A stretch of DNA of 64,000 bases from Aeromicrobium sp. Root344 (GTDB lineage: Bacteria; Actinomycetota; Actinomycetes; Propionibacteriales; Nocardioidaceae), in contig NZ_LMDH01000001.1 of NCBI RefSeq assembly GCF_001425755.1, forward strand, positions 1,028,474 to 1,092,473, in the 5' to 3' direction. The notes beneath the pieces were generated by a model that saw nothing but the letters and a program-made list of their open reading frames with translations, was not told where the DNA came from and searched no databases. A program made the translations under genes and the position numbers. This document shows, one piece after another, positions 1 to 64,000 of the stretch; within the stretch, counting starts at the first letter, position 1, and every line of letters starts with the position of its first letter.

Positions 1-1
1 C

Positions 2-268
2 CCCGGCATGAGCGATCGCATCGCGATGGTCAACCAGGTCAACCGCGAGCTGATCGAGCGCCTCGACGAGCCCGACATCCGGTTCTTCCCGGTGCGCGAC
101 ATCGTCGAGGAGGTCGCCGGAGGTGATCCGCTCGCGGCGACGCCGGACGGGTTCCACTACACCCCGGCCCTGCACGGCGCGATCGGTCGCCGACTGGGGC
201 AGGAGATCGAGTCCTGGGCCAAGAGCCAGCCGCACCTGTCCTCCGTCGACCTGATCGAGGAGAGGTGA
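2..268 (+). CDS. SGNH/GDSL-type hydrolase or acyltransferase, C-terminal part
   Basis: The reading frame is open to the left edge, so the protein is cut by the window and only about 88 C-terminal residues are seen. The segment ATPDGFHYTPALHGAIG has the Asp-x-x-His spacing of the last catalytic block of SGNH hydrolases, followed by a helix typical of the family C-terminus. Its stop overlaps the GTG of the next glycosyltransferase gene by 4 bp, so it belongs to the surface-glycan operon. A role as a sugar O-acetyl hydrolase or acyltransferase is plausible from that context but is inferred. Confidence 0.6.
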   Translation, partial: PGMSDRIAMVNQVNRELIERLDEPDIRFFPVRDIVEEVAGGDPLAATPDGFHYTPALHGAIGRRLGQEIESWAKSQPHLSSVDLIEER

Positions 269-1437
269 GCTCGGCCACACTGCGGGTCGCGGTCGTCCAC
301 GCCTACTACTCCAGCCGGCAGCCCAGCGGCGAGAACATCGTCGTCGACATGCAGGTGGACGCGCTCAGGCGCGCCGGGCACGAGGTCGAGGTCTTCGCCC
401 GGCGGACCGACGAGCTGGAGAGCGCACGCCTGTTCCCGGTCGCGTCCGGGATCCGTGCTGCCACCAATCGCGGCGCCAGCCCCCGCAAGGCGATCGAACA
501 GTTCCAGGCCGACATCGTCCACGTGCACAACCTGTTTCCCACGTACGGTCGCACGTGGACGCAGCACTTCTCCTCGCGGCTCGTGACGACACTGCACAAC
601 TACCGGCCCATCTGCCCGGCGGCGACGCTGCACCGTGACGGGCGGTCGTGCACGCTGTGCCCGGACTCCGGCAGTGCCCTCTCGGCCGTACGTCACAGCT
701 GTTTCAAGGGGAGCCGCACGCAGTCGATCCCGGTCGCGCTCGGAACGCGTTTCCAGAACGACCCGTTGCTGACCAACGCGGCTCGCGTCATCACCCTCAA
801 CGACGACATGCTGGAGCGCTACGCCGTGACCGGAGTGCCTCGTGAACGCCTCGTGACGGTGCCCAACTTCGTGGACGCACCGCAGGCCCCCGGCCGGCAT
901 GACGGCGGGTTCTGGCTCTACGTCGGCAGGCTCACGGAGGACAAGGGCGTCGCCGAGCTGGTCGACGCCTGGCCCGACGGTCCGGTGCTCAAGGTCGTGG
1001 GCAGCGGCCCCCTCGAGGAGCTGCTCGCGCGTACGGCCGGCCCCACGGTCGAGCTCGTGGGCCAGCTGTCGCACGACGAGGTGCGTGCCCTGCTCGGTGC
1101 CGCCCAGGGGCTGTTCTTCCCGAGCCTGTGGCCGGAGGGGCTCCCGACGGTCTACCTCGAGGCGCTGGCGGCAGGGCTGCCGGTCGTCGCGTGGCCGCAG
1201 TCGATCGTGGGCACCCTGGTGGCCGGCCAGGGCACCGGATTCGTGACCAGCGGCGTCGTCGCCGACGACATCGCCCGAGCCGGCACCGCGTTCCCCGCAC
1301 TGTCCGATCACTGCCGCACGGTCTTCGACACGACCTACACGGAGGCAGCCTGGGTCGCCGCGATCGAGAGGGTCTACGCCGACGTATTGAGGGATCCGTC
1401 CCCCGGCGCAGCCGGTGCTCATAGGATGCCGCTATGA
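265..1437 (+). CDS. Glycosyltransferase family 4 (GT-B fold)
   Basis: A 390-aa protein starting at a GTG that overlaps the previous stop (GTGA). The N-terminal half begins LRVAVVHAYY and contains DIVHVHNLFP, the usual acceptor-domain start of GT4 enzymes. The C-terminal half has LYVGRLTEDKGVAELV and the EGLPTVYLEALAAGLPVVAW segment, which carries the E-x7-E nucleotide-sugar binding motif. It should transfer a sugar from an activated donor to a lipid-linked or protein-linked glycan on the cytoplasmic face of the membrane. Neighbours (methyltransferases, flippase) indicate export of a decorated glycan. Donor and acceptor cannot be read from sequence. Confidence 0.88.
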   Translation: MSSATLRVAVVHAYYSSRQPSGENIVVDMQVDALRRAGHEVEVFARRTDELESARLFPVASGIRAATNRGASPRKAIEQFQADIVHVHNLFPTYGRTWTQHFSSRLVTTLHNYRPICPAATLHRDGRSCTLCPDSGSALSAVRHSCFKGSRTQSIPVALGTRFQNDPLLTNAARVITLNDDMLERYAVTGVPRERLVTVPNFVDAPQAPGRHDGGFWLYVGRLTEDKGVAELVDAWPDGPVLKVVGSGPLEELLARTAGPTVELVGQLSHDEVRALLGAAQGLFFPSLWPEGLPTVYLEALAAGLPVVAWPQSIVGTLVAGQGTGFVTSGVVADDIARAGTAFPALSDHCRTVFDTTYTEAAWVAAIERVYADVLRDPSPGAAGAHRMPL

Positions 1438-2255
1438 GTCAGCGAAATAGCCGCAACCACGCCGAGGCCGTCGTAGCGGCGCAGGAGATCAACTACACCG
1501 ACGAGTTCGACTACGACAACAGCTCACCGCACCTGACTCACGACAACCTGCGGACCATGGTCGAGACGCGGATGGTCAAGCTGGTCGAGCAGACCTTGGC
1601 GCGCCAAGGCAGCTGCCGGGTCCTCGAGGTGGGTGCCGGCCACGGCACCTTCACGCGCAGCGTCCTCGACGCCGGCGCCCAGATCACGGTGACCGAGACG
1701 AGCACGGCCAGCGCCGACTACCTGCGCCGCACGTTCGGTGATGCCATCGAGGTCCGCTTCGACGAGACGGGGGAGGAGATCCTCAAGACCGAGGAGCGGT
1801 GGGACATCGCCGTCATGACCAGCGTCCTGCACCACATCCCCGACTACCTCGCCTTCCTCACGGGCCTCACCGGCCTGGTCGCACCCGGAGGCTCCATCTT
1901 CACCGTCCAGGACCCGCTGTACTACCCGCGCATGTCCAAGGTCGCGCACGCCGCCGACCGGGCGACCTACTTCGCCTGGCGCCTGGTGCAGGGCAACTAC
2001 GGCCGCGGCCTGGCAACGCGCCTGCGGCGGCTCCGGGGCACCTACGACGACGCGGCTCCCTCCGACCTGGTCGAGTACCACGTCATGCGTGACGGGGTCG
2101 ACGAGGTCGCGATCGAGAAGCAGCTGTCCGAGTCGTTCGAGAGCGTGGAGATCTTCCGATACTGGTCGACCCAGGCCAAGATCTGGCAGCGGCTCGGCGA
2201 GCGCACCCGGATGGTGACGACCTTCGGCGTGGAGGCCACTGGACGCCGGCGGTGA
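1434..2255 (+). CDS. Class I SAM-dependent methyltransferase
   Basis: A 273-aa protein whose ATG overlaps the preceding stop by 4 bp. VLEVGAGHGTFTRSVLDAG at about residues 64-82 is the glycine-rich SAM-binding motif I, and the following acidic beta-2 end (TVTETS) fits ribose binding. The IAVMTSVLHHIPD segment is motif IV-like. The C-terminal region carries extra helices typical of small-molecule or glycan methyltransferases. The operon position between a glycosyltransferase and a flippase suggests it methylates a sugar of the exported glycan. The substrate is not determined. Confidence 0.8.
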   Translation: MSQRNSRNHAEAVVAAQEINYTDEFDYDNSSPHLTHDNLRTMVETRMVKLVEQTLARQGSCRVLEVGAGHGTFTRSVLDAGAQITVTETSTASADYLRRTFGDAIEVRFDETGEEILKTEERWDIAVMTSVLHHIPDYLAFLTGLTGLVAPGGSIFTVQDPLYYPRMSKVAHAADRATYFAWRLVQGNYGRGLATRLRRLRGTYDDAAPSDLVEYHVMRDGVDEVAIEKQLSESFESVEIFRYWSTQAKIWQRLGERTRMVTTFGVEATGRRR

Positions 2256-3529
2256 CCCCCGCCTCCACGTCCCGCCGTGCTCGCACGACCGTCGCGTGGG
2301 GCATGCTCGACCAGGTCCTGGCGAGCGCCTCGAACTTCGTCGTCATCGTCATCGTGGCGCGCAGCCTCTCAGCTGGCGGCTTCGGGTCGTTCTCGGTCGC
2401 CTTCGAGGTCTACATCCTCACGGTCTTCATCATCCGCGGGCTCGCGAGTGATCCGCTGTCCACGGCACATGCGAGCGACGCCCCCGAACAGCTGCGGCAG
2501 GCCGTGAGCTCGGCGGCCGTCACCACGGTCGTGGCCACGTGCTGCCTCGGCCTGGTGGTGGCCGGGATCTCGTTCGTGGTCGGCGACCAGCTCGCGCCGG
2601 TGTTGCTGGCCCTGGCGATCGGCCTTCCCGGCTTGGCGCTGCAGGACTACTTCCGCTACGCCCTCATCGTCCAGGGCAACGCCAGAGCCGCGTTCTTCAA
2701 CGACCTGACCTGGGGGCTGTTGCAGCTGCCGTTGCTGTGGCTCGCGATCAGCCAGGAGAGCGGCGCCACGGGCCTGCTGGCGGCCTGGGCCGTCGCCGGC
2801 AACGCCGCCGCAGTGCTCGGTCTGCTCCAGACGCGCTCTGGTCTCGGGCGGCTCTCTCAGGTGAGGCCGTGGTTGCGGCGGCACCGCAAGCTGTGGCCGT
2901 ACTTCCTGCTGGACAACGTGATCTTCCAGGCCAGCAACCTCGTCCTCGTCGTCGTCATCTCCGTCGCGGCCGGACTGGCTCAGGTCGCCGGCTTCCGGGC
3001 GGCCATGACGGTCTATGCGCCCCTGGCGATCGTCGGGCGCGGCATCGTCGGCGTCTCCGTGCCGCTCCTGGCTCGCCGCAGCCACGATCCGCGGGCGGTG
3101 AAGCGCTCGGCCCTGGTCATTGCGTGGTTGCTCGGCCCGATGGCGCTGGCGTGGGCCACCGTGACCCTGTTCATCCCCGACCACGTCGGGCGCGCGTTCC
3201 TGGGCGACTCGTGGGAGATCGCCGAGCCGCTGGTGTTCCTGGCGGGCATCACGAGCGCCGTCGGCATGTTCACCGTCGGCACCTCGGTGGGGTTGCGGGC
3301 CCTGGGGGCGGGACGCGAAGGCCTCAACGCACGCATCGTGGTCTCGACCCTCGGGCTCGGGTGCGCAGCCGTGGGCGGCCTGATCGACGGGGCCTACGGC
3401 GTCTTCATGGCCCTGGCGCTGTCCGCCCCGTTCCAGGTCGCGACGTGGTGGTGGCTGCTGAGCAAGGCGACCGACCAAGCGGTCCACCGCGCCGGAGCGA
3501 GCAACGGTCAGGCAGAGGCCTCGACGTAG
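2252..3529 (+). CDS. Oligosaccharide flippase family protein (Wzx/MATE-like)
   Basis: A 425-aa, strongly hydrophobic protein with about 12 membrane segments, starting at GTG and overlapping the previous stop by 4 bp. The N-terminus (RARTTVAWGMLDQVLASASNFVVIVIVA) is characteristic of polysaccharide biosynthesis flippases of the MOP superfamily, where the first segment carries the 'whGmLDQ...N' pattern. It probably moves a lipid-linked glycan across the membrane. The last 22 bp overlap the end of a convergent methyltransferase gene. Confidence 0.8.
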   Translation: MTPASTSRRARTTVAWGMLDQVLASASNFVVIVIVARSLSAGGFGSFSVAFEVYILTVFIIRGLASDPLSTAHASDAPEQLRQAVSSAAVTTVVATCCLGLVVAGISFVVGDQLAPVLLALAIGLPGLALQDYFRYALIVQGNARAAFFNDLTWGLLQLPLLWLAISQESGATGLLAAWAVAGNAAAVLGLLQTRSGLGRLSQVRPWLRRHRKLWPYFLLDNVIFQASNLVLVVVISVAAGLAQVAGFRAAMTVYAPLAIVGRGIVGVSVPLLARRSHDPRAVKRSALVIAWLLGPMALAWATVTLFIPDHVGRAFLGDSWEIAEPLVFLAGITSAVGMFTVGTSVGLRALGAGREGLNARIVVSTLGLGCAAVGGLIDGAYGVFMALALSAPFQVATWWWLLSKATDQAVHRAGASNGQAEAST

Positions 3530-4239
3530 AGCGATCCCGGCCGGTACTCGTTGCCGGCCTTGTCCTGGTCGAGAAGGTACGTCGGCCAGTCGGCGATGCG
3601 GCTCTCGTCGAACGCCACGACCTCGGCATCCCGGAAACCCACGGACTCGAGCTCGTGGGGCAGGCTCACGCGGTCCCACATCCACTGGTGGGTCTCGCCA
3701 CGTTTGCGCGCGTCGCCCAGCAGAGCGTTCTCGAGGCGCCTCCGCAGGCCGGTGCGGGTCGACGTCCCGTAGGCCTCCCGGCGCACCAGCTGCTCGATCA
3801 GGTCGTGCACCGAGGCCTCGTGCTCGACCGGGCGGCGCTCCCCGTCGAGCGCGGCGTCGAGCGTCGACAGATAGGTGCGGGCCTGCGACTCCAGGTCCGG
3901 AACGACGATGCGATGAGTCCCGCCCGGCCGCAGCACCCGCCGCACCTCGGCCAGGAAGCCCGGGACCGCGTCACGGTCGATGTGCTCGAGCATGTGGGAG
4001 TGATACACCGCGTCGACGGAGCCGTCGGCGAACGGAATTCCCTTGCGCAGGTCGTGCCGCATGGTGTTGCCGTCCATGGCCTCATAGGCCTCGAGACGTT
4101 CCCCCTGCAGGACCAGGGGCGCTATGCGGCGGCCGATCCTGGAGGACCGCATGCGTACGGGAAGGGACCAGTCGATGTTGATGCAGCGCGCACTGGTCTG
4201 GTAGCCGCAACCGAGGTTGAGGACGACGGGCTCGCTCAT
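3508..4239 (-). CDS. Class I SAM-dependent methyltransferase
   Basis: A 243-aa protein beginning MSEPVVLNLGCGYQTSARCINID, with motif I NLGCG. The VYHSHMLEHIDRD segment and the following EVRRVLRPGG are typical of Methyltransf_11-like enzymes. The ATG overlaps the stop of the upstream TylF-like gene by 4 bp, so the two form a minus-strand operon facing the flippase operon. It probably acts on a glycan or lipid in the same surface pathway. The substrate is not known. Confidence 0.8.
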   Translation of the reverse strand: MSEPVVLNLGCGYQTSARCINIDWSLPVRMRSSRIGRRIAPLVLQGERLEAYEAMDGNTMRHDLRKGIPFADGSVDAVYHSHMLEHIDRDAVPGFLAEVRRVLRPGGTHRIVVPDLESQARTYLSTLDAALDGERRPVEHEASVHDLIEQLVRREAYGTSTRTGLRRRLENALLGDARKRGETHQWMWDRVSLPHELESVGFRDAEVVAFDESRIADWPTYLLDQDKAGNEYRPGSLYVEASA

Positions 4240-5003
4240 GCGTTCACCTCGGTCGGCTTGATCGCGAGACGCCCCGCGGCATCGATGCGGTGCAGGAAGA
4301 CCGGCGAAGGGTGGCCGGCGAGGAACTCGTCGACGGCCTTGCGCGATCCTTCGGTGAACCCGTAGTCGTCGACGATCAGCACGCCGCCCGGCGAGAGCCG
4401 CGGGAAGAGCACCTCCATCTCGACCTTGGTGGATTCGTACCAGTCGGTGTCGAGTCGCAGGAAGGCGATCTGCTCCGGCGCGGTGGCGGGGATCGTGTCC
4501 TGCACCATCCCGGGGATCAGATGGATGCGCTCGGCGTCATAGCCCGTGCGTGCCATGTTGGCGCGGACGACCTCGACCGGTGCTTCGAGGAACGCCGCGC
4601 CACCGGGCTTGGCGTTCTCCTCCTCCCACCACTCGCTGACCGAGCGGTCCCAGCCGATCAGGCGGTCGTGCTCGCCGGGCGCCGGGATGCCCTCGAACGT
4701 GTCGTAGAGGTAGAGGTCGCGATCGGTGACGCCGTTCTTGACGAGCGTCGTGGCGGCGGCCATCGAGCTGCCACCCATCCAGACGCCCGACTCGACGAAC
4801 GCGCCGGGGATGTCGTACTTGAGGATGTACTCGGTCGCCGAGCAGACCGCTTCGATACGGGCGACCGTCGTCATCGTGTAGGGACGGACGGCCCTGATCG
4901 TGTCGATCGTGGCCTCGGACAGATCGGCGCCGAACTCGCGTTCCACTGACAAGCCACGTTTGCTCATCGCGTCGCGCAACCGGCGCTTGATCGAGTTGAT
5001 CAC
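4236..5003 (-). CDS. TylF/MycF-type O-methyltransferase
   Basis: A 255-aa protein of the macrocin O-methyltransferase family. Diagnostic segments are GAFVESGVWMGGSSMAAA, LYLYDTFEGIPAPGEHD, LRLDTDWYESTKVEMEVLFP and the metal/SAM-site VDDYGF. The start is taken at the GTG (VINSIKRRL), which has GAGAGG about 9 nt upstream; a longer frame exists but reads as an arginine-rich non-homologous leader. A -10-like TAGACT lies at 5076-5081 on this strand. The family methylates sugar hydroxyls in antibiotics and surface glycans, and context favours the latter. Confidence 0.85.
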   Translation of the reverse strand: MINSIKRRLRDAMSKRGLSVEREFGADLSEATIDTIRAVRPYTMTTVARIEAVCSATEYILKYDIPGAFVESGVWMGGSSMAAATTLVKNGVTDRDLYLYDTFEGIPAPGEHDRLIGWDRSVSEWWEEENAKPGGAAFLEAPVEVVRANMARTGYDAERIHLIPGMVQDTIPATAPEQIAFLRLDTDWYESTKVEMEVLFPRLSPGGVLIVDDYGFTEGSRKAVDEFLAGHPSPVFLHRIDAAGRLAIKPTEVNA

Positions 5004-5150
5004 GTGTGGGGGCCTCTCTCGTCTGGCTTCAGGACTCCTGCCTCGCCTCAACGGCCGAGTGCAGCGCACTCGCGGAGTCTAGTAGAGCAACGGACGTCAT
5101 CTGACGAGGTCACGAGGAGCGAGAAGATTTCCCCGATCTAGACTCGCGTC

Positions 5151-6020
5151 GTGACCTCTCGGAGCGCTCTCAGCCCGCTGCGGTTGGCGTCAGGACTCAC
5201 GGTGATCCTCCTCCTCGTCGCCGGTTGCTCGGGGAGCTCGACAGACGAGCCACCCGGTCTCACGTACGCCGCACTCGGCGACTCGTACGTGTCCGGGACC
5301 GTGGGACAGGGCGCCGAGCTGTGCCAGCGGCTCTCCGGCCGCTACCCGGCCCTGGTCGCTCGGGCCGTCAAGGCGTCCAGGTTCGCCGACGCCAGCTGCG
5401 GCGGCGCGACGACCCAGGACATCGTGGAGCCGGCGAACCGTGCCGGTCGCTCCGTCGCCGCGCAGCTCGACGACGTCCCGACGTCCAGTGACGTCATCAC
5501 CGTCGGGATCGGCGCGAACGACCGGGCGCTCTACCCGTCGATCTTCTACGGCTGCTTCATCGAGACCACGCGGACCGACAAGGCCTGCGACAGCGCACTG
5601 GCGAGTGCCACGTCGGGGATGACAGCCATCCGCCAGTCCGTCAGCGCGACGCTCAGCGCCGTCCGGGCGCATGCCCCCAAGGCCGAGGTCATCCTCGTCG
5701 GCTACCTGCGGATCGCACCAGCGACCGGAGCGTGCCCCGCGCTCGGCCCAGCGGCGCGGGTGCATCAGTTCGCGACCGTCGAGGACCTGATGGCCCGCGC
5801 CCAGGCAACCGCCGCGAAGGAGGCCGGTGTGCGGTTCGTCGACGTGCACGCCGCCTCGGCAGGACACGACTCGTGCTCCAAGGATCCCTGGACCAACCCT
5901 CTGACGGCCGTGGGTGGCGACGGGATCGTGCTGCACCCGCGGTCCGCCGGCATGAAGGCCGTGGCCGCGCTGGTCGAGCCGTATGTCGAGCGCGCGGCCC
6001 GGTCAGCGCGCCAGGGGTGA
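5151..6020 (+). CDS. SGNH/GDSL hydrolase family lipoprotein
   Basis: A 289-aa secreted protein. Residues 1-27 form a signal peptide ending in a lipobox (LLVAGC), so it is predicted to be a lipoprotein. Block I GDSYVSG holds the catalytic Ser, block III reads VGIGANDR, and the final block GDGIVLHP holds the catalytic Asp and His. Several cysteines could form disulfides, as in the Streptomyces scabies esterase group. TAGACT at 5139-5144 ends six bases before the GTG, suggesting a leaderless transcript. It is divergent from the TylF-like gene. Substrate unknown, probably an ester. Confidence 0.82.
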   Translation: MTSRSALSPLRLASGLTVILLLVAGCSGSSTDEPPGLTYAALGDSYVSGTVGQGAELCQRLSGRYPALVARAVKASRFADASCGGATTQDIVEPANRAGRSVAAQLDDVPTSSDVITVGIGANDRALYPSIFYGCFIETTRTDKACDSALASATSGMTAIRQSVSATLSAVRAHAPKAEVILVGYLRIAPATGACPALGPAARVHQFATVEDLMARAQATAAKEAGVRFVDVHAASAGHDSCSKDPWTNPLTAVGGDGIVLHPRSAGMKAVAALVEPYVERAARSARQG

Positions 6021-6719
6021 CGCCTCGGCGCCACGGGTGAACGCCTGCGAGGCGTACATCAGCCACTGGTGCACGCCCGTCGGATCGCCGCCGGCGTACG
6101 CCGTCAGGGCCGACCGGTAGCCCTCGGGCTCGGCCGCATGCCCGGCCTCCGGCACCGTGACCGATGCCGGGTCGACGCCCTTGGCCACGAGCACGAGCCG
6201 CTCGGCGGCCCGCCCGACCACGGCATTGTGCGTGGCGAACGCGCCGGCCGCCGCGATCTCGGCGTGCACGAGCGCCGCGACGACCAGGCCGGGCGCCTCG
6301 GTCGGCTCGCCCAGCATCGCGGCGAGGGCCGTCAGCCTGGCCACACCCTCCGGGTGCACCGGCCGGCCGAGGTCCGCGTCGTCGACCGATCCGGCCGCGG
6401 CGAGGGCGTGCATGCGGGCGAGCGCCTGGACCGGCGAGTGGTTCCACACCGGCAACAGGCCGAGCAGCTCCGTCGACAGGCGGACGGCGCCGCGGGCGAT
6501 CCCGTCCCCACCTCCTGACGCGAGCACCTCGACGTCGTACGTACTGCCCTCGAGCGCGGCGGTCGCAGCGGCACCCAGCAGGAGCGAGCGAGCCGTGTCG
6601 TCGGGGGTGCTGCGGCGCAGTCCGCGGTCGCGCAGGATGCCGTCGATGCCGTCGCGGGTGCCGGCGTACGTCGAGGGGATGCCCTCGAGCAGGGCGGCCG
6701 AGAGGAACGGATCGGACAC
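6003..6719 (-). CDS. Conserved actinobacterial protein, possibly Fic-like fold, function unknown
   Basis: A 238-aa, alanine-rich, helical protein. The start chosen is GTG at 6719 (VSDPFLSAALLEGIPSTYAG); longer frames add a low-quality leader. The central segment LVVAALVHAEIAAAGAFATHNAVVGRAAERL resembles the position of a Fic motif but lacks the HPFxxGNGR catalytic signature, so AMP-transfer activity should not be assumed. The last 18 bp overlap the end of the convergent SGNH gene. Related actinobacterial proteins are often labelled Fic-family or oxidoreductase without evidence. Confidence 0.5.
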   Translation of the reverse strand: MSDPFLSAALLEGIPSTYAGTRDGIDGILRDRGLRRSTPDDTARSLLLGAAATAALEGSTYDVEVLASGGGDGIARGAVRLSTELLGLLPVWNHSPVQALARMHALAAAGSVDDADLGRPVHPEGVARLTALAAMLGEPTEAPGLVVAALVHAEIAAAGAFATHNAVVGRAAERLVLVAKGVDPASVTVPEAGHAAEPEGYRSALTAYAGGDPTGVHQWLMYASQAFTRGAEASPLAR

Positions 6720-6768
6720 GCCCGAAGCGTACCGGCCGCCTCTCGCGCCGACCGGTAGCCTGAGGAAG

Positions 6769-7449
6769 ATGAACGACTCCCCCGAAGATCGCACCGCCAA
6801 GTGGCTGGTCGGGGACCGTCTGGCGTGCGTCCTGCACCTCGGTGACACGTCACTCGCCTACCAGCTGGCCGAGCAGGGCCACGAGGTCGTCGTCGCGGGG
6901 GACGACGTCACCGCGAGCCGCCACGAGGACATCCAGTACGTCCGCAGCCGGGGCGAGCGCCTGCCGTTCCTCGCCGACGCGTTCGACGTCGTGATCGCCC
7001 CAGAGCTGCGCGAGGCACCGACCGCGCTCGCCGAGTACGCCCGTGTCCTGCGGCCCGACGGGCTGCTGTCGACGATCTCCCAGCGCTACGACGACGCGAT
7101 CCCGTGGATGCGCAAGCTGCGCGAGATCACCGGCGACCGCGGCGCGGCAGCCACCCCGGTCGACACGTTCAGCGCATCGGGGTTGTTCCACGAGCCGGAG
7201 ACGCACGAGTTCGGCACGTGGGAGAAGCTCGACCTGCCCGGCCTCATGCGCTTCGCCGAGTCCACGCGGCATCCGTCGGTTCCCGAGTCCGCGCTGGCCC
7301 AGGTGCGCGACCTGTTCATGAGCTACGGCGCCCAGACCGGCTTCCTGCGCCTGCGCCACGAGACGTTCTGCGTACGCGCCAAGGTCGACAAGAACGGCAT
7401 GGAGCACGACATCGAGCCGCCGGACACGCTGCTGCTCGACTTCCGGTGA
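6769..7449 (+). CDS. Methyltransferase-domain protein
   Basis: A 226-aa protein with a Rossmann-like methyltransferase fold. CVLHLGDTSLAYQLAEQGHEVVVAGDDV takes the place of motif I with a poor glycine pattern, and ALAEYARVLRPDGLLSTISQRYDDAIPW is the motif V/VI region. The start ATG is preceded by GAGGAAG and by TAGCCT at 6756-6761, so it may be translated with or without a leader. It is divergent from the Fic-like gene with 49 bp between them. SAM binding is likely but motif I is degenerate. Substrate unknown. Confidence 0.6.
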   Translation: MNDSPEDRTAKWLVGDRLACVLHLGDTSLAYQLAEQGHEVVVAGDDVTASRHEDIQYVRSRGERLPFLADAFDVVIAPELREAPTALAEYARVLRPDGLLSTISQRYDDAIPWMRKLREITGDRGAAATPVDTFSASGLFHEPETHEFGTWEKLDLPGLMRFAESTRHPSVPESALAQVRDLFMSYGAQTGFLRLRHETFCVRAKVDKNGMEHDIEPPDTLLLDFR

Positions 7450-7490
7450 CGAAACGCCCTCCGGTCGCCGAAATCGTCCGACCCGGTTCC

Positions 7491-7519
7491 TATCGTGGGG
7501 AATGACGGAAGGAGAGCGA
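7491..7519 (+). promoter_or_regulatory. Probable -10 box and ribosome binding site of the small zinc-ribbon gene
   Basis: TATCGT at 7491-7496 fits the actinobacterial -10 (TANNNT). GGAAGGAG at 7507-7514 lies 6 nt before ATG 7521. Together they support expression of the 54-aa frame rather than of the overlapping frame that starts at 7502. Confidence 0.5.
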
Positions 7520-7520
7520 C

Positions 7521-7685
7521 ATGAGGCGTTCCTTGGCACTCATCGGTCTCGCCATGGTGTGCGAGGCGTGCGAGGGCGAGATCGACCTGCCCGAAGACCT
7601 CGAAGCGGGCACCGGCATGTGCCGTCAGTGCGGCATCGCGTTCCTGGTCGATGCGCCCTACGAGGCGGGCCGCCGCAGCGCGTGA
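7521..7685 (+). CDS. Small zinc-ribbon protein, 54 aa, function unknown
   Basis: A 54-aa frame with a strong SD (GGAAGGAG) and a promoter-like TATCGT 30 nt upstream. It encodes two Cys pairs, CEAC at residues 13-16 and CRQC at 36-39, separated by an acidic linker (EGEIDLPEDLEAGTGM). This is a classic CxxC-x19-CxxC zinc-ribbon layout. The first 12 residues are hydrophobic with two arginines but too short for a membrane span. It sits just upstream of guaB1 in the same direction. Family unknown to me; a metal-binding or adaptor role is inferred from the cysteines only. Confidence 0.65.
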   Translation: MRRSLALIGLAMVCEACEGEIDLPEDLEAGTGMCRQCGIAFLVDAPYEAGRRSA

Positions 7686-7707
7686 GCGCCGATGCCCACG
7701 TGGCACC

Positions 7708-9177
<1,470 letters not shown>

Positions 9178-9291
9178 GCGGTGACCTGGTCGCCCGTCTC
9201 GCGCCGGAACGGTGACGTGGTCGCCCATCCCGGGCAGGGACAGACGACCTGCCCACCGCCGAGCTCAGGCGAGGGGCGACTAGCTCACCGC
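9178..9291 (+). repeat. Four-unit palindromic repeat element (GCGGTGACCTRGTCG family)
   Basis: Between guaB1 and the convergent bioQ-like gene there are two direct units (GCGGTGACCTGGTCGCCC at 9178-9195 and ACGGTGACGTGGTCGCCC at 9209-9226) followed by two inverted units (about 9242-9260 and 9274-9291). The last inverted unit supplies the final codons and the TAG stop of the TetR gene. The same unit recurs at 57484-57610. It could fold into nested hairpins and act as a bidirectional terminator. Confidence 0.65.
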
Positions 9292-9858
9292 TCCTGCAGG
9301 GAGGCGGAGGCGGATGCCGTCGAGGATCAGGGTGAGACCGAGCTCGAAGGAGTCGGCGCCGGCGCGGTCGAGCGGCTCGTCGTCGATCGCCCCGACGCTG
9401 TTGGCCTGCAGGTGCGTCTGCTCGTCCGACACGTGGCCGAACACGAAGTAGAGGATCGTCGTCGCGGCCGAGCGGGCGAACGCGTCGTCGAAACCACCGG
9501 CGGAGATCGCGCCGGCCAGCCGGCTGTTGAGCGACACCGCCCCGAGTCCGAACGCGTGCACCGTGGCGATCAGCTCGGCACCGTCACGATAGGCGAGCAT
9601 CGCGTTGCGCAGCTCGCGGCTGACCGCGACGACCTGTGCGTCCCACGGCTCGTCGACGGGCACCGGACGCGCACCGCGAGCCAGCAGCTCGTCGGCGACC
9701 GCCGCCAGCAGCACCTGCTTGTTGGCGAAGTGGTGGTAGAGCGCACTCGGCTGCAGCCCCAGCTCGGAGGCGATCCGCCGCATCGACATGTCGGGCAGGC
9801 CGTACATGTCGAGGATCCCGACTGCACGTTCGACGATGTCGGAACGGTGATAGCGCAC
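9280..9858 (-). CDS. bioQ: TetR-family regulator, BioQ-like
   Basis: A 192-aa TetR protein. The N-terminal HTH reads DMSMRRIASELGLQPSALYHHFANKQVLLAAV, and the C-terminal ligand/dimer domain is about 140 aa. GTG start with GGAGG about 5 nt upstream. It is divergent from bioYMN, and palindromes TGAAC-N3-GTTCA occur in the bioY promoter and again between bioB and bioA, the arrangement known for actinobacterial BioQ repressors. Assignment rests on that context and motif. The likely job is repression of biotin uptake and synthesis when biotin is plentiful. Confidence 0.75.
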   Translation of the reverse strand: MRYHRSDIVERAVGILDMYGLPDMSMRRIASELGLQPSALYHHFANKQVLLAAVADELLARGARPVPVDEPWDAQVVAVSRELRNAMLAYRDGAELIATVHAFGLGAVSLNSRLAGAISAGGFDDAFARSAATTILYFVFGHVSDEQTHLQANSVGAIDDEPLDRAGADSFELGLTLILDGIRLRLPAGAVS

Positions 9859-9889
9859 GTGGCCTCCGGGTCGAATGGGCGGTCCGATC

Positions 9890-9934
9890 AGCCTATACGC
9901 TAGCCTGAACGCCGTTCACCTGAGCATCGTTCAG
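9890..9934. promoter_or_regulatory. bioQ/bioY divergent control region with two BioQ-type operators
   Basis: TGAACGCCGTTCA at 9906-9918 is a perfect 13-bp palindrome. A second, near-palindromic copy TGAGCATCGTTCA (flanked by C and G) lies at 9921-9933, 15 bp downstream. A rightward -10 TAGCCT (9901-9906) touches the first operator, so binding would block bioY transcription. A leftward -10 (TAGGCT, complement of 9890-9895) serves the regulator gene, suggesting autoregulation. Confidence 0.65.
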
Positions 9935-9953
9935 GTACGTCCTCAGGAGTTCC

Positions 9954-10544
9954 ATGACCAGCACTGCCTCGTCGCGCGGCACGACCGTGTCGACCACCGA
10001 TCTCGCCCTCATCGCGACGTTCGCCGCCCTGATCGCGGTGTGCGCGGTGTCGACAGCCCTTCCGTTCGGCGTCAACGGCGTGCCGGTGACCCTGCAGCTG
10101 TTCGCGATCTTCCTCGCCGGCGCGGTGCTCGGCGCCAAGCGCGGCTTCTTCGCCGTGGTGCTCTATCTCGTCGTGGGCGCGTCGGGCCTGCCGATCTTCG
10201 CCGGCGGCAGCTCCGGCATCGCGCAGTTCAGCGGCGTCACCGGCGGCTACCTCTTCGCGTTCCCATTCGCCGCGCTGATCGTCGGGCTCGCGGTCGAGCG
10301 CGCGCATCGCCGCAACGTCGCGGTCACGGCGGGCGTCGTGATCGCCGGCGGGATCGTGGCCGAGACGCTCGTCTGGCTCGTCGGCGCGACCGGCATCTCC
10401 CTGTACGCCGACACGCCGTTGTGGGCCACGATCAAGAGCTCGTTCGCGTACGTCCCGGCCGACCTTGCCAAGCTCGCTGCGGCCGCGGTCGTGGCAGCGG
10501 CCGTGCACCGCGCGTTCCCCGCGCTCCTGACCCGGGGTCGGTAG
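9954..10544 (+). CDS. bioY: Biotin ECF transporter S component BioY
   Basis: A 196-aa integral membrane protein with six predicted spans. The segment VNGVPVTLQLFAIFLAGAVLGAKRG is the typical BioY signature, and GGYLFAFPFAALIVGL follows as in the family. ATG start with AGGAG 5 nt upstream. It binds biotin with high affinity and couples to the ATPase and T component encoded directly downstream. The leader contains two operators for the BioQ-like repressor. Confidence 0.9.
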   Translation: MTSTASSRGTTVSTTDLALIATFAALIAVCAVSTALPFGVNGVPVTLQLFAIFLAGAVLGAKRGFFAVVLYLVVGASGLPIFAGGSSGIAQFSGVTGGYLFAFPFAALIVGLAVERAHRRNVAVTAGVVIAGGIVAETLVWLVGATGISLYADTPLWATIKSSFAYVPADLAKLAAAAVVAAAVHRAFPALLTRGR

Positions 10545-10553
10545 CCTTCGGCC

Positions 10554-11252
10554 GTGGCCGGCATCTCGTTCGACGACGTCACCGTCACCGCCGAGGCGAT
10601 CGGCGGCGACGTGGTCATCCTGCGCCACGTGTCGGCCGAGATCACCGAGCGCCGTGTCGCGCTGATCGGCGGCAACGGGTCTGGCAAGTCGACACTCGCG
10701 CGGCTGGTCAACGGCCTCGTCACGGCGTCCTCGGGCGTCGTCAGGGTCGACGGCCTCGATGTCGCCAAGGATGGCCCGGCAGTCCGGCGCCGGGTCGGGT
10801 TCGTGTTCACCCAACCGGCAGCCCAGCTCGTGATGCCGACCGTCGCCGAGGACGTCGCCCTCTCGCTGCGCCGCCTCGTTCCCGACAAGCACGAGCGCGA
10901 GCAGCGAGTCCTGGCGATCCTCGAGTCGTACGGGTTGGCCCATCTGGCCACCACCAGCGTCCACGCCCTGTCCGGGGGGCAGCAGCAGCTGCTCGCCCTG
11001 GCCGGCGTCCTGGCGACCGAGCCCTCGATCGTCGTGGCCGACGAGCCGACCACGCTTCTCGACCTGCGCAACAGCGTGATCGTCGCCGACCGCTTGTTCG
11101 CGCTCGAGCAGCAGCTCGTGCTGGTCACGCACGACCTGGACCTGGCGCTGCGCTGCGAACGCGTGCTGGTCATCGAGGACGGCGGCATCGCGTTCGACGG
11201 TGACCCCGCCGCCGCGGTCGACCACTACCGGCGAAGCGTGTCGACGCCGTGA
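10554..11252 (+). CDS. bioM: Biotin ECF transporter ATPase (BioM / EcfA)
   Basis: A 232-aa ABC ATPase. Walker A GGNGSGKST lies near residue 40, the signature reads ALSGGQQQLLALAGVL, and Walker B is IVVADEPTT. GTG start nine bases after the bioY stop. TAGCCT, which includes that stop codon, is spaced six bases before the GTG and could drive an internal leaderless transcript. Cytosolic energising subunit of the BioMNY complex. Confidence 0.88.
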   Translation: MAGISFDDVTVTAEAIGGDVVILRHVSAEITERRVALIGGNGSGKSTLARLVNGLVTASSGVVRVDGLDVAKDGPAVRRRVGFVFTQPAAQLVMPTVAEDVALSLRRLVPDKHEREQRVLAILESYGLAHLATTSVHALSGGQQQLLALAGVLATEPSIVVADEPTTLLDLRNSVIVADRLFALEQQLVLVTHDLDLALRCERVLVIEDGGIAFDGDPAAAVDHYRRSVSTP

Positions 11253-11863
11253 GGCGGTCGTTGCCGCTCGGGATCTACCGGCCGGGCTCGACGATCTGGC
11301 ACCGGATCCCCGCCGGACCCAAGCTCGGCCTCGTGGTGCTGGCCAGCATCGTGACCGTGGCGCTGCGCGGGCCGTGGCCATGCGTGGCGGCGCTGGGGGT
11401 GGCGCTGGGCATCTCGCTGTGGGCACGGGTACCGCCCCGCGTCGTGTGGCGTGGACTTCGGCCGTTCCTCGTGGTCGTGACGATCCTCGGTGCGTTCCAG
11501 TGGTGGCAGCGCGGCTGGCCGGTCGCGGTCGAGGTCGTGGCGACGACCGTCGCACTCGTCGTGGTCGCCACGACGTTCACGGCGACGACCCCGACGGACC
11601 GCCTGCTCGACGCGATCGTGCGTGGTCTCGGACCGTTCAGGCGGGTCGGCGTACGACCGGAGAAGGTCGCTCTCGCGTTCTCCCTCATGATCACCGCGAT
11701 CCCGGCGATCTTCGAGATCGCGCACGAGACGCGCGAAGCGGCCAAGGCACGAGGTCTCGAGCGCAGCGTCCGGGCGAACCTCTCGCCCATGGCGATCCGC
11801 ACCGTCGCGCACGCGTACGAGACCGGCGCCGCGCTGCATGCCCGCGGCATCGGCGACGACTAG
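11249..11863 (+). CDS. bioN: Biotin ECF transporter T component (BioN / EcfT)
   Basis: A 204-aa membrane protein overlapping the ATPase stop by 4 bp (GTGA). The N-terminus (LPLGIYRPGSTIWHRIPAGPKLGLV) and the coupling-helix region with EAAKARGLERS, resembling the Ala-Arg-Gly motifs that contact the ATPases, mark it as an EcfT component. It joins BioY to the ATPase dimer. Its end overlaps the convergent bsaP gene by 4 bp. Confidence 0.87.
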   Translation: MRRSLPLGIYRPGSTIWHRIPAGPKLGLVVLASIVTVALRGPWPCVAALGVALGISLWARVPPRVVWRGLRPFLVVVTILGAFQWWQRGWPVAVEVVATTVALVVVATTFTATTPTDRLLDAIVRGLGPFRRVGVRPEKVALAFSLMITAIPAIFEIAHETREAAKARGLERSVRANLSPMAIRTVAHAYETGAALHARGIGDD

Positions 11864-12039
11864 CCCCTGACCTCCCCGTGCTCGACACATCGCGCCGACC
11901 AGCCCCGCGGCACGACCTGCACGACCATGCGCCGGCGGCACGCCCCACAAAATCGCGGCGGCTCCATGCGCAAGAGCTCTGCGCATCGCGTGTGGTCGCG
12001 CGCGTCGGCCGCCTCGCCGCAGTGACCGCAGTACGCCAT
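11860..12039 (-). CDS. bsaP: Biotin synthase auxiliary protein (BsaP-like), 59 aa
   Basis: A 59-aa, cysteine-rich protein starting [20 protein letters not shown] and containing FCGACRRR. Cysteines are at residues 4, 7, 19, 31, 34 and 51. Its ATG shares one base with the bioB stop (TGATG), so it is translationally coupled to bioB. Actinobacterial BsaP proteins are small cysteine-rich partners that support the iron-sulfur chemistry of BioB; size, cysteine spacing and position all match. Without context it would look like a generic zinc ribbon. Confidence 0.78.
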   Translation of the reverse strand: MAYCGHCGEAADARDHTRCAELLRMEPPRFCGACRRRMVVQVVPRGWSARCVEHGEVRG

Positions 12040-13034
12040 CAGAGCGTCTTCTGGAGTTCCTTGATCGGCATGCCGAGCTCGGCCAGCAGGTCGATGTCCT
12101 CGTTGGCGTCGCGGCCCAGCGTCGTGAGGTAGTTGCCGACGATGACGGCGTTGACGCCACCGAGCAGGCCCTCTCGGGTGCCCAGGTCGCCGAGGGTGAG
12201 CTCGCGCCCACCGGCGTAGCGCAGGATCGTGTGCGGCATCGCGAGGCGGAACGCGGCGATCGTCCGCAGGGCGTCCTGCGAGCTCATGAGCTCCTGGTCG
12301 CCGAATGGCGTGCCGGGACGCGGGTTGAGGAAGTTGAGCGGCACCTCGTGCGGTCGCAGCTCGGCGAGCTGGGCCGCGAGCTCGGCCCGCTGCTCGATCG
12401 ACTCGCCCATGCCGACGAGCCCGCCGCAGCACAGCTCCATGCCGGCTTCGCGGACCATGAGGCAGGTGTCCCAGCGTTCCTCGTACGAGTGCGTCGACAC
12501 GACCTGCGGGAAGTACGACCTGGCCGCCTCGAGGTTGTGGTTGTAGCGGTGCACGCCCATCTCGACGAACTCGTCGACCTGCGCCTGCGTCAGCATCCCG
12601 AGCGAGCAGGCGATGTTGATGTCGACCTCGGCCTGGATCGCCTTGATCCCCTCACGGACCTGGTCCATCAGGCGCTGGTCGGGACCGCGTACGGCCGCGA
12701 CGATGCAGAACTCAGAGGCGCCGGTCTTGGCGGTCTCCTTGGCAGCCTCGACGAGCTCGGGGATGTTGAGCCAGACCGCCCGGACCGGGGACTGGAACTG
12801 CCCCGACTGGCTGCAGAAGTGGCAGTCCTCGGGGCAGCCGCCGGTCTTGAGCGACACGATCCCCTCGACCTCGACCTCGGGGCCGCACCACGTCATGCGC
12901 ACCTCGTGCGCCAGCTCCAAGAGCTCGGGGATGCGCTCGTCCGGGAGCCGGAGCACCTCGACGAGCAGCTCCTCGGAGAGGCCGAGGCCTTGCTCGAGGA
13001 CGTGGGCGCGGGCGACCTGCAGGACATCAGTCAT
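12039..13034 (-). CDS. bioB: Biotin synthase
   Basis: A 331-aa radical SAM enzyme. The motif [14 protein letters not shown] carries the CxxxCxxC for the 4Fe-4S cluster, and [12 protein letters not shown] and [10 protein letters not shown] are conserved BioB segments. It inserts sulfur into dethiobiotin in the last step of biotin synthesis. ATG 13034 was chosen because upstream sequence is the promoter: TACATT ends 7 nt before the ATG, and the bases between (CCTCCTC on the coding strand) offer no Shine-Dalgarno site, so the mRNA is probably leaderless. bsaP is coupled downstream. Confidence 0.93.
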
Positions 13035-13041
13035 GAGGAGG

Positions 13042-13069
13042 AATGTATCCTGAACACCGTTCAGGTCAA
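13042..13069 (-). promoter_or_regulatory. bioB promoter with BioQ-type operator in the spacer
   Basis: On the minus strand TTGACC (-35, complement of 13064-13069) and TACATT (-10, complement of 13042-13047) are 16 bp apart. The perfect palindrome CCTGAAC-ACC-GTTCAGG occupies 13049-13065, almost exactly the spacer. A repressor bound here would exclude RNA polymerase. On the plus strand TATCCT (13046-13051) could be the bioA -10, so one operator may control both directions. Confidence 0.68.
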
Positions 13070-13101
13070 ACCTCGACCGCTCGAGATCCTGATCACCCAC
13101 C

Positions 13102-14376
13102 ATGGATGACCTCATCGAGTTCGACCGCGCCCACGTCTGGCACCCGTATGCCCCGATGGACTCTCCGGCCACGCCGCTGCTGGTCACGAGCGCTGCGGGC
13201 AACCGCCTGACGCTGGCGGACGGGCGCGAGCCGATCGACGCGATGTCGTCGTGGTGGGCCGCGATCCACGGCTATCGCCACCCTCGTCTCGACGCGGCGC
13301 TGCACCGCCAGGCCGAGTCGATGTCGCACGTCATGTTCGGCGGCCTGACACACGAGCCGGCGATCGAGCTGGCCCGCCGGCTGCTCGACCTGGCGCCGAC
13401 GGGGCTCGACAAGGTGTTCTTCGCCGACTCCGGCTCGGTCTCGGTCGAGGTCGCCATCAAGATGGCGCTGCAGCTCCAGCGCGGCACGGGCCACCCGGGT
13501 CGTACGCAGCTCCTGACCCTCCGCGGGGGTTACCACGGCGACACGTTCGGGGCGATGAGCGTGTGCGACCCCGTCGGCGGCATGCACCAGATGTTCACCG
13601 ACGTGCTCGCCGACCAGGTGTTCCTGCCGCGACCGCCGGCCGGCCTCGACGCCGACCTCGAGCCGTGGCTCGCCGAAGCCCAGGACGTCGTCGACGCCCT
13701 CGACGACACCGTCGCCGCGGTCATCGTCGAGCCCGTGCTGCAGGGCGCGGGTGGGATGCGGGTCTACCCGCCGGCCGTGCTGCGCTGGTTGCGCGACGTC
13801 TGCGACGCCCGCGGCTGGCTGCTGATCCTCGACGAGATCGCGACCGGCTTCGGGCGTACGGGCGAGATGTTCGGGGCCGACCACGCCGGGGTCAGCCCCG
13901 ACATCATGTGCGTGGGCAAGGCGCTGACCGGGGGCTACCTGACCCTCGCCGCCGTCCTCTGCACTACCGACGTCGCGGCCGGCATCGATGCGTCGGAGTC
14001 GGGCGCCCTGATGCACGGTCCGACGTACATGGCGAACCCGCTCGCCTGCGCCGTCGCGGCGGCCTCGCTCGACGTGCTGACCGAGTCCGACTGGCGGCGG
14101 GACATCGCGCGGATCAACACGGCCCTCGACCTCGGCCTGGCACCGGCGCGCGACCTCGACGGGGTCGCCGACGTACGTACGCTCGGCGCCGTCGGCGTGA
14201 TCCAGCTCGACCATCTTGTCGACGTCGCGGCAGCCAGCGCCGTGGCACTCGAGCACGGCGTCTGGATCCGGCCGTTCCGCGACCTGATCTACACGATGCC
14301 GCCCTACATCAGCACCGACGAGGACCTGTCCACGATCACCGGCGCCCTCGTCGCCGCGGCGGGGAGCCCACGATGA
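13102..14376 (+). CDS. bioA: Adenosylmethionine-8-amino-7-oxononanoate aminotransferase
   Basis: A 424-aa class III PLP aminotransferase. [12 protein letters not shown] is the BioA-type N-terminus, [16 protein letters not shown] is the conserved substrate loop, [15 protein letters not shown] contains the PLP-binding Asp, and [10 protein letters not shown] holds the Schiff-base Lys. It makes 7,8-diaminopelargonate using SAM as amino donor. First gene of bioAFD, divergent from bioB with a shared operator. SD is weak. Confidence 0.92.
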
Positions 14377-15488
14377 CGTTGCACACCTGGCTCGACGAGC
14401 AGGCCCGGCAGCGAGAGCGCGACGGGCTCGTCCGGGCGCTGACGACGCGCACGGGCGACGACCTCCTGATCGATCTGGCCGGCAACGACTATCTCGGACT
14501 CTGCCGCGACGACCGGGTGACATCAGCGGCGGCCGAGGCCGCGTTGCGGTGGGGCGCCGGCGCCAGCGCGTCGCGTCTGGTCACCGGCACCTTGCCGGTG
14601 CACACCGCCCTCGAGTCGGCGCTCGCCGCCCGGCTCGACCAGGAAGCCGCCCTGGTGCACTCCACGGGCTATCACGCCAACCTCTCGGTCGTGACGGCTC
14701 TCTCTGACCGCGACACCCTGCTCGTCTCGGACGCGCATGTCCACGCCTCGCTCGTCGACGCCTGCCGGCTCTCGCGGGGCACCCTCGCGGTCGTCGGCCA
14801 CAACGACCTCGCCGCGGTCGAGGCGCGCCTGGCCGAACGTACGCAGGCCCGTGCCCTCGTGCTCGTCGAGTCGATCTACTCCGTGCTCGGCGACGCCGCG
14901 CCCCTGGCCGAGCTCGTCGAGCTGTGCGAACGGCACGACGCGACGTTGGTCGTCGACGAGGCGCATGGCATCGGCGTCGCCGGGGACGGCGGCGGCCTCG
15001 TACGCGAGCTGGGCCTGGCCGGCCGACCCTCGGTGATCGTGACGATGACGTTGTCCAAGGCACTCGGCAGCCAAGGCGGTGCCGTGCTGGGCAGCCAGGC
15101 GGTCGTCGACCACCTGGTCAACCGCTCGCGACCGTTCATCTACGACACGGGGCTGGCCCCGGCAGCCGCCGCAGCGGCTCTCGAGGCTTTGCGGATCGTC
15201 GACGCCGAGCCTGAGCGCGTCGCCCGACTTCGTCACGTCGCCGCCACGCTTGCGGACGCGGCCGGGGTCGCCCGTGTGGCCGGAGCCGTCCTGTCGGTCG
15301 AGATGCCGGGTCCGGCCGAGGCTCTTTCGGCGCAGGCCGCGTGCGCCGCCGATGGCGTACGCATCGGTTGCTTCCGCCCGCCCTCGACGCCCGACGGAAT
15401 CAGCCGGCTGCGCCTCACCGCGTCGGCCGGCGTCGACGACGATCAGCTCGCGCACGCCACCAAGCTGATCGCCACGGTGGTGCCATGA
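14373..15488 (+). CDS. bioF: 8-amino-7-oxononanoate synthase
   Basis: A 371-aa alpha-oxoamine synthase. Recognisable segments are [42 protein letters not shown], and [13 protein letters not shown] with the PLP Lys. It condenses pimeloyl thioester with alanine. ATG overlaps the bioA stop (ATGA). A much longer frame in the same phase covering bioA is a non-coding shadow. Confidence 0.92.
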
Positions 15489-16159
15489 CCCGCTACGTCG
15501 TGGTCACCGGCACGGACACCGGAGTCGGCAAGACCGTCGTGACGGCCGCGCTTGCGGTCGCCCTCGGCGCACGCGGCCTCGACGTCGTCGTGGTCAAGCC
15601 GGTGCAGACCGGCGTGGGACCCGACGAACCCGGCGACGCCGACGAGGTCGTATGCCTCACCGGGTCGACTGCCGTGCACGAGCTCGTCCGGCTGCGCGAC
15701 CCGCTGGCGCCCGAGACGGCCGCCCGGCTCGAAGGCGCGCCGCTCCCGTCGATCGCCACGGTGGCCGAGCAGATCCGGCGCCTCGACGCCGACGTCGTGC
15801 TGGTCGAGGGTGCCGGTGGGCTGCTGGTCCGGCTCGACCTCGACGGCGGCACCGCGATCGACCTCGCGCGGGCTCTCGACGCCGAGGTCGTCGTCGTCGC
15901 ACGAGAAGGGCTCGGCACGCTCAACCACGCCGGGCTGACCATCGACCGGCTGCGGGCCGAAGGTCTCACGCCGCGCCTCGTGCTCGGCTCGTGCAGCGCC
16001 GAGCCCGGCCTCGCCGAGCTCCAGAACCGCATCGACCTGCCGCGGCTGACCGGACTGGCGCTCGACGGAGTCGTCCCCGCCGGCGCGGGATCCCTCGACC
16101 GTACGGAGTTCTGCCGGCAGGCTCCGGGCTGGTTCCCCGCGCTCCCTGGAGTCGACTAG
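15485..16159 (+). CDS. bioD: Dethiobiotin synthetase
   Basis: A 224-aa P-loop enzyme starting [23 protein letters not shown], with Walker A GTDTGVGKT, VVVKPVQTGVG and VEGAGGLLVRL, all standard for BioD. ATP- and CO2-dependent ring closure of diaminopelargonate. ATG overlaps the bioF stop. Last gene of the biotin operon. No genes for pimeloyl chain synthesis (bioC, bioH, bioW) are in the window. Confidence 0.93.
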   Translation: MTRYVVVTGTDTGVGKTVVTAALAVALGARGLDVVVVKPVQTGVGPDEPGDADEVVCLTGSTAVHELVRLRDPLAPETAARLEGAPLPSIATVAEQIRRLDADVVLVEGAGGLLVRLDLDGGTAIDLARALDAEVVVVAREGLGTLNHAGLTIDRLRAEGLTPRLVLGSCSAEPGLAELQNRIDLPRLTGLALDGVVPAGAGSLDRTEFCRQAPGWFPALPGVD

Positions 16160-16176
16160 ACCGATAGCGTCCCGGG

Positions 16177-17301
16177 ATGGACAACATCAGGACGGCGGCG
16201 ATCGTGATCGCCGCGCTCGTCGCAGCCGCGGTGTTCGTCCGGTGGCGGCTGCTGACGCGTCGACGGGTGCTGGGCTCGCCGGCCGACCGGGCGACGTACG
16301 AGACCTTGCACACCGCCTCGCAGGCGGCGCCCGCGCTGCGCCGGGGCCTGGACGCCGAGAGCGCTGCCCTCGCCCTCCCCCACGTACGGACGCTGCTCGG
16401 CGGGCCCGTCGTGGCGATCACGGACCTCCACGACCGCCTCGCGGGCGACGCCCCTGACGTCGCGGACCTCACCACGGATGCCCTCGCCAGCGGCCGGACG
16501 CAGGCCTCGGACCGGGCGATCGTCGCGCCCCTGTCGGTCGAGGGCCGCGTGGTCGGCAGCATCGCGGTCGTCACCGAGGAGGCGTCGGCCGGCCTGGCAC
16601 GCGCGACCACGGAGGTCGCCCTGTGGATGTCGAGCCAGCTCGAGCTGGCCGAGCTGTCGGAGTCCCGCACGGCACTCATGGAGGCCGAGCTGCGCGCGCT
16701 GCGGGCGCAGATCTCGCCACACTTCATCTACAACTCCCTCGGCGCGATCGCCTCGTTCGTACGCACGGATCCCGAGCGGGCCCGCGAGCTGCTGCTGGAG
16801 TTCGCCGACTTCACCCGCTACTCGTTCCGCGAGCACGGCGAGTTCACGACGCTCGCGGAGGAGCTGCGGTCGATCGAGCGCTACCTCGTGCTGGAGAAGG
16901 CGCGCTTCGGTGATCGGCTGCGCGTCGTCACCCGGGTGGCGCCGGAGGTGCTCAGCGTGACGCTGCCGTTCCTCGCGATCCAGCCGCTCGTCGAGAACGC
17001 CGTGCGCCACGGGCTCGAGGCCAAGGATGGCGACGGGACCGTCACGGTCGTGGCGCTCGACGAGGGCGTCGAGTGCGTCATCACGATCGAGGACGACGGG
17101 GTCGGCGTCGAGCCGGAGACCGTACGCGATGCGCTCTCGGGTCACACCACGAGCGCGTCGGTCGGGCTCGGCAACGTCGACGAGCGGCTGCGCACGGTCT
17201 ACGGCGACGAGTACGGCATCGTCGTCGAGACCGCGCCCGGGCACGGCACCAAGGTCACCGTGAGGCTGCCGAAGTTCCACCCCGGCGCCGAGTCGGCGTG
17301 A
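16177..17301 (+). CDS. LytS-type sensor histidine kinase with GAF-like domain
   Basis: A 374-aa kinase. One N-terminal membrane helix (residues 5-22), a GAF-like region at about 60-150, then a His_kinase domain: LRAQISPHFIYNSLGAIASF with the phospho-acceptor His, the RYLVLEKARFGDRL linker, and an HATPase_c domain with QPLVENAVRHGLE. TAGCGT at 16165-16170 lies six bases before the ATG (leaderless). It is followed by a LytTR regulator and transporter genes. LytS/LytTR pairs in enterobacteria and Bacillus respond to pyruvate and control carboxylate carriers, so a similar role is inferred. Confidence 0.87.
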   Translation: MDNIRTAAIVIAALVAAAVFVRWRLLTRRRVLGSPADRATYETLHTASQAAPALRRGLDAESAALALPHVRTLLGGPVVAITDLHDRLAGDAPDVADLTTDALASGRTQASDRAIVAPLSVEGRVVGSIAVVTEEASAGLARATTEVALWMSSQLELAELSESRTALMEAELRALRAQISPHFIYNSLGAIASFVRTDPERARELLLEFADFTRYSFREHGEFTTLAEELRSIERYLVLEKARFGDRLRVVTRVAPEVLSVTLPFLAIQPLVENAVRHGLEAKDGDGTVTVVALDEGVECVITIEDDGVGVEPETVRDALSGHTTSASVGLGNVDERLRTVYGDEYGIVVETAPGHGTKVTVRLPKFHPGAESA

Positions 17302-17347
17302 CGTCGGCGCGGTTGTGGTGCCGGCCGGTCCTCGGCATGATCACCCC

Positions 17348-18082
17348 ATGACTGCCGCCTTGCGGGCGCTCGTGGTGGACGACGAGCAGCCCGTGCTCGA
17401 CGAGCTCGTGTGGCTGCTGGGCCGCGACGATCGCATCACGTCCGTACGCGCGGCTCGCTCCGGTGCCGAGGCACTGCGGGTGCTCGACGAGGGCGACATC
17501 GAGCTGGTGTTCCTCGACGTCGCGATGCCCGGCTTGAGCGGGCTGGAGATCGCCCGGTTGCTCGGCCGGTTCCGCACGCCGCCCCGCATCGTGTTCGTGA
17601 CGGCACACGACGCGCATGCCGTCGAGGCGTTCGAGATGAATGCCGTCGACTATCTCCTGAAGCCCATCCGCGAGGAGCGGCTCAGCGAGAGCGTGCGTCG
17701 CGCCTGTGCCGACGCCGAGTCCGCACCGCCGGCGAGCGACGACCGGATCGCCGTGGAGCTCGGCGGGGTCACCCGGTTCGTGTCGCGGGCGTCGGTGTCG
17801 TACGTCGAGGCGCAGGGCGACTACGTACGCCTGCACGTCGTCGACGGCGGCAGCCACCTCATCCGGACGCCGCTGACGACACTGGCCGACGAGTGGGCGG
17901 AGGCCGGCTTCGCGCGGGTCCACCGCAGCCACGTCGTCAACCTCGCCCACCTCCGCGAGCTCCGCGTCCAGGCCGGCCGGTCCAGCGTGCTCGTCCCGGT
18001 CGGCGAGGCGCTCGTCGAGATCCAGGTCGCCCGCCGTCATGCTCGCGCGCTGCGGGAGCTGATCCACGAGCGAGCGTTGTGA
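17348..18082 (+). CDS. LytTR-family response regulator
   Basis: A 244-aa protein with a receiver domain (residues 5-120, DDEQP acidic pair, phospho-acceptor Asp57 in LVFLDVAMPG, conserved Lys in DYLLKPI) and a C-terminal LytTR DNA-binding domain (VSYVEAQGDYVRLHV ... ARVHRSHVVNLAHLREL). It should be phosphorylated by the adjacent kinase and bind a pair of direct repeats. A fitting site lies at 19962-19991 upstream of the second transporter operon. ATG 17348 is preferred to an upstream alternative. Confidence 0.88.
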   Translation: MTAALRALVVDDEQPVLDELVWLLGRDDRITSVRAARSGAEALRVLDEGDIELVFLDVAMPGLSGLEIARLLGRFRTPPRIVFVTAHDAHAVEAFEMNAVDYLLKPIREERLSESVRRACADAESAPPASDDRIAVELGGVTRFVSRASVSYVEAQGDYVRLHVVDGGSHLIRTPLTTLADEWAEAGFARVHRSHVVNLAHLRELRVQAGRSSVLVPVGEALVEIQVARRHARALRELIHERAL

Positions 18083-18471
18083 CCGAGAAGGAGTACACCG
18101 GGCGCGTCAGAGTCACGAGTCCCCTCACGACGGCGCCGGCGCACGTACGGCGCAGCGTCCGCCAGGAGATCGACGAGTCGACCGGCATCGGCGAGGTCTA
18201 CATGCGCTCACTGATCCGGGCCCAGCTCCGCGCGGCGCTGACCGTCGCGGCGACGCTCATGCTGTCGATCGGCGCCCTGCCGCTGCTGTTCCTGGCGTTC
18301 GACAGCGTCACCCAGATGCACGTGCTCGGCGTCCCGGTCCCGTGGTGGATCCTCGGCGTCCTGGTCTATCCCGGCCTGTTCGCGCTGGGCTGGGTCTACA
18401 TCCGCCAGGTCGAGCGCGCCGAGCGCGACTTCACCGAGCTCGTGGAGCCCGAGCGCCCGGGCACGCCATGA
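18079..18471 (+). CDS. DUF485-like small membrane protein
   Basis: A 130-aa protein with two membrane helices at about residues 50-75 and 85-108, a charged N-terminus (about 45 aa) and an acidic tail. GTG overlaps the regulator stop (GTGA) and its own stop overlaps the following symporter ATG, so it is coupled to both. DUF485 proteins (YjcH type) accompany sodium:acetate symporters; similarity here is by layout and position more than by residue identity. Probable accessory subunit. Confidence 0.62.
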   Translation: MTEKEYTGRVRVTSPLTTAPAHVRRSVRQEIDESTGIGEVYMRSLIRAQLRAALTVAATLMLSIGALPLLFLAFDSVTQMHVLGVPVPWWILGVLVYPGLFALGWVYIRQVERAERDFTELVEPERPGTP

Positions 18472-19958
18472 ACTCCACGTACGGCGTCGTCGCCGTGGCA
18501 CTGGTGGCGGTCGCGACGCTCGGCATCGGGGCGTTCGGCCTGCGCATGAGCCGCACGACCAGCGACTTCTATGTCGCGTCGCGCTCGGTCAGTCCGGTCT
18601 GGAACAGCTCCGCGATCGGCGGGGAGTACCTCTCGGCGGCCTCGTTCCTCGGCGTCGCCGGGCTCGTGCTCACGCACGGCGCCGACATGCTCTGGTACCC
18701 GATCGGCTGGACCACGGGCTACCTCCTGCTGCTGGTGTTCGTCGCGGCGCCGCTGCGGCGCTCCGGGGCGTACACGATCCCGGACTTCGCCCAGGTCCGG
18801 CTGCAGTCCCTGGGCGTACGCCGGGTCGCCAGCGCCCTGGTCGTCGCGGTCGGCTGGCTCTACCTCATGCCGCAGTTCCAGGGCGCGGGCCTCACGCTTC
18901 GTACGGTCACGGGTGCGCCCAACTGGGTCGGCACCGTCGTCGTCGCAGTGATCGTCGTGGTCAACGTGGTGTCCGGCGGCATGCGCAGCATCACGTTCGT
19001 GCAGGCGTTCCAGTACTGGCTCAAGCTCACCGCGCTGCTGATCCCCGTCTTCTTCCTGGTGCATGCGTGGACCGGTGACGGCCGACCTTCCCCGGTCGCC
19101 CCCGAGGAGTGGTTCCAGCCGTTCAGCCAGGCCGACGGGCCGGGGCTCTACCTGACGTACTCGGTCATGATCGCGACGTTCCTCGGCACGATGGGTCTGC
19201 CGCACGTGGTGGTGCGGTTCTACACCAACCCCGACGGGCACGCCGCGCGCCGGACGACCCTGATCGTGCTGGCGCTGCTCGGCACGTTCTACCTGCTGCC
19301 CACGATCTACGGCGTGCTGGGCCGCATCTATGCGCGCGACCTGCTGGGCGCCGGGCGTGCCGACACCGTCGTCCTCGAGCTGCCGTCCCGCGTCATCGGC
19401 GGCAGCACGGGCGAGCTGCTCGCCGCCCTGCTCACGGCCGGCGCGTTCGCCGCGTTCCTCTCCACCTCGTCCGGCCTCACGATGTCGGTCGCCGGCGTCG
19501 TCGGCCAGGGCCTGGCGCGCGGGCGGATCTCGACCATCACAGCCCTGCGCCTCGCAGCGGCCGGCTGCGTCGTGGTGCCTCTCCTGCTGGCGTTGTCGGC
19601 TGAACGCATTGCCGTCGCGAGCTCCGTGACGTTCGCCTTCGCGCTGGCCGCGTCGACGTTCTGCCCGCTGCTCGTGCTCGGCATCTGGTGGCGGGGGTTG
19701 ACCGCGCGGGGCGCGATCACCGGGCTCATCGGCGGCGGTCTCGGTGCCGGGGTCGCGGCGGTCATCACGATCGCCGTACGTCCCGACGGCTGGTTCGGCG
19801 TCGTCATGAGCCAGCCGGCAGCGTGGTCCGTGCCGATCGGGTTCGCCCTGATGATCGGCGTCTCACTCGCCACTCGCTCGGACGTACCCGCGAACGTCTC
19901 CCGCACGATGGTGCGGCTGCACACTCCCGAGCGCCTCGACGTGGACCGCCGGTTCTGA
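18468..19958 (+). CDS. Sodium:solute symporter (SSS), ActP-like paralogue
   Basis: A 496-aa carrier with about 13 membrane helices. SDFYVASRSVSPVWNSSAIGGEYLSAASFLG is the SSS N-terminal signature, and FLGTMGLPHVVVRFYTNPDG matches the acetate/propionate branch (ActP/MctC). ATG overlaps the stop of the small membrane protein. It is in one operon with the LytTR system, so it is a likely sensor partner or target. Substrate is probably a short monocarboxylate (acetate, pyruvate or propionate); this is inference from family. Confidence 0.82.
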   Translation: MNSTYGVVAVALVAVATLGIGAFGLRMSRTTSDFYVASRSVSPVWNSSAIGGEYLSAASFLGVAGLVLTHGADMLWYPIGWTTGYLLLLVFVAAPLRRSGAYTIPDFAQVRLQSLGVRRVASALVVAVGWLYLMPQFQGAGLTLRTVTGAPNWVGTVVVAVIVVVNVVSGGMRSITFVQAFQYWLKLTALLIPVFFLVHAWTGDGRPSPVAPEEWFQPFSQADGPGLYLTYSVMIATFLGTMGLPHVVVRFYTNPDGHAARRTTLIVLALLGTFYLLPTIYGVLGRIYARDLLGAGRADTVVLELPSRVIGGSTGELLAALLTAGAFAAFLSTSSGLTMSVAGVVGQGLARGRISTITALRLAAAGCVVVPLLLALSAERIAVASSVTFAFALAASTFCPLLVLGIWWRGLTARGAITGLIGGGLGAGVAAVITIAVRPDGWFGVVMSQPAAWSVPIGFALMIGVSLATRSDVPANVSRTMVRLHTPERLDVDRRF

Positions 19959-19961
19959 GCT

Positions 19962-19991
19962 GCCGTTCGACCCCGCAGACCGACCGTTCGT
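19962..19991 (+). promoter_or_regulatory. Candidate LytTR direct-repeat binding site
   Basis: GCCGTTCGA (19962-19970) and ACCGTTCGT (19983-19991) are direct repeats separated by 12 bp. The second matches the known LytTR half-site consensus [TA][AC][CA]GTTN[AG][TG] at all nine positions, the first at seven. Two copies 21 bp apart is the standard LytTR arrangement. The site is upstream of the DUF485/actP operon and the LytTR regulator is encoded 2 kb away. Confidence 0.55.
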
Positions 19992-20047
19992 CGTACGCCG
20001 AGGACCGCACGTCGCACGCCCGTCGGCCTCCAACGCATACCCCGTGG

Positions 20048-20063
20048 AGTGATCTGGCTCACA
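20048..20063 (+). promoter_or_regulatory. CRP-type operator upstream of the acetate symporter operon
   Basis: AGTGATCTGGCTCACA fits the CRP consensus TGTGA-N6-TCACA with one mismatch. It lies 74 bp before the likely start of the DUF485 gene and about 57 bp downstream of the LytTR-type repeats. A Crp homologue is encoded at 29057, so cAMP-dependent control of acetate uptake is plausible. Confidence 0.6.
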
Positions 20064-20137
20064 GGAAAAGGGGTACCTAGGTTCGGAGCGGCGACACGTA
20101 CCCGTGCCGTCCTGCCTTCACGGAAGAGGTGATCCCG

Positions 20138-20476
20138 GTGGCCGAGAGAATCCCGCCCAAGGCCCACGCGGCCTATCAACGCATCCATGCGACGGACGAG
20201 TTCGCTGAGCTGAAGCGCTCCTACCTGCGGTTCGTCGTCCCGCTGACCGTCGCGTTCATGACCTGGTACCTGCTGTACGTCCTGATGTCGAACTACGCGG
20301 GCGACTTCATGGCGCACAAGGTCGCCGGCAACATCAACGTCGCGCTGATCTTCGGCCTGCTGCAGTTCGTCTCGACGTTCGCCATCGCGATCTGGTACGC
20401 CCGGTTCGCCGCGCGACGCATGGACCCGATCGCGGACCGACTCCGTGCCGAGTACGACGAGGAGATCACGCGATGA
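20138..20476 (+). CDS. DUF485 membrane protein
   Basis: A 112-aa protein with two membrane helices (LRFVVPLTVAFMTWYLLYVLMS and NVALIFGLLQFVSTFAIAIWYA). It carries the DUF485 signature in which the first helix is followed by NYAGDFMAHKVAGNIN. GTG 20138 is preferred because GGAAGAGG lies 8 nt upstream; a GTG at 20129 overlaps that SD. Its stop overlaps the ATG of the symporter, the normal yjcH-actP arrangement. Accessory protein of acetate uptake, function otherwise unclear. Confidence 0.85.
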   Translation: MAERIPPKAHAAYQRIHATDEFAELKRSYLRFVVPLTVAFMTWYLLYVLMSNYAGDFMAHKVAGNINVALIFGLLQFVSTFAIAIWYARFAARRMDPIADRLRAEYDEEITR

Positions 20477-22131
20477 GCACCACGGCCACACTCCTGCGCG
20501 CCGCCGAGGACAACGACCACCAGGCGCTCACCGGCTCCCTGTTCGTCCTCGTCGTCCTGATCACGGTCGCCATCACGTTCTGGGCGAGCCGCAACACCAA
20601 GACCGCCGCCGACTACTACGCCGGGGGCCGCAGCTTCTCCGGCGCCCAGAACGGCTTCGCGGTCGCCGGCGACTACATGTCGGCAGCGTCGTTCCTCGGC
20701 ATCTCGGGCGCGATCGCCCTGGCCGGCTACGACGGCTTCCTCTACTCGATCGGCTTCCTGGTCGCCTGGCTGGTGGCCCTGCTGCTGGTCGCCGAGCTGC
20801 TGCGCAACTCCGGGCGGTTCACGATGGCTGACCAGCTGGCGTTCCGCATGCGGCAGAGGCCTGTACGCACAGCGGCGGCGACGTCGACCGTCGTCGTGTC
20901 GATCTTCTACCTCCTCGCGCAGATGGTCGGCGCCGGCGCGCTCGTGGCGCTGCTGCTGGGCGTCGAGAACGAGGGCCTGACCAAGAACCTGACGATCGTC
21001 GGCGTCGGAGCGCTGATGATCTTCTACGTCACGGTCGGCGGCATGAAGGGCACGACCTGGGTGCAGATCGTCAAGGCCGTCCTGCTGATGGCGGGCACGA
21101 TCCTCATCACGGTGCTGGTGCTGGCCAAGTTCGACTTCAACATCAGCGACATGCTCGGCACCGCGGCGGACAACAGCGGCAAGGGCTCGGCGTTCCTCGA
21201 GCCCGGCCTCAAGTACGGCGTCACGACCACCAGCAAGATCGACTTCATCTCGCTGGGCCTGGCCCTCGTGCTCGGCACTGCCGGACTGCCGCACATCCTG
21301 ATCCGCTTCTACACCGTCCCGACGGCGCGCCAGGCCCGTAAGTCGGTGCTCTGGGCGATCGGCCTGATCGGCTCGTTCTACCTCATGACGCTGGTCCTCG
21401 GCTTCGGTGCCGCGGCTCTGGTCAAGGGCGACGAGAAGGAACAGATCGCGAGCTCCGGCGGCAACCTGGCCTCGCCACTGCTCGCGGAAGCCGTCGGCGG
21501 GGGTTCCGGATCCACCGGAGGCGCGGTGCTGCTGGCGATCATCTCGGCGGTCGCGTTCGCGACGATCCTCGCCGTGGTCGCGGGGTTGACGCTGACCTCG
21601 GCGTCGTCGGTCGCGCACGACCTCTACGCGCAGGTGTGGAAGCGCGGCGAGGTCACCGAGAAGCAGGAGGTGGCGACCGCCAAGATCGCGGCGTTCGTGA
21701 TCGGTGGCATCGCGATCCTGTTGGCGATCCCGGCGCAGAAGCTCAACATCGCCTTCTTGGTGGCGTTGGCGTTCGCCGTCGCAGCCTCGGCCAACCTGCC
21801 GGCGCTGCTCTACAACCTGTTCTGGAAGCGGTTCAACACCAGCGGAGCGGTGTGGAGCATCTATGGCGGCCTGATCTCGTCGGTGGGGCTCGTGATCTTC
21901 TCGCCGGTCGTCTCCGGCAAGGGTGAGGACCCGGCGGGCAAGAACCTCTCGCTGCTGCCGACCAGCATCGACATCAGCTGGTTCCCGCTGGAGAACCCCG
22001 GCATCGTCTCGATCCCGATCGGGTTCCTGTGCGGGTTCATCGGCACGATGCTGGCGAAGGATCGCGATGCGGAGGAGCACTACACCGAGCTCGACGTACG
22101 TGCGATGACCGGCGCCGGCGCCATCCAGTAA
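20473..22131 (+). CDS. actP: Cation/acetate symporter
   Basis: A 552-aa SSS-family carrier with 13-14 membrane helices. NTKTAADYYAGGRSFSGAQNGFAVAGDYMSAASFLG and LGTAGLPHILIRFYTVPTA are ActP signatures, and the length equals E. coli ActP. ATG overlaps the DUF485 stop. It imports acetate, which the acetyl-CoA synthetase encoded next would activate. A GC-rich hairpin follows the gene. Control by LytTR and CRP sites is suggested upstream of the operon. Confidence 0.9.
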   Translation: MSTTATLLRAAEDNDHQALTGSLFVLVVLITVAITFWASRNTKTAADYYAGGRSFSGAQNGFAVAGDYMSAASFLGISGAIALAGYDGFLYSIGFLVAWLVALLLVAELLRNSGRFTMADQLAFRMRQRPVRTAAATSTVVVSIFYLLAQMVGAGALVALLLGVENEGLTKNLTIVGVGALMIFYVTVGGMKGTTWVQIVKAVLLMAGTILITVLVLAKFDFNISDMLGTAADNSGKGSAFLEPGLKYGVTTTSKIDFISLGLALVLGTAGLPHILIRFYTVPTARQARKSVLWAIGLIGSFYLMTLVLGFGAAALVKGDEKEQIASSGGNLASPLLAEAVGGGSGSTGGAVLLAIISAVAFATILAVVAGLTLTSASSVAHDLYAQVWKRGEVTEKQEVATAKIAAFVIGGIAILLAIPAQKLNIAFLVALAFAVAASANLPALLYNLFWKRFNTSGAVWSIYGGLISSVGLVIFSPVVSGKGEDPAGKNLSLLPTSIDISWFPLENPGIVSIPIGFLCGFIGTMLAKDRDAEEHYTELDVRAMTGAGAIQ

Positions 22132-22142
22132 GCCGCGCGGCA

Positions 22143-22187
22143 GGCCGGGCCCGTCGGAACCCTCGGGGGGTCTCGACGGGCCCGGCC
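22143..22187 (+). terminator. Hairpin terminator after actP
   Basis: Perfect 14-bp arms GGCCGGGCCCGTCG (22143-22156) and CGACGGGCCCGGCC (22174-22187) enclose a 17-nt loop. There is no T-tract, as is common in high-GC actinobacteria. Confidence 0.6.
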
Positions 22188-22228
22188 GCTTCGCTCGCAA
22201 CCACGGCGCAACCCACTGCACGCGATCT

Positions 22229-22244
22229 TGTGGGCTGCGACACA
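22229..22244 (+). promoter_or_regulatory. CRP-like site upstream of acs
   Basis: TGTGGGCTGCGACACA matches TGTGA-N6-TCACA in four of five bases on each side and lies 31 bp before the acs start codon. CACAAT inside it could alternatively be read as a -10 box, so the call is tentative. Confidence 0.4.
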
Positions 22245-22275
22245 ATCGAGGAAGAACCCCGGACGAGGAGCAACC

Positions 22276-24234
<1,959 letters not shown>

Positions 24235-24324
24235 CGTCCGTACGGCGCGATCTTCGCCACACTGACAGGCTCAGGACGGGTCCCGTTCAGTTTCGTCTCA
24301 TCTCCACGGGGAAATCTCGTGGGC

Positions 24325-24483
24325 ATGACGACGATGAGGAACGACGAGAAGGCGACTCCCGCGACTCGACGCATCAGCACCGACCTGGCCCTCGGGCTCG
24401 TGCTCCTCGGCGGCGTGGTCATCGGCCGACTGCTCTGGGCCGTCAGCGACGGCAGCATCCTGTCGGCGATCGGCGCACGCTGA
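24325..24483 (+). CDS. Small single-pass membrane protein, 52 aa
   Basis: A 52-aa frame with a charged N-terminus (MTTMRNDEKATPATRRIS) and one hydrophobic helix (LALGLVLLGGVVIGRLLWAV). GC-rich third codon positions agree with a coding region. An in-frame GTG at 24319 is an alternative start, and neither has a strong SD. No family recognised. Confidence 0.5.
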   Translation: MTTMRNDEKATPATRRISTDLALGLVLLGGVVIGRLLWAVSDGSILSAIGAR

Positions 24484-24508
24484 CCTGCGCGACCCGGTGA
24501 GTCACTTG

Positions 24509-24514
24509 TAGGCT
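24509..24514 (+). promoter_or_regulatory. -10 box of the DUF1469 gene (leaderless)
   Basis: TAGGCT followed by seven bases and the ATG at 24522. The short spacer leaves no room for a Shine-Dalgarno site. Confidence 0.5.
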
Positions 24515-24521
24515 CGCCGGT

Positions 24522-24911
24522 ATGAACCGAGCTGATGATCCGACCATTGGTCGGCTGGTTGCCGACGCCAGCCGCGACATCTCCGCGTTGGTGCAGTCGG
24601 AGATCAAGCTCGCCAAGAGCGAGCTGAAGTTCAGCGTCAAGGCCGGCGGCATCGGCGCAGGCCTGCTCGCGGTCGCGGCGTTCTTCGGCCTGCTGATCGT
24701 CGTCATGCTATCGATCTCCGGCGCCTACTTCCTGACGATGACCGGGCTCGACCCCGCGTGGGCGTTCCTCATCGTCGCCGGCGTCTACGTCGTGCTGACG
24801 ATCCTCGCGATCATCCTGGGCATCGTGCTGCTCAAGAAGGTTCGCGCGCCTGAGCGCACGATCGCCACCGCCAAGGAGATCCCGGCAGCCCTCAAGGGCC
24901 GCCCGAGCTAG
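24522..24911 (+). CDS. Phage holin superfamily 3 / DUF1469 membrane protein
   Basis: A 129-aa protein with an amphipathic N-terminal helix (TIGRLVADASRDISALVQSEIKLAKSELK) and two membrane helices with a short loop, ending in a basic tail. This is the chromosomal actinobacterial Phage_holin_3_6 family, not a sign of a prophage. It corresponds in position to Rv3669-like membrane proteins near acs. Role unknown, perhaps envelope-related. Confidence 0.75.
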   Translation: MNRADDPTIGRLVADASRDISALVQSEIKLAKSELKFSVKAGGIGAGLLAVAAFFGLLIVVMLSISGAYFLTMTGLDPAWAFLIVAGVYVVLTILAIILGIVLLKKVRAPERTIATAKEIPAALKGRPS

Positions 24912-25732
24912 GTCGTACGGCCAACCGCGGCGCGGCCGACGAGGCCCGCGACCGCGACGATGCCGCCGCCGACCGCCAAGACCACGAGCCAGGCGTCGAG
25001 CGAGCTGGCGGCGCGATCGACGATGAGCTTCTGCAACGTACGGGCGAACTCCGACGGCGCCTCGGTGTGATCGAGGATGTTCTGCGTGACGGGACCGCTC
25101 GTCAGCCAGAGCAGACCGGCGACCGCCACGGTGCCGCCACCGAGCCACGCAACTGCCGTCGACGTACGCCTTGCCGCCGCGAGGCACACGACGGCGCCGA
25201 TCGCGGCGACGATCCCGGCCAGGCGACCGAGGTCGGTCGACTCCTTCACGCGGTCGACCATCTTGCGGTCACTCTCGTCGGTCACGACGGGCACCACGAG
25301 ACCCTTGGGCACGGTGATCGTGATGGGCAGGTTGCCACTGACCTGCTTCGCGACGAACGCGGCCATGGGACCCACGTCGACGCCCAGGATCGTGGGCATC
25401 GGGTCGGCGAACGCCTCGCGGTGGGAGCTGCGCTGCGTCTCCTCCCACGCCTCGACGAACCCCGCCTGGTTGCTCGAGCGCTCGACGGCATTCGCGAGCG
25501 CGGCCGCCGCCGGCGCCTTGAGCGCCTCGGGGACGACGCCGCGCGCCGACAGCTCGTCGGTGAGGTAGGCCGAGAACGCGCTCTGCAGCTCGGTGTCCTG
25601 GGCCAGCGTGCTGCTGAACGCGACGTAGCCGTCCTCGTCGACGATGTGGGTCGACAACCACAGCAGCGGGACGGCCGCCATCAGCGCGATCAACGCCACC
25701 GCGCCGGAGACGAACGAGACGACGGTGCGCAT
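24908..25732 (-). CDS. Membrane protein of unknown function
   Basis: A 274-aa protein. It has an N-terminal membrane helix (VVSFVSGAVALIALMAAVPLLWLS), an extracytoplasmic region of about 140 aa rich in charged and helical segments, then two or three C-terminal membrane helices. ATG 25732 shares a base with the marP stop (TGATG), so it is coupled to marP; a GTG nine bases upstream lies inside marP. No known family recognised. Its end overlaps the convergent DUF1469 gene by 4 bp. A role in envelope stress with MarP is only suggested by coupling. Confidence 0.72.
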   Translation of the reverse strand: MRTVVSFVSGAVALIALMAAVPLLWLSTHIVDEDGYVAFSSTLAQDTELQSAFSAYLTDELSARGVVPEALKAPAAAALANAVERSSNQAGFVEAWEETQRSSHREAFADPMPTILGVDVGPMAAFVAKQVSGNLPITITVPKGLVVPVVTDESDRKMVDRVKESTDLGRLAGIVAAIGAVVCLAAARRTSTAVAWLGGGTVAVAGLLWLTSGPVTQNILDHTEAPSEFARTLQKLIVDRAASSLDAWLVVLAVGGGIVAVAGLVGRAAVGRTT

Positions 25733-26904
25733 CAAGCACACCCACCGGTCGAGACCGTGGAGGTCGCGGCGACGCCGGCGCGCGCATCGTCGGCCACCTG
25801 CGACGCGGTGAGGGCGTAACCTGTCGACTTGTCGGTGATCGACGCGGCGAAGATGACGCCGAGCACGTCACCGTCCTTGGAGACCAGGGGACCTCCGGAG
25901 TTGCCGGAGCGTACGAGCCCGCGCACCGAGAACGTCTGGCGAACGACCTGCCCCTTGTCGTAGATGTCGGGGCTGCGCAGCCGGATCTCGCTGCGGATGC
26001 GGGCCGCGCGCGCGTCGAAGGGGCCGTTCTCGGGGAAGCCGAGGATCGCCGCGTCGTCGCCCGCCTCACCGCTGGTGTCGAACGTCAGGGTCGGCACGCT
26101 CGCACCGTCGACCGCAAGCACCGCGACGTCGAGCTTGCGGTCGAACAGCACGACGCGGGCGTTCGTACGCTTGCCGTCGATCACGACCGACGGGTTCTCG
26201 ACCCCGGCGACCACGTGCGCGTTTGTCATGATGCGGCCGTCGGCGTACGCGAAGCCGGATCCCTCGATGCCCCGCTGGCAGCTCGCCTGGCCGAGGATCT
26301 TGACGACGCTGCGCGACGCCTTCTGCACCCCGGGGCTGTTGAGTGTCGCGGTGTCGGGCGGACCGACTGGCTTGATGTTCTCGCTCTCGAACGGATCGAG
26401 GTAGCGCGGGAACAGGTTGGCGTCGAGCACCTCGTTGAACGACCGGAGCACCGACGTCGCTCGCGCCGGCATGACCGAGTCGACCCGGTCGAGGATCACC
26501 GAGTCGCGAGACGCGGTCGAGAGGTAGGGGATCGTCGTCCCGCTGACGGAGTAGCCCAGCGCCCAGCCGGCACACAGCACGGCGATCATGCTCAGCAGGC
26601 TGCCGCCGACGGCGTCGACCCAGCGCAGCGGCTTCCACTTCAGGCCGTTGCGCAGGTCCGTGCCGACGTACGTGCCGATGCCCTGGCCGATCGCGGCCGC
26701 GCCCACGACGAGCCCGAGCGCGAGCAACGACGAGCTCAGGGTCGCAGTGTTGCCCGACAGGAACTTGGGCACGATCGCCAGCGCCAGCAGGCCGCCGATC
26801 AGCAGGCCGATCGTCGCGATGAGGTTGACCACGAAGCCCTGGACGTAGCCCGACACGGCGTACGCCAGCAGGATGAGGATGAGGATCAGGTCGAGGGAGT
26901 TCAT
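25732..26904 (-). CDS. marP: MarP-family periplasmic serine protease
   Basis: A 390-aa protein with four CvpA-like membrane helices in residues 1-120 and a trypsin-like domain. The catalytic triad reads His230 (MTNAHVV), Asp259 (RKLDVAV) and Ser336 (RSGNSGGPL). Cys209 and Cys389 fit the disulfide known in M. tuberculosis MarP (Rv3671c), where the protease supports acid and oxidative resistance by processing cell-wall enzymes. Gene order with NUDIX, TlpA, Nth and Crp is conserved. The active domain is outside the membrane. Confidence 0.9.
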   Translation of the reverse strand: MNSLDLILILILLAYAVSGYVQGFVVNLIATIGLLIGGLLALAIVPKFLSGNTATLSSSLLALGLVVGAAAIGQGIGTYVGTDLRNGLKWKPLRWVDAVGGSLLSMIAVLCAGWALGYSVSGTTIPYLSTASRDSVILDRVDSVMPARATSVLRSFNEVLDANLFPRYLDPFESENIKPVGPPDTATLNSPGVQKASRSVVKILGQASCQRGIEGSGFAYADGRIMTNAHVVAGVENPSVVIDGKRTNARVVLFDRKLDVAVLAVDGASVPTLTFDTSGEAGDDAAILGFPENGPFDARAARIRSEIRLRSPDIYDKGQVVRQTFSVRGLVRSGNSGGPLVSKDGDVLGVIFAASITDKSTGYALTASQVADDARAGVAATSTVSTGGCA

Positions 26905-26907
26905 GCG

Positions 26908-27549
26908 TCAGAAGTCCGGGAGGGGTCGGGTGACGCTGTCGTCCCAGGGTTGCTCCCACCCGAGCCGTTCGAAGAGTCGCGACACGACGCCCGCGGTGAA
27001 GCCCCACAGCGGCACGCCCGAGCCGACCTCGAACGCCGGACCGCGCCAGCCGGACGGGTGCTCGACGCTGAACCGGTTGGCCGGGTCGAGCAGACGGCGG
27101 ATCGGCTGGTGGATGATCGCCCCGACCTCCTCGGCGCTGACCGGCATGAGCGGCACGGGATCGCGCCAGTATCCGAGCACAGGGGTCACCGCGAAGTTGC
27201 TGGGCGGCAGCCACAGGGTCGGCAGGGTGCCGAAGACGTCGACCGTCTCGGGGTCTAGACCGACCTCCTCCCGCGCCTCGCGCAGCGCGGTGGCGACCGC
27301 GTCCGCGTCGCCGGGATCCGTGGCGCCGCCCGGGAACGAGATCTGGCCGGCGTGGTTGCGCATCTTCGCCGCGCGCTCGGTGAGCAGCAGCTCGGGGCCG
27401 TTGTCGCCGTCGGCGAACAGCATCAGGACCGCTGCGGGGCGAGCATCGGCCGGGGCGTGCGGGAACCGGGGCGCCAGCTGCTCGGCCTCGACGGACCCGG
27501 CCAGCTCAGCGAGGGGCCGCAGCCACTCGGGGAGGTGCTCCCACGTCAT
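26908..27549 (-). CDS. NUDIX hydrolase, CoA pyrophosphatase type
   Basis: A 213-aa protein. NHAGQISFPGGATDPGD is the CoA-pyrophosphatase UPF0035-type motif, followed by the Nudix box VATALREAREEVGLDP. ATG overlaps the stop of the upstream tlpA-like gene (ATGA). Likely hydrolyses CoA or its derivatives to 3',5'-ADP and phosphopantetheine. Orthologous in position to Rv3672c. Confidence 0.85.
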   Translation of the reverse strand: MTWEHLPEWLRPLAELAGSVEAEQLAPRFPHAPADARPAAVLMLFADGDNGPELLLTERAAKMRNHAGQISFPGGATDPGDADAVATALREAREEVGLDPETVDVFGTLPTLWLPPSNFAVTPVLGYWRDPVPLMPVSAEEVGAIIHQPIRRLLDPANRFSVEHPSGWRGPAFEVGSGVPLWGFTAGVVSRLFERLGWEQPWDDSVTRPLPDF

Positions 27550-28160
27550 GGCGACACCCCCAAGTGCTTCTCGATCGCGGCCGTCAGGTCGGCGTACGAA
27601 CGGAACGCGACGCGCTCCGTGGCGACCATTGTTCCTTGTGCGTCCACGAACACGGTCTGCGGCAGACCGATGACCTTGAGCGGAGCCTTGGTGGTCGAGT
27701 CCGGATCCGCCAGCAACGGGTAGGTCACGCCGGACCGTCGCGCGAGCTCGACCGCCGCATCGGGTGCCGCGTCGGCGAAGTCGACGCCGATGACGCGGAC
27801 CTTGTCGCCGTACTTTTGGTGGACCTCGGCCAGGAGAGGCAGCTCGTCGCGGCACGGGGCGCACCAGCTGGCCCAGAAGTTGATGATCGTCGGGGTGCCG
27901 GACAGACCCGAAAGGCGTACGGGCGACCCACCGCCGAGGCAGTCCAGCGTCAGCTCGGGCAGGCCGCCGTCGGCGGGGGCGGTGCCGTCGGCGGCGGGGC
28001 ACTCCTCGATCCCGGCCTGCTTCTTCGCCGCCGCGAGCTGTCCCGCATCGGTCGTCGGCGCGGTGCCGCCGCCGAACGTCGGGTGGTCGTCGTCCGACCC
28101 GGGTCCGCCACACGCCGTGAGGAGGAGCGCGAGTGCGGCCAGGATCACCCGCGCCCTCAC
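27546..28160 (-). CDS. TlpA/ResA-like thioredoxin-fold lipoprotein
   Basis: A 204-aa protein with an N-terminal signal and lipobox ([10 protein letters not shown]) and a thioredoxin fold carrying the redox motif WCAPC in [15 protein letters not shown]. The start GTG overlaps the nth stop (GTGA); longer frames run through nth and are shadows. It should reduce disulfides outside the membrane, for example in cytochrome c maturation or of envelope proteins. Matches Rv3673c by order. Confidence 0.87.
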
Positions 28161-28876
28161 GCAGGGCCCTGCGTCGTGATCAACGCGGCAGCCTCGGCGG
28201 GGTCGATCGGGCCGGTGCCGTACGACGGGCACCAGTGCGCGACCGGGCACGCGCCGCACGCAGGCTTCTTGGCGTGGCAGCAGCGCCGGCCGTGCCAGAT
28301 CAGGCGATGGCTCAGCATCGTCCAGTCCTTGGGCGGGAAGATCGCGCCGACCGCGTGCTCGGTCTTGACCGGGTCCTTGACGATCTCGTCGGGCACCCAC
28401 TGGAACCGGCGCACGAGGCGGGCGAAGTGCGTGTCGACGGTGATGCCTGGCACGTCGAACGCGTTGCCCAGCACGACGTTGGCGGTCTTGCGGCCGACGC
28501 CGTGCAGGGTGACCAGGTCCTTGAGCCGTCCCGGGACCTCGCCGTCGTAGCGCTCGACGAGGTCGGCCGACAACCGCAGCAGGCTCTCGGTCTTGGCGCG
28601 GAAGAACCCCGTCGGGCGGATGAGCTCCTCGAGGGTGGCCCGCTCGGCGGCGGCCATGGCCCGCGCATCGGGATAGGCGGCGAACAGCGCCGGGGTGATG
28701 GCGTTGACCCGGCGATCGGTGGTCTGAGCCGAGAGGACCGTGGCGATCAGGAGCTCGAACGGCGTACGGAAGTCGAGCTCGCAGCCCGCGTCGGGGTAGG
28801 TCTCGGCGAGCACGCGATTGATCTTGCGGGCCCGGCGAACCAGTGTCGTGTCAGGTCGGATCGCGTCGCTCGGCAC
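28157..28876 (-). CDS. nth: Endonuclease III
   Basis: A 239-aa DNA glycosylase/AP lyase. The helix-hairpin-helix [14 protein letters not shown] carries the catalytic Lys, and [11 protein letters not shown] has the catalytic Asp. The C-terminal C-x6-C-x2-C-x5-C 4Fe-4S site is intact ([17 protein letters not shown]). Removes oxidised pyrimidines. The GTG at 28876 is the best start, though the SD is weak and the frame stays open well upstream. Ortholog of Rv3674c by order. Confidence 0.9.
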
Positions 28877-29021
28877 GGGGTCCAGCGTACGTGTTGGAGC
28901 GCAGATGACCCCTCCGAAGGTCGTCCCTGCAGGCACGGGCGCCGGGCGAGCGGCGTACCGGCATCGGCGCGTATTCGGCATCGGCCGTCCCGATGTGGGA
29001 AACTGCGATCGGTGCACACAC

Positions 29022-29037
29022 TGTGACCAGTGCAACA
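29022..29037 (+). promoter_or_regulatory. Possible CRP autoregulatory site
   Basis: TGTGACCAGTGCAACA has a perfect left half-site and a right half matching three of five bases. It lies 20 bp before the crp start codon. Weak on its own and listed because crp genes are often autoregulated. Confidence 0.3.
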
Positions 29038-29056
29038 TGAGTGATAGGGAAGACCC

Positions 29057-29734
29057 GTGACCGACGACGTTCTCCGCCAGGCTCCGCTGTTCTCCGGCCT
29101 CGACGACGAAGTAGCTGCCTCGCTCGAGTCGTCGATGTCCTCGGCCTCGCTGCGCCGCGGAGAGATCCTCTTCAACGAGGGCGATGACGGCAATCAGCTC
29201 TATGTGGTCACCGAGGGCAAGATCAAGCTCGGTCGCACCTCCCCCGACGGCCGCGAGAACCTGCTGGCGATCCTCGGGCCCGGTCAGATGTTCGGCGAGC
29301 TCTCGTTCTTCGATCCCGGACCCCGCTCCGCGACCGCGACCGCCGTCACCGATGTCGAGCTCAAGAGCCTCGGCCACGAAGCGCTGAGCCCCGTGCTCAA
29401 CTCGCACCCCGACGTCGCGCACGCGCTGCTCAACCAGCTGGCCGGCCGTCTGCGCCGCACCAACGAGGTCGTCGGTGACCTGGTGTTCTCCGACGTTCCC
29501 GGCCGCGTCGCCAAGGCGCTGCTCGACCTCGCCTCACGCTTCGGTCGCCGCGCCGACGACGGTGTGCACGTCAACCACGACCTCACGCAGGAAGAGCTGG
29601 CCCAGCTCGTCGGCGCGTCCCGCGAGACCGTCAACAAGGCCCTCGCCGACTTCGCCTCGCGCGGCTGGCTCCGCCTCGAGCCCCGCAGCGTCGTGATCCT
29701 CGACCTCGAACGCCTCCAGCGCCGCGCCCGCTAA
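29057..29734 (+). CDS. crp: Crp/Fnr-family transcriptional regulator (Rv3676-like)
   Basis: A 225-aa protein. The cyclic-nucleotide domain spans about residues 10-125, with [18 protein letters not shown] as the phosphate-binding cassette. The C-terminal winged helix has [22 protein letters not shown] as recognition region. Size and synteny (nth upstream, MBL/ridA/arsA downstream) match M. tuberculosis Crp Rv3676 and corynebacterial GlxR. GTG start with AGGGAAG upstream. Probably a global cAMP-responsive regulator; CRP-type sites are present before the acetate genes in this window. Confidence 0.9.
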
Positions 29735-29737
29735 CCC

Positions 29738-29803
29738 CCGCGATTTGGCCGCTAGACCACCACGTCGACGCGCCATCTTGGTGTACTGTCCGCCAAATCG
29801 CGG
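29738..29803. repeat. 66-bp palindromic element, left copy
   Basis: Ends are CCGCGATTTGG and CCAAATCGCGG, with inner segments ACCACCACGTCG and CATCTTGGTG. It aligns over its full 66 bp with the reverse complement of the element at 30780-30845, differing at roughly ten positions. It starts just after the crp stop and ends four bases before the 3' end of the DUF559 gene. Confidence 0.7.
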
Positions 29804-29807
29804 CGCT

Positions 29808-30758
29808 TCAGGGGCGGTAGCCGCGCTGCATGAGGGCTTGGCGCACGCGAGCGGCGATCGCTGACGGTTCACGCATGTCCGCGACGGTCACGACGATGAC
29901 CCGCCAGCCGGCGGCTTCCAGCGCCTCTCGCCGCAGGTGATCGCGCTGTCGTTGCAGAGCATCTCGTTCGTGCTGCCAGCCGTCGTACTCGACCAACACC
30001 TTCCACTCCCGATAGACGAGGTCGCCGCGCGCCAGGAAGCGGCCGAGCTCGTCGAGGATGTCGGTGTTGAGCTCCGGCTCAGGCAGCCCTCGTCGGATGA
30101 GGTCCCAGCGCAGGGCCGATTCGCGAACGGACTCGGCGCCCTCGCGCACCATCGACGCGGCATCACGCGCACGGACGACCCCGTCGATGTGGGACTGCAT
30201 GACGTACGCCCTCAGGTCGAGGAGATCGGTCTGCTTCTGTGCGACGAGCCAGTCACCCACCTGAACGAGCTCACGGGTCGACAGTATTGTCGCGCAGTCC
30301 ACGAATGTCCGGTCGGGACCGAGCACCGGGACGCCACGGAGAAGCGTTGAACGCAGCAGTCCGCGGCGCCGGTGGACTACGAGGCCTTCGCGCTCGATGT
30401 GCACACGGCTGTTGGTGGAGAAGTGGATCGGGAGCTCGGCACGCATCGCCAAGCCTCGCCATCTCAGGGAGGAAGTGTGGCTCAACGCTGCGTCAGGTGG
30501 CAGCACGTGCAGGGCTGCGGCGACCGCCAGCTCGTACGTCAGCGGCGTCGATCGATAGCGGTAGACGCCGGGATGGATCGACACGATCCGCTTCCCTTCG
30601 AGCATCCGTGCCGTGAGTCCTAGGCCGAGCGCCTCTGCCCGGGTGAAGACCCGGCCGTCGAGCTCAGGAGGCAAGGGATGAGGGGCCGGCACTGCACCAC
30701 CATCGGCGAGCAACTCACCGGACCACACCACTCGAGCCGAAAGCTGTGGACAGAGCAA
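29808..30758 (-). CDS. DUF559 (Vsr-like) nuclease-domain protein with AbiEi-type N-terminus
   Basis: A 316-aa protein. The N-terminal part (VFTRAEALGLGLTARMLEGKRIVSIHPGVYR) resembles the winged-helix start of AbiEi-type antitoxin-like proteins. The C-terminal 100 aa form a DUF559/Vsr-like PD-(D/E)xK domain with RGDLVYREWKVLVEYDGWQH and the family ending AGWRVIVVTVADM. The exact start is uncertain; GTG/ATG alternatives nearer residue 24 exist. It interrupts the conserved crp-MBL gene order and is bracketed by two inverted 66-bp palindromes, which suggests a mobile or repeat-linked unit. Codon choice looks less GC-biased than in neighbours. Activity untested. Confidence 0.7.
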   Translation of the reverse strand: MLCPQLSARVVWSGELLADGGAVPAPHPLPPELDGRVFTRAEALGLGLTARMLEGKRIVSIHPGVYRYRSTPLTYELAVAAALHVLPPDAALSHTSSLRWRGLAMRAELPIHFSTNSRVHIEREGLVVHRRRGLLRSTLLRGVPVLGPDRTFVDCATILSTRELVQVGDWLVAQKQTDLLDLRAYVMQSHIDGVVRARDAASMVREGAESVRESALRWDLIRRGLPEPELNTDILDELGRFLARGDLVYREWKVLVEYDGWQHERDALQRQRDHLRREALEAAGWRVIVVTVADMREPSAIAARVRQALMQRGYRP

Positions 30759-30779
30759 GGCGTGGCCGCACCCTGTGCG

Positions 30780-30845
30780 CCGCGATTTGGCGGGTCGACC
30801 ACCAAGATGGTCGCGCGACGTGGTGGTCTACCCGCCAAATCGCGG
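30780..30845. repeat. 66-bp palindromic element, right copy (inverted)
   Basis: Near-perfect 25-bp terminal arms (30780-30804 and 30821-30845, one mismatch) surround a 16-nt centre. Relative to the copy at 29738 it is inverted, so the pair forms terminal inverted repeats around the DUF559 gene. Confidence 0.75.
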
Positions 30846-30856
30846 TGCCTGCGGGG

Positions 30857-31618
30857 TCAGTCCTTGAGGTAGTCGAGCTGGGCGGCGACGCTGAGCTCGG
30901 CGGCGCCCCACAGCACAGGGTCGACGTCCTTGTAGACCGCCTCGACGACCTCGCGGGCGGTCGTGGCGCCGGCGTCGACGGCGGCGCGTACCTGGTCGAG
31001 GCGCTCCGCACGGTGCTCGAGGTAGTAGTCGACGACGGCACGCGGGTCGTCGATCACCGGACCGTGACCGGGCAGGATGCGGGTCACGAGGCCCTCCTCG
31101 ACGAGCTCACGGATGTGCGCCATCGAGTCGAGATAGGGCCCGAGCACGCCGTCGGGATGCGCGATCACCGTCGTGCCACGGCCCAGGATCGTGTCGCCGC
31201 TGAGCAGCGACCCGTCGCCGACGAGCCGGAAGCAGGTCGAGTCGGTGGTGTGCCCCGGCGTCGCGATGACCTCGATCTCGAGCCCGTCGACGAGGATCGT
31301 CTCGCCGTCGACGAGCGGCTCGGCGTCGCGGGTGAACTCGGGATCGGTCGACCGCGTCGGGGCACCCGTCAGCTCGACGAACCGCCCGAGGGCCTCGGTG
31401 TGGTCGAAGTGACGATGCGTGAACAGCACGAGCCCCACGGACCCGGCGGCGTCGAGGACCGCGCGGAGATGCGCCTCGTCCACCGGACCCGGGTCGACCA
31501 CCACCGAGTGCGAGGCGCCGGGCTCACGCAGGATCCAGGTGTTGGTGCCGTCGAGCGTCATGATGCCCGGGTTGGCGGCCAGGACGTACGACGCACGGTC
31601 GGTGACGGTCGTGCTCAT
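30857..31618 (-). CDS. MBL-fold metallo-hydrolase
   Basis: A 253-aa metallo-beta-lactamase-fold protein. The metal motif LFTHRHFDHTEALG (HxHxDH), TPGHTTDST and LLSGDTIL are all present, with a further His in GHGPVIDD. Similar to the LACTB2-like group. Its ATG overlaps the stop of the upstream NUDIX gene (TGATG). Position equals Rv3677c. Substrate not known; thioester or RNA hydrolysis is known in relatives. Confidence 0.85.
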   Translation of the reverse strand: MSTTVTDRASYVLAANPGIMTLDGTNTWILREPGASHSVVVDPGPVDEAHLRAVLDAAGSVGLVLFTHRHFDHTEALGRFVELTGAPTRSTDPEFTRDAEPLVDGETILVDGLEIEVIATPGHTTDSTCFRLVGDGSLLSGDTILGRGTTVIAHPDGVLGPYLDSMAHIRELVEEGLVTRILPGHGPVIDDPRAVVDYYLEHRAERLDQVRAAVDAGATTAREVVEAVYKDVDPVLWGAAELSVAAQLDYLKD

Positions 31619-32433
31619 CAGAGGTCTCCCAGGTCGGTCTCGAGGAACAGGTCGCCGTCGATCTCGACGAGCTGGGGCACGATCGTGCGGATCGTACGTT
31701 CGGCAGCCGCGGCCACGATGGTGCTGGCGGTGTGCTCGGCGACCTCGCGGCAGGCGACCACGGTCGGCGGCATCATCGCGGCTTCCCCCGCCTCGACGCG
31801 GGCGAGCACGTCACGCAAGGGGGCCCAGGCGGCATGGTCCGCCTCGCGGCTCATCTCGCCGACCCGCTGCCCCGCGGGCATGGCCGCGACGAAGAACCGG
31901 GTGTCATAACGCCGTGGCTCGAACGTCGGCGTGATCCAGTGCGCCCACGCGCCGATCAGGTCAGAACGCAGCACCAGCCCATGGCCGAGCAGGAACTCGG
32001 CGAAGGTCACCTCGCCGGCCTCCAGCGTCGCGCGGGCGGCCTGCATCTCGAGGCCGCTCGTGTCGGAGAGCACGGTGTCGGGGCCGGGACCGGCGAGCAG
32101 CACGCCAGTCTCCTCGAACGTCTCGCGCACGGCAGCGACGACGAGCCCGCGCGCCAGCGACTCGTCGCAGTCGAGGCGCCTCGCCCACTCCGCCGTGGAC
32201 GGCCCTGCCCATGGCACCTCGCCCGTGACGTCACTGGGGTGCATGCCGCCGCCCGGGAAGACGTACATGCCCGCAGCGAACGCCATGCTGGTCTGGCGCC
32301 GCATCAGATAGGCCTCGATGCCCTCGGCCCCGTCGCGCACGACGATGATCGTCGACGCGTGGCGCGGCTCGACCACGGTGCCGTTGTAGCCCTGCGCATG
32401 CTCGCGCAGTCTCTCGGGCAGGGGCACGCGCAT
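31618..32433 (-). CDS. NUDIX hydrolase with expanded Nudix box
   Basis: A 271-aa protein. The first half contains FAAGMYVFPGGGMHPSD and the continuation ARGLVVAAVRETFEETGVLL, so the Nudix box is interrupted by about 20 residues, as in the NUDT19-like (RP2p) subfamily. ATG 32433 is four bases after the ridA stop. The C-terminal half (WITPTFEPRRYDTRFFVAAMP) is typical of that subfamily. Mammalian NUDT19 hydrolyses CoA esters; a similar substrate is possible. Confidence 0.8.
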   Translation of the reverse strand: MRVPLPERLREHAQGYNGTVVEPRHASTIIVVRDGAEGIEAYLMRRQTSMAFAAGMYVFPGGGMHPSDVTGEVPWAGPSTAEWARRLDCDESLARGLVVAAVRETFEETGVLLAGPGPDTVLSDTSGLEMQAARATLEAGEVTFAEFLLGHGLVLRSDLIGAWAHWITPTFEPRRYDTRFFVAAMPAGQRVGEMSREADHAAWAPLRDVLARVEAGEAAMMPPTVVACREVAEHTASTIVAAAAERTIRTIVPQLVEIDGDLFLETDLGDL

Positions 32434-32437
32434 CGGG

Positions 32438-32896
32438 TCAGCCGACCTCGACGATGAGCTCGACCTCGACGGGCGCGTCGAGCGGGAGGACGGGTACGCC
32501 GACCGCGCTGCGGGCGTGGGTGCCGGCGTCGCCGAAGGCCGCGCCGAAGAGCTCACTCGCACCGTTGGCGACGCCCGGCTGCCCGGTGAAGTCCGGCGTG
32601 CTCGCGACGAACACGGTCGCCTTGACGACCCGGACGACCGCGTCCAGGTCGACCTGCGACTTGACCGCAGCGATCGCATTGAGCGCGCACTGACGGGCGC
32701 AGTCGTACGCCTCCTCGGCCGACACCTCGCCACCGACCTTGCCGGTCAGGATGAGCTGGCCGTCCTTGAGCGGCAGCTGGCCTGACGTGTAGACGTACGA
32801 GCCGGTGCGCACCGCAGGCACGTAGACCGCGACCGGCGCGGGCACCGGCGGGACGGCGAGCCCGATCTCCGCAAGCCGGTCGTCGACCGCGCTCAT
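32438..32896 (-). CDS. RidA family protein
   Basis: A 152-aa protein of the RidA/YjgF family, YjgH-like subgroup. Conserved segments are GSYVYTSGQLPLKDG, YDCARQCALNAIAAVK and the C-terminal RSAVGVPVLPLDAPVEVELIVEV. The Arg of RSAVGV is the residue needed for 2-aminoacrylate deamination in RidA. ATG overlaps the DUF4177 stop (ATGA). Matches Rv3678c by order. Confidence 0.87.
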   Translation of the reverse strand: MSAVDDRLAEIGLAVPPVPAPVAVYVPAVRTGSYVYTSGQLPLKDGQLILTGKVGGEVSAEEAYDCARQCALNAIAAVKSQVDLDAVVRVVKATVFVASTPDFTGQPGVANGASELFGAAFGDAGTHARSAVGVPVLPLDAPVEVELIVEVG

Positions 32897-33048
32897 GCGA
32901 TCGGCCGCTTGAAGTAGGCGACGAGGTTCTCCGGGTTCATGCCGGGCACGATCTGCACGAGCTCCCAGCCGTCCTGGCCGAAGTTGTCGAGGATCTGCTT
33001 GGTGGCGTGCACCAGGACAGGGGCGGTGAGGTACTCCCATTTCGTCAT
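32893..33048 (-). CDS. DUF4177-type small protein, 51 aa
   Basis: A 51-aa protein, MTKWEYLTAPVLVHATKQIL followed by DNFGQDGWELVQIVPG, the typical DUF4177 pattern with a W-E-Y start and a G-W-E-L core. It is the first gene of a minus-strand operon with ridA, NUDIX and MBL genes, and is divergent from arsA. In mycobacteria a like-sized gene (Rv3678A) is at the same place. Function unknown. Confidence 0.75.
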   Translation of the reverse strand: MTKWEYLTAPVLVHATKQILDNFGQDGWELVQIVPGMNPENLVAYFKRPIA

Positions 33049-33091
33049 GGCACGACTGTAACGGTCGGCCTGCGGTTCCGGCCCGGCGAAG

Positions 33092-33097
33092 TAGGCT
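33092..33097 (+). promoter_or_regulatory. -10 box of the arsA-like operon (leaderless)
   Basis: TAGGCT followed by six bases and the GTG at 33104. Confidence 0.5.
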
Positions 33098-33103
33098 CGT
33101 CGC

Positions 33104-34063
33104 GTGGCCCTCTCGACCCAGCTCCATGTCGTCACCGGCAAGGGCGGCACCGGCAAGACGACGGTCGCCGCGGCGCTCGCGATGTCACTCGCCGACAAGG
33201 GCAAGCGCGTCCTGCTCTGCGAGGTCGAGGGCCGGCAGGGCATCGCCCAGCTGTTCGACGTACCACCGCTGCCTTACGAGGAGCGCAAGATCGCCGTCGG
33301 CCTCGGCGGCGGCGAGGTGTACGCCCTGGCGATCGACCCCGAGTCGGCGCTGCTGGAGTACCTCGCGATGTACTACCGGCTCGGCCGCGCCGGCAAGGCG
33401 CTCGACCGGTTCGGCATCATCGACTTCGCCACGACGATCGCGCCGGGCGTCCGCGACGTGCTGCTGACCGGCAAGGTCTACGAGGCCGCGCGGCGGCGCA
33501 ACGGCAAGGGCTTCGCCTACGACGCCGTCATCATGGACGCCCCGCCGACGGGACGCATCACGCGGTTCCTCAACGTCAACGCCGAGGTGGCGGGGCTGGC
33601 GAAGGTCGGTCCCATCCGGCGCCAGGCCGACTCGATCATGCAGATGATGCGCTCGACCGACACCCACGTGCACCTCGTCACGGTGCTCGAGGAGATGCCG
33701 GTGCAGGAGACGATCGACGGCATCGCCGAGCTGCAGTCCGAGCGCCTTCCGGTCGGCCGCGTCATCCTCAACCTCGTACGCCCTCCGCTGTTGGGGGCCG
33801 GCACGCGCGAGGCGCTGGAGGCCGGCAAGCTGACCACGAGCAAGGTCGTGCAGTCACTCGCCAAGGCGTCGCTCGAGCCCGCCGCGGCGCCCGCCCTGAT
33901 CGCCGGCGGCGAGGCGCACCTCGAGCGGCAGCGGCTCCAGGACGGACAGCGCGAGATCCTCGAGCACTGCGGCCAGCCGCTGGTCGAGCTGCCCGCACTC
34001 AGCGACGGCATCGACCTCGGCGCGCTGTTCGAGCTCGCCGAGAAGCTGAAGGACCCCGCATGA
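33104..34063 (+). CDS. ArsA/GET3-family ATPase, first subunit
   Basis: A 319-aa P-loop ATPase of the ArsA/Get3 group. Deviant Walker A GKGGTGKTTVAAAL, switch region YDAVIMDAPPTGRITRFL. It lacks the second ATPase half and probably pairs with the protein encoded next. Leaderless GTG start. Orthologous by order to Rv3679, which forms a complex with Rv3680 that has been linked to stress tolerance and glycerol metabolism. No arsenic genes are nearby, so arsenite transport is unlikely. Confidence 0.87.
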   Translation: MALSTQLHVVTGKGGTGKTTVAAALAMSLADKGKRVLLCEVEGRQGIAQLFDVPPLPYEERKIAVGLGGGEVYALAIDPESALLEYLAMYYRLGRAGKALDRFGIIDFATTIAPGVRDVLLTGKVYEAARRRNGKGFAYDAVIMDAPPTGRITRFLNVNAEVAGLAKVGPIRRQADSIMQMMRSTDTHVHLVTVLEEMPVQETIDGIAELQSERLPVGRVILNLVRPPLLGAGTREALEAGKLTTSKVVQSLAKASLEPAAAPALIAGGEAHLERQRLQDGQREILEHCGQPLVELPALSDGIDLGALFELAEKLKDPA

Positions 34064-35280
34064 CCGGCCGCGCCCGTACGTCGCCGTCGCCGCGCAAGGA
34101 CCGCACCTCGCCCCGTGGCGCCCCGGGCGGCCCGCCGGCCGGATCGCTCGACGTCGACGCGCTGCTGGCCGACCGGACGACCGAGATCATCGTGTGCTGC
34201 GGCTCCGGTGGCGTCGGCAAGACCACGACCGCCGCAGCCCTGGCCCTCCGTGCCGCCGAGCAGGGCCGCAACGTCTGCGTGCTCACGATCGACCCGGCTC
34301 GCCGGCTGGCCCAGGCGATGGGACTCACGGAGCTCGACAACACCCCGCGGCCGGTCAAGGACGTCGGCGCCGACGGCGGCACGCTCGACGCGATGATGCT
34401 CGACATGAAGCGGACGTTCGACGAGGTCGTCGAGGCCCACGCGACGCCTGAGAAGGCGCAGCAGATCCTGGCCAACCCGTTCTACGTCGCGCTCTCGAGC
34501 TCGTTCGCGGGCACGCAGGAATACATGGCCATGGAAAAGTTGGGTCAGCTCCACGCCGAGGCCGTCGACGAGGAGCGCCGGTGGGACCTCATCGTCGTCG
34601 ACACCCCACCGTCGCGGTCGGCACTCGACTTCCTCGACGCGCCGGACCGGCTCTCGTCGATGCTCGACGGTCGCTTCATCAAGCTCCTGCTCGCCCCGGC
34701 GAAGGGACCGGCCCGGTTGCTGAGCGCCGGCTTCGGCATCGTCACGAGTGCGCTCAACAAGGTGCTCGGCGCACAGGTGCTGACCGACATGCAGACGTTC
34801 GTCGCGGCGTTCGACACGCTGTTCGGCGGCTTCCGGCAGCGGGCCGAGAGCACGTACGCCTTGCTGCAGGCGCGCGAGACCGCGTTCGTCGTGGTCGCCG
34901 CGCCGGAGCCGGCCGCGATGCGCGAGGCGTCCTACTTCGTCGAACGACTCGCCGGCGAGCAGATGCCGCTGGCCGGGCTGGTCGTCAACCGGGTGCACGA
35001 GAACGGCGCGGACGGCATCTCCAGCGCCGACGCGGAGTCAGCGGGACGCAAGCTCGAGCAGGGCACCGCCACCGACCGGATGACCGCCGACCTCCTGGCG
35101 ATACACGCCGAGCGCATGCGGGTCGCGGCGCGCGAGTCCCGGCTCAAGCGCAGCTTCGGCGCGGCGCACCCGGGCGTGCCGACCGCATCGGTCGCCGCGC
35201 TCGCCGGAGACGTGCACGACCTCGACGGGTTGCGCGAGATCGGTGAGCTGCTGGCGGCACAGGGCCGCGCGGGCAGCTAG
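34060..35280 (+). CDS. ArsA/GET3-family ATPase, second subunit
   Basis: A 406-aa protein starting at an ATG that overlaps the previous stop (ATGA). A disordered basic N-terminus of about 40 aa precedes CCGSGGVGKTTTAAALALRA (Walker A) and DLIVVDTPPSRSALDFLD (switch). A long helical middle (LNKVLGAQVLTDMQTFVAAFDTLFGGF) is typical of the Rv3680 type. The pair likely forms a heteromeric ATPase. Its stop overlaps the convergent whiB gene by 4 bp. Confidence 0.87.
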   Translation: MTGRARTSPSPRKDRTSPRGAPGGPPAGSLDVDALLADRTTEIIVCCGSGGVGKTTTAAALALRAAEQGRNVCVLTIDPARRLAQAMGLTELDNTPRPVKDVGADGGTLDAMMLDMKRTFDEVVEAHATPEKAQQILANPFYVALSSSFAGTQEYMAMEKLGQLHAEAVDEERRWDLIVVDTPPSRSALDFLDAPDRLSSMLDGRFIKLLLAPAKGPARLLSAGFGIVTSALNKVLGAQVLTDMQTFVAAFDTLFGGFRQRAESTYALLQARETAFVVVAAPEPAAMREASYFVERLAGEQMPLAGLVVNRVHENGADGISSADAESAGRKLEQGTATDRMTADLLAIHAERMRVAARESRLKRSFGAAHPGVPTASVAALAGDVHDLDGLREIGELLAAQGRAGS

Positions 35281-35534
35281 ACCGCGACGGAGAGGATGCT
35301 GCGCCACGCCGTGACGTTGGGCCGGCGGCGCAGCAGGGCACGGCGCTCACGCTCGGTCATACCGCCCCAGACACCCCACTCGATGCGGTTGTCCAGCGCT
35401 TCGGCCAGGCACTCGGCCCGTACGTGGCAGGTGCCGCAGACCTGCTTGGCGCGATTCTGCTCAGCGCCCTTGACGAACAGTGCGTCGGACTTGCCACGAC
35501 ACGCGGCTTCGGCCGCCCAGTTTTCGTTCCACAT
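35277..35534 (-). CDS. whiB4: WhiB-family redox-sensing regulator (WhiB4-like)
   Basis: An 85-aa iron-sulfur protein. Cys12, Cys33, Cys36 and Cys42 (C-x20-C-x2-C-x5-C) are the cluster ligands, and EWGVWGGMTERERRALLRR holds the G[VI]WGG turn and basic DNA-contact region. ATG has GGGGAGG about 10 nt upstream. Synteny with the ArsA pair and ponA2 matches whiB4 (Rv3681c), a redox-controlled DNA-binding protein. WhiB proteins usually act with the primary sigma factor. Confidence 0.88.
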   Translation of the reverse strand: MWNENWAAEAACRGKSDALFVKGAEQNRAKQVCGTCHVRAECLAEALDNRIEWGVWGGMTERERRALLRRRPNVTAWRSILSVAV

Positions 35535-35700
35535 GATTCAAGAACCTCCCCGAGACCGGTCCCCTGATGGACCGAAGTTGGTTGATGAGATCAATCTAAG
35601 AATTTCCCCCGTGGACCGTCAGAGCGATTGTGACCATCTTTCTCTAGTCCTGATGAACTAGACACGTTGTCGCCACTGAGGCGTTCTCGGCATCGTCACG

Positions 35701-35706
35701 TAACCT
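35701..35706 (+). promoter_or_regulatory. -10 box of ponA2 (leaderless)
   Basis: TAACCT followed by six bases and the ATG at 35713. Confidence 0.5.
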
Positions 35707-35712
35707 GACTCC

Positions 35713-37935
35713 ATGTCTTGGGAAGAGCTCCGCGCGTCGCTGCGCCAGACCGCACAGCGCGAGAAGCGTCACGACGGACCGCTGTCGATCATCGGCACCA
35801 TGGCCCTGCTGTCGGCGGTCGCCGGCATCCTCGTGGCGGCGATCTTCATCCCGGGCACGGCCCTGTTCGCCTCGACGGCCAACAACGTCAGCAACGACAT
35901 CGTCAACCTCCCGCTGGAGCTCGACGACCAGCCGAGCGCCCAGACCACCCGCCTCCTGGCCAGCAACGGCGACCTGATCGCCTACTTCTACGAGGAGAAC
36001 CGGCAGGACATCCCGCTGGCCAAGATCTCTCCCGTGATGCAGAACGCGATCCTGTCGATCGAGGACGCCCGGTTCTACGAGCACGGCGCGCTCGACCTCA
36101 AGGGCACGCTGCGCGCACTCGTCAACAACGCGTCGGAGGGGCAGACCCAGGGCGGCTCCTCGATCACGCAGCAGCTCGTCAAGCTGACCCTCGTGTCGCA
36201 GGCCACGACCAAGAAGCAGCGCATGGCCGCGATCAAGAAGTCCACGGCCCGCAAGATCCGTGAGCTCAAGCTCGCGATCAAGTACGAGGAGACGCACACC
36301 AAGAAGGAGATCCTCGAGCGCTACCTCAACCTCGCCTACTTCGGCGACAGCGCGTACGGCATCAGCGCCGCGTCCTATCACTACTTCTCCGTCAGCCCGG
36401 CCAAGCTCAACGTGCGCCAGGCCGCGACGCTGGCGGGCCTGGTCAAGAACCCGGTCCAGTTCGACCCCCGCATCTATCCCGAGAAGGCGCTGGCACGGCG
36501 CAACACCGTCCTGGCCGTGATGGCGCGGCTCGGCAAGATCTCCGAGGCCGACGCCAAGCGCTACCAGGCGGCCCCGCTGGGCCTCAAGGTCACCAAGTTC
36601 CCCAACGGCTGCGTCTCGACGGTCGCAGAGTTCTCCTGCGACTACGTACGCCGCTACCTGCTCCGCACGTCGGCGCTCGGCGCCACGGTCGCCGACCGGC
36701 AGCGTGCGCTCGAGCGCGGCGGCCTGACGATCAAGTCCAACATCGACGTCCGCATGCAGAAGGCCGTCAACAAGGCCGTGTCCGAGACCGTTGCGCCCAA
36801 GGACGGGGCGATCGGCGCGATGGCGCTGCTCGAGCCGGGCACCGGCAAGGTCAAGGGCCTGGCCCAGTCCAAGCCGATGGGCAACAACAAGAAGAAGGGC
36901 CAGTCCTTCATCAACTTCACGGTGCCCAAGACCTACGGCGACTCCGGCGGGTTCCCGGCCGGCTCGACGTTCAAGATGTTCACCGACGCCGCGGCGCTCA
37001 AGCAGGGCATCGACGTCGGCCAGACGTTCAAGTCTCCCGGCAAGATCACCATGCGCCCGGGCAGCTACTTCGCCTGCAACGGCGGTGGCACCAGCATCTG
37101 GGAGCCGGAGAACTCCACCGGCAACGGCACGTTCAACATGTACACCGGCACGCGGAAGTCGGTGAACACCTACTTCGCCCAGCTCGAGAAGAAGGCCGGG
37201 CTCTGCAACGTCGTGCGTGCCGCGGAGTCGATGGGCATCAAGGTTCCCGACCGTGACCAGGTGGGTCCGTTCACCTTGGGCGTGACGAACGTCAGTCCGT
37301 TGGACATGGCGGCGGCCTACGCCGTGCCGGCCTCCGGCGGCATGTACTGCAAGCCGCTGCCGATCGACTCGATCGTCGACTCCAACGGCAAGACCATCCG
37401 CAAGTTCCGGCCCAACTGCGAGCGCGTCATGAGCAAGGACGACGCCGCGCAGATCAACGACATCCTGCGCGGTGTCCAGGAGCCCGGCGGCTTCGGCTAC
37501 GACCTCGGCGGCACTGGCCTGAGCATCCCGTCTGCCGCCAAGACCGGAACCGCCCAGGACAACCAGTCGGTCTGGTACGCCGGCTACACACCCAAGCTCG
37601 CGGCGATGGCCATGATCGCCGGCGTCAAGAAGAACGGCAGCCCGAAGTCGCTCGCGGGCGTCACGATCAACGGCCGGTTCCTCGACTTCCACACCGTCGG
37701 CGGCAGCTCGTTGGCCGGACCCATGTGGGCCAAGGCGATGCACGTCATCGAGGACTTCCTGCCGTCCGTCCAGTTCGACGCGCCGCCCGAGCGGCAGCCC
37801 ACGGCGCCCAAGAAGGTGAAGAAGCCGGCGAACGACGACAACACCGACACGGGCAACGCCACCGACGGTCCCGGCAACGGCACCGACGGCCCGGGCAACG
37901 GCACCAACGGCCCCGGCAACGGGACCGACGGCTGA
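35713..37935 (+). CDS. ponA2: Class A penicillin-binding protein (PonA2-like)
   Basis: A 740-aa bifunctional peptidoglycan synthase. One N-terminal membrane helix (residues 27-55). GT51 domain with ILSIEDARFYEHGALD (catalytic Glu) and QGGSSITQQLVK. Transpeptidase domain with the serine motif GSTFKMF, a second motif SVN in TRKSVNTYF, and KTGTAQD. The tail after residue about 690 is proline/lysine-rich and then repeats GPGNGTDG-like units; no PASTA domain is present, unlike M. tuberculosis PonA2 (Rv3682). Synteny with whiB4 supports the name. Confidence 0.9.
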   Translation: MSWEELRASLRQTAQREKRHDGPLSIIGTMALLSAVAGILVAAIFIPGTALFASTANNVSNDIVNLPLELDDQPSAQTTRLLASNGDLIAYFYEENRQDIPLAKISPVMQNAILSIEDARFYEHGALDLKGTLRALVNNASEGQTQGGSSITQQLVKLTLVSQATTKKQRMAAIKKSTARKIRELKLAIKYEETHTKKEILERYLNLAYFGDSAYGISAASYHYFSVSPAKLNVRQAATLAGLVKNPVQFDPRIYPEKALARRNTVLAVMARLGKISEADAKRYQAAPLGLKVTKFPNGCVSTVAEFSCDYVRRYLLRTSALGATVADRQRALERGGLTIKSNIDVRMQKAVNKAVSETVAPKDGAIGAMALLEPGTGKVKGLAQSKPMGNNKKKGQSFINFTVPKTYGDSGGFPAGSTFKMFTDAAALKQGIDVGQTFKSPGKITMRPGSYFACNGGGTSIWEPENSTGNGTFNMYTGTRKSVNTYFAQLEKKAGLCNVVRAAESMGIKVPDRDQVGPFTLGVTNVSPLDMAAAYAVPASGGMYCKPLPIDSIVDSNGKTIRKFRPNCERVMSKDDAAQINDILRGVQEPGGFGYDLGGTGLSIPSAAKTGTAQDNQSVWYAGYTPKLAAMAMIAGVKKNGSPKSLAGVTINGRFLDFHTVGGSSLAGPMWAKAMHVIEDFLPSVQFDAPPERQPTAPKKVKKPANDDNTDTGNATDGPGNGTDGPGNGTNGPGNGTDG
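37856..37935 (+). repeat. Short tandem repeat coding the PonA2 tail
   Basis: Four imperfect 24-nt units encode (D/N)GPGNGT-type octapeptides at the extreme C-terminus. Such a tract can change length by slippage. Confidence 0.6.
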
Positions 37936-37938
37936 GCG

Positions 37939-38400
37939 TCAGGCGCCCAGTTGTCGCTTGACCTCGGCGGCGACGACGCCGCCGTCGGCCTTGCCCTTGA
38001 CCTGCGGTGACACGATCCCCATGACCTTGCCCATCGCCTTCATGCCCTCGCCCGCAGCACCGGCCGACTCGACGGCAGCGGAGACGATCACCGCGATCTC
38101 CTCAGCGGTGAGCTGAGCCGGGAGGTACTCGGCGAGGATCTCCGCCTCCGCCCGCTCCTTGTCGGCGAGCTCGGGGCGGTTGCCCTCCGCGAACGCCTCG
38201 GCGGCCTCGCGGCGCTTCTTGGCCTCCGAGCCCAGCACCGTGATGATGTCCTCGTCACTGAGCTCGCGGACCTCCTTGCCGGCGACCTCGGCGTTGGTGA
38301 TCGCCGTGAGCACCATCCGCAGGGTCGACGTGCGCAACGCGTCGCGCGCCTTCATCGAGGTGGTGAGGTCGTCGTGCAGCTGGTCCTTGAGTCCTGACAT
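37939..38400 (-). CDS. GatB/YqeY domain protein
   Basis: A 153-aa protein. MSGLKDQLHDDLTTSMKARD begins the YqeY family pattern, and LAEYLPAQLTAEEI and GKVMGIVSPQVKGKADG end it. The domain resembles the tail of GatB that contacts tRNA, but no catalytic role is known. It is convergent with ponA2 (3 bp gap) and divergent from the phosphoesterase gene. Confidence 0.87.
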   Translation of the reverse strand: MSGLKDQLHDDLTTSMKARDALRTSTLRMVLTAITNAEVAGKEVRELSDEDIITVLGSEAKKRREAAEAFAEGNRPELADKERAEAEILAEYLPAQLTAEEIAVIVSAAVESAGAAGEGMKAMGKVMGIVSPQVKGKADGGVVAAEVKRQLGA

Positions 38401-38439
38401 GCCTCCAGTGTCCCACCACGCCTGTGACACGCTGGAGTC

Positions 38440-39345
38440 GTGCGCCCCTTGCTCTGGCCCCTCGCGGCCGCCGCGGCCGGGCTGGCGTACGCCTCGGTGT
38501 ACGAGGTCCGGGCGTTCACGCTCCGCAAGGTCACGGTGCCGGTGCTGGCAGCCGGCTCCGAGCCGTTGCGCGTGCTGCACCTGTCCGACACCCACATGAC
38601 TCCGGGGCAGCACAAGAAGCAGGAGTGGCTGCGAGGCCTCGCCGACCTCCAGCCCGACCTCGTGATCAACACCGGCGACAACCTGGCCCACCTCGATGCC
38701 GTGCCGTCGGTCCTGCGGGCGTACGGGGACCTGCTCGACCTGCCGGGCGCATTCGTCTTCGGGTCCAACGACTACTTCTCGCCCGTCGCCAAGAACCCGG
38801 TCAACTACCTCCGCGGCGGCACGGGCGGCGACTGGCAGCGGACCCGCGACCTGCCGTTCGACCAGCTGCGTCACGCCTTCGAGCAGCGGGGCTGGGCCGA
38901 CCTGAGCAACCGGCACGCCTCGTTCGTCGCCGGTGGCCGACGGCTCGCGTTCGTCGGGGTCGACGACCCGCACCTCAACTACGACGTCCTCGACGAGGTC
39001 CCGGCCGACGCCACCGCCGACCTCGCCATCGGCGTGGCGCACGCTCCCTACCTGCGCGTGCTTGACCGCTGGAACGCCCTCGGCTACCCGCTGATCATGG
39101 CCGGGCACACGCACGGCGGCCAGCTCCGAATCCCGTTCTACGGCGCGCTCGTCACCAACTGCGACCTCGATCGGGCCCGAGCTCGGGGGCTGCACCAGCA
39201 CCGCGTCGAGGGTCACGACCCCTCGTGGCTGCACGTCTCCGCCGGGCTCGGCACGTCGCCCTACACGCCCGTACGTTTCGCGTGCCGCCCCGAGGCGACG
39301 CTGCTCACCCTGACTGGGATAGACTCTTCCGGTTCCCTCATCTAG
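38440..39345 (+). CDS. Membrane-anchored metallophosphoesterase
   Basis: A 301-aa protein with an N-terminal hydrophobic segment (LLWPLAAAAAGLAYASVY) and a calcineurin-like fold: LHLSDTHM, LVINTGDN, GSNDY, GVAHAP and GHTHGGQLRIP are the five metal motifs. YkuE/Rv3683-like. The GTG follows CACGCT-GGAGTC, a weak leaderless arrangement. Possible phosphodiesterase on lipids or nucleotides. It completes the Rv3667-Rv3683 synteny block. Confidence 0.87.
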   Translation: MRPLLWPLAAAAAGLAYASVYEVRAFTLRKVTVPVLAAGSEPLRVLHLSDTHMTPGQHKKQEWLRGLADLQPDLVINTGDNLAHLDAVPSVLRAYGDLLDLPGAFVFGSNDYFSPVAKNPVNYLRGGTGGDWQRTRDLPFDQLRHAFEQRGWADLSNRHASFVAGGRRLAFVGVDDPHLNYDVLDEVPADATADLAIGVAHAPYLRVLDRWNALGYPLIMAGHTHGGQLRIPFYGALVTNCDLDRARARGLHQHRVEGHDPSWLHVSAGLGTSPYTPVRFACRPEATLLTLTGIDSSGSLI

Positions 39346-39353
39346 GGAGCATT

Positions 39354-39430
39354 CGGGCTGTGGCGCAGCTTGGTAGCGCGCGTCGTTCGGGACGACGAGG
39401 CCGCAGGTTCAAATCCTGTCAGCCCGACCA
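39354..39430 (+). tRNA. tRNA-Pro (CGG)
   Basis: A 77-nt cloverleaf. Acceptor CGGGCTG pairs with CAGCCCG, the D-arm contains GCAGCTTGGTAGC, the anticodon loop TTCGGGA gives CGG, the T-arm is GGTTCAAATCC, and CCA is encoded. Confidence 0.95.
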
Positions 39431-39435
39431 TGTGG

Positions 39436-39463
39436 ATGGCCGGACCCCCAGGGGTCCGGCCAT
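39436..39463 (+). terminator. Terminator after tRNA-Pro
   Basis: Perfect 13-bp arms ATGGCCGGACCCC and GGGGTCCGGCCAT with a 2-nt loop, then TCCTCGTCT. Confidence 0.8.
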
Positions 39464-39471
39464 TCCTCGTC

Positions 39472-39597
39472 TCAGAACCGCGGGCTGAACGTCATGACCG
39501 GGACTGAACCGCCCTGGTGTCGAGGCTCGGGCGTCACCGGGCCCCAAGCCGTCGCGCGGAGGACCCGCTTCGCCAGGTTTGTCAGGAATGCGTACAT
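39472..39597 (-). CDS. Possible small protein, 41 aa
   Basis: The frame reads [19 protein letters not shown] and ends [14 protein letters not shown] lies 7 nt before the ATG and GC3 is high. It is divergent from, and overlaps by 10 bp, another small frame at 39588. No family recognised; either or both may be real. Confidence 0.35.
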
Positions 39598-39740
39598 CGG
39601 AGCGCCTCTCGTCGTGTGCCGCGTGTCGGAGCGGCGTCTACACGTACGACGAACGGGCACCCACGGAATCCGACATCACAGATGCGGAGCTCGTGCTGAG
39701 CGGGAAACTCAACCTGATCGCAACGTTCGGCCGCCGGTGA
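39588..39740 (+). CDS. Possible small protein with CxxC, 50 aa
   Basis: The frame reads [20 protein letters not shown] and continues with an acidic segment ending LNLIATFGRR. The composition is protein-like and it contains one CxxC, but the nearest SD (AGGA) is too close to the ATG. No family recognised. Confidence 0.35.
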   Translation: MRTSERLSSCAACRSGVYTYDERAPTESDITDAELVLSGKLNLIATFGRR

Positions 39741-39769
39741 CACGACACCCCCTGTGAAAGACTCAGCGC

Positions 39770-40500
39770 ATGGTTGACGAGCAGCAGCCCGCCAAGAAGG
39801 TGGTCAAGCGCGTCGTCAAGAAGACCGTCGTACGACCCGCGGCACCGCCGCCGGCCGAGACCGTCCGCTACGGCCGACCTGTCTCCACGACCCGCAGCAA
39901 GCCCCAGGCCAAGGTCGCCAGCCGCGCCGGCGCCAAGCCGGCCGGGACGACGAAGACCCGCCCCCGGGTCAAGGTCGGGGCTGCGGGCAAGGCCCTGACG
40001 TCACGCGGGGCGGGCGTCGCCTCGGGTGTTGCCGGGGCCACGGGCTCGGCCGCACGAGCCACCGGCGACTTCGTCGCCGACCGCTACCACGCCCTCAAGG
40101 ACTGGCGCGTCCCGCACATCGATCCCCGGCTGGCCGCCCCCATCACCGGCCTCGTCGTAGGGCTGGTGTCGGTGGGCCTCGGCCTGGTCGCCCTCGAGAT
40201 CTTCAACGACGTACGAGGTGTCGCCTCCGGCGGCAAGCAATGGGGATCGCTGACGTTCGTCGTCGTCACGTTCATCGCGATGCTGCTCGGTGACGTGCTG
40301 CTCAGGGCGTTCGGCACCACGCGGGCGGGGTTGATCAGCTTCCTCGCCGTGGTGCTCGCGATCGTCGCGATCCTGGGCTTGTTCCTCGAGATGGCCGATG
40401 ACCAGCGGGCGTTCGTGCTGGTCCCGGCGCTGGCCGCAGTGACCTATTTCGTGTCCCACTGGCTCATCACGGTGGCCGAGAGCAGTCCTACACTTCCCGA

Positions 40501-40504
<4 letters not shown>
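39770..40504 (+). CDS. Membrane protein with basic, disordered N-terminus
   Basis: A 244-aa protein. Residues 1-75 are lysine/arginine/proline/alanine-rich (AKKVVKRVVKKTVVRPAAPPP), then a helical stretch and four membrane helices at about residues 120-235. The basic domain would face the cytosol and could touch nucleic acid or the membrane surface. The stop overlaps the GTG of the acetoacetyl-CoA synthetase gene. Family not recognised. Confidence 0.7.
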
Positions 40505-44737
<4,233 letters not shown>

Positions 44738-44851
44738 GGGATTTCCTAGGTGCTGGGAAACGTACGGATTGCGCGACGCTGCGCGCGACAAGTCTACCGG
44801 TTCGCCCGGAGTGGCAGAGTCGCGATCCTGCCGATGGACAGTGAGAAGCCG

Positions 44852-45466
44852 TCAGCTTCTGACGGCGGCGTTGCCGATGGTCGTTCGGCCCTCGAACGCA
44901 CGACCGAGCGTGAGCTCATCGGCGTACTCGAGGTCGCCGCCGACGGGCAGTCCGCTCGCGAGCTTGCTGACCCGCAGGCCGAGCGGCGTCAGCATGCGGA
45001 TGAGGTAGGTCGCGGTCGCCTCGCCCTCGAGGTTGGGGTCGGTCGCGATGATGACCTCGGTGACGACGCCGTCCTGCAGGCGCTGGAGCAGCTCCTTGAT
45101 GCGCAGCTGGTCGGGTCCGATGCCGGCGATCGGCGAGATCGCGCCGCCGAGCACGTGATAGCGGCCGCGAAACTCCCGTGTGCGCTCGATCGCGACGACG
45201 TCCTTGGACTCCTCGACGACGCAGATCACGCTGAGGTCGCGGCGCGGATCAGCGCACACGCGGCACTCGGTGTCGACCGTGACGTTGCCGCAGATCGAGC
45301 AGAAGTGGACCTTGGCCTTGACCTCGACGAGTGTCGCGGCGAACCGGCGTACGTCCTCGGGGTCGGCGTCGAGCAGGTGGAAGGCGATGCGTTGCGCGCT
45401 CTTGGGACCGATGCCGGGAAGTTGCCCGAGCTCATCGATCAGATCCTGGATCACGCCGTCATACAT
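44852..45466 (-). CDS. recR: Recombination protein RecR
   Basis: A 204-aa protein. HhH region [20 protein letters not shown], zinc site [16 protein letters not shown], then a Toprim domain ([16 protein letters not shown]). Part of RecFOR gap repair. It follows the pab fusion by 7 bp on the minus strand. In most bacteria ybaB stands between dnaX and recR; none is found here. Confidence 0.93.
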
Positions 45467-45473
45467 AAGGGGA

Positions 45474-48137
45474 TCAGTCTACGGAACCGAGGAAGGACTG
45501 GAGCATCTCGTGGCCGCGCGCCGTGAGGATGGATTCGGGATGCATCTGCACGCCCTCGACCGGATGGCTGCGGTGACGGACCCCCATGACGATGCCGGAC
45601 GCCGTGTGGGCGGTCGCCTCGAGCTCGTGGGGCAACGTCGCGGGATCGATCACGAGCGAGTGGTAGCGGGCACAGACGAGCGGCGTCGGCAGCCCGGCGT
45701 AGACGCCTCTGCCGTCGTGGTGCACCAGGGACGGCTTGCCGTGGACGACCTCCGGTGCGCGGACGACCGTCGCCCCATAGGCCTCGCCGATCGCCTGGTG
45801 GCCGAGGCACACCCCGAGGATCGGCGTCGTCGGGCCGAGCCGGCGGACCGCCTCGATGCTGATGCCGGCGTCGGACGGCGTGCCGGGGCCCGGCGAGACG
45901 ACGAGGTGGGTGAAGTCGCCGCGTGCCCGCGCCGCGACGAGCTCGTCGACCGTGACGGCGTCGTTGCGGATGACCTCGGCCTGCGCGCCGAGCTCGCCGG
46001 CGTACTGGACGAGGTTGTAGACGAACGAGTCGTAATTGTCGATGAACAGCACCGTGGCCCGCGTCGGCGGTGAGGACCTGGCTTGTCGCGGGGTTGCGCC
46101 TCGCTCATGGTCACTGCCCCAGAAGCCGCGGAGCTCGTCACGGAGCCACGTCGTCGTACGCCCGACGGGCCACGACGCGATCCCTTCGCACGAGAGGACG
46201 GGCACGACGCCCCGGAGCGAGTTGCTGACGAACACCTCGGTGGCCGCCGTCAGGTCGTCGACCGTGAGCCGGCGTTGGAACACCGGCACGGAGGCCTCGC
46301 GCAGGATCTCGATGAGGCGAGCACGGGCGGTGCCGGGCAGGATGCGTCCGTCGGTCGGCGGTGTGTGGACCCCGTCGTCGTGCACGACGAACACGTTGGC
46401 GCGGGCCGTCTCGAGGATCGCCCCGTCCTCGGCGAGCAGCAGCAGGTCGCGATCGGGCGCGCCGTCCCAGGCCAGGGCGCTTCGGTCGGCCCACTTGTGC
46501 TGCCCGAAGCCGCCTTCGAGGGTGCGTGGCGTCAACCTCCACGCGTCGGCGTCGTCGTCGATGACCCGGCTGCTCATCGTCACCACGACGCCGCCGTCTC
46601 TCGGCACGGCTTCGACCCGCACCCGCTGGCGACCCGTGAGCCGCGCGGTCCGGCGCAGCACCGCGTCGTCGAGGCCGGCGCGGATCGTCGTGCCGTAGAC
46701 CGCGCGAACGCTGGCGTCGAGACGCGCGAGGTGGGCCTCGAGGTCGGCGACGCGACCGTGCTCGACCAGCAACGTGTCATAGATGCCGAGCGACACGTCG
46801 ACCGTCGCGGCGGGCTCCGAGCTGCCAGGCGTCGGCGGCTCGTCGAGGCCCGGAGCCTCGGCGGTGAGCTCGAGGACTCCCCCGATGGCGTCGATCAGCG
46901 GACGCGCCTTGACGAGGCACTCGGCGTACTCACCCTCGGGCGTCGAGTCCGCCACGACACCGCCGCCGACGCCGAGCCACACCCGGTCACCGGAGAACTC
47001 GAACGTGCGGATGACGACGTTGAGCTCGAGACCCGCGGCAGGGCTGACGTGCCCGATCGCGCCGGTGTAGGCCTCACGCCCGGTGGCCTCGAGGTCGTTG
47101 ATGAGCTCCATGGCGCGCACCTTGGGCGCCCCCGTGACCGAGCCCGGCGGGAACGTCGCGCGCAGCAGCTCGGAGTCACGTACATCGTGGGCGACATGGC
47201 CCACGACGTCGGACACGAGGTGCCAGACCGCGTGCCGCTCCGCCCGGGTGATGGCCGGGACACGGACCGAGCCGGGCACACTGACGCGGCCGAGGTCGTT
47301 GCGCATCAGGTCGACGATCATGATGTTCTCCGCGCGGTTCTTGGCCGAGGCCACGAGCTCGTCCGGATCGGTGTCCAGCGACGCGGTGCCCTTGATCGGC
47401 GAGCTCAACACCTCGTCGCCGGTGCGGCGGAGGAACAGCTCCGGCGAGAAGCTCACCAGCGCCCCCTCGGGGCTCGACACGTAGGCGGCGTACGCCGGGT
47501 GCAGCGCGGCGACGCCGGTGCAGAACACGTCGAGCGGGTCGCCGCTGAACGGCGCCTCGAGCCGGGTGCACAGGTTGGCCTGGAAGATGTCGCCCGCGGC
47601 GATGTGCTCCAGCACGGTGGCGAGCGCCGCCCGGTGCGCGTCGGGCGTCGGGGACATCTCGAACCTGCCCACCTCGTACGACTGTGCGTCCGCTGCGCTG
47701 CCTCGTAGCGTCTCGACGATCCGGGCGTCACGCTCGGCGTCGGGCGTCAGCGACTCCAGCCACCACGTGCCGTCGGTGCGCCGGAGGACGTGGTCGTAGA
47801 ACGCGATGCGGTGATCGGGCTGCTCGATCGGGCGGTGCGGTGCCGGCGGCAGGTCCTCGACGAGCCGGCCGAGCTGATAGCCCCAAGCACCGATCCAGCC
47901 GCCGCCGAAACCCCCGACGCCGGATGCCAATGGCTCGAGGTCGATGCCGGTGAACGGGTCACCCTCGAGCACCGCGACGGGGTCGAACGCGATGAGCGCC
48001 TCGCCGTGGTGCCAGGCACCGAGCAGTGCGACGAGCCGGTCGCGGCCGCGGAACAACCGCAGGACGTCGAGCGGGTCGAGGTCGAGGTCGAGCCGGGTGC
48101 GGCCGAGGCCGTGGTCAGTCGTGGCGGGACTCGTCAA
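45474..48137 (-). CDS. PabB-PabC-PabA triple fusion: aminodeoxychorismate synthase/lyase/amidotransferase
   Basis: An 887-aa protein with three enzyme domains in one uninterrupted frame. Residues 1 to about 430 are PabB; the motif [13 protein letters not shown] carries the Lys that marks ADC synthase instead of the Ala of anthranilate synthase, and [16 protein letters not shown] follows. About 455-680 is a PabC-type lyase ([10 protein letters not shown] with the PLP Lys, [12 protein letters not shown]). About 705-887 is a glutamine amidotransferase ([29 protein letters not shown] with the Cys, GVQMHPES with His-Glu). All active residues are intact. It would turn chorismate and glutamine into p-aminobenzoate for folate. 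The start is TTG 48137 overlapping the dnaX end. Confidence 0.88.
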
Positions 48138-50103
48138 TGACGTGCGCCCCCAGCTCCCGGCTCAGGAGGTCCTCGGGATCGATCTCCTCGTGGTCCACGA
48201 CGGGGTCGTCGCGGGTGGCCGAGGCATCGGGGTCCTCGCGCGTCTCGGGGGTGACCGGGTCACGGAGCGCCTCGCGTACGGACTCGGGCGCCGAGACCCC
48301 CTTGCGGGGCGCTGCGGGCGCCGGGTCCGGGGACTCCGGCTCGTCGGAGCTGCCGGCACCGGGTCGGGCACTCGGGTCGACGATCGCCTCGATCTTCCAA
48401 GTGACGCCGAGGACCGCGTGCAACGCCTGCTGGACGTACTCCTCGGACCGGCTGTTGATGAACGAGTCGCGGGCGCCGGCGTTGACCAGCGCGATCGTCA
48501 GCGTCGACCCGTCGAGACCGGTGACCTGGGCGTTCTGGCTGAGCATGACCCAGGCGAAGCGCCGCAGGTCGCGGATCTTGTCGAGGATCTCGGGCCACAG
48601 GCGGCGTACGTCGGCAATCGTGAGGGTGCCGTTGGCGGGCATCGGATCCGCTGGCTGAGGTGCCGGCTCCTCGGTCCTTGAGCTTGTCGAAAGGACCTGT
48701 GCGTCTGGGTCTGGCGTCCTTTCGCTCCCCCTACTCGAAGAGCTCGTGGGGCTGCCCCCAGGCTCAAGGACAGGCGGTTCCGGAGCAGGTATCTCGGCTA
48801 CCGGCGCTGCGACGGGAGCCGGCTTCTCGGCGACGGGCTCAGCCACGGGAGCTGGTGTCGCTTCGACAGGCTCGACGACCGGTGGACGGGATGCCTGCGG
48901 GACAGCCGCCTGCGCCGGGGCGGGCGCGCCGCCGTCGATCGAGAGCCGGCGCTCGAGCCGGTCGAGCCGGGCCTGGAACCCCTGGGCGGAGTTGTCGGAG
49001 CCGGGCACGAGGATCCGTGCGCACATCAGCTCGAGGAGCAACCGTGGCGCCGTGGCGCCGCGGAACTCGATCAGTGCGGCGTTGACGATGTCGGCGGCAC
49101 GGGTGAGCTCCGAGGGACCGAAGTTGCTGGCCTGGCTCAGCAGGCGTTCCGCACGATCACCCGGTACGTCGAGCAGACCCTTGGACAGCGCGTCGGGCAC
49201 CGCCGCGACGATCACGAGGTCGCGCAGGCGCTGCAGCAGGTCCTCGGCGAACCGGCGCGGGTCCTGGCCCGACTCGATGACCTTGTCGACGACGCCGAAC
49301 ACGGTCGAGCCGTCGCTCGCGGCGAACGCATCGACGACCTCGTCGAGCAGCGAGTCCGGGGTGTAGCCGAGAAGCTGCACCGCGAGGTCGTAGGTCACCC
49401 CCTCCGGACCGGCGCCACCGAGGAGCTGGTCGAGCACGCTGAGGGTGTCACGCACCGAGCCCTGACCCGCGCGGACGACCAGGGGCAGCGCGTTGGGCTG
49501 GAGCGCGACGTGCTCGGCCTCGCACAGCTGCAGGAGGTAGTCGCCCAGAGTCTTGGGCGGCACCAGCCGGAACGGGTAGTGGTGCGTGCGCGAGCGGATC
49601 GTGCCGATGACCTTGTCGGGCTCGGTCGTGGCGAAGATGAAGCGCAGGTGCGGCGGCGGCTCCTCGACGAGCTTGAGCAGCGCGTTGAAGCCCTGCGGCG
49701 ACACCATGTGCGCCTCGTCGATGATGTAGACCTTGTAGCGGCTGTTGACCGGGGCGAAGAACGCCCGCTCGCGCAGATCCCGCGCATCGTCGACACCGCC
49801 GTGGCTGGCCGCGTCGATCTCGATGACGTCGATGCTGCCGGGCCCGCCGCGCGCCAGGTCGCGGCAGCTCTGGCACTCGCCGCACGGGTCGGCGATCGGC
49901 GCCTTCTCGCAGTTGAGCGCGCGGGCCAGGATGCGGGCACTGGTCGTCTTGCCGCAGCCTCGCGGACCGGAGAAGAGGTAGGCGTGATTGACCCGGTTGG
50001 CGGCGAGCGCGTGGCGCAGCGGCTCGGTCACGTGATCCTGCCCGATCACCTCGGCGAACGTCTCCGGCCGGTAGCGGCGGTAAAGGGCAAGAGGGGCATC
50101 CAC
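48115..50103 (-). CDS. dnaX: DNA polymerase III subunit gamma/tau
   Basis: A 662-aa clamp-loader subunit starting VDAPLALYRRYRPETFAEVI. Walker A GPRGCGKTT, zinc Cys in CGECQSC, DEAH-type IIDEAHMVS, sensor GTIRSRTHHYPF. After residue about 370 an alanine/proline-rich linker (residues about 395-500) contains peptide segments encoded by palindromic repeats, then a tau-like C-terminal domain. GTG 50103 is preferred to ATG 50133 because TAGGCT (50111-50116 on this strand) ends seven bases before it. Confidence 0.9.
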   Translation of the reverse strand: MDAPLALYRRYRPETFAEVIGQDHVTEPLRHALAANRVNHAYLFSGPRGCGKTTSARILARALNCEKAPIADPCGECQSCRDLARGGPGSIDVIEIDAASHGGVDDARDLRERAFFAPVNSRYKVYIIDEAHMVSPQGFNALLKLVEEPPPHLRFIFATTEPDKVIGTIRSRTHHYPFRLVPPKTLGDYLLQLCEAEHVALQPNALPLVVRAGQGSVRDTLSVLDQLLGGAGPEGVTYDLAVQLLGYTPDSLLDEVVDAFAASDGSTVFGVVDKVIESGQDPRRFAEDLLQRLRDLVIVAAVPDALSKGLLDVPGDRAERLLSQASNFGPSELTRAADIVNAALIEFRGATAPRLLLELMCARILVPGSDNSAQGFQARLDRLERRLSIDGGAPAPAQAAVPQASRPPVVEPVEATPAPVAEPVAEKPAPVAAPVAEIPAPEPPVLEPGGSPTSSSSRGSERTPDPDAQVLSTSSRTEEPAPQPADPMPANGTLTIADVRRLWPEILDKIRDLRRFAWVMLSQNAQVTGLDGSTLTIALVNAGARDSFINSRSEEYVQQALHAVLGVTWKIEAIVDPSARPGAGSSDEPESPDPAPAAPRKGVSAPESVREALRDPVTPETREDPDASATRDDPVVDHEEIDPEDLLSRELGAHVIDESRHD
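48673..48771. repeat. REP-like palindromes inside the dnaX linker
   Basis: Two elements. At 48673-48697, arms GGTCCTT and AAGGACC flank GAGCTTGTCGA. At 48716-48771, GTCCTTTCGCTC and GGCTCAAGGAC flank a second imperfect palindrome. TTCGACAAGCTCA-type repeats of this kind are usually intergenic in actinobacteria. Here they are read in frame and encode serine-rich linker peptide (VLSTSSRTEEP). Confidence 0.6.
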
Positions 50104-50110
50104 GGAGTAG

Positions 50111-50116
50111 AGCCTA
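50111..50116 (-). promoter_or_regulatory. -10 box of dnaX (leaderless)
   Basis: TAGGCT on the minus strand, seven bases before GTG 50103, with no Shine-Dalgarno sequence between. Confidence 0.5.
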
Positions 50117-50166
50117 ACCACCCCGGACGACATCGCCTACGGCCCGATCGTACCCTGCGTGCGACC

Positions 50167-50937
50167 TCAGGCGATCTCGACGCCGATCAGGGACTTCAGG
50201 CGATCCGCGCCGAGCTCGGTGAGGTCGACAGCCCGGTGTCGCGGCCGGCGAGCGACCCATCCAGCGGCGAGGAACCGGGTCAGGAGATCGGCCCCCAGCC
50301 GCCCACCGAGGTGGTGCCGCTGCTCGCTCCAGTCGACGCAGAACCTGAGCAGAGGTCGCGCACCTGCAGGGCTCGCGGCATCGTGCGGCAGGCCCAGCGC
50401 GGCCAGCACATCGGTCGCGGCCGGCCCCAGCTCGTACGGCGCGTCCGCGACGCGCGAGGACAGGTGGTCGCGGGGTCGGCGCTCGGTCGTCGTACCTTCA
50501 TCCGTACGCACCAGCGCCTCGCGCTCGAGCAGTGCGGTCGTCACGGCGCAGCCGAGCCGGCCGGCCAGGTGGTCGTAGCAGGTGCGCGCGCGGCGGAGTG
50601 CTGCTGCTCGGGTGCCCTCTCGCAGCGAGCGCACCGGCTCGGTCGGTGCGATCACGGCGAGCGCCTCGAGGATCGTCGCGACCTGGTCGGACGCGAGCCG
50701 GTAGTAGCGGTGCCGGCCCGACTGCTCGACGTCGATCAGCCCGCCCTCGCGCAGACGCGCGAGCTGGGCGCTGGCGGCTTGGGCCGAGACGCCGGCCTCG
50801 GTGGCGAGGACGCCGGCCGGCAGCGACCGGCCGTCGGCGAGGGCGACCAGCACTCGGGCGCGCGTGCGATCGGCGAACAACGCAGCGACGTGCGCGACAT
50901 CCGCGTCACCGCGGTGGATGGCGGTCGTGGTCTCCAT
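50167..50937 (-). CDS. ArsR-type winged-helix regulator with extended C-terminus
   Basis: A 256-aa protein. The ArsR HTH occupies about residues 12-90 (VAALFADRTRARVLVALADG, EAGVSAQAASAQLARLREGG, RHRYYRLASDQVATILEAL). A second part of about 150 aa (CYDHLAGRLGCAVTTALLER ... CVDWSEQRHHLGGRLG) matches the extended ArsR group seen beside exporters. ATG 50937 is taken as start. It is divergent from an MFS exporter gene, so it is its likely repressor. The ligand is unknown; the usual metal-binding Cys motif is absent. Confidence 0.78.
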   Translation of the reverse strand: METTTAIHRGDADVAHVAALFADRTRARVLVALADGRSLPAGVLATEAGVSAQAASAQLARLREGGLIDVEQSGRHRYYRLASDQVATILEALAVIAPTEPVRSLREGTRAAALRRARTCYDHLAGRLGCAVTTALLEREALVRTDEGTTTERRPRDHLSSRVADAPYELGPAATDVLAALGLPHDAASPAGARPLLRFCVDWSEQRHHLGGRLGADLLTRFLAAGWVARRPRHRAVDLTELGADRLKSLIGVEIA

Positions 50938-50959
50938 CTGTCCATCGTGCCCCCGCGAT

Positions 50960-50979
50960 GCTTCCACGGCGACGGAAGC
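50960..50979. promoter_or_regulatory. Candidate operator of the ArsR-type regulator
   Basis: GCTTCC-ACGGCGAC-GGAAGC is a 20-bp inverted repeat in the 65-bp gap between the divergent regulator and MFS genes. GGAAGG recurs at 50996-51001. Confidence 0.45.
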
Positions 50980-51002
50980 GTCGGCGGGCAACCATGGAAG
51001 GC

Positions 51003-52367
51003 ATGACGGAACGATCCCCTCGCCTCGTCCTGGTCGTGATGTGCGCCGGCTACTTCCTCGTGCTGCTCGATGTCACGATCGTCAACGTCGCCCTGCCGCG
51101 TCTCGGCGACGACCTCGGCACGAGCGTCGCCGGGCTGCAGTGGGTCGTCGACGGGTACGCCGTGCCGTTCGCCGCCCTCCTGCTGGCGAGCGGAGTCGTC
51201 GGCGACCGGCTGGGCCACCGTCGGATCGTGCTCGCCGGGCTGTCGGTGTTCGGCATCGCGTCGGTCGCCTGCGCGGTGGCGCCTGCGCCCGGCTTCCTCA
51301 TCGGCTCACGCGTCGCGCAAGGTGTCGGGGCGGCGCTCCTGCTGCCGGGGACCCTCGCCGTGATCGCCGAGGCGTACCCAGCACGCCAGCCTCAGGCCCG
51401 CGCCATCGGCGTGTGGGCGGGCATCGGCAGCCTCGCCCTGCCCGCCGGACCGCTGCTGGGCGGTGTGCTCGTGCAGGCGGTGGGCTGGCGAGCGATCTTC
51501 GCGGTCAACCTCCCGATCATCCTGGTCGCGTGGATCGTGGCCCACCGTGTCGTGCCGGCGAGCGTCACCCGGTCCACCGCCCGCCTCGACCGCGCAGGCA
51601 CGGTGTTGGGCGCCGTCACGCTCGCCGGGATGACGCTGGCCGTGATCGAGGCGGGACACGTCGGGGCACGGCCACTCACCCTGCTCGCCGCTGTCGTTGC
51701 TGGAGCGGCCCTCGTCGGGTTCGTGGGGGTCGAGCGCCGCAGCGCGCACCCGATGCTGCCGCCTGCGCTGTGGCGGCGTCCCGCGTTCGTCGCCGCCAAC
51801 GGCGCGGCCGGGGTCATGAACCTCGGCACGCTCGGGATGCTGTTCCTGCTGACCGCATACCTCCAGACCATTCAGGATCGCAGCGCGCTGGAGGCGGGCG
51901 TCGCCCTGCTGCCGCTGTTCGTCCCCTTGGTCGTCCTGGCCCCATTGAGCGGCCGGCTCACCGGGCGCCTCGGCCCTGGCGTTCCGATGGTCGCCGGGCT
52001 CCTCACGGCTGCTGTCGGCTTCGCCCTGATCGGCGGCTGGTCGAGCACCACGACGTACGCCATGGTGTTCCCCTCGCTGCTGGCCTGGGGCGTCGGGCTG
52101 GGGATCCTCACGCCGGCGGTCGTCGCCGCAGCCGTGGCGGCTGTCGACGAGAGCAGGGCCGGCCTCGCCTCCGGTGTCAACAACACCGCGCGCCAGGCCG
52201 GCGGTGCGATCGGCATCGCGGTCTACGGTGCCGTGGCTGGTCCGGCCAACAGACCCTCCGCGTTCGTCAGCGGCATGCATGCGCTCGGGCTCGGCACCGC
52301 AGCGATGTTCGTCGCCACAGCGGCGGCCTCGGCGCTGTTCGTACGCCCTACGTGGCGTGGGCCATGA
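51003..52367 (+). CDS. MFS drug-efflux transporter, DHA2 family
   Basis: A 454-aa protein with about 14 membrane helices. LDVTIVNVALPRLGDDL and GSRVAQGVGAALLLPGTLAV are the DHA2 motifs D1 and C-like regions, and DRLGHRRIVLAG is motif A. An in-frame ATG at 50994 is an equally possible start. Probably exports a toxic small molecule under control of the divergent ArsR-type protein. Its last 20 bp overlap the convergent VOC gene. Confidence 0.85.
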   Translation: MTERSPRLVLVVMCAGYFLVLLDVTIVNVALPRLGDDLGTSVAGLQWVVDGYAVPFAALLLASGVVGDRLGHRRIVLAGLSVFGIASVACAVAPAPGFLIGSRVAQGVGAALLLPGTLAVIAEAYPARQPQARAIGVWAGIGSLALPAGPLLGGVLVQAVGWRAIFAVNLPIILVAWIVAHRVVPASVTRSTARLDRAGTVLGAVTLAGMTLAVIEAGHVGARPLTLLAAVVAGAALVGFVGVERRSAHPMLPPALWRRPAFVAANGAAGVMNLGTLGMLFLLTAYLQTIQDRSALEAGVALLPLFVPLVVLAPLSGRLTGRLGPGVPMVAGLLTAAVGFALIGGWSSTTTYAMVFPSLLAWGVGLGILTPAVVAAAVAAVDESRAGLASGVNNTARQAGGAIGIAVYGAVAGPANRPSAFVSGMHALGLGTAAMFVATAAASALFVRPTWRGP

Positions 52368-52734
52368 CCTCGACCCGGTTGCCGTTGCCGTCTGCGGTGT
52401 GGAACCGCTCGAACCCGTCGAAGGTCGTACGTTCGGACCAGTCGACGTCGAACCCGGCCGCAAGCAACCCTGCGGCTCGCTGCTCGAGCTCGGTGACCGA
52501 GCCGAGCACGACCGCGGGATGTGCTTTGCGGGCCGGCACGAACTCCGCCTCGACGCCGACGTGGATCTCGGCCGTCACCGCGCCGCGGGTGCCCGACCGG
52601 AACCAGCAGCCACCGCGACCGGCCAGGTTGGCCGGCTTGTCGACCTCGGTCATGCCGAGCCCGTCGACGTAGAACCGGCGCGCCGCATCCTCGCCACCCG
52701 GCGGGCAGGCGACCTGGACGTGATGGATCCTCAC
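52348..52734 (-). CDS. VOC-family (glyoxalase-like) protein
   Basis: A 128-aa protein with the paired beta-alpha-beta-beta-beta modules of vicinal oxygen chelate proteins: HHVQVACPPGGEDAARRFY, GAVTAEIHVGVE, and ERFHTADGNGNRVEVM with a metal-ligand Glu. GTG start overlaps the hydrolase stop (GTGA), so the two genes are translationally coupled. Substrate unknown. Confidence 0.8.
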   Translation of the reverse strand: MRIHHVQVACPPGGEDAARRFYVDGLGMTEVDKPANLAGRGGCWFRSGTRGAVTAEIHVGVEAEFVPARKAHPAVVLGSVTELEQRAAGLLAAGFDVDWSERTTFDGFERFHTADGNGNRVEVMAHAT

Positions 52735-53717
52735 GAGCCGACGAGCTGCTTGACCCGCAGCCAGTCGTCCACCGCGGCGTAGGCAGCCTTGCGCGGTTCC
52801 TCCCGCGAGATGAAGACGTCGTGCTTGGCCCCGTCGATCGGGACGACCGTGACCTGGTCGCCGAGGCAGCCCGACCACCGGGCGATCTGCTTGACGTCGA
52901 GGACGGCATCGGCCGTCGCGACATCCTCGTTGTAGGTCCGCGCGAACCGCGTCCGCGTCGAGCGCAGCACCAGCGACGGGACACCGACGTCGAGCCCCTT
53001 GTGCAGCTTCGCGTGCGCACGACGGATCGCGGTCAGCCAGCCGAACGACACGGGGAACCCCTCGAGCGGCTTGAACGCCGTGTTGAAGTCCCACTCGCCG
53101 TGGGCACTGACGTGCAGGCTGCTGCCGTACGCGTCCGTGTGCGGCAGCTTGATGATCGACTTGGGCTTGACCCGGGCCACCGCCGCGATCGCCTTGGTGC
53201 CGACCGTGCGCATCCACGGCGCGCCCTGGAGGTCGAACCACGGGCTGTTGAGCACCAGCCCGGCGATGCCGGCGCCCTTGCTGCCACCCGGCTGCTTGTT
53301 GAGTCGATCGAGCCACAGCGCCAGGACCAGGCCGCCCGTCGAATGGGCCGACAGCACGACCGGCTTGTCTCCGGTCTCCTCGCGGATGATCGCCAGCGAC
53401 TGGTCGAGCTCCGCGTCGTAGAGCGCGAGGTCGGAGACGTAGTGCCCCATCTGCCCCTCACGCCGGGAGCGGCCGCACTTGCGCAGGTCGAGGGCGTAGA
53501 ACGCAAAACCCCGCTCGGCGAAGAACTCGGCGAGCTCGCGCTGGAAGAAGTAGTCGCTGAACCCGTGCACGTAGAGCACTGCCGACTCGTACGACTCGGA
53601 GGGCACGCGCCGCACCAGCGTGGCCTCGACCTGGCCCTCGCCGTCGGGATCGGCCCCGAGCGGGATCGTGTGCTGCTCGTAGCCCTCGCCCAGCTCGTCG
53701 GGGATCCACTCGGTCAT
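52731..53717 (-). CDS. Alpha/beta hydrolase, lysophospholipase-like
   Basis: A 328-aa serine hydrolase. SAVLYVHGFSDYF holds the oxyanion-hole region, FYALDLRKCGRS follows, and the nucleophile elbow is SAHSTGG. The Asp and His are in the C-terminal part (VVPIDGAKHDVFIS). Similar to monoacylglycerol lipase/PldB proteins. ATG has GAGGAG 7 nt upstream. No signal peptide, so cytosolic. Confidence 0.83.
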   Translation of the reverse strand: MTEWIPDELGEGYEQHTIPLGADPDGEGQVEATLVRRVPSESYESAVLYVHGFSDYFFQRELAEFFAERGFAFYALDLRKCGRSRREGQMGHYVSDLALYDAELDQSLAIIREETGDKPVVLSAHSTGGLVLALWLDRLNKQPGGSKGAGIAGLVLNSPWFDLQGAPWMRTVGTKAIAAVARVKPKSIIKLPHTDAYGSSLHVSAHGEWDFNTAFKPLEGFPVSFGWLTAIRRAHAKLHKGLDVGVPSLVLRSTRTRFARTYNEDVATADAVLDVKQIARWSGCLGDQVTVVPIDGAKHDVFISREEPRKAAYAAVDDWLRVKQLVGS

Positions 53718-53731
53718 TCATCGCTCCTCGT

Positions 53732-53760
53732 TTGGACACGGACGTCGGGTCCAACAGTAT
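53732..53760 (+). promoter_or_regulatory. Promoter of the ThrE-type exporter gene
   Basis: TTGGAC (53732-53737), a 17-bp spacer and CAGTAT (53755-53760), which ends seven bases before GTG 53768. This decides the start codon over an upstream TTG and an ATG that lie within the promoter, and predicts a leaderless mRNA. Confidence 0.55.
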
Positions 53761-53767
53761 GGGACGG

Positions 53768-55102
53768 GTGACCGAGACACGTGAGATCCAGCGCACGCTC
53801 GACGTCGCCCTGCGCGTGGGCGACATGCTCCTGGCGAACGGCGCCGGTGCAGCCGACGTCACCGCCACGATGTCGTCGATCGCGCACCACCTCGGCATGC
53901 GGCAGGCGCTCGTCGACGTCACGTTCACGACGGTGCACATGAGCTATCAGTCGGCGCCCGACGAGCCGGCCGTCACGGCGACCCGGCACGTCAAGCAGCG
54001 TGAGACCGACTTCGACGACCTGACGCGGGTCGACCACCTCGTGCGCGACCTGCTGTCGGACGAGATCGACCTCGACGAGGCACGGATCCGGCTGGCCCAG
54101 ATCGCCTCCACGGGTCACCGGACGCCGAGGTGGGCCGTGACGCTCAGCTGGGGCGCCATCGGCGCCGGCGTCGCGATGCTGATCGGCGGCGACTGGATCG
54201 TCGTCCTGATCGCCGCGATCGCCGCGATCTGCCTCGAGGTGCTGCAGCGCTGGCTCTCGCGCCTCCGGCTGCCGTTCTTCTACGCCCAGGTCGCCGGCGG
54301 GCTGTTCGCCTCCTTGCTCGCCGTGGGCGCCTCCGCTGCCGACATCTCCACCGATCCGTCGCTCGTCATCACCGCGAGCATCGTCATGCTGCTCGCCGGG
54401 CTCGGCTTCATCGGTGCGATCCAGGACGCGCTGACGGACTTCTACGTCACCGCCGTCGCCCGCATCCTCGAGGTCATGATCTCGACCGTGGGCGTCATCG
54501 TCGGGGTCAGCGGCGGTCTCACGGTCGGTCGACTCCTCGGCGTCGACATCAACCTCGACCCAGGCGCCGCAGGGCTCTCTCACTTCCCGCTCGTCGTCGC
54601 CGGCGGCGCCCTCAGCGCGGGCGCGTTCGCCTTCGCCGCGTACGCGCCGAGCCGGGTCCTGCTGCCGATCGCGGCGATCGCCGGCATCGCCTCGGGCATC
54701 TACCTCGTGCTCTCGGAGAACGACCTCGGTCGCGCGTGGCCGGCCGGGATCGCGGCGATCTTCATCGGACTCGTCTCCTACACGGTGGCCGGCCGCGCGG
54801 ACGTGCCCCCGCTCGTCATCGTCGTGTCGGGCATCGTGCCGCTGCTGCCCGGCCTCTCGATCTATCGGGGCCTGTCCCTCCTCGGTGCCGACGACTACAC
54901 CGGCATCCTGCAGATGATCACGGCTGCCGCGATCGCGATCTCGCTGGCAGCGGGCGTCATCCTCGGTGAGTACGTCGCGCAGCCCCTACGCCGCGAGGCC
55001 CGCCGCCTCGAGCAGCGCCTCGCCGGGCCCCGCCTGGTCGGTCCGCTGCGGGCCCGGGCGGTCCGCAAGGCGGTCAAGCGAGGAAACATGCACTCGATGT
55101 GA
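53768..55102 (+). CDS. Threonine/serine exporter family protein (ThrE type)
   Basis: A 444-aa membrane protein. The N-terminal cytosolic DUF1212 part has LRVGDMLLANGAGAADVTATM, and about 10 membrane helices follow, the last five forming the DUF3815 half fused as in corynebacterial ThrE. PPLVIVVSGIVPLLPGLSIYRG is the conserved loop of the second half. Probably exports small hydroxylated amino acids; exact substrate unproven. Confidence 0.85.
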   Translation: MTETREIQRTLDVALRVGDMLLANGAGAADVTATMSSIAHHLGMRQALVDVTFTTVHMSYQSAPDEPAVTATRHVKQRETDFDDLTRVDHLVRDLLSDEIDLDEARIRLAQIASTGHRTPRWAVTLSWGAIGAGVAMLIGGDWIVVLIAAIAAICLEVLQRWLSRLRLPFFYAQVAGGLFASLLAVGASAADISTDPSLVITASIVMLLAGLGFIGAIQDALTDFYVTAVARILEVMISTVGVIVGVSGGLTVGRLLGVDINLDPGAAGLSHFPLVVAGGALSAGAFAFAAYAPSRVLLPIAAIAGIASGIYLVLSENDLGRAWPAGIAAIFIGLVSYTVAGRADVPPLVIVVSGIVPLLPGLSIYRGLSLLGADDYTGILQMITAAAIAISLAAGVILGEYVAQPLRREARRLEQRLAGPRLVGPLRARAVRKAVKRGNMHSM

Positions 55103-55166
55103 ATAAAGTTCTCGACAGCACTAGACTCGCGGTGCGCCGCGTGGCGCGATCGCCGAGGAGTCGTAC

Positions 55167-56345
55167 ATGAAACTTCAGCTGTCAGACGAGGACGCAGCCT
55201 TCCGCGAGGAGATGCACACCTTCTTCACGACGCAGATCCCGCAGGACGTCCGCGACACGGTCGCCGCGCGCCGCGAGCTCAGCAAGGAGCAGATCGTCGC
55301 GTCCGTGCAGGCCATGAACGCCGCCGGCATCGCCGTGCCCAACTGGCCCGTCGAGTGGGGCGGCAAGGACTGGACCCCGCTCCAGCGCCACATCTGGCAC
55401 GAGGAGATGCAGCTCGCGAACGTACCTCCACCGCTGCCGTTCAACGCCTCGATGGTCGGCCCGGTCATCGCCGCGTTCGGCTCGCAGGAGATCAAGGAAC
55501 GCTTCCTGCCCAAGACCGCCAACCTTGACATCTGGTGGTCGCAGGGGTTCTCCGAGCCCGATGCCGGCTCCGACCTCGCATCGCTGCGGACCACCGCGGT
55601 GCGTGACGGCGACGACTACCTCGTCAACGGCCAGAAGACCTGGACCACGCTCGGCCAGTACGGCGACTGGATCTTCACGCTGGTCCGCACCGACCCCTCG
55701 GTCAAGAAGCAGGCCGGCATCTCGTTCCTGCTGATCGACATGTCCTCCCCCGGCGTCACGGTCCGACCGATCGAGCTCATCGACGGCGGCCACGAGGTCA
55801 ACGAGGTGTGGTTCGAGAACGTCCGCGTGCCCGCCGAGAACCTCGTCGGCGAGGAGAACAAGGGCTGGGACTACGCCAAGTTCCTGCTCGGCAACGAACG
55901 CGTCGGCGTCGCACCGGTCGGCTCGACCAAGCGCACGCTGTCGCAGGCCAAGGAGTTCGCCAGGACCGCCGGCCCGGGTGGCACGTCGCTGCTCGAGGAC
56001 CCGCTGGTCGCCGCCCAGATCGCCGACCTCGAGAACGAGATCCTGGCGCTGGAGCTGACCGCCCTGCGGGTCGTCGCCAACTCCGCCGACGGCAAGCCGC
56101 ACCCCGCCTCGTCCGTGCTCAAGCTGCGCGGCACCGAGCTGCAGCAGGCCGTCACCGAGCTGTTCGTCGACCTCGCCGGCCCCCTGGCGCTGGCGTCGGG
56201 CGCCGGCGACGGATCGGACGTCCCCGACCTGGCGCGCGTCGCGACACCCAATTACCTCAACTTCCGCAAGGCGTCGATCTACGGCGGATCCAACGAGGTG
56301 CAACGACAGATCATCGCCGGCACGATCCTGGGACTGAGGGGCTGA
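55167..56345 (+). CDS. Acyl-CoA dehydrogenase family protein, first of a pair
   Basis: A 392-aa FAD enzyme. MKLQLSDEDAAFREEMHTFF starts the helical domain; WSQGFSEPDAGSDLASLRTTA and DYLVNGQKTWTTLGQYGDW are the FAD/substrate segments; and the ending YGGSNEVQRQIIAGTILGL is intact. ATG with GAGGAG 6 nt upstream and TAGACT further up. One base separates it from the second gene. Paired small ACADs in actinobacteria often form alpha2-beta2 enzymes acting on sterol side chains or rings. Confidence 0.85.
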   Translation: MKLQLSDEDAAFREEMHTFFTTQIPQDVRDTVAARRELSKEQIVASVQAMNAAGIAVPNWPVEWGGKDWTPLQRHIWHEEMQLANVPPPLPFNASMVGPVIAAFGSQEIKERFLPKTANLDIWWSQGFSEPDAGSDLASLRTTAVRDGDDYLVNGQKTWTTLGQYGDWIFTLVRTDPSVKKQAGISFLLIDMSSPGVTVRPIELIDGGHEVNEVWFENVRVPAENLVGEENKGWDYAKFLLGNERVGVAPVGSTKRTLSQAKEFARTAGPGGTSLLEDPLVAAQIADLENEILALELTALRVVANSADGKPHPASSVLKLRGTELQQAVTELFVDLAGPLALASGAGDGSDVPDLARVATPNYLNFRKASIYGGSNEVQRQIIAGTILGLRG

Positions 56346-56346
56346 C

Positions 56347-57483
56347 ATGGACTTCCAGTTGGACTCCGAGCAAGAGGCCCTGCGCGACGCCGTACGCGGC
56401 CTGCTGTCCAAGGCGTACGACACGTCCGAGACCCGCCGTGAGGTGACGAAGCAGGACCCGGGCTGGGGTGACAAGACCTGGCAGCAGCTCGCCGAGATGG
56501 GCGTCCTGGGCCTGCCCTTCGCCGAGGAGGACGGCGGCATGGGCGCCGGTCCGGCCGAGGTGTCGATCGTCGCCGAGGAGATCGGGCGGGTCATCGCACC
56601 CGAGCCGTTCGTCGAGGCCGTCGTGCTGGCCGGCGGTCTCGTTGCCGCTGCGGGTACGCCCGAGCAGCGCGCCGAGATCCTGGGCTCGCTGGCCGAGGGC
56701 GGCCTGGTGCCGGCGTTCGCGCACACCGAGCCCGCGTCGCGCTACGAGCTCACGGCCACCGGCGTCACGGCATCGGGCAGCGGCGACTCCTGGACGCTCA
56801 ACGGCGTCAAGGAGCCCGTGCTCGGCGGCGCACGAGCCGACCTGCTGATCGTCAGCGCCGCTGTCGACGGCGGCACCGGACTCTTCCTGGTGAAGCCCGA
56901 CGCCGAGGGCCTCACGCGTACGGGCTACACCACGTTCGACGGTGGCCGCGCGGCCCACGTCGGCTTCGCCAACACCCCGGCGACGCCTCTGGGCGAGCCG
57001 GGCGCCGACCAGTCGGCCGTCATCGCAGCGACCGTGGCGCGGGCCCAGATCGCGTACGGGCACGAGTCGCTCGGGGCGATGGAGACCGCGCTGCGTACGA
57101 CGACCGAGTACCTCAAGACGCGCAAGCAGTTCGGCGTCCCGCTCATGACGTTCCAGGCGCTCACGTTCCGGGCGGCCGACATGTACGTCTCACTGGAGCT
57201 CGCACGCAGCACCGTCACGTGGGCGACGCTGGTCCTGCTCGACGGCGGCGACGCAACGGAGGCCGCCTCACGCGCCAAGCTGCAGGTCAGCAAGGCGGGC
57301 CGGCACATTGGCCAAGAGGCGATCCAGCTGCACGGTGGCATCGGCATGACCGCGGAGTACAGCGTCGGGCACTACACGAGCCGCCTCACCGCGATCGACC
57401 ACGCCCTCGGCGACGGCCGGCACCACCTCAACCGGCTCGTGTCGACCCTCGGCGACCACGGCGTCGTCGAGCCCCTGCCCTGA
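56347..57483 (+). CDS. Acyl-CoA dehydrogenase family protein, second of a pair
   Basis: A 378-aa paralogue of the preceding protein. It has a shorter middle domain (VLGGARADLLIVSAAVDGG) and the C-terminal helical bundle QLHGGIGMTAEYSVGHYTSRL. The QxHGGxGxT segment is conserved, but the FAD loop E-P-A-x-G-S-D of the first protein is replaced by FAHTEPASRYELT. This asymmetry fits a heteromeric complex in which the two subunits share FAD sites. Ends just before a palindromic repeat. Confidence 0.83.
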   Translation: MDFQLDSEQEALRDAVRGLLSKAYDTSETRREVTKQDPGWGDKTWQQLAEMGVLGLPFAEEDGGMGAGPAEVSIVAEEIGRVIAPEPFVEAVVLAGGLVAAAGTPEQRAEILGSLAEGGLVPAFAHTEPASRYELTATGVTASGSGDSWTLNGVKEPVLGGARADLLIVSAAVDGGTGLFLVKPDAEGLTRTGYTTFDGGRAAHVGFANTPATPLGEPGADQSAVIAATVARAQIAYGHESLGAMETALRTTTEYLKTRKQFGVPLMTFQALTFRAADMYVSLELARSTVTWATLVLLDGGDATEAASRAKLQVSKAGRHIGQEAIQLHGGIGMTAEYSVGHYTSRLTAIDHALGDGRHHLNRLVSTLGDHGVVEPLP

Positions 57484-57610
57484 GCCTTGGGCGGTGACCT
57501 AGGTCGAACCCTTCCCCCGAGGCGGTGGCCCAGGTCGAACCGTCGATCTGACGCGGTGGCCCTGGTCGAACGCGGAGGTCGCGGGTTCGACCTAGGTCAC
57601 CGCCCAAGGC
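57484..57610. repeat. Four-unit palindromic repeat element with perfect 27-bp arms
   Basis: The outer arms (57484-57510 and 57584-57610) are perfect reverse complements over 27 bp, starting GCCTTGGGCGGTGACCTAGG. Between them are two more forward copies of the inner unit, GCGGTGGCCCAGGTCGAACC (57522-57541) and GCGGTGGCCCTGGTCGAACG (57553-57572). The unit is shared with the element at 9178-9291. It lies in a convergent gap and may also terminate transcription. Confidence 0.8.
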
Positions 57611-57619
57611 AGCGCGACC

Positions 57620-58285
57620 TCAGGCCCGGGCGAGCGCCTTTGCGTCGGCCATGACGCCGGCGACGAAGATGGCGATGCCGTCGGAGTAGTACTCGTCGGT
57701 GTTGGCGCACTCGATCATCGCGTCGGCGGCTGCGCGGAGGCGCGGGTAGCGGTCCTCGGGCAGCGACGTGAGCATCGCCCGTTTGCGGTCGAGCTCCTCC
57801 TGTCGCCGCTCGGGCTTGAACGCGAGCTCCGCGCCCGGCTCCCGGCTGACGAGCGTCATCGCGATCTGCAACGTGTAGTGCGCCACCGCCGCTGAACGCT
57901 CGACGTCGAACCCCGCAATGGAGAGCTTGTCGAGGAACCGCTCGGTCAGGTCACGGCCCACCTCGGCCTGCATGATCTGCTGAGCCACGAGCGGAGACGC
58001 GCTGGGGTGGGCGCGCATGACATCCACGAGCGACGTCATGGCCTCGCGGAGGTAGTCCTCCAGCGGCAGGTCCTCGTCGGGGATCCGGAGGGACGACACC
58101 ACGGCGTCGCCGACGGCGGCGAGCAACGCCTCCTTGTTGGCGAAGTGCCAGTAGAGCGCCATCGGCGTCACGCCGAACGCGTCAGCGACCTTGCGGACAG
58201 TCAGCGCGTCGAGTCCTTCGGCATCGACGATCGCGAGGGCGCGTTCGACGACGAGGGCCGGATTGAGCGAGTTCTTGGGCTTCAC
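57620..58285 (-). CDS. TetR-family regulator (TetR class with C-terminal TetR_C domain)
   Basis: A 221-aa protein. HTH ALTVRKVADAFGVTPMALYWHFANKEALLAAV, and a C-terminal domain with VERSAAVAHYTLQIAMTLVSREPG. GTG 58285 (VKPKNSLNP) is preferred to the upstream TTG; TATAGT lies 8 bases before it. It is divergent from an MFS exporter gene and should repress it, with release by the exported compound. Confidence 0.83.
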   Translation of the reverse strand: MKPKNSLNPALVVERALAIVDAEGLDALTVRKVADAFGVTPMALYWHFANKEALLAAVGDAVVSSLRIPDEDLPLEDYLREAMTSLVDVMRAHPSASPLVAQQIMQAEVGRDLTERFLDKLSIAGFDVERSAAVAHYTLQIAMTLVSREPGAELAFKPERRQEELDRKRAMLTSLPEDRYPRLRAAADAMIECANTDEYYSDGIAIFVAGVMADAKALARA

Positions 58286-58297
58286 AGTTGACAACTA

Positions 58298-58343
58298 TAC
58301 GGCATACATGATTCCTTTACGTCGTACATTTACAACGTAAAGG
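58298..58343. promoter_or_regulatory. TetR/MFS intergenic operator region
   Basis: TACGGCATACAT (58298-58309) and TACGTCGTACAT (58318-58329) are direct repeats exactly 20 bp apart. The second also falls inside an inverted repeat with 9-bp arms CCTTTACGT and ACGTAAAGG (58314-58343) that reaches into the MFS ribosome binding site. AT content is clearly higher than in the surroundings. Confidence 0.5.
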
Positions 58344-58350
58344 AGTGGTC

Positions 58351-59772
58351 ATGAACGACCGCAGGAACATCTGGGCTCTCGTGGCCGTCGCGCTTGCGAC
58401 GTTCATGACATACCTCGACAACAACATCATCAACGTGGCGATCCCGGTCATCGAGCGGGACCTGCACCTGACGACCTCCGGCATGGAATGGATCGTCAGC
58501 TCGTACATCCTCACGTTCGCCGGCCTCATGCTCGTCGGCGGACGACTCGCGGACCTGTTCGGTCGCCGTCGCCTGTTCCTCGTCGGCCTCGGCGTGTTCA
58601 CGCTCGCCTCTCTCGCTGCCGGCCTCTCCGGCGACGTCGGCACGCTGATCGCCAGTCGCGCGGTGCAGGGCGTCGGCGCAGCGCTGCTCACCCCGACGAC
58701 GCTGGCCATCATCTCTGCCACGTTCACCGACAAGCGCGAACGCAACGTCGCGGTCGGCATCTGGGGCGCCGTCGGCGCCCTGGCCCTCGCCGCGGGGCCG
58801 CTGCTCGGCGGCCTGCTGAGCGAGCACGTCGCCTGGGAATGGATCTTCTTCATCAATGTCCCGCTCGGCCTGATCACCGCGGGCATCGCCACGTGGGCGA
58901 TCGACGAGTCCCGCGATCCGGTGACCCGCAAGCTCGACCTGTCGGGACTCCTGGCCTCCACGATCGCGCTCTCGGCCCTGACGTACGCCCTGATCGAGGG
59001 CATCTCCCGCGGGTGGACGTCGACGCCGATCATGGCGGCGTTCGTCGTCGCCGCGGCAGCAGGAGCGGCGTTCGTGTCGATCGAGCGTACGGCGACCGAT
59101 CCCATGGTCGATCTGGCGCTGTTCCGCGACCGGGTGTTCACCGGCGCGATCGTGTCGCTGATGCTGTGGGCGTTCGGGCTGTTCGGGATCTACTTCTTCA
59201 CGTCGCTCTACCTCCAGGGCGTGCTGGGCTTCTCCCCCACGCGCGCCGGCATGACCTTCGTGCCGATGGCGTTGTTCATGGCGGTCGCTGCAGCAACGTC
59301 CGAAGGTGTCGCCCGCCGCTTCGGCGCCCACCGATCGGTGACGTTCGGCATGGCGCTGATGGGCACCGCGATCGCCTCGCTGGCGCTCCTTGGAGCCGAT
59401 GCCGGAGCGATGGACCTGATGCCGAGCTTCATCGCGATCGGCATCGGTGGCGGTCTGACCATCCCGTTGACGGCGACGGTCCTCGGCGTCATGCCTGCGG
59501 ACCAGGCCGGTGTCGCCTCGGGCGTGTTCAACACGTCGAGAGAGCTCGCGGGCCTGCTGGGCATCACGGTCATCGGCGTCATCCTGAGCAGCCGCGAGGA
59601 CTCGCTCATCGCCTCGGGGCACACGCCGGTCGACGCGTACCTGGGCGGCTACCGCTTCGGTCTGGTCATCGCCGGGCTCCTCGTCGTCGCCGGCGCGGTC
59701 GCAGCATGGGCGGCACTCCGCAAGGCCGAGGACGAGCCGGTGCTCAACGAGGACGTGCTCGTCGGCGTCTGA
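58351..59772 (+). CDS. MFS drug-efflux transporter, DHA2 family (14 helices)
   Basis: A 473-aa exporter. TYLDNNIINVAIPVIERDL, GGRLADLFGRRRLFLVG (motif A) and SRAVQGVGAALLTPTTLAI (motif C-like) are DHA2 hallmarks. ATG has AAAGGAG 6 nt upstream; a GTG six bases earlier is less well placed. Divergent from its probable TetR repressor. Followed by a strong terminator. Confidence 0.87.
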   Translation: MNDRRNIWALVAVALATFMTYLDNNIINVAIPVIERDLHLTTSGMEWIVSSYILTFAGLMLVGGRLADLFGRRRLFLVGLGVFTLASLAAGLSGDVGTLIASRAVQGVGAALLTPTTLAIISATFTDKRERNVAVGIWGAVGALALAAGPLLGGLLSEHVAWEWIFFINVPLGLITAGIATWAIDESRDPVTRKLDLSGLLASTIALSALTYALIEGISRGWTSTPIMAAFVVAAAAGAAFVSIERTATDPMVDLALFRDRVFTGAIVSLMLWAFGLFGIYFFTSLYLQGVLGFSPTRAGMTFVPMALFMAVAAATSEGVARRFGAHRSVTFGMALMGTAIASLALLGADAGAMDLMPSFIAIGIGGGLTIPLTATVLGVMPADQAGVASGVFNTSRELAGLLGITVIGVILSSREDSLIASGHTPVDAYLGGYRFGLVIAGLLVVAGAVAAWAALRKAEDEPVLNEDVLVGV

Positions 59773-59782
59773 CCCACGGACC

Positions 59783-59822
59783 GCGACGCCCCGCCACCAT
59801 CCCTCCGGTGGCGGGGCGTCGC
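59783..59822. terminator. Bidirectional terminator between MFS gene and SRP RNA
   Basis: Perfect 16-bp arms GCGACGCCCCGCCACC and GGTGGCGGGGCGTCGC with an 8-nt loop. It serves the MFS gene and, on the other strand, the SRP RNA. Confidence 0.8.
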
Positions 59823-59838
59823 GCTCGGAGCATGAAAG

Positions 59839-59926
59839 GACCCCTCGCGCACCCGACAGAGCTCACTGACCCTTGCTGCCTTCCGGCCCTGGGGGAGTTG
59901 GGTGATGTGTCGCCGCGCGAGGGGCT
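59839..59926 (-). ncRNA. ffs: Small signal recognition particle RNA (4.5S-like)
   Basis: On the minus strand the conserved apical domain reads CAGGGCCGGAAGGCAGCAAG, the Ffh-binding tetraloop and asymmetric loop of bacterial SRP RNA. The ends pair through GCGCGAGGGG (59915-59924) and CCCCTCGCGC (59841-59850). TATGAT (complement of 59934-59939) is a -10 box seven bases upstream of the predicted 5' end. Length about 88 nt. Confidence 0.9.
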
Positions 59927-60021
59927 GTCGTCCATCATACGGAGCGCCCGCGTACGCCCTCAAGTCGGGCGCGGCCGTACCGATTCGTCGGCAACCATGC
60001 CGGACCGGTAACCTCGTCCGC

Positions 60022-60106
60022 GGAGGATTCGCATAGTGGCCTAGTGCGCTCGCTTGGAAAGCGGGTTGAGTGAAAGCTCTCAGGGGTTCGAATCCCCTAT
60101 CCTCCG
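60022..60106 (+). tRNA. tRNA-Ser (GGA)
   Basis: An 85-nt tRNA with a long variable arm. Acceptor GGAGGAT pairs with ATCCTCC, the anticodon loop CTTGGAAAG gives GGA, and the T-arm is GGGTTCGAATCC-like. CCA is not encoded (GCCG follows). Confidence 0.95.
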
Positions 60107-60110
60107 CCGA

Positions 60111-60152
60111 AACGCGAGGAGCCCGGCTGACGCCGGGCCCTCGCGTTCTTTG
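60111..60152 (+). terminator. Terminator after tRNA-Ser
   Basis: AACGCGAGG and CCTCGCGTT arms with an inner CCCGGC/GCCGGG stem, followed by CTTTG. The stem is long and followed by T-rich sequence. Confidence 0.8.
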
Positions 60153-60259
60153 CTGGTCGCCTTACGAGCTGACCCGGCGGAGGCTTGCCTCCGTCCCTGA
60201 GCTGCCGCCGCACCCCCGGGCCTCTGGCATCTCGCGCCGATATCCGACAGGCTGACGAC

Positions 60260-60607
60260 ATGACCCAGTACCTGCTTGCCGTGCACTCCAGCGCCGACGA
60301 CTACGACCGCTCCTTCGAGGAGATGCAGCCCGTCTTCGAGACCGTCGACCGGTTCAACCAGAAGCTCGTCGCCGACGGCATCTGGGTCTTCGGTGGCGGC
60401 CTCGAACGCATCGAGGCGGCGACGACGGTCGACGGCACCAACGGCCAGACGCTCGTCATCGACGGGCCGTACCTCGAGACCAAGGAGTACCTCGGCGGTT
60501 TCTGGGTCATCGAGGCGCCCGATCTCGAGACCGCCCATCGCATCGCCCTCGAGGCTTCCGAGGCGTGCGGCGGCAAGGTCGAGGTGCGCCCGTTCCAGGC
60601 GGAGTGA
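60260..60607 (+). CDS. YciI/DGPF-domain protein 1
   Basis: A 115-aa protein of the YCII-related (DGPF) family. MTQYLLAVHSSADDYDRSF, the FGGGLERIEAATTV segment and VIDGPYLETKEYLGGFWVIE contain the DGP[FY] signature. DGPF proteins accompany ECF42 sigma factors in actinobacteria and are of unknown function, probably enzymatic or scaffold proteins. About 80% similar to the next gene. ATG follows AGGCTGACGAC; no copy of the shared ECF42-type promoter is seen upstream. Confidence 0.85.
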   Translation: MTQYLLAVHSSADDYDRSFEEMQPVFETVDRFNQKLVADGIWVFGGGLERIEAATTVDGTNGQTLVIDGPYLETKEYLGGFWVIEAPDLETAHRIALEASEACGGKVEVRPFQAE

Positions 60608-60623
60608 ACTTGTCCGTGCACGG

Positions 60624-60652
60624 TGTCGTATCCGAGCTGCCCCGTTCGTGGA
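60624..60652 (+). promoter_or_regulatory. ECF42-type promoter, copy A (DGPF2-sigma operon)
   Basis: TGTCGTATC (60624-60632), 9 bp, then CCGTTCGTGGA (60642-60652), lying 47 bp before the DGPF2 start. The same two blocks with the same spacing recur at 62315-62343, so it is very likely the promoter recognised by the sigma factor encoded in this operon. Confidence 0.7.
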
Positions 60653-60698
60653 GAGGGTAGAGGCGGTCGACCGGCCACCATCGACGAAGGGAAAGACC

Positions 60699-61046
60699 AT
60701 GACTCAGTACCTGCTTTCGGTGCACGGACCCTCCGAGGTCTGGGACACACCGCTCGAGGAAGCCCAGCCGATGTACGAGGCGACCGACCGGTTCAACGAC
60801 AAGCTCCGCAAGAGCGATGCGTGGGTCTTCGTCGGCGGCCTGGAACGACCCGAGACCGCCACGACGGTCGACGGCACCGGCAACGACGTCATCGTCACCG
60901 ATGGCCCGTACGCCGAGACCAAGGAGTACCTCGGTGGCTTCTGGGTCATCGAGGCGCCCGACCTCGACGCCGCGCTCAAGATCGCCTCCGAGGCGTCCAA
61001 GGCCTGCGGCGGCAAGGTCGAGGTCCGACCGTTCGCAGGCGAGTGA
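60699..61046 (+). CDS. YciI/DGPF-domain protein 2
   Basis: A 115-aa paralogue of the previous protein (MTQYLLSVHGPSEVWDTPLE, VTDGPYAETKEYLGGFWVIE). GAAGGGAAAG lies 4-5 nt before the ATG. Its stop overlaps the GTG of the sigma factor gene, so both are made from one mRNA. Tandem DGPF genes before an ECF42 gene are a known arrangement; their role in signalling is not understood. Confidence 0.87.
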   Translation: MTQYLLSVHGPSEVWDTPLEEAQPMYEATDRFNDKLRKSDAWVFVGGLERPETATTVDGTGNDVIVTDGPYAETKEYLGGFWVIEAPDLDAALKIASEASKACGGKVEVRPFAGE

Positions 61047-62290
61047 CCCAGAGCTCGGACCTGCGCGCGGAGATCGACCGGATCTACCGCGAGGAGTACG
61101 GCCGGGTGGTCGCTTCGCTCGCCCGTCGATTCGGCGATCTCGACATCGCCGAGGACGCGGCGGCCGAGGCGTTGGTCAAGGCGGTCGAACGCTGGCCAGA
61201 TGACGGCATCCCACCCAACCCGGGCGGCTGGCTGACCACGACTGCAGCCAACGGCGCCATCGACCGTATCCGCCGCGAGTCCCTGCGTGACACCAAGCAC
61301 CAGGCGGCCATGATGATCACCGACGACACCCCCCACGAACCGACCGGACCGGTCGAGGACGACCGGCTCCGGCTGGTCTTCACCTGCTGCCACCCGGCCC
61401 TCGCTCCCGAGGCCCGCGTGGCGCTGACCCTGCGCCTGCTCGGCGGCCTCACGGTCGAGGAGATCGCCCGCGCGTTCCTCGTGGCCGAGACGACGATGGC
61501 GCAGCGCATCACCCGCGCCAAGGCCAAGATCAAGGCCGCGCACATCCCCTATCGCGTGCCGGAGCGCGACGACGTGACCGATCGCCTCGGCGCTGTGCTC
61601 GCAGTCATCTACCTCGTGTTCAACGAGGGCTACCTGTCGAGCGCCGGCGACGATCCCGTGCGCACCGAGCTGACGGCCGAAGCGATTCGCCTGGGCCGCA
61701 TCCTCCGGCAGCTCCTGCCCGAGGAGGGCGAGGTGGCCGGCCTGCTCGCCCTGATGCTGCTCAGCGAGGCGCGGCGCACCGCCCGGTTCGCCGGTGGGGA
61801 GCTCGTGACGCTCGACGAGCAGGACCGCAGCGGCTGGGACCGCACCCTCATCGCCGAGGGCCATGCGCTCGTGCGCGAGTGCCTCGCTCGCGTCGCGTCG
61901 GGCTCGGCGGCTCCTGGCGCGTACCAGATCATGGCCGCGATCAACGCGGTCCACACCGACACCCAGGATCACCGCGACACCGACTGGTCGCAGATCGTGG
62001 CGCTGTACGACCAGCTGTACGCCGTCAGCCCCACGCCGATCATCGCGCTCAACCGTGCCGTCGCCGTCGCCGAGCTCGACGGGCCCGACGTCGCCCTGGC
62101 GATCGTCGACTCGCTCGACCTCAGCGGCTATCACGCCTGGCACGCCGCCCGCGCCGACCTGCTGCGAAGGCTGGGGCGCAGTGCCGAGGCGCGAACGGAG
62201 TACGACGCCGCGATCGCCGCGACGCAGAACCCGGCCGAGACGGCCTACCTGTCCCGCCGCCGCGCGCACCTGGTCGATCCGAACGCCTGA
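61043..62290 (+). CDS. ECF42-type RNA polymerase sigma factor with long C-terminal extension
   Basis: A 415-aa protein. Sigma region 2 (YREEYGRVVASLARRFGDLDIAEDAAAEALVKAVERWP), region 4 (LTLRLLGGLTVEEIARAFLVAETTMAQRITRAKAKI), then about 230 aa of helical TPR-like sequence (GYHAWHAARADLLRRLGRSAEARTEY). Such an extension and linkage with DGPF genes are typical of ECF42, which has no anti-sigma factor; the extension is thought to control activity. GTG start overlaps the DGPF2 stop (GTGA). Confidence 0.87.
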   Translation: MTQSSDLRAEIDRIYREEYGRVVASLARRFGDLDIAEDAAAEALVKAVERWPDDGIPPNPGGWLTTTAANGAIDRIRRESLRDTKHQAAMMITDDTPHEPTGPVEDDRLRLVFTCCHPALAPEARVALTLRLLGGLTVEEIARAFLVAETTMAQRITRAKAKIKAAHIPYRVPERDDVTDRLGAVLAVIYLVFNEGYLSSAGDDPVRTELTAEAIRLGRILRQLLPEEGEVAGLLALMLLSEARRTARFAGGELVTLDEQDRSGWDRTLIAEGHALVRECLARVASGSAAPGAYQIMAAINAVHTDTQDHRDTDWSQIVALYDQLYAVSPTPIIALNRAVAVAELDGPDVALAIVDSLDLSGYHAWHAARADLLRRLGRSAEARTEYDAAIAATQNPAETAYLSRRRAHLVDPNA

Positions 62291-62314
62291 GGACGAAGAA
62301 AGTTCTCTCCGACC

Positions 62315-62343
62315 TGTCGTATCGGCCGAGCACCGTTCGTGGA
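62315..62343 (+). promoter_or_regulatory. ECF42-type promoter, copy B (DUF6069 gene)
   Basis: TGTCGTATC (62315-62323), 9 bp, CCGTTCGTGGA (62333-62343), 47-48 bp before the start of the downstream gene, identical in blocks and spacing to copy A. Confidence 0.7.
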
Positions 62344-62390
62344 ACTGGTGAGAGGCAGCAACGGGCTGCTTCACCAGCCAGGAGCTCGAC

Positions 62391-62819
62391 ATGACCATCA
62401 CCACCGCTTCCACCGTCCGCACCACCGCCTCGACCACCACACCCATCTGGCGTCCCGCCGCCGCAGCCGGCGTCACGGCAGCCGCCGTCACGGCAGCGGT
62501 CGCGGCCGTCGCCCACGCCGCCGGCGTGTCGCTGACCCTCGACGGCGAACCGATCCCGCCGTCGGGGTTCGCAGTCATGACGCTGGTGTGCACCGCCATC
62601 GGCTTCGGGATCGCGGTCGCGCTGCGCCGCTGGGCCCGGCGCCCGCAGCGTACGTTCGTCCGGACGTCAATCGCGCTGACCGCGCTGTCGTTCCTCCCCG
62701 ACCTGCTGGTCCCCGCGGCTTCGGCCGACACCCGGGTCACTCTGATGGCAACGCATGTCGTGGCCGCGGCGATCGTCATCCCCGTGATCGCCGCGCGACT
62801 CGGCCAGTCGCATCGCTGA
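62391..62819 (+). CDS. DUF6069-type four-helix membrane protein
   Basis: A 142-aa protein with an alanine/threonine-rich N-terminus and four membrane helices (AAAAGVTAAAVTAAVAAVAHA, SGFAVMTLVCTAIGFGIAVAL, SIALTALSFLPDLLVP, MATHVVAAAIVIPVIAARL). CAGGAG lies 6 nt before the ATG. It has its own copy of the sigma-factor promoter, so it is a probable direct target of the ECF42-type factor. Molecular role unknown. Confidence 0.75.
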   Translation: MTITTASTVRTTASTTTPIWRPAAAAGVTAAAVTAAVAAVAHAAGVSLTLDGEPIPPSGFAVMTLVCTAIGFGIAVALRRWARRPQRTFVRTSIALTALSFLPDLLVPAASADTRVTLMATHVVAAAIVIPVIAARLGQSHR

Positions 62820-62831
62820 CTGCGTACGAGG

Positions 62832-62857
62832 CCCGGAACCCGATCACGGGTTCCGGG
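62832..62857. terminator. Terminator between convergent genes
   Basis: Perfect 11-bp arms CCCGGAACCCG and CGGGTTCCGGG with a 4-nt loop, followed by TTCTCGTCGTT on the plus strand. Confidence 0.8.
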
Positions 62858-62872
62858 TTCTCGTCGTTACGG

Positions 62873-64000
62873 CTACTCGGTACGCAGGTTGAGCGGCGAA
62901 GCAGCCCGGCGGCTCCATGGCCGGACCGCCCGAACCGAGAGCACGGCTGCCAACCAGACCAGCCCGACCGTGACACTGGGGCCGAGGACAAGGGCGAGCA
63001 GCAGCTCTGCCAGCGGGTCGCCGGTGAGCAGCGGCATCGGCACAGCCCCGAGTATCGAGCCCCCTGCTGCCAACGGAAGGGCGACCAACGTGATCTCGCG
63101 CCTCGAAGCCGCCTCGAGCTCGGAGTCGAGCATTCCGGTCGCGGCAAGGAACGCCACCTCGCGCCGGCGGTCGAGCAGGGACTCGACGGAGTGCACGGCC
63201 ATGGACCCTGCGGCGACGAGCAGTCCGACCAGCAGGGCGATCGCCACGAGGGTGGCGCCCGCGAGGTAGGAGGAGTCCTCGTTGCCCCACACGTCGAGCA
63301 CGAAGCTGACAACACCCCCGCTGACGAGCGAGATTCCTCCGATCGCGGCGGCCGCCCGGCCGGCGGCCCGGGGATCGGCCATGATGCGCTGGGCGGCGAT
63401 CAAGGCAGTGGGGCTCGCCGTGCGGCGCTGCAGGCGCCGCGCCATCCTGTACGCCACCCACGGCGCCAGCAGCACGAGGGCGACGATCACGAGCGCGATC
63501 ACGACGAACGCCACGAAGTCGGTGCCGTGGTCGGTGCTGAGGGCCGTGGGGATCAGGAGAACGGCCAGTGCCAGGAGGGCCAGCCCCCAGGGCCGCGGAG
63601 CCGGTTGCCGCTGACGGCGGGTGACTCCGAAGGGCGACTCGACCACCGCGCGGGAGGCATGCCACCCGACGTACGTCCCGACGACCGCGACGGCAACCAC
63701 GACCACGACGGTCTGCCACGCGTTCGGCCCGGACACCGTGGGGACGATCGCGTAGTTGGATCCGCCGGGCCAGCTGCTGTCGTCCTGCCGGCCGCCGAGC
63801 AACTCACGCAGCAGCGCGAAGACACCCGTGCCGAGTGCCGCGCCCACCGTCACCGGGATGCCCACCTCGATGGCGCCGAGGCGGCGCACCTCGGACGTCG
63901 TCGCGCCAGCCACCCGCAACGCAGCGAGCCGCCGATCACGGTTGGCCGTGCCCAGGCGCACGGCCTGGTCCAGCAGCAGGAGCGGCGGGAGGGTCAGCAG
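62873..64000 (-). CDS. FtsX-type ABC transporter permease, C-terminal part
   Basis: The frame is open through the right edge, so the start lies outside the window and about 375 residues are seen. DRRLAALRVAGATTSEVRRLGAIEVGIPVTVGAALG and VESLLDRRREVAFLAATGMLDSELEAASRREI are the two cytosolic coupling segments of FtsX/MacB permeases, each followed by a set of membrane helices. The protein ends SRRAASPLNLRTE. Substrate unknown; its ATPase partner is probably encoded just outside the window. Confidence 0.8.
   Translation of the reverse strand: MLTLPPLLLLDQAVRLGTANRDRRLAALRVAGATTSEVRRLGAIEVGIPVTVGAALGTGVFALLRELLGGRQDDSSWPGGSNYAIVPTVSGPNAWQTVVVVVAVAVVGTYVGWHASRAVVESPFGVTRRQRQPAPRPWGLALLALAVLLIPTALSTDHGTDFVAFVVIALVIVALVLLAPWVAYRMARRLQRRTASPTALIAAQRIMADPRAAGRAAAAIGGISLVSGGVVSFVLDVWGNEDSSYLAGATLVAIALLVGLLVAAGSMAVHSVESLLDRRREVAFLAATGMLDSELEAASRREITLVALPLAAGGSILGAVPMPLLTGDPLAELLLALVLGPSVTVGLVWLAAVLSVRAVRPWSRRAASPLNLRTE

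Follow-up and report, generated by a model that had tools for sequence, protein, structure and literature searches.

Predicted ECF42-type promoters, a candidate regulon and a possible leader hairpin around a DGPF-linked sigma factor of Aeromicrobium

ECF42 sigma factors are already known, as are the DGPF proteins that accompany them and a promoter of the TGTCG/CGT type; these factors are widespread and little understood as to signal and purpose. RpoE10 of S. meliloti, like the factor described here, is a TPR-bearing ECF42 encoded beside a YCII gene, with mapped promoters that read TGTCGG-N17-CGTC (PMC6180224; spacing counted in this analysis). The targets named in the consulted part of that study include a hydrophobic-ligand domain, which we read as possibly SRPBCC-like, and glyoxylase-like domains; in contrast to the set presented below, no RibD_C, FAD monooxygenase, exporter or DUF6069 targets are named there. 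Sven_0747, Sven_4377 and Sven_7131 of Streptomyces venezuelae are, like ours, actinobacterial ECF42 factors with a YCII neighbour and a TPR extension, which is essential there (PMC8999054, PMC9023288). P. putida ECF-10, an ECF42 linked to antibiotic and oxidative stress, is proteobacterial, unlike the present one (PMC8999054, PMC6180224). According to a proposal made in reviews, ECF42 factors are controlled through a protein that contacts the extension, with participation of the YCII protein (PMC8999054, PMC9023288). Neither the target set nor the leader hairpin reported below is described in the consulted parts of the ECF42 literature examined (PMC6180224, PMC8999054, PMC8103513, PMC7730460, PMC9023288 and PMC10880074), the S. 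venezuelae primary studies aside.

We analyzed a window of 64,000 nt (C1:1028474-1092473) from the genome of Aeromicrobium sp. Root344, which forms a single contig of 3.87 Mb. The features of the locus and the candidate targets elsewhere in the genome are collected in Table 1. The GTG start of the sigma gene overlaps the end of DGPF2, whereas DGPF1 lies upstream of promoter 1, without the ECF42 motif. A block of ~39 nt (60221-60259) that abuts the DGPF1 ATG is near-identical in an alignment of four species and unlike an ECF42 promoter; it may be another kind of promoter or regulatory site. Immediately preceding the DGPF cluster are a small SRP RNA gene (59833-59929, - strand) and a tRNA-Ser(GGA) gene (60022-60108, + strand), and just upstream a divergent pair of TetR regulator and MFS exporter genes (57620-59772) makes up an ordinary efflux unit without the motif.

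Table 1. Features of the sigma locus (window positions) and candidate distant targets (contig positions, prefixed C1)
Feature	Position	Strand	Remarks
DGPF1	60260..60607	+	YCII family, tandem paralogue of DGPF2; Pfam PF03795
ECF42-type promoter 1 (predicted)	60624-60652	+	TGTCGTATC CGAGCTGCC CCGTTCGTGGA; -35 TGTCGT, 17 bp, -10 CGTGGA
Predicted transcription start 1 (A)	60659	+	Spacing of mapped S. meliloti RpoE10 promoters, all-purine column 35
Predicted 5' leader hairpin, DGPF2-sigma transcript	60660..60682	+	One C-A mismatch in this copy
DGPF2	60699..61046	+	YCII family, first gene of sigma operon; PF03795
ECF42-type sigma factor	61043..62290	+	415 aa, GTG start; sigma2, sigma4_2, DUF6596, TPR-like C-terminus
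ECF42-type promoter 2 (predicted)	62315-62343	+	TGTCGTATC GGCCGAGCA CCGTTCGTGGA
Predicted transcription start 2 (G)	62350	+	Same basis as start 1
Predicted 5' leader hairpin, DUF6069 transcript	62352..62372	+	Predicted fold
DUF6069 protein	62391..62819	+	142 aa; PF19545
Probable terminator	62832..62857	+	11-bp inverted repeat, perfect and GC-rich, behind DUF6069; by eye
FAD_binding_3 monooxygenase, candidate target	C1:3237085	-	Profile match over cut-off
RibD_C (DHFR-like) reductase, candidate target	C1:3245549	+	Profile match over cut-off
RibD_C (DHFR-like) reductase, candidate target	C1:3368934	+	Profile match over cut-off
DHA2/EmrB (MFS) exporter, candidate target	C1:3536833	-	EmrB model 269 vs cut-off 230.2 bits

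The sigma factor shows features of the ECF42 group. Its sigma regions are those of the ECF type, sigma2 and sigma4 only (PF04542 and PF08281, both over cut-off; TIGR02937, 49.3 vs 42.9 bits). DUF6596 occupies residues 181-279 in the Pfam search, and helices continue to residue 411, giving a C-terminal extension of ~200 residues. The AlphaFold model has a mean pLDDT of 79, with blocks of 35-49 in the sigma2-sigma4 linker. The best Foldseek matches of the C-terminal helical array are TPR proteins (2pl2: probability 1.00, TM by target 0.68, E 4e-3); the Pfam search of the sigma factor listed no TPR. This TPR-like array fits the proposal of the reviews that protein contact acts on the extension, and DGPF1 and DGPF2 supply the YCII neighbours. 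Among the seven proteins scanned around the sigma factor, none was an anti-sigma factor, and the putative membrane neighbour, DUF6069, is absent beside about half of the orthologues.

Two motif copies with identical blocks and spacing and a differing 9-bp spacer, 47 and 47-48 bp before their genes, were reported in the first-pass annotation. Both copies of TGTCGTATC-N9-CCGTTCGTGGA are exact (0 mismatches each), their nine spacer bases differ, and the distances from the last motif base to the ATG are 47 bases for DGPF2 and 48 for DUF6069. When ≤3 mismatches are allowed, the window holds the same number of matches, 2, against 0.87 expected from shuffles, and at least two matches occur in 22/100 shuffles. 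Near-identical blocks 1.7 kb apart might be a recent short duplication carried without function, a reading to which we give practically no weight: the spacers and flanks differ, the same blocks stand at distant, unrelated genes, and six species have retained each copy separately, a conservation that contradicts it.

The layout of the RpoE10 promoters assigns TGTCGT as the -35 and CGTGGA as the -10 element; the TGTCGn-N17-CGT arrangement found here is that of the mapped promoters in the consulted part of PMC6180224. A logo of 40 sites, six of which have 2 mismatches and are followed by a gene, showed that the conserved core is TGTCGTAT-N10-CCGTTCGTGGA, with a variable C at position 8. The first-pass assignment to an ECF42 sigma factor agrees with the protein domains, the DGPF/YCII neighbours, the mapped-promoter layout and the co-occurrence in the genus described below, and the conserved core had to be amended. 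In the logo, TGTCGTAT spans positions 0-7, CCGTTCGTGGA 18-28 and GGT 32-34, only purines occur at 35, and an A-rich and then T-rich, UP-like stretch lies at -18 to -11 before the -35 element. Four sites that lack a plausible downstream gene (G007, G013 C1:1257980, G021 C2:163672 and G029) were excluded from the logo and from the leader sets. The start base of the SMc01149 promoter is marked at position 35, and the SMb20475 promoter sequence also ends there (PMC6180224, as far as consulted). From the RpoE10 spacing and the all-purine column 35, we placed the predicted transcription starts 35 nt past the first -35 base.

Promoter 2 begins 24 nt past the sigma stop codon, and the terminator scanner flagged nothing between the sigma gene and DUF6069. 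We therefore read it as an internal promoter; DUF6069 has a promoter of its own, as first proposed, and is not a fully separate unit. The inverted repeat after DUF6069 was not flagged by the scanner either, which requires a longer T run.

A scan of the genome for the motif, proposed in the first-pass annotation, yielded six near-perfect sites. TGTCGT-N12-CCGTTCGTGGA matches exactly at 4 sites and with 1 mismatch at 2 more; no site has 2 mismatches and 10 have 3. The reversed control pattern gives 3+3 sites at ≤3 mismatches. The gap between ≤1 and 3 mismatches sets the six best sites clear of background. All six are in the right orientation, 37-74 nt upstream of a start codon. The chance of six such placements is ~2e-10, given that ~2.5% of the genome is so placed, a figure that assumes one gene per kilobase and a 50-nt zone. 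One of the ten sites at 3 mismatches (C1:3733396) is a promoter-like site before the DGPF gene of another ECF42. Two promoters had been taken to define the regulon, which was too narrow: both probably belong to it, and the six sites mostly precede reductase, oxygenase and exporter genes (Table 1). The FAD monooxygenase was also considered as a tetracycline destructase (NF033476) and rejected, because its 270.5 bits fall far below the cut-off of 550 and mark it as a distant relative only. Judging by the names of the gene families, the regulon may serve detoxification, by modifying a small toxic compound chemically and exporting it, a role to which we give slightly better than even odds.

The genome encodes five ECF42 sigma factors, and the DGPF genes of the other four are each preceded by a promoter variant that keeps the layout: TGTCGA..CGTATA, TGTCGG-N18-CGTCGT and TGTCGA..CGACGT, found by pattern, and TGTCCG..CGTCCC, found by eye. 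For ECF42 factors of S. venezuelae, a motif resembling TGTCGA with CGA or CGT has reportedly been described. The presence of five such factors with promoters of one layout raises the question of whether the six sites are read by several of the paralogues, or mainly by another one. An MFS exporter gene at C1:1438046 (+ strand), which carries an ECF42-type promoter of another flavour and of mixed type, would be compatible with such sharing; another ECF42 of the genome may control this exporter. We consider both possibilities improbable, since the paralogue promoters differ in the sixth -35 base or in the bases after the CGT of the -10 element, and the T/GGA form follows the orthologue of this sigma factor across the genus. 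The sixth -35 base also tracks the sigma tree, on which it needs 7 changes vs 40.9 when shuffled, and base T only 2, on a tree whose bootstrap is not settled (87 rows after near-copy removal, from 176 regions and 102 with a usable sigma sequence). The variants suggest that the paralogues may run insulated parallel circuits. Sigma residues 153 and 157 predict the sixth -35 base in 82/87 rows; we do not claim them as a recognition code because, with just 7 changes of the trait on the tree, shared descent may explain the match.

Assignment of the sites to this sigma factor is also consistent with their distribution in the genus. Among 49 genomes, TGTCGT-N12-CCGTTCGTGG at ≤1 mismatch gave 38 sites in 11 genomes, compared with 1 site for the reversed pattern. 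The sigma orthologue (≥75% identity) is present in 12/49 genomes; 8 of these 12 hold 34/38 sites, one of these sites (G013 C1:1257980) without a gene call behind, and the other 4 sites are spread over 3 of the 37 remaining genomes (Fisher p 1.4e-4). G021, which is among these three, encodes a relative of the sigma factor at 66%, and one of its two sites precedes a DGPF gene. In the four remaining orthologue genomes, TGTCGTATCCG..CCGTTCGATGAC stands at the same place before DGPF2-sigma, with no site at ≤1 mismatch. These orthologue loci (L104, L105, L106 and L107) share a changed -10 element, CGTTCGATGAC, but keep the -35, and their promoter preference may have shifted in concert.

The placement of the motif and DUF6069 recurs in five other species of the genus, and in the six species, this one included, the DUF6069 promoter keeps a fixed distance of 48 nt while its spacer drifts. 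DUF6069 lies beside the sigma gene in 6/12 orthologue loci, a count in which one locus ends at a contig edge (G035) and another offers 662 nt (G037). As a member of the candidate set it is recurrent and optional. In G021, DUF6069 is located elsewhere and is preceded by TGTCGTATC..GTGTTCGTCGT (by eye). Among 22 DUF6069 genes of the genus over cut-off, 15 have no such promoter in the 200 nt upstream, as judged by eye. The changed -10 in 4/12 orthologue genomes and the presence of DUF6069 beside only half of the orthologues count against the regulon reading. Weighing the evidence together, we think it very likely that both sequences in the window are ECF42-type promoters of the regulon of this sigma factor.

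Across the class, we searched 80 named ECF42 loci for TGTCG-N16-TTCGT and found it in 48, with 50 sites, one of which lies apart from the sigma gene, on the opposite strand; the sixth -35 base is T, G or A. The first gene is RibD_C-like by eye in 15 of the 48 loci, with one (L147) confirmed by Pfam. In Nonomuraea longispora, separate sites precede an SRPBCC-like gene (its Pfam match is below cut-off) and DUF6069, followed by DGPF and the sigma gene. A DNA-only scan of 296 genomes with TGTCG-N16-TTCGT-N6-GGTGAG (exact matches), a pattern itself shaped on these ECF42 loci, returned 83 sites in 60 genomes vs 1 for the reversed pattern. Two are the known sites of the present genome, and we read the other 81, taking as first gene the first tblastn match within 420 nt that reached E 1e-4 or better. 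Seventy-seven precede DGPF (35), RibD_C (32), MFS (4), DUF6069 (4), SRPBCC (1) or HTH_67 (1) genes; four have a different first gene, one of them DGPF-like by eye. The four DUF6069 cases fall into two additional families: three are in genomes of a single genus and one is in a genome of another. The link of the motif to DGPF and DUF6069 genes expected in relatives is therefore there, yet RibD_C is the commoner partner in the class scan. HTH_67 (SCO6745 family) proteins are encoded downstream of ECF42-type promoters in two families of the class, at L060 (G041), confirmed with Pfam and NCBIfam, and at L317 (G186), identified by similarity to L060.

The leaders behind these promoters tend to begin with GAGAGG and to carry an inverted repeat, with a stem mostly from +5 (searched from +3 to +9) and a loop mostly of 4-6. 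For 120 leaders, each <75% alike and reduced from 170, the mean best stem score was 3.47, compared with 0.67 (sd 0.19, maximum 1.125) after dinucleotide shuffling (200 rounds). A stem score of ≥6 was reached by 36/120 leaders vs 13/283 control leaders, which belong to other genes of these loci and are anchored on the start codon and not on the transcription start. When halves of different leaders were joined (three split points, 200 permutations each), the mean dropped to ~1.9 (sd 0.15-0.18, highest 2.44), so that own arms exceeded all permutations, indicating that the arms are matched within each leader. Perfect stems of ≥6 number 36; allowing G-U raises this to 55, and allowing A-C, the mirror control, to 43. 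The non-Watson-Crick stem cells comprise 14 G-U, 4 A-C and 13 others. Leader stems thus keep pairing while their letters change.

Alignment-based tests were less favourable. RNAalifold returned 0 pairs on a MAFFT alignment of 60 leaders (every second of the 120) and 4 pairs without compensation on 17 close leaders. Pairing in these 17 is 87.5% vs 25-68% when the partner is slid, whereas their covariation is not clearly above shuffles (33/500 as high on score and 392/500 on changed pairs), and a partner slid by +3 scores higher on covariation (0.169 vs 0.153). When 81 related leaders were folded singly, z averaged -0.90, and Rfam has no family at either leader of the window. These results, together with the C-A mismatch in the first leader of the window, the score of ≥6 in only 36/120 leaders and the start-codon anchoring of the controls, would suit a by-product of the GC-rich ribosome-site context or a DNA feature instead of an RNA hairpin. 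We regard that as unlikely, if by no means negligible, in view of the excess of the stem score over shuffles and over control leaders, the advantage of own over swapped arms and the predominance of G-U over A-C among the non-Watson-Crick cells. On balance, then, the leaders probably tend to form a real 5' RNA hairpin. An ECF42 leader hairpin is possibly new, a provisional judgement; the literature matches listed for ECF factors and leader hairpins held nothing relevant.

Two conserved blocks at a fixed distance with an inverted repeat behind them might also be the operator of a DNA-binding regulator and not a sigma promoter. This is highly improbable, given that the layout equals that of the ECF42 promoters mapped in the consulted part of PMC6180224, that orientation is constant and the distance to the start codon narrow, and that the leader stems keep pairing through letter changes, unlike an operator. 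Orthologue loci also showed no other regulator gene, a weak point because only DGPF, sigma and DUF6069 genes were sought there. Returning to the promoter reading, we see an even chance that ECF42 factors share a class-wide module made of the -35 and -10 elements, a GGTGAG start region and a compensatorily evolving 5' stem-loop, in which the stem-loop would be an RNA element common to the regulon that sets the lifetime or translation of detoxification messages, with an insulated promoter variant for each of several ECF42s in a cell.

The DUF6069 protein matches its profile well (124.2 vs 27.2 bits cut-off) and is predicted to form a bundle of four long helices (mean pLDDT 80); its hydrophobic sequence points to a membrane location. 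Comparison of the model with the PDB gave no convincing match (best Foldseek E 1.6), and the best Z of 7.0 is within the range common for helical bundles. DUF6069 as a query found no relative on the genome contigs, and the term was not found in the searched literature.

We infer the pairing of sigma factor and promoter and its autoregulation, as well as the signal and the job of DUF6069, and the following scheme is proposed. A signal would reach the sigma factor via its TPR-like C-terminal extension, probably by protein contact, perhaps with a DGPF protein. The released factor would bind core enzyme and transcribe its own DGPF2-sigma operon, a positive feedback, and DUF6069 from the internal promoter. 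It would also turn on four distant genes, for two RibD_C/DHFR-like reductases, the FAD monooxygenase and the EmrB/DHA2 exporter. DUF6069 may act as an accessory membrane protein, the 5' hairpin may stabilise the message or keep the ribosome site open, and DGPF1, motif-free and with its own conserved upstream block, may supply a basal level. Autoregulation is not universal in such systems, since overexpression of RpoE10 did not raise its own DGPF operon in the consulted part of the S. meliloti study (PMC6180224).

For a group of sigma factors whose purpose is little understood, a motif that finds its targets without recourse to the proteins offers a concrete regulon of RibD_C reductases, DGPF proteins, an FAD monooxygenase, exporters and DUF6069, with testable substrates. 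DUF6069 gains a regulatory context from this promoter, and should the leader hairpin be real, control of an ECF sigma regulon would extend to the RNA level.
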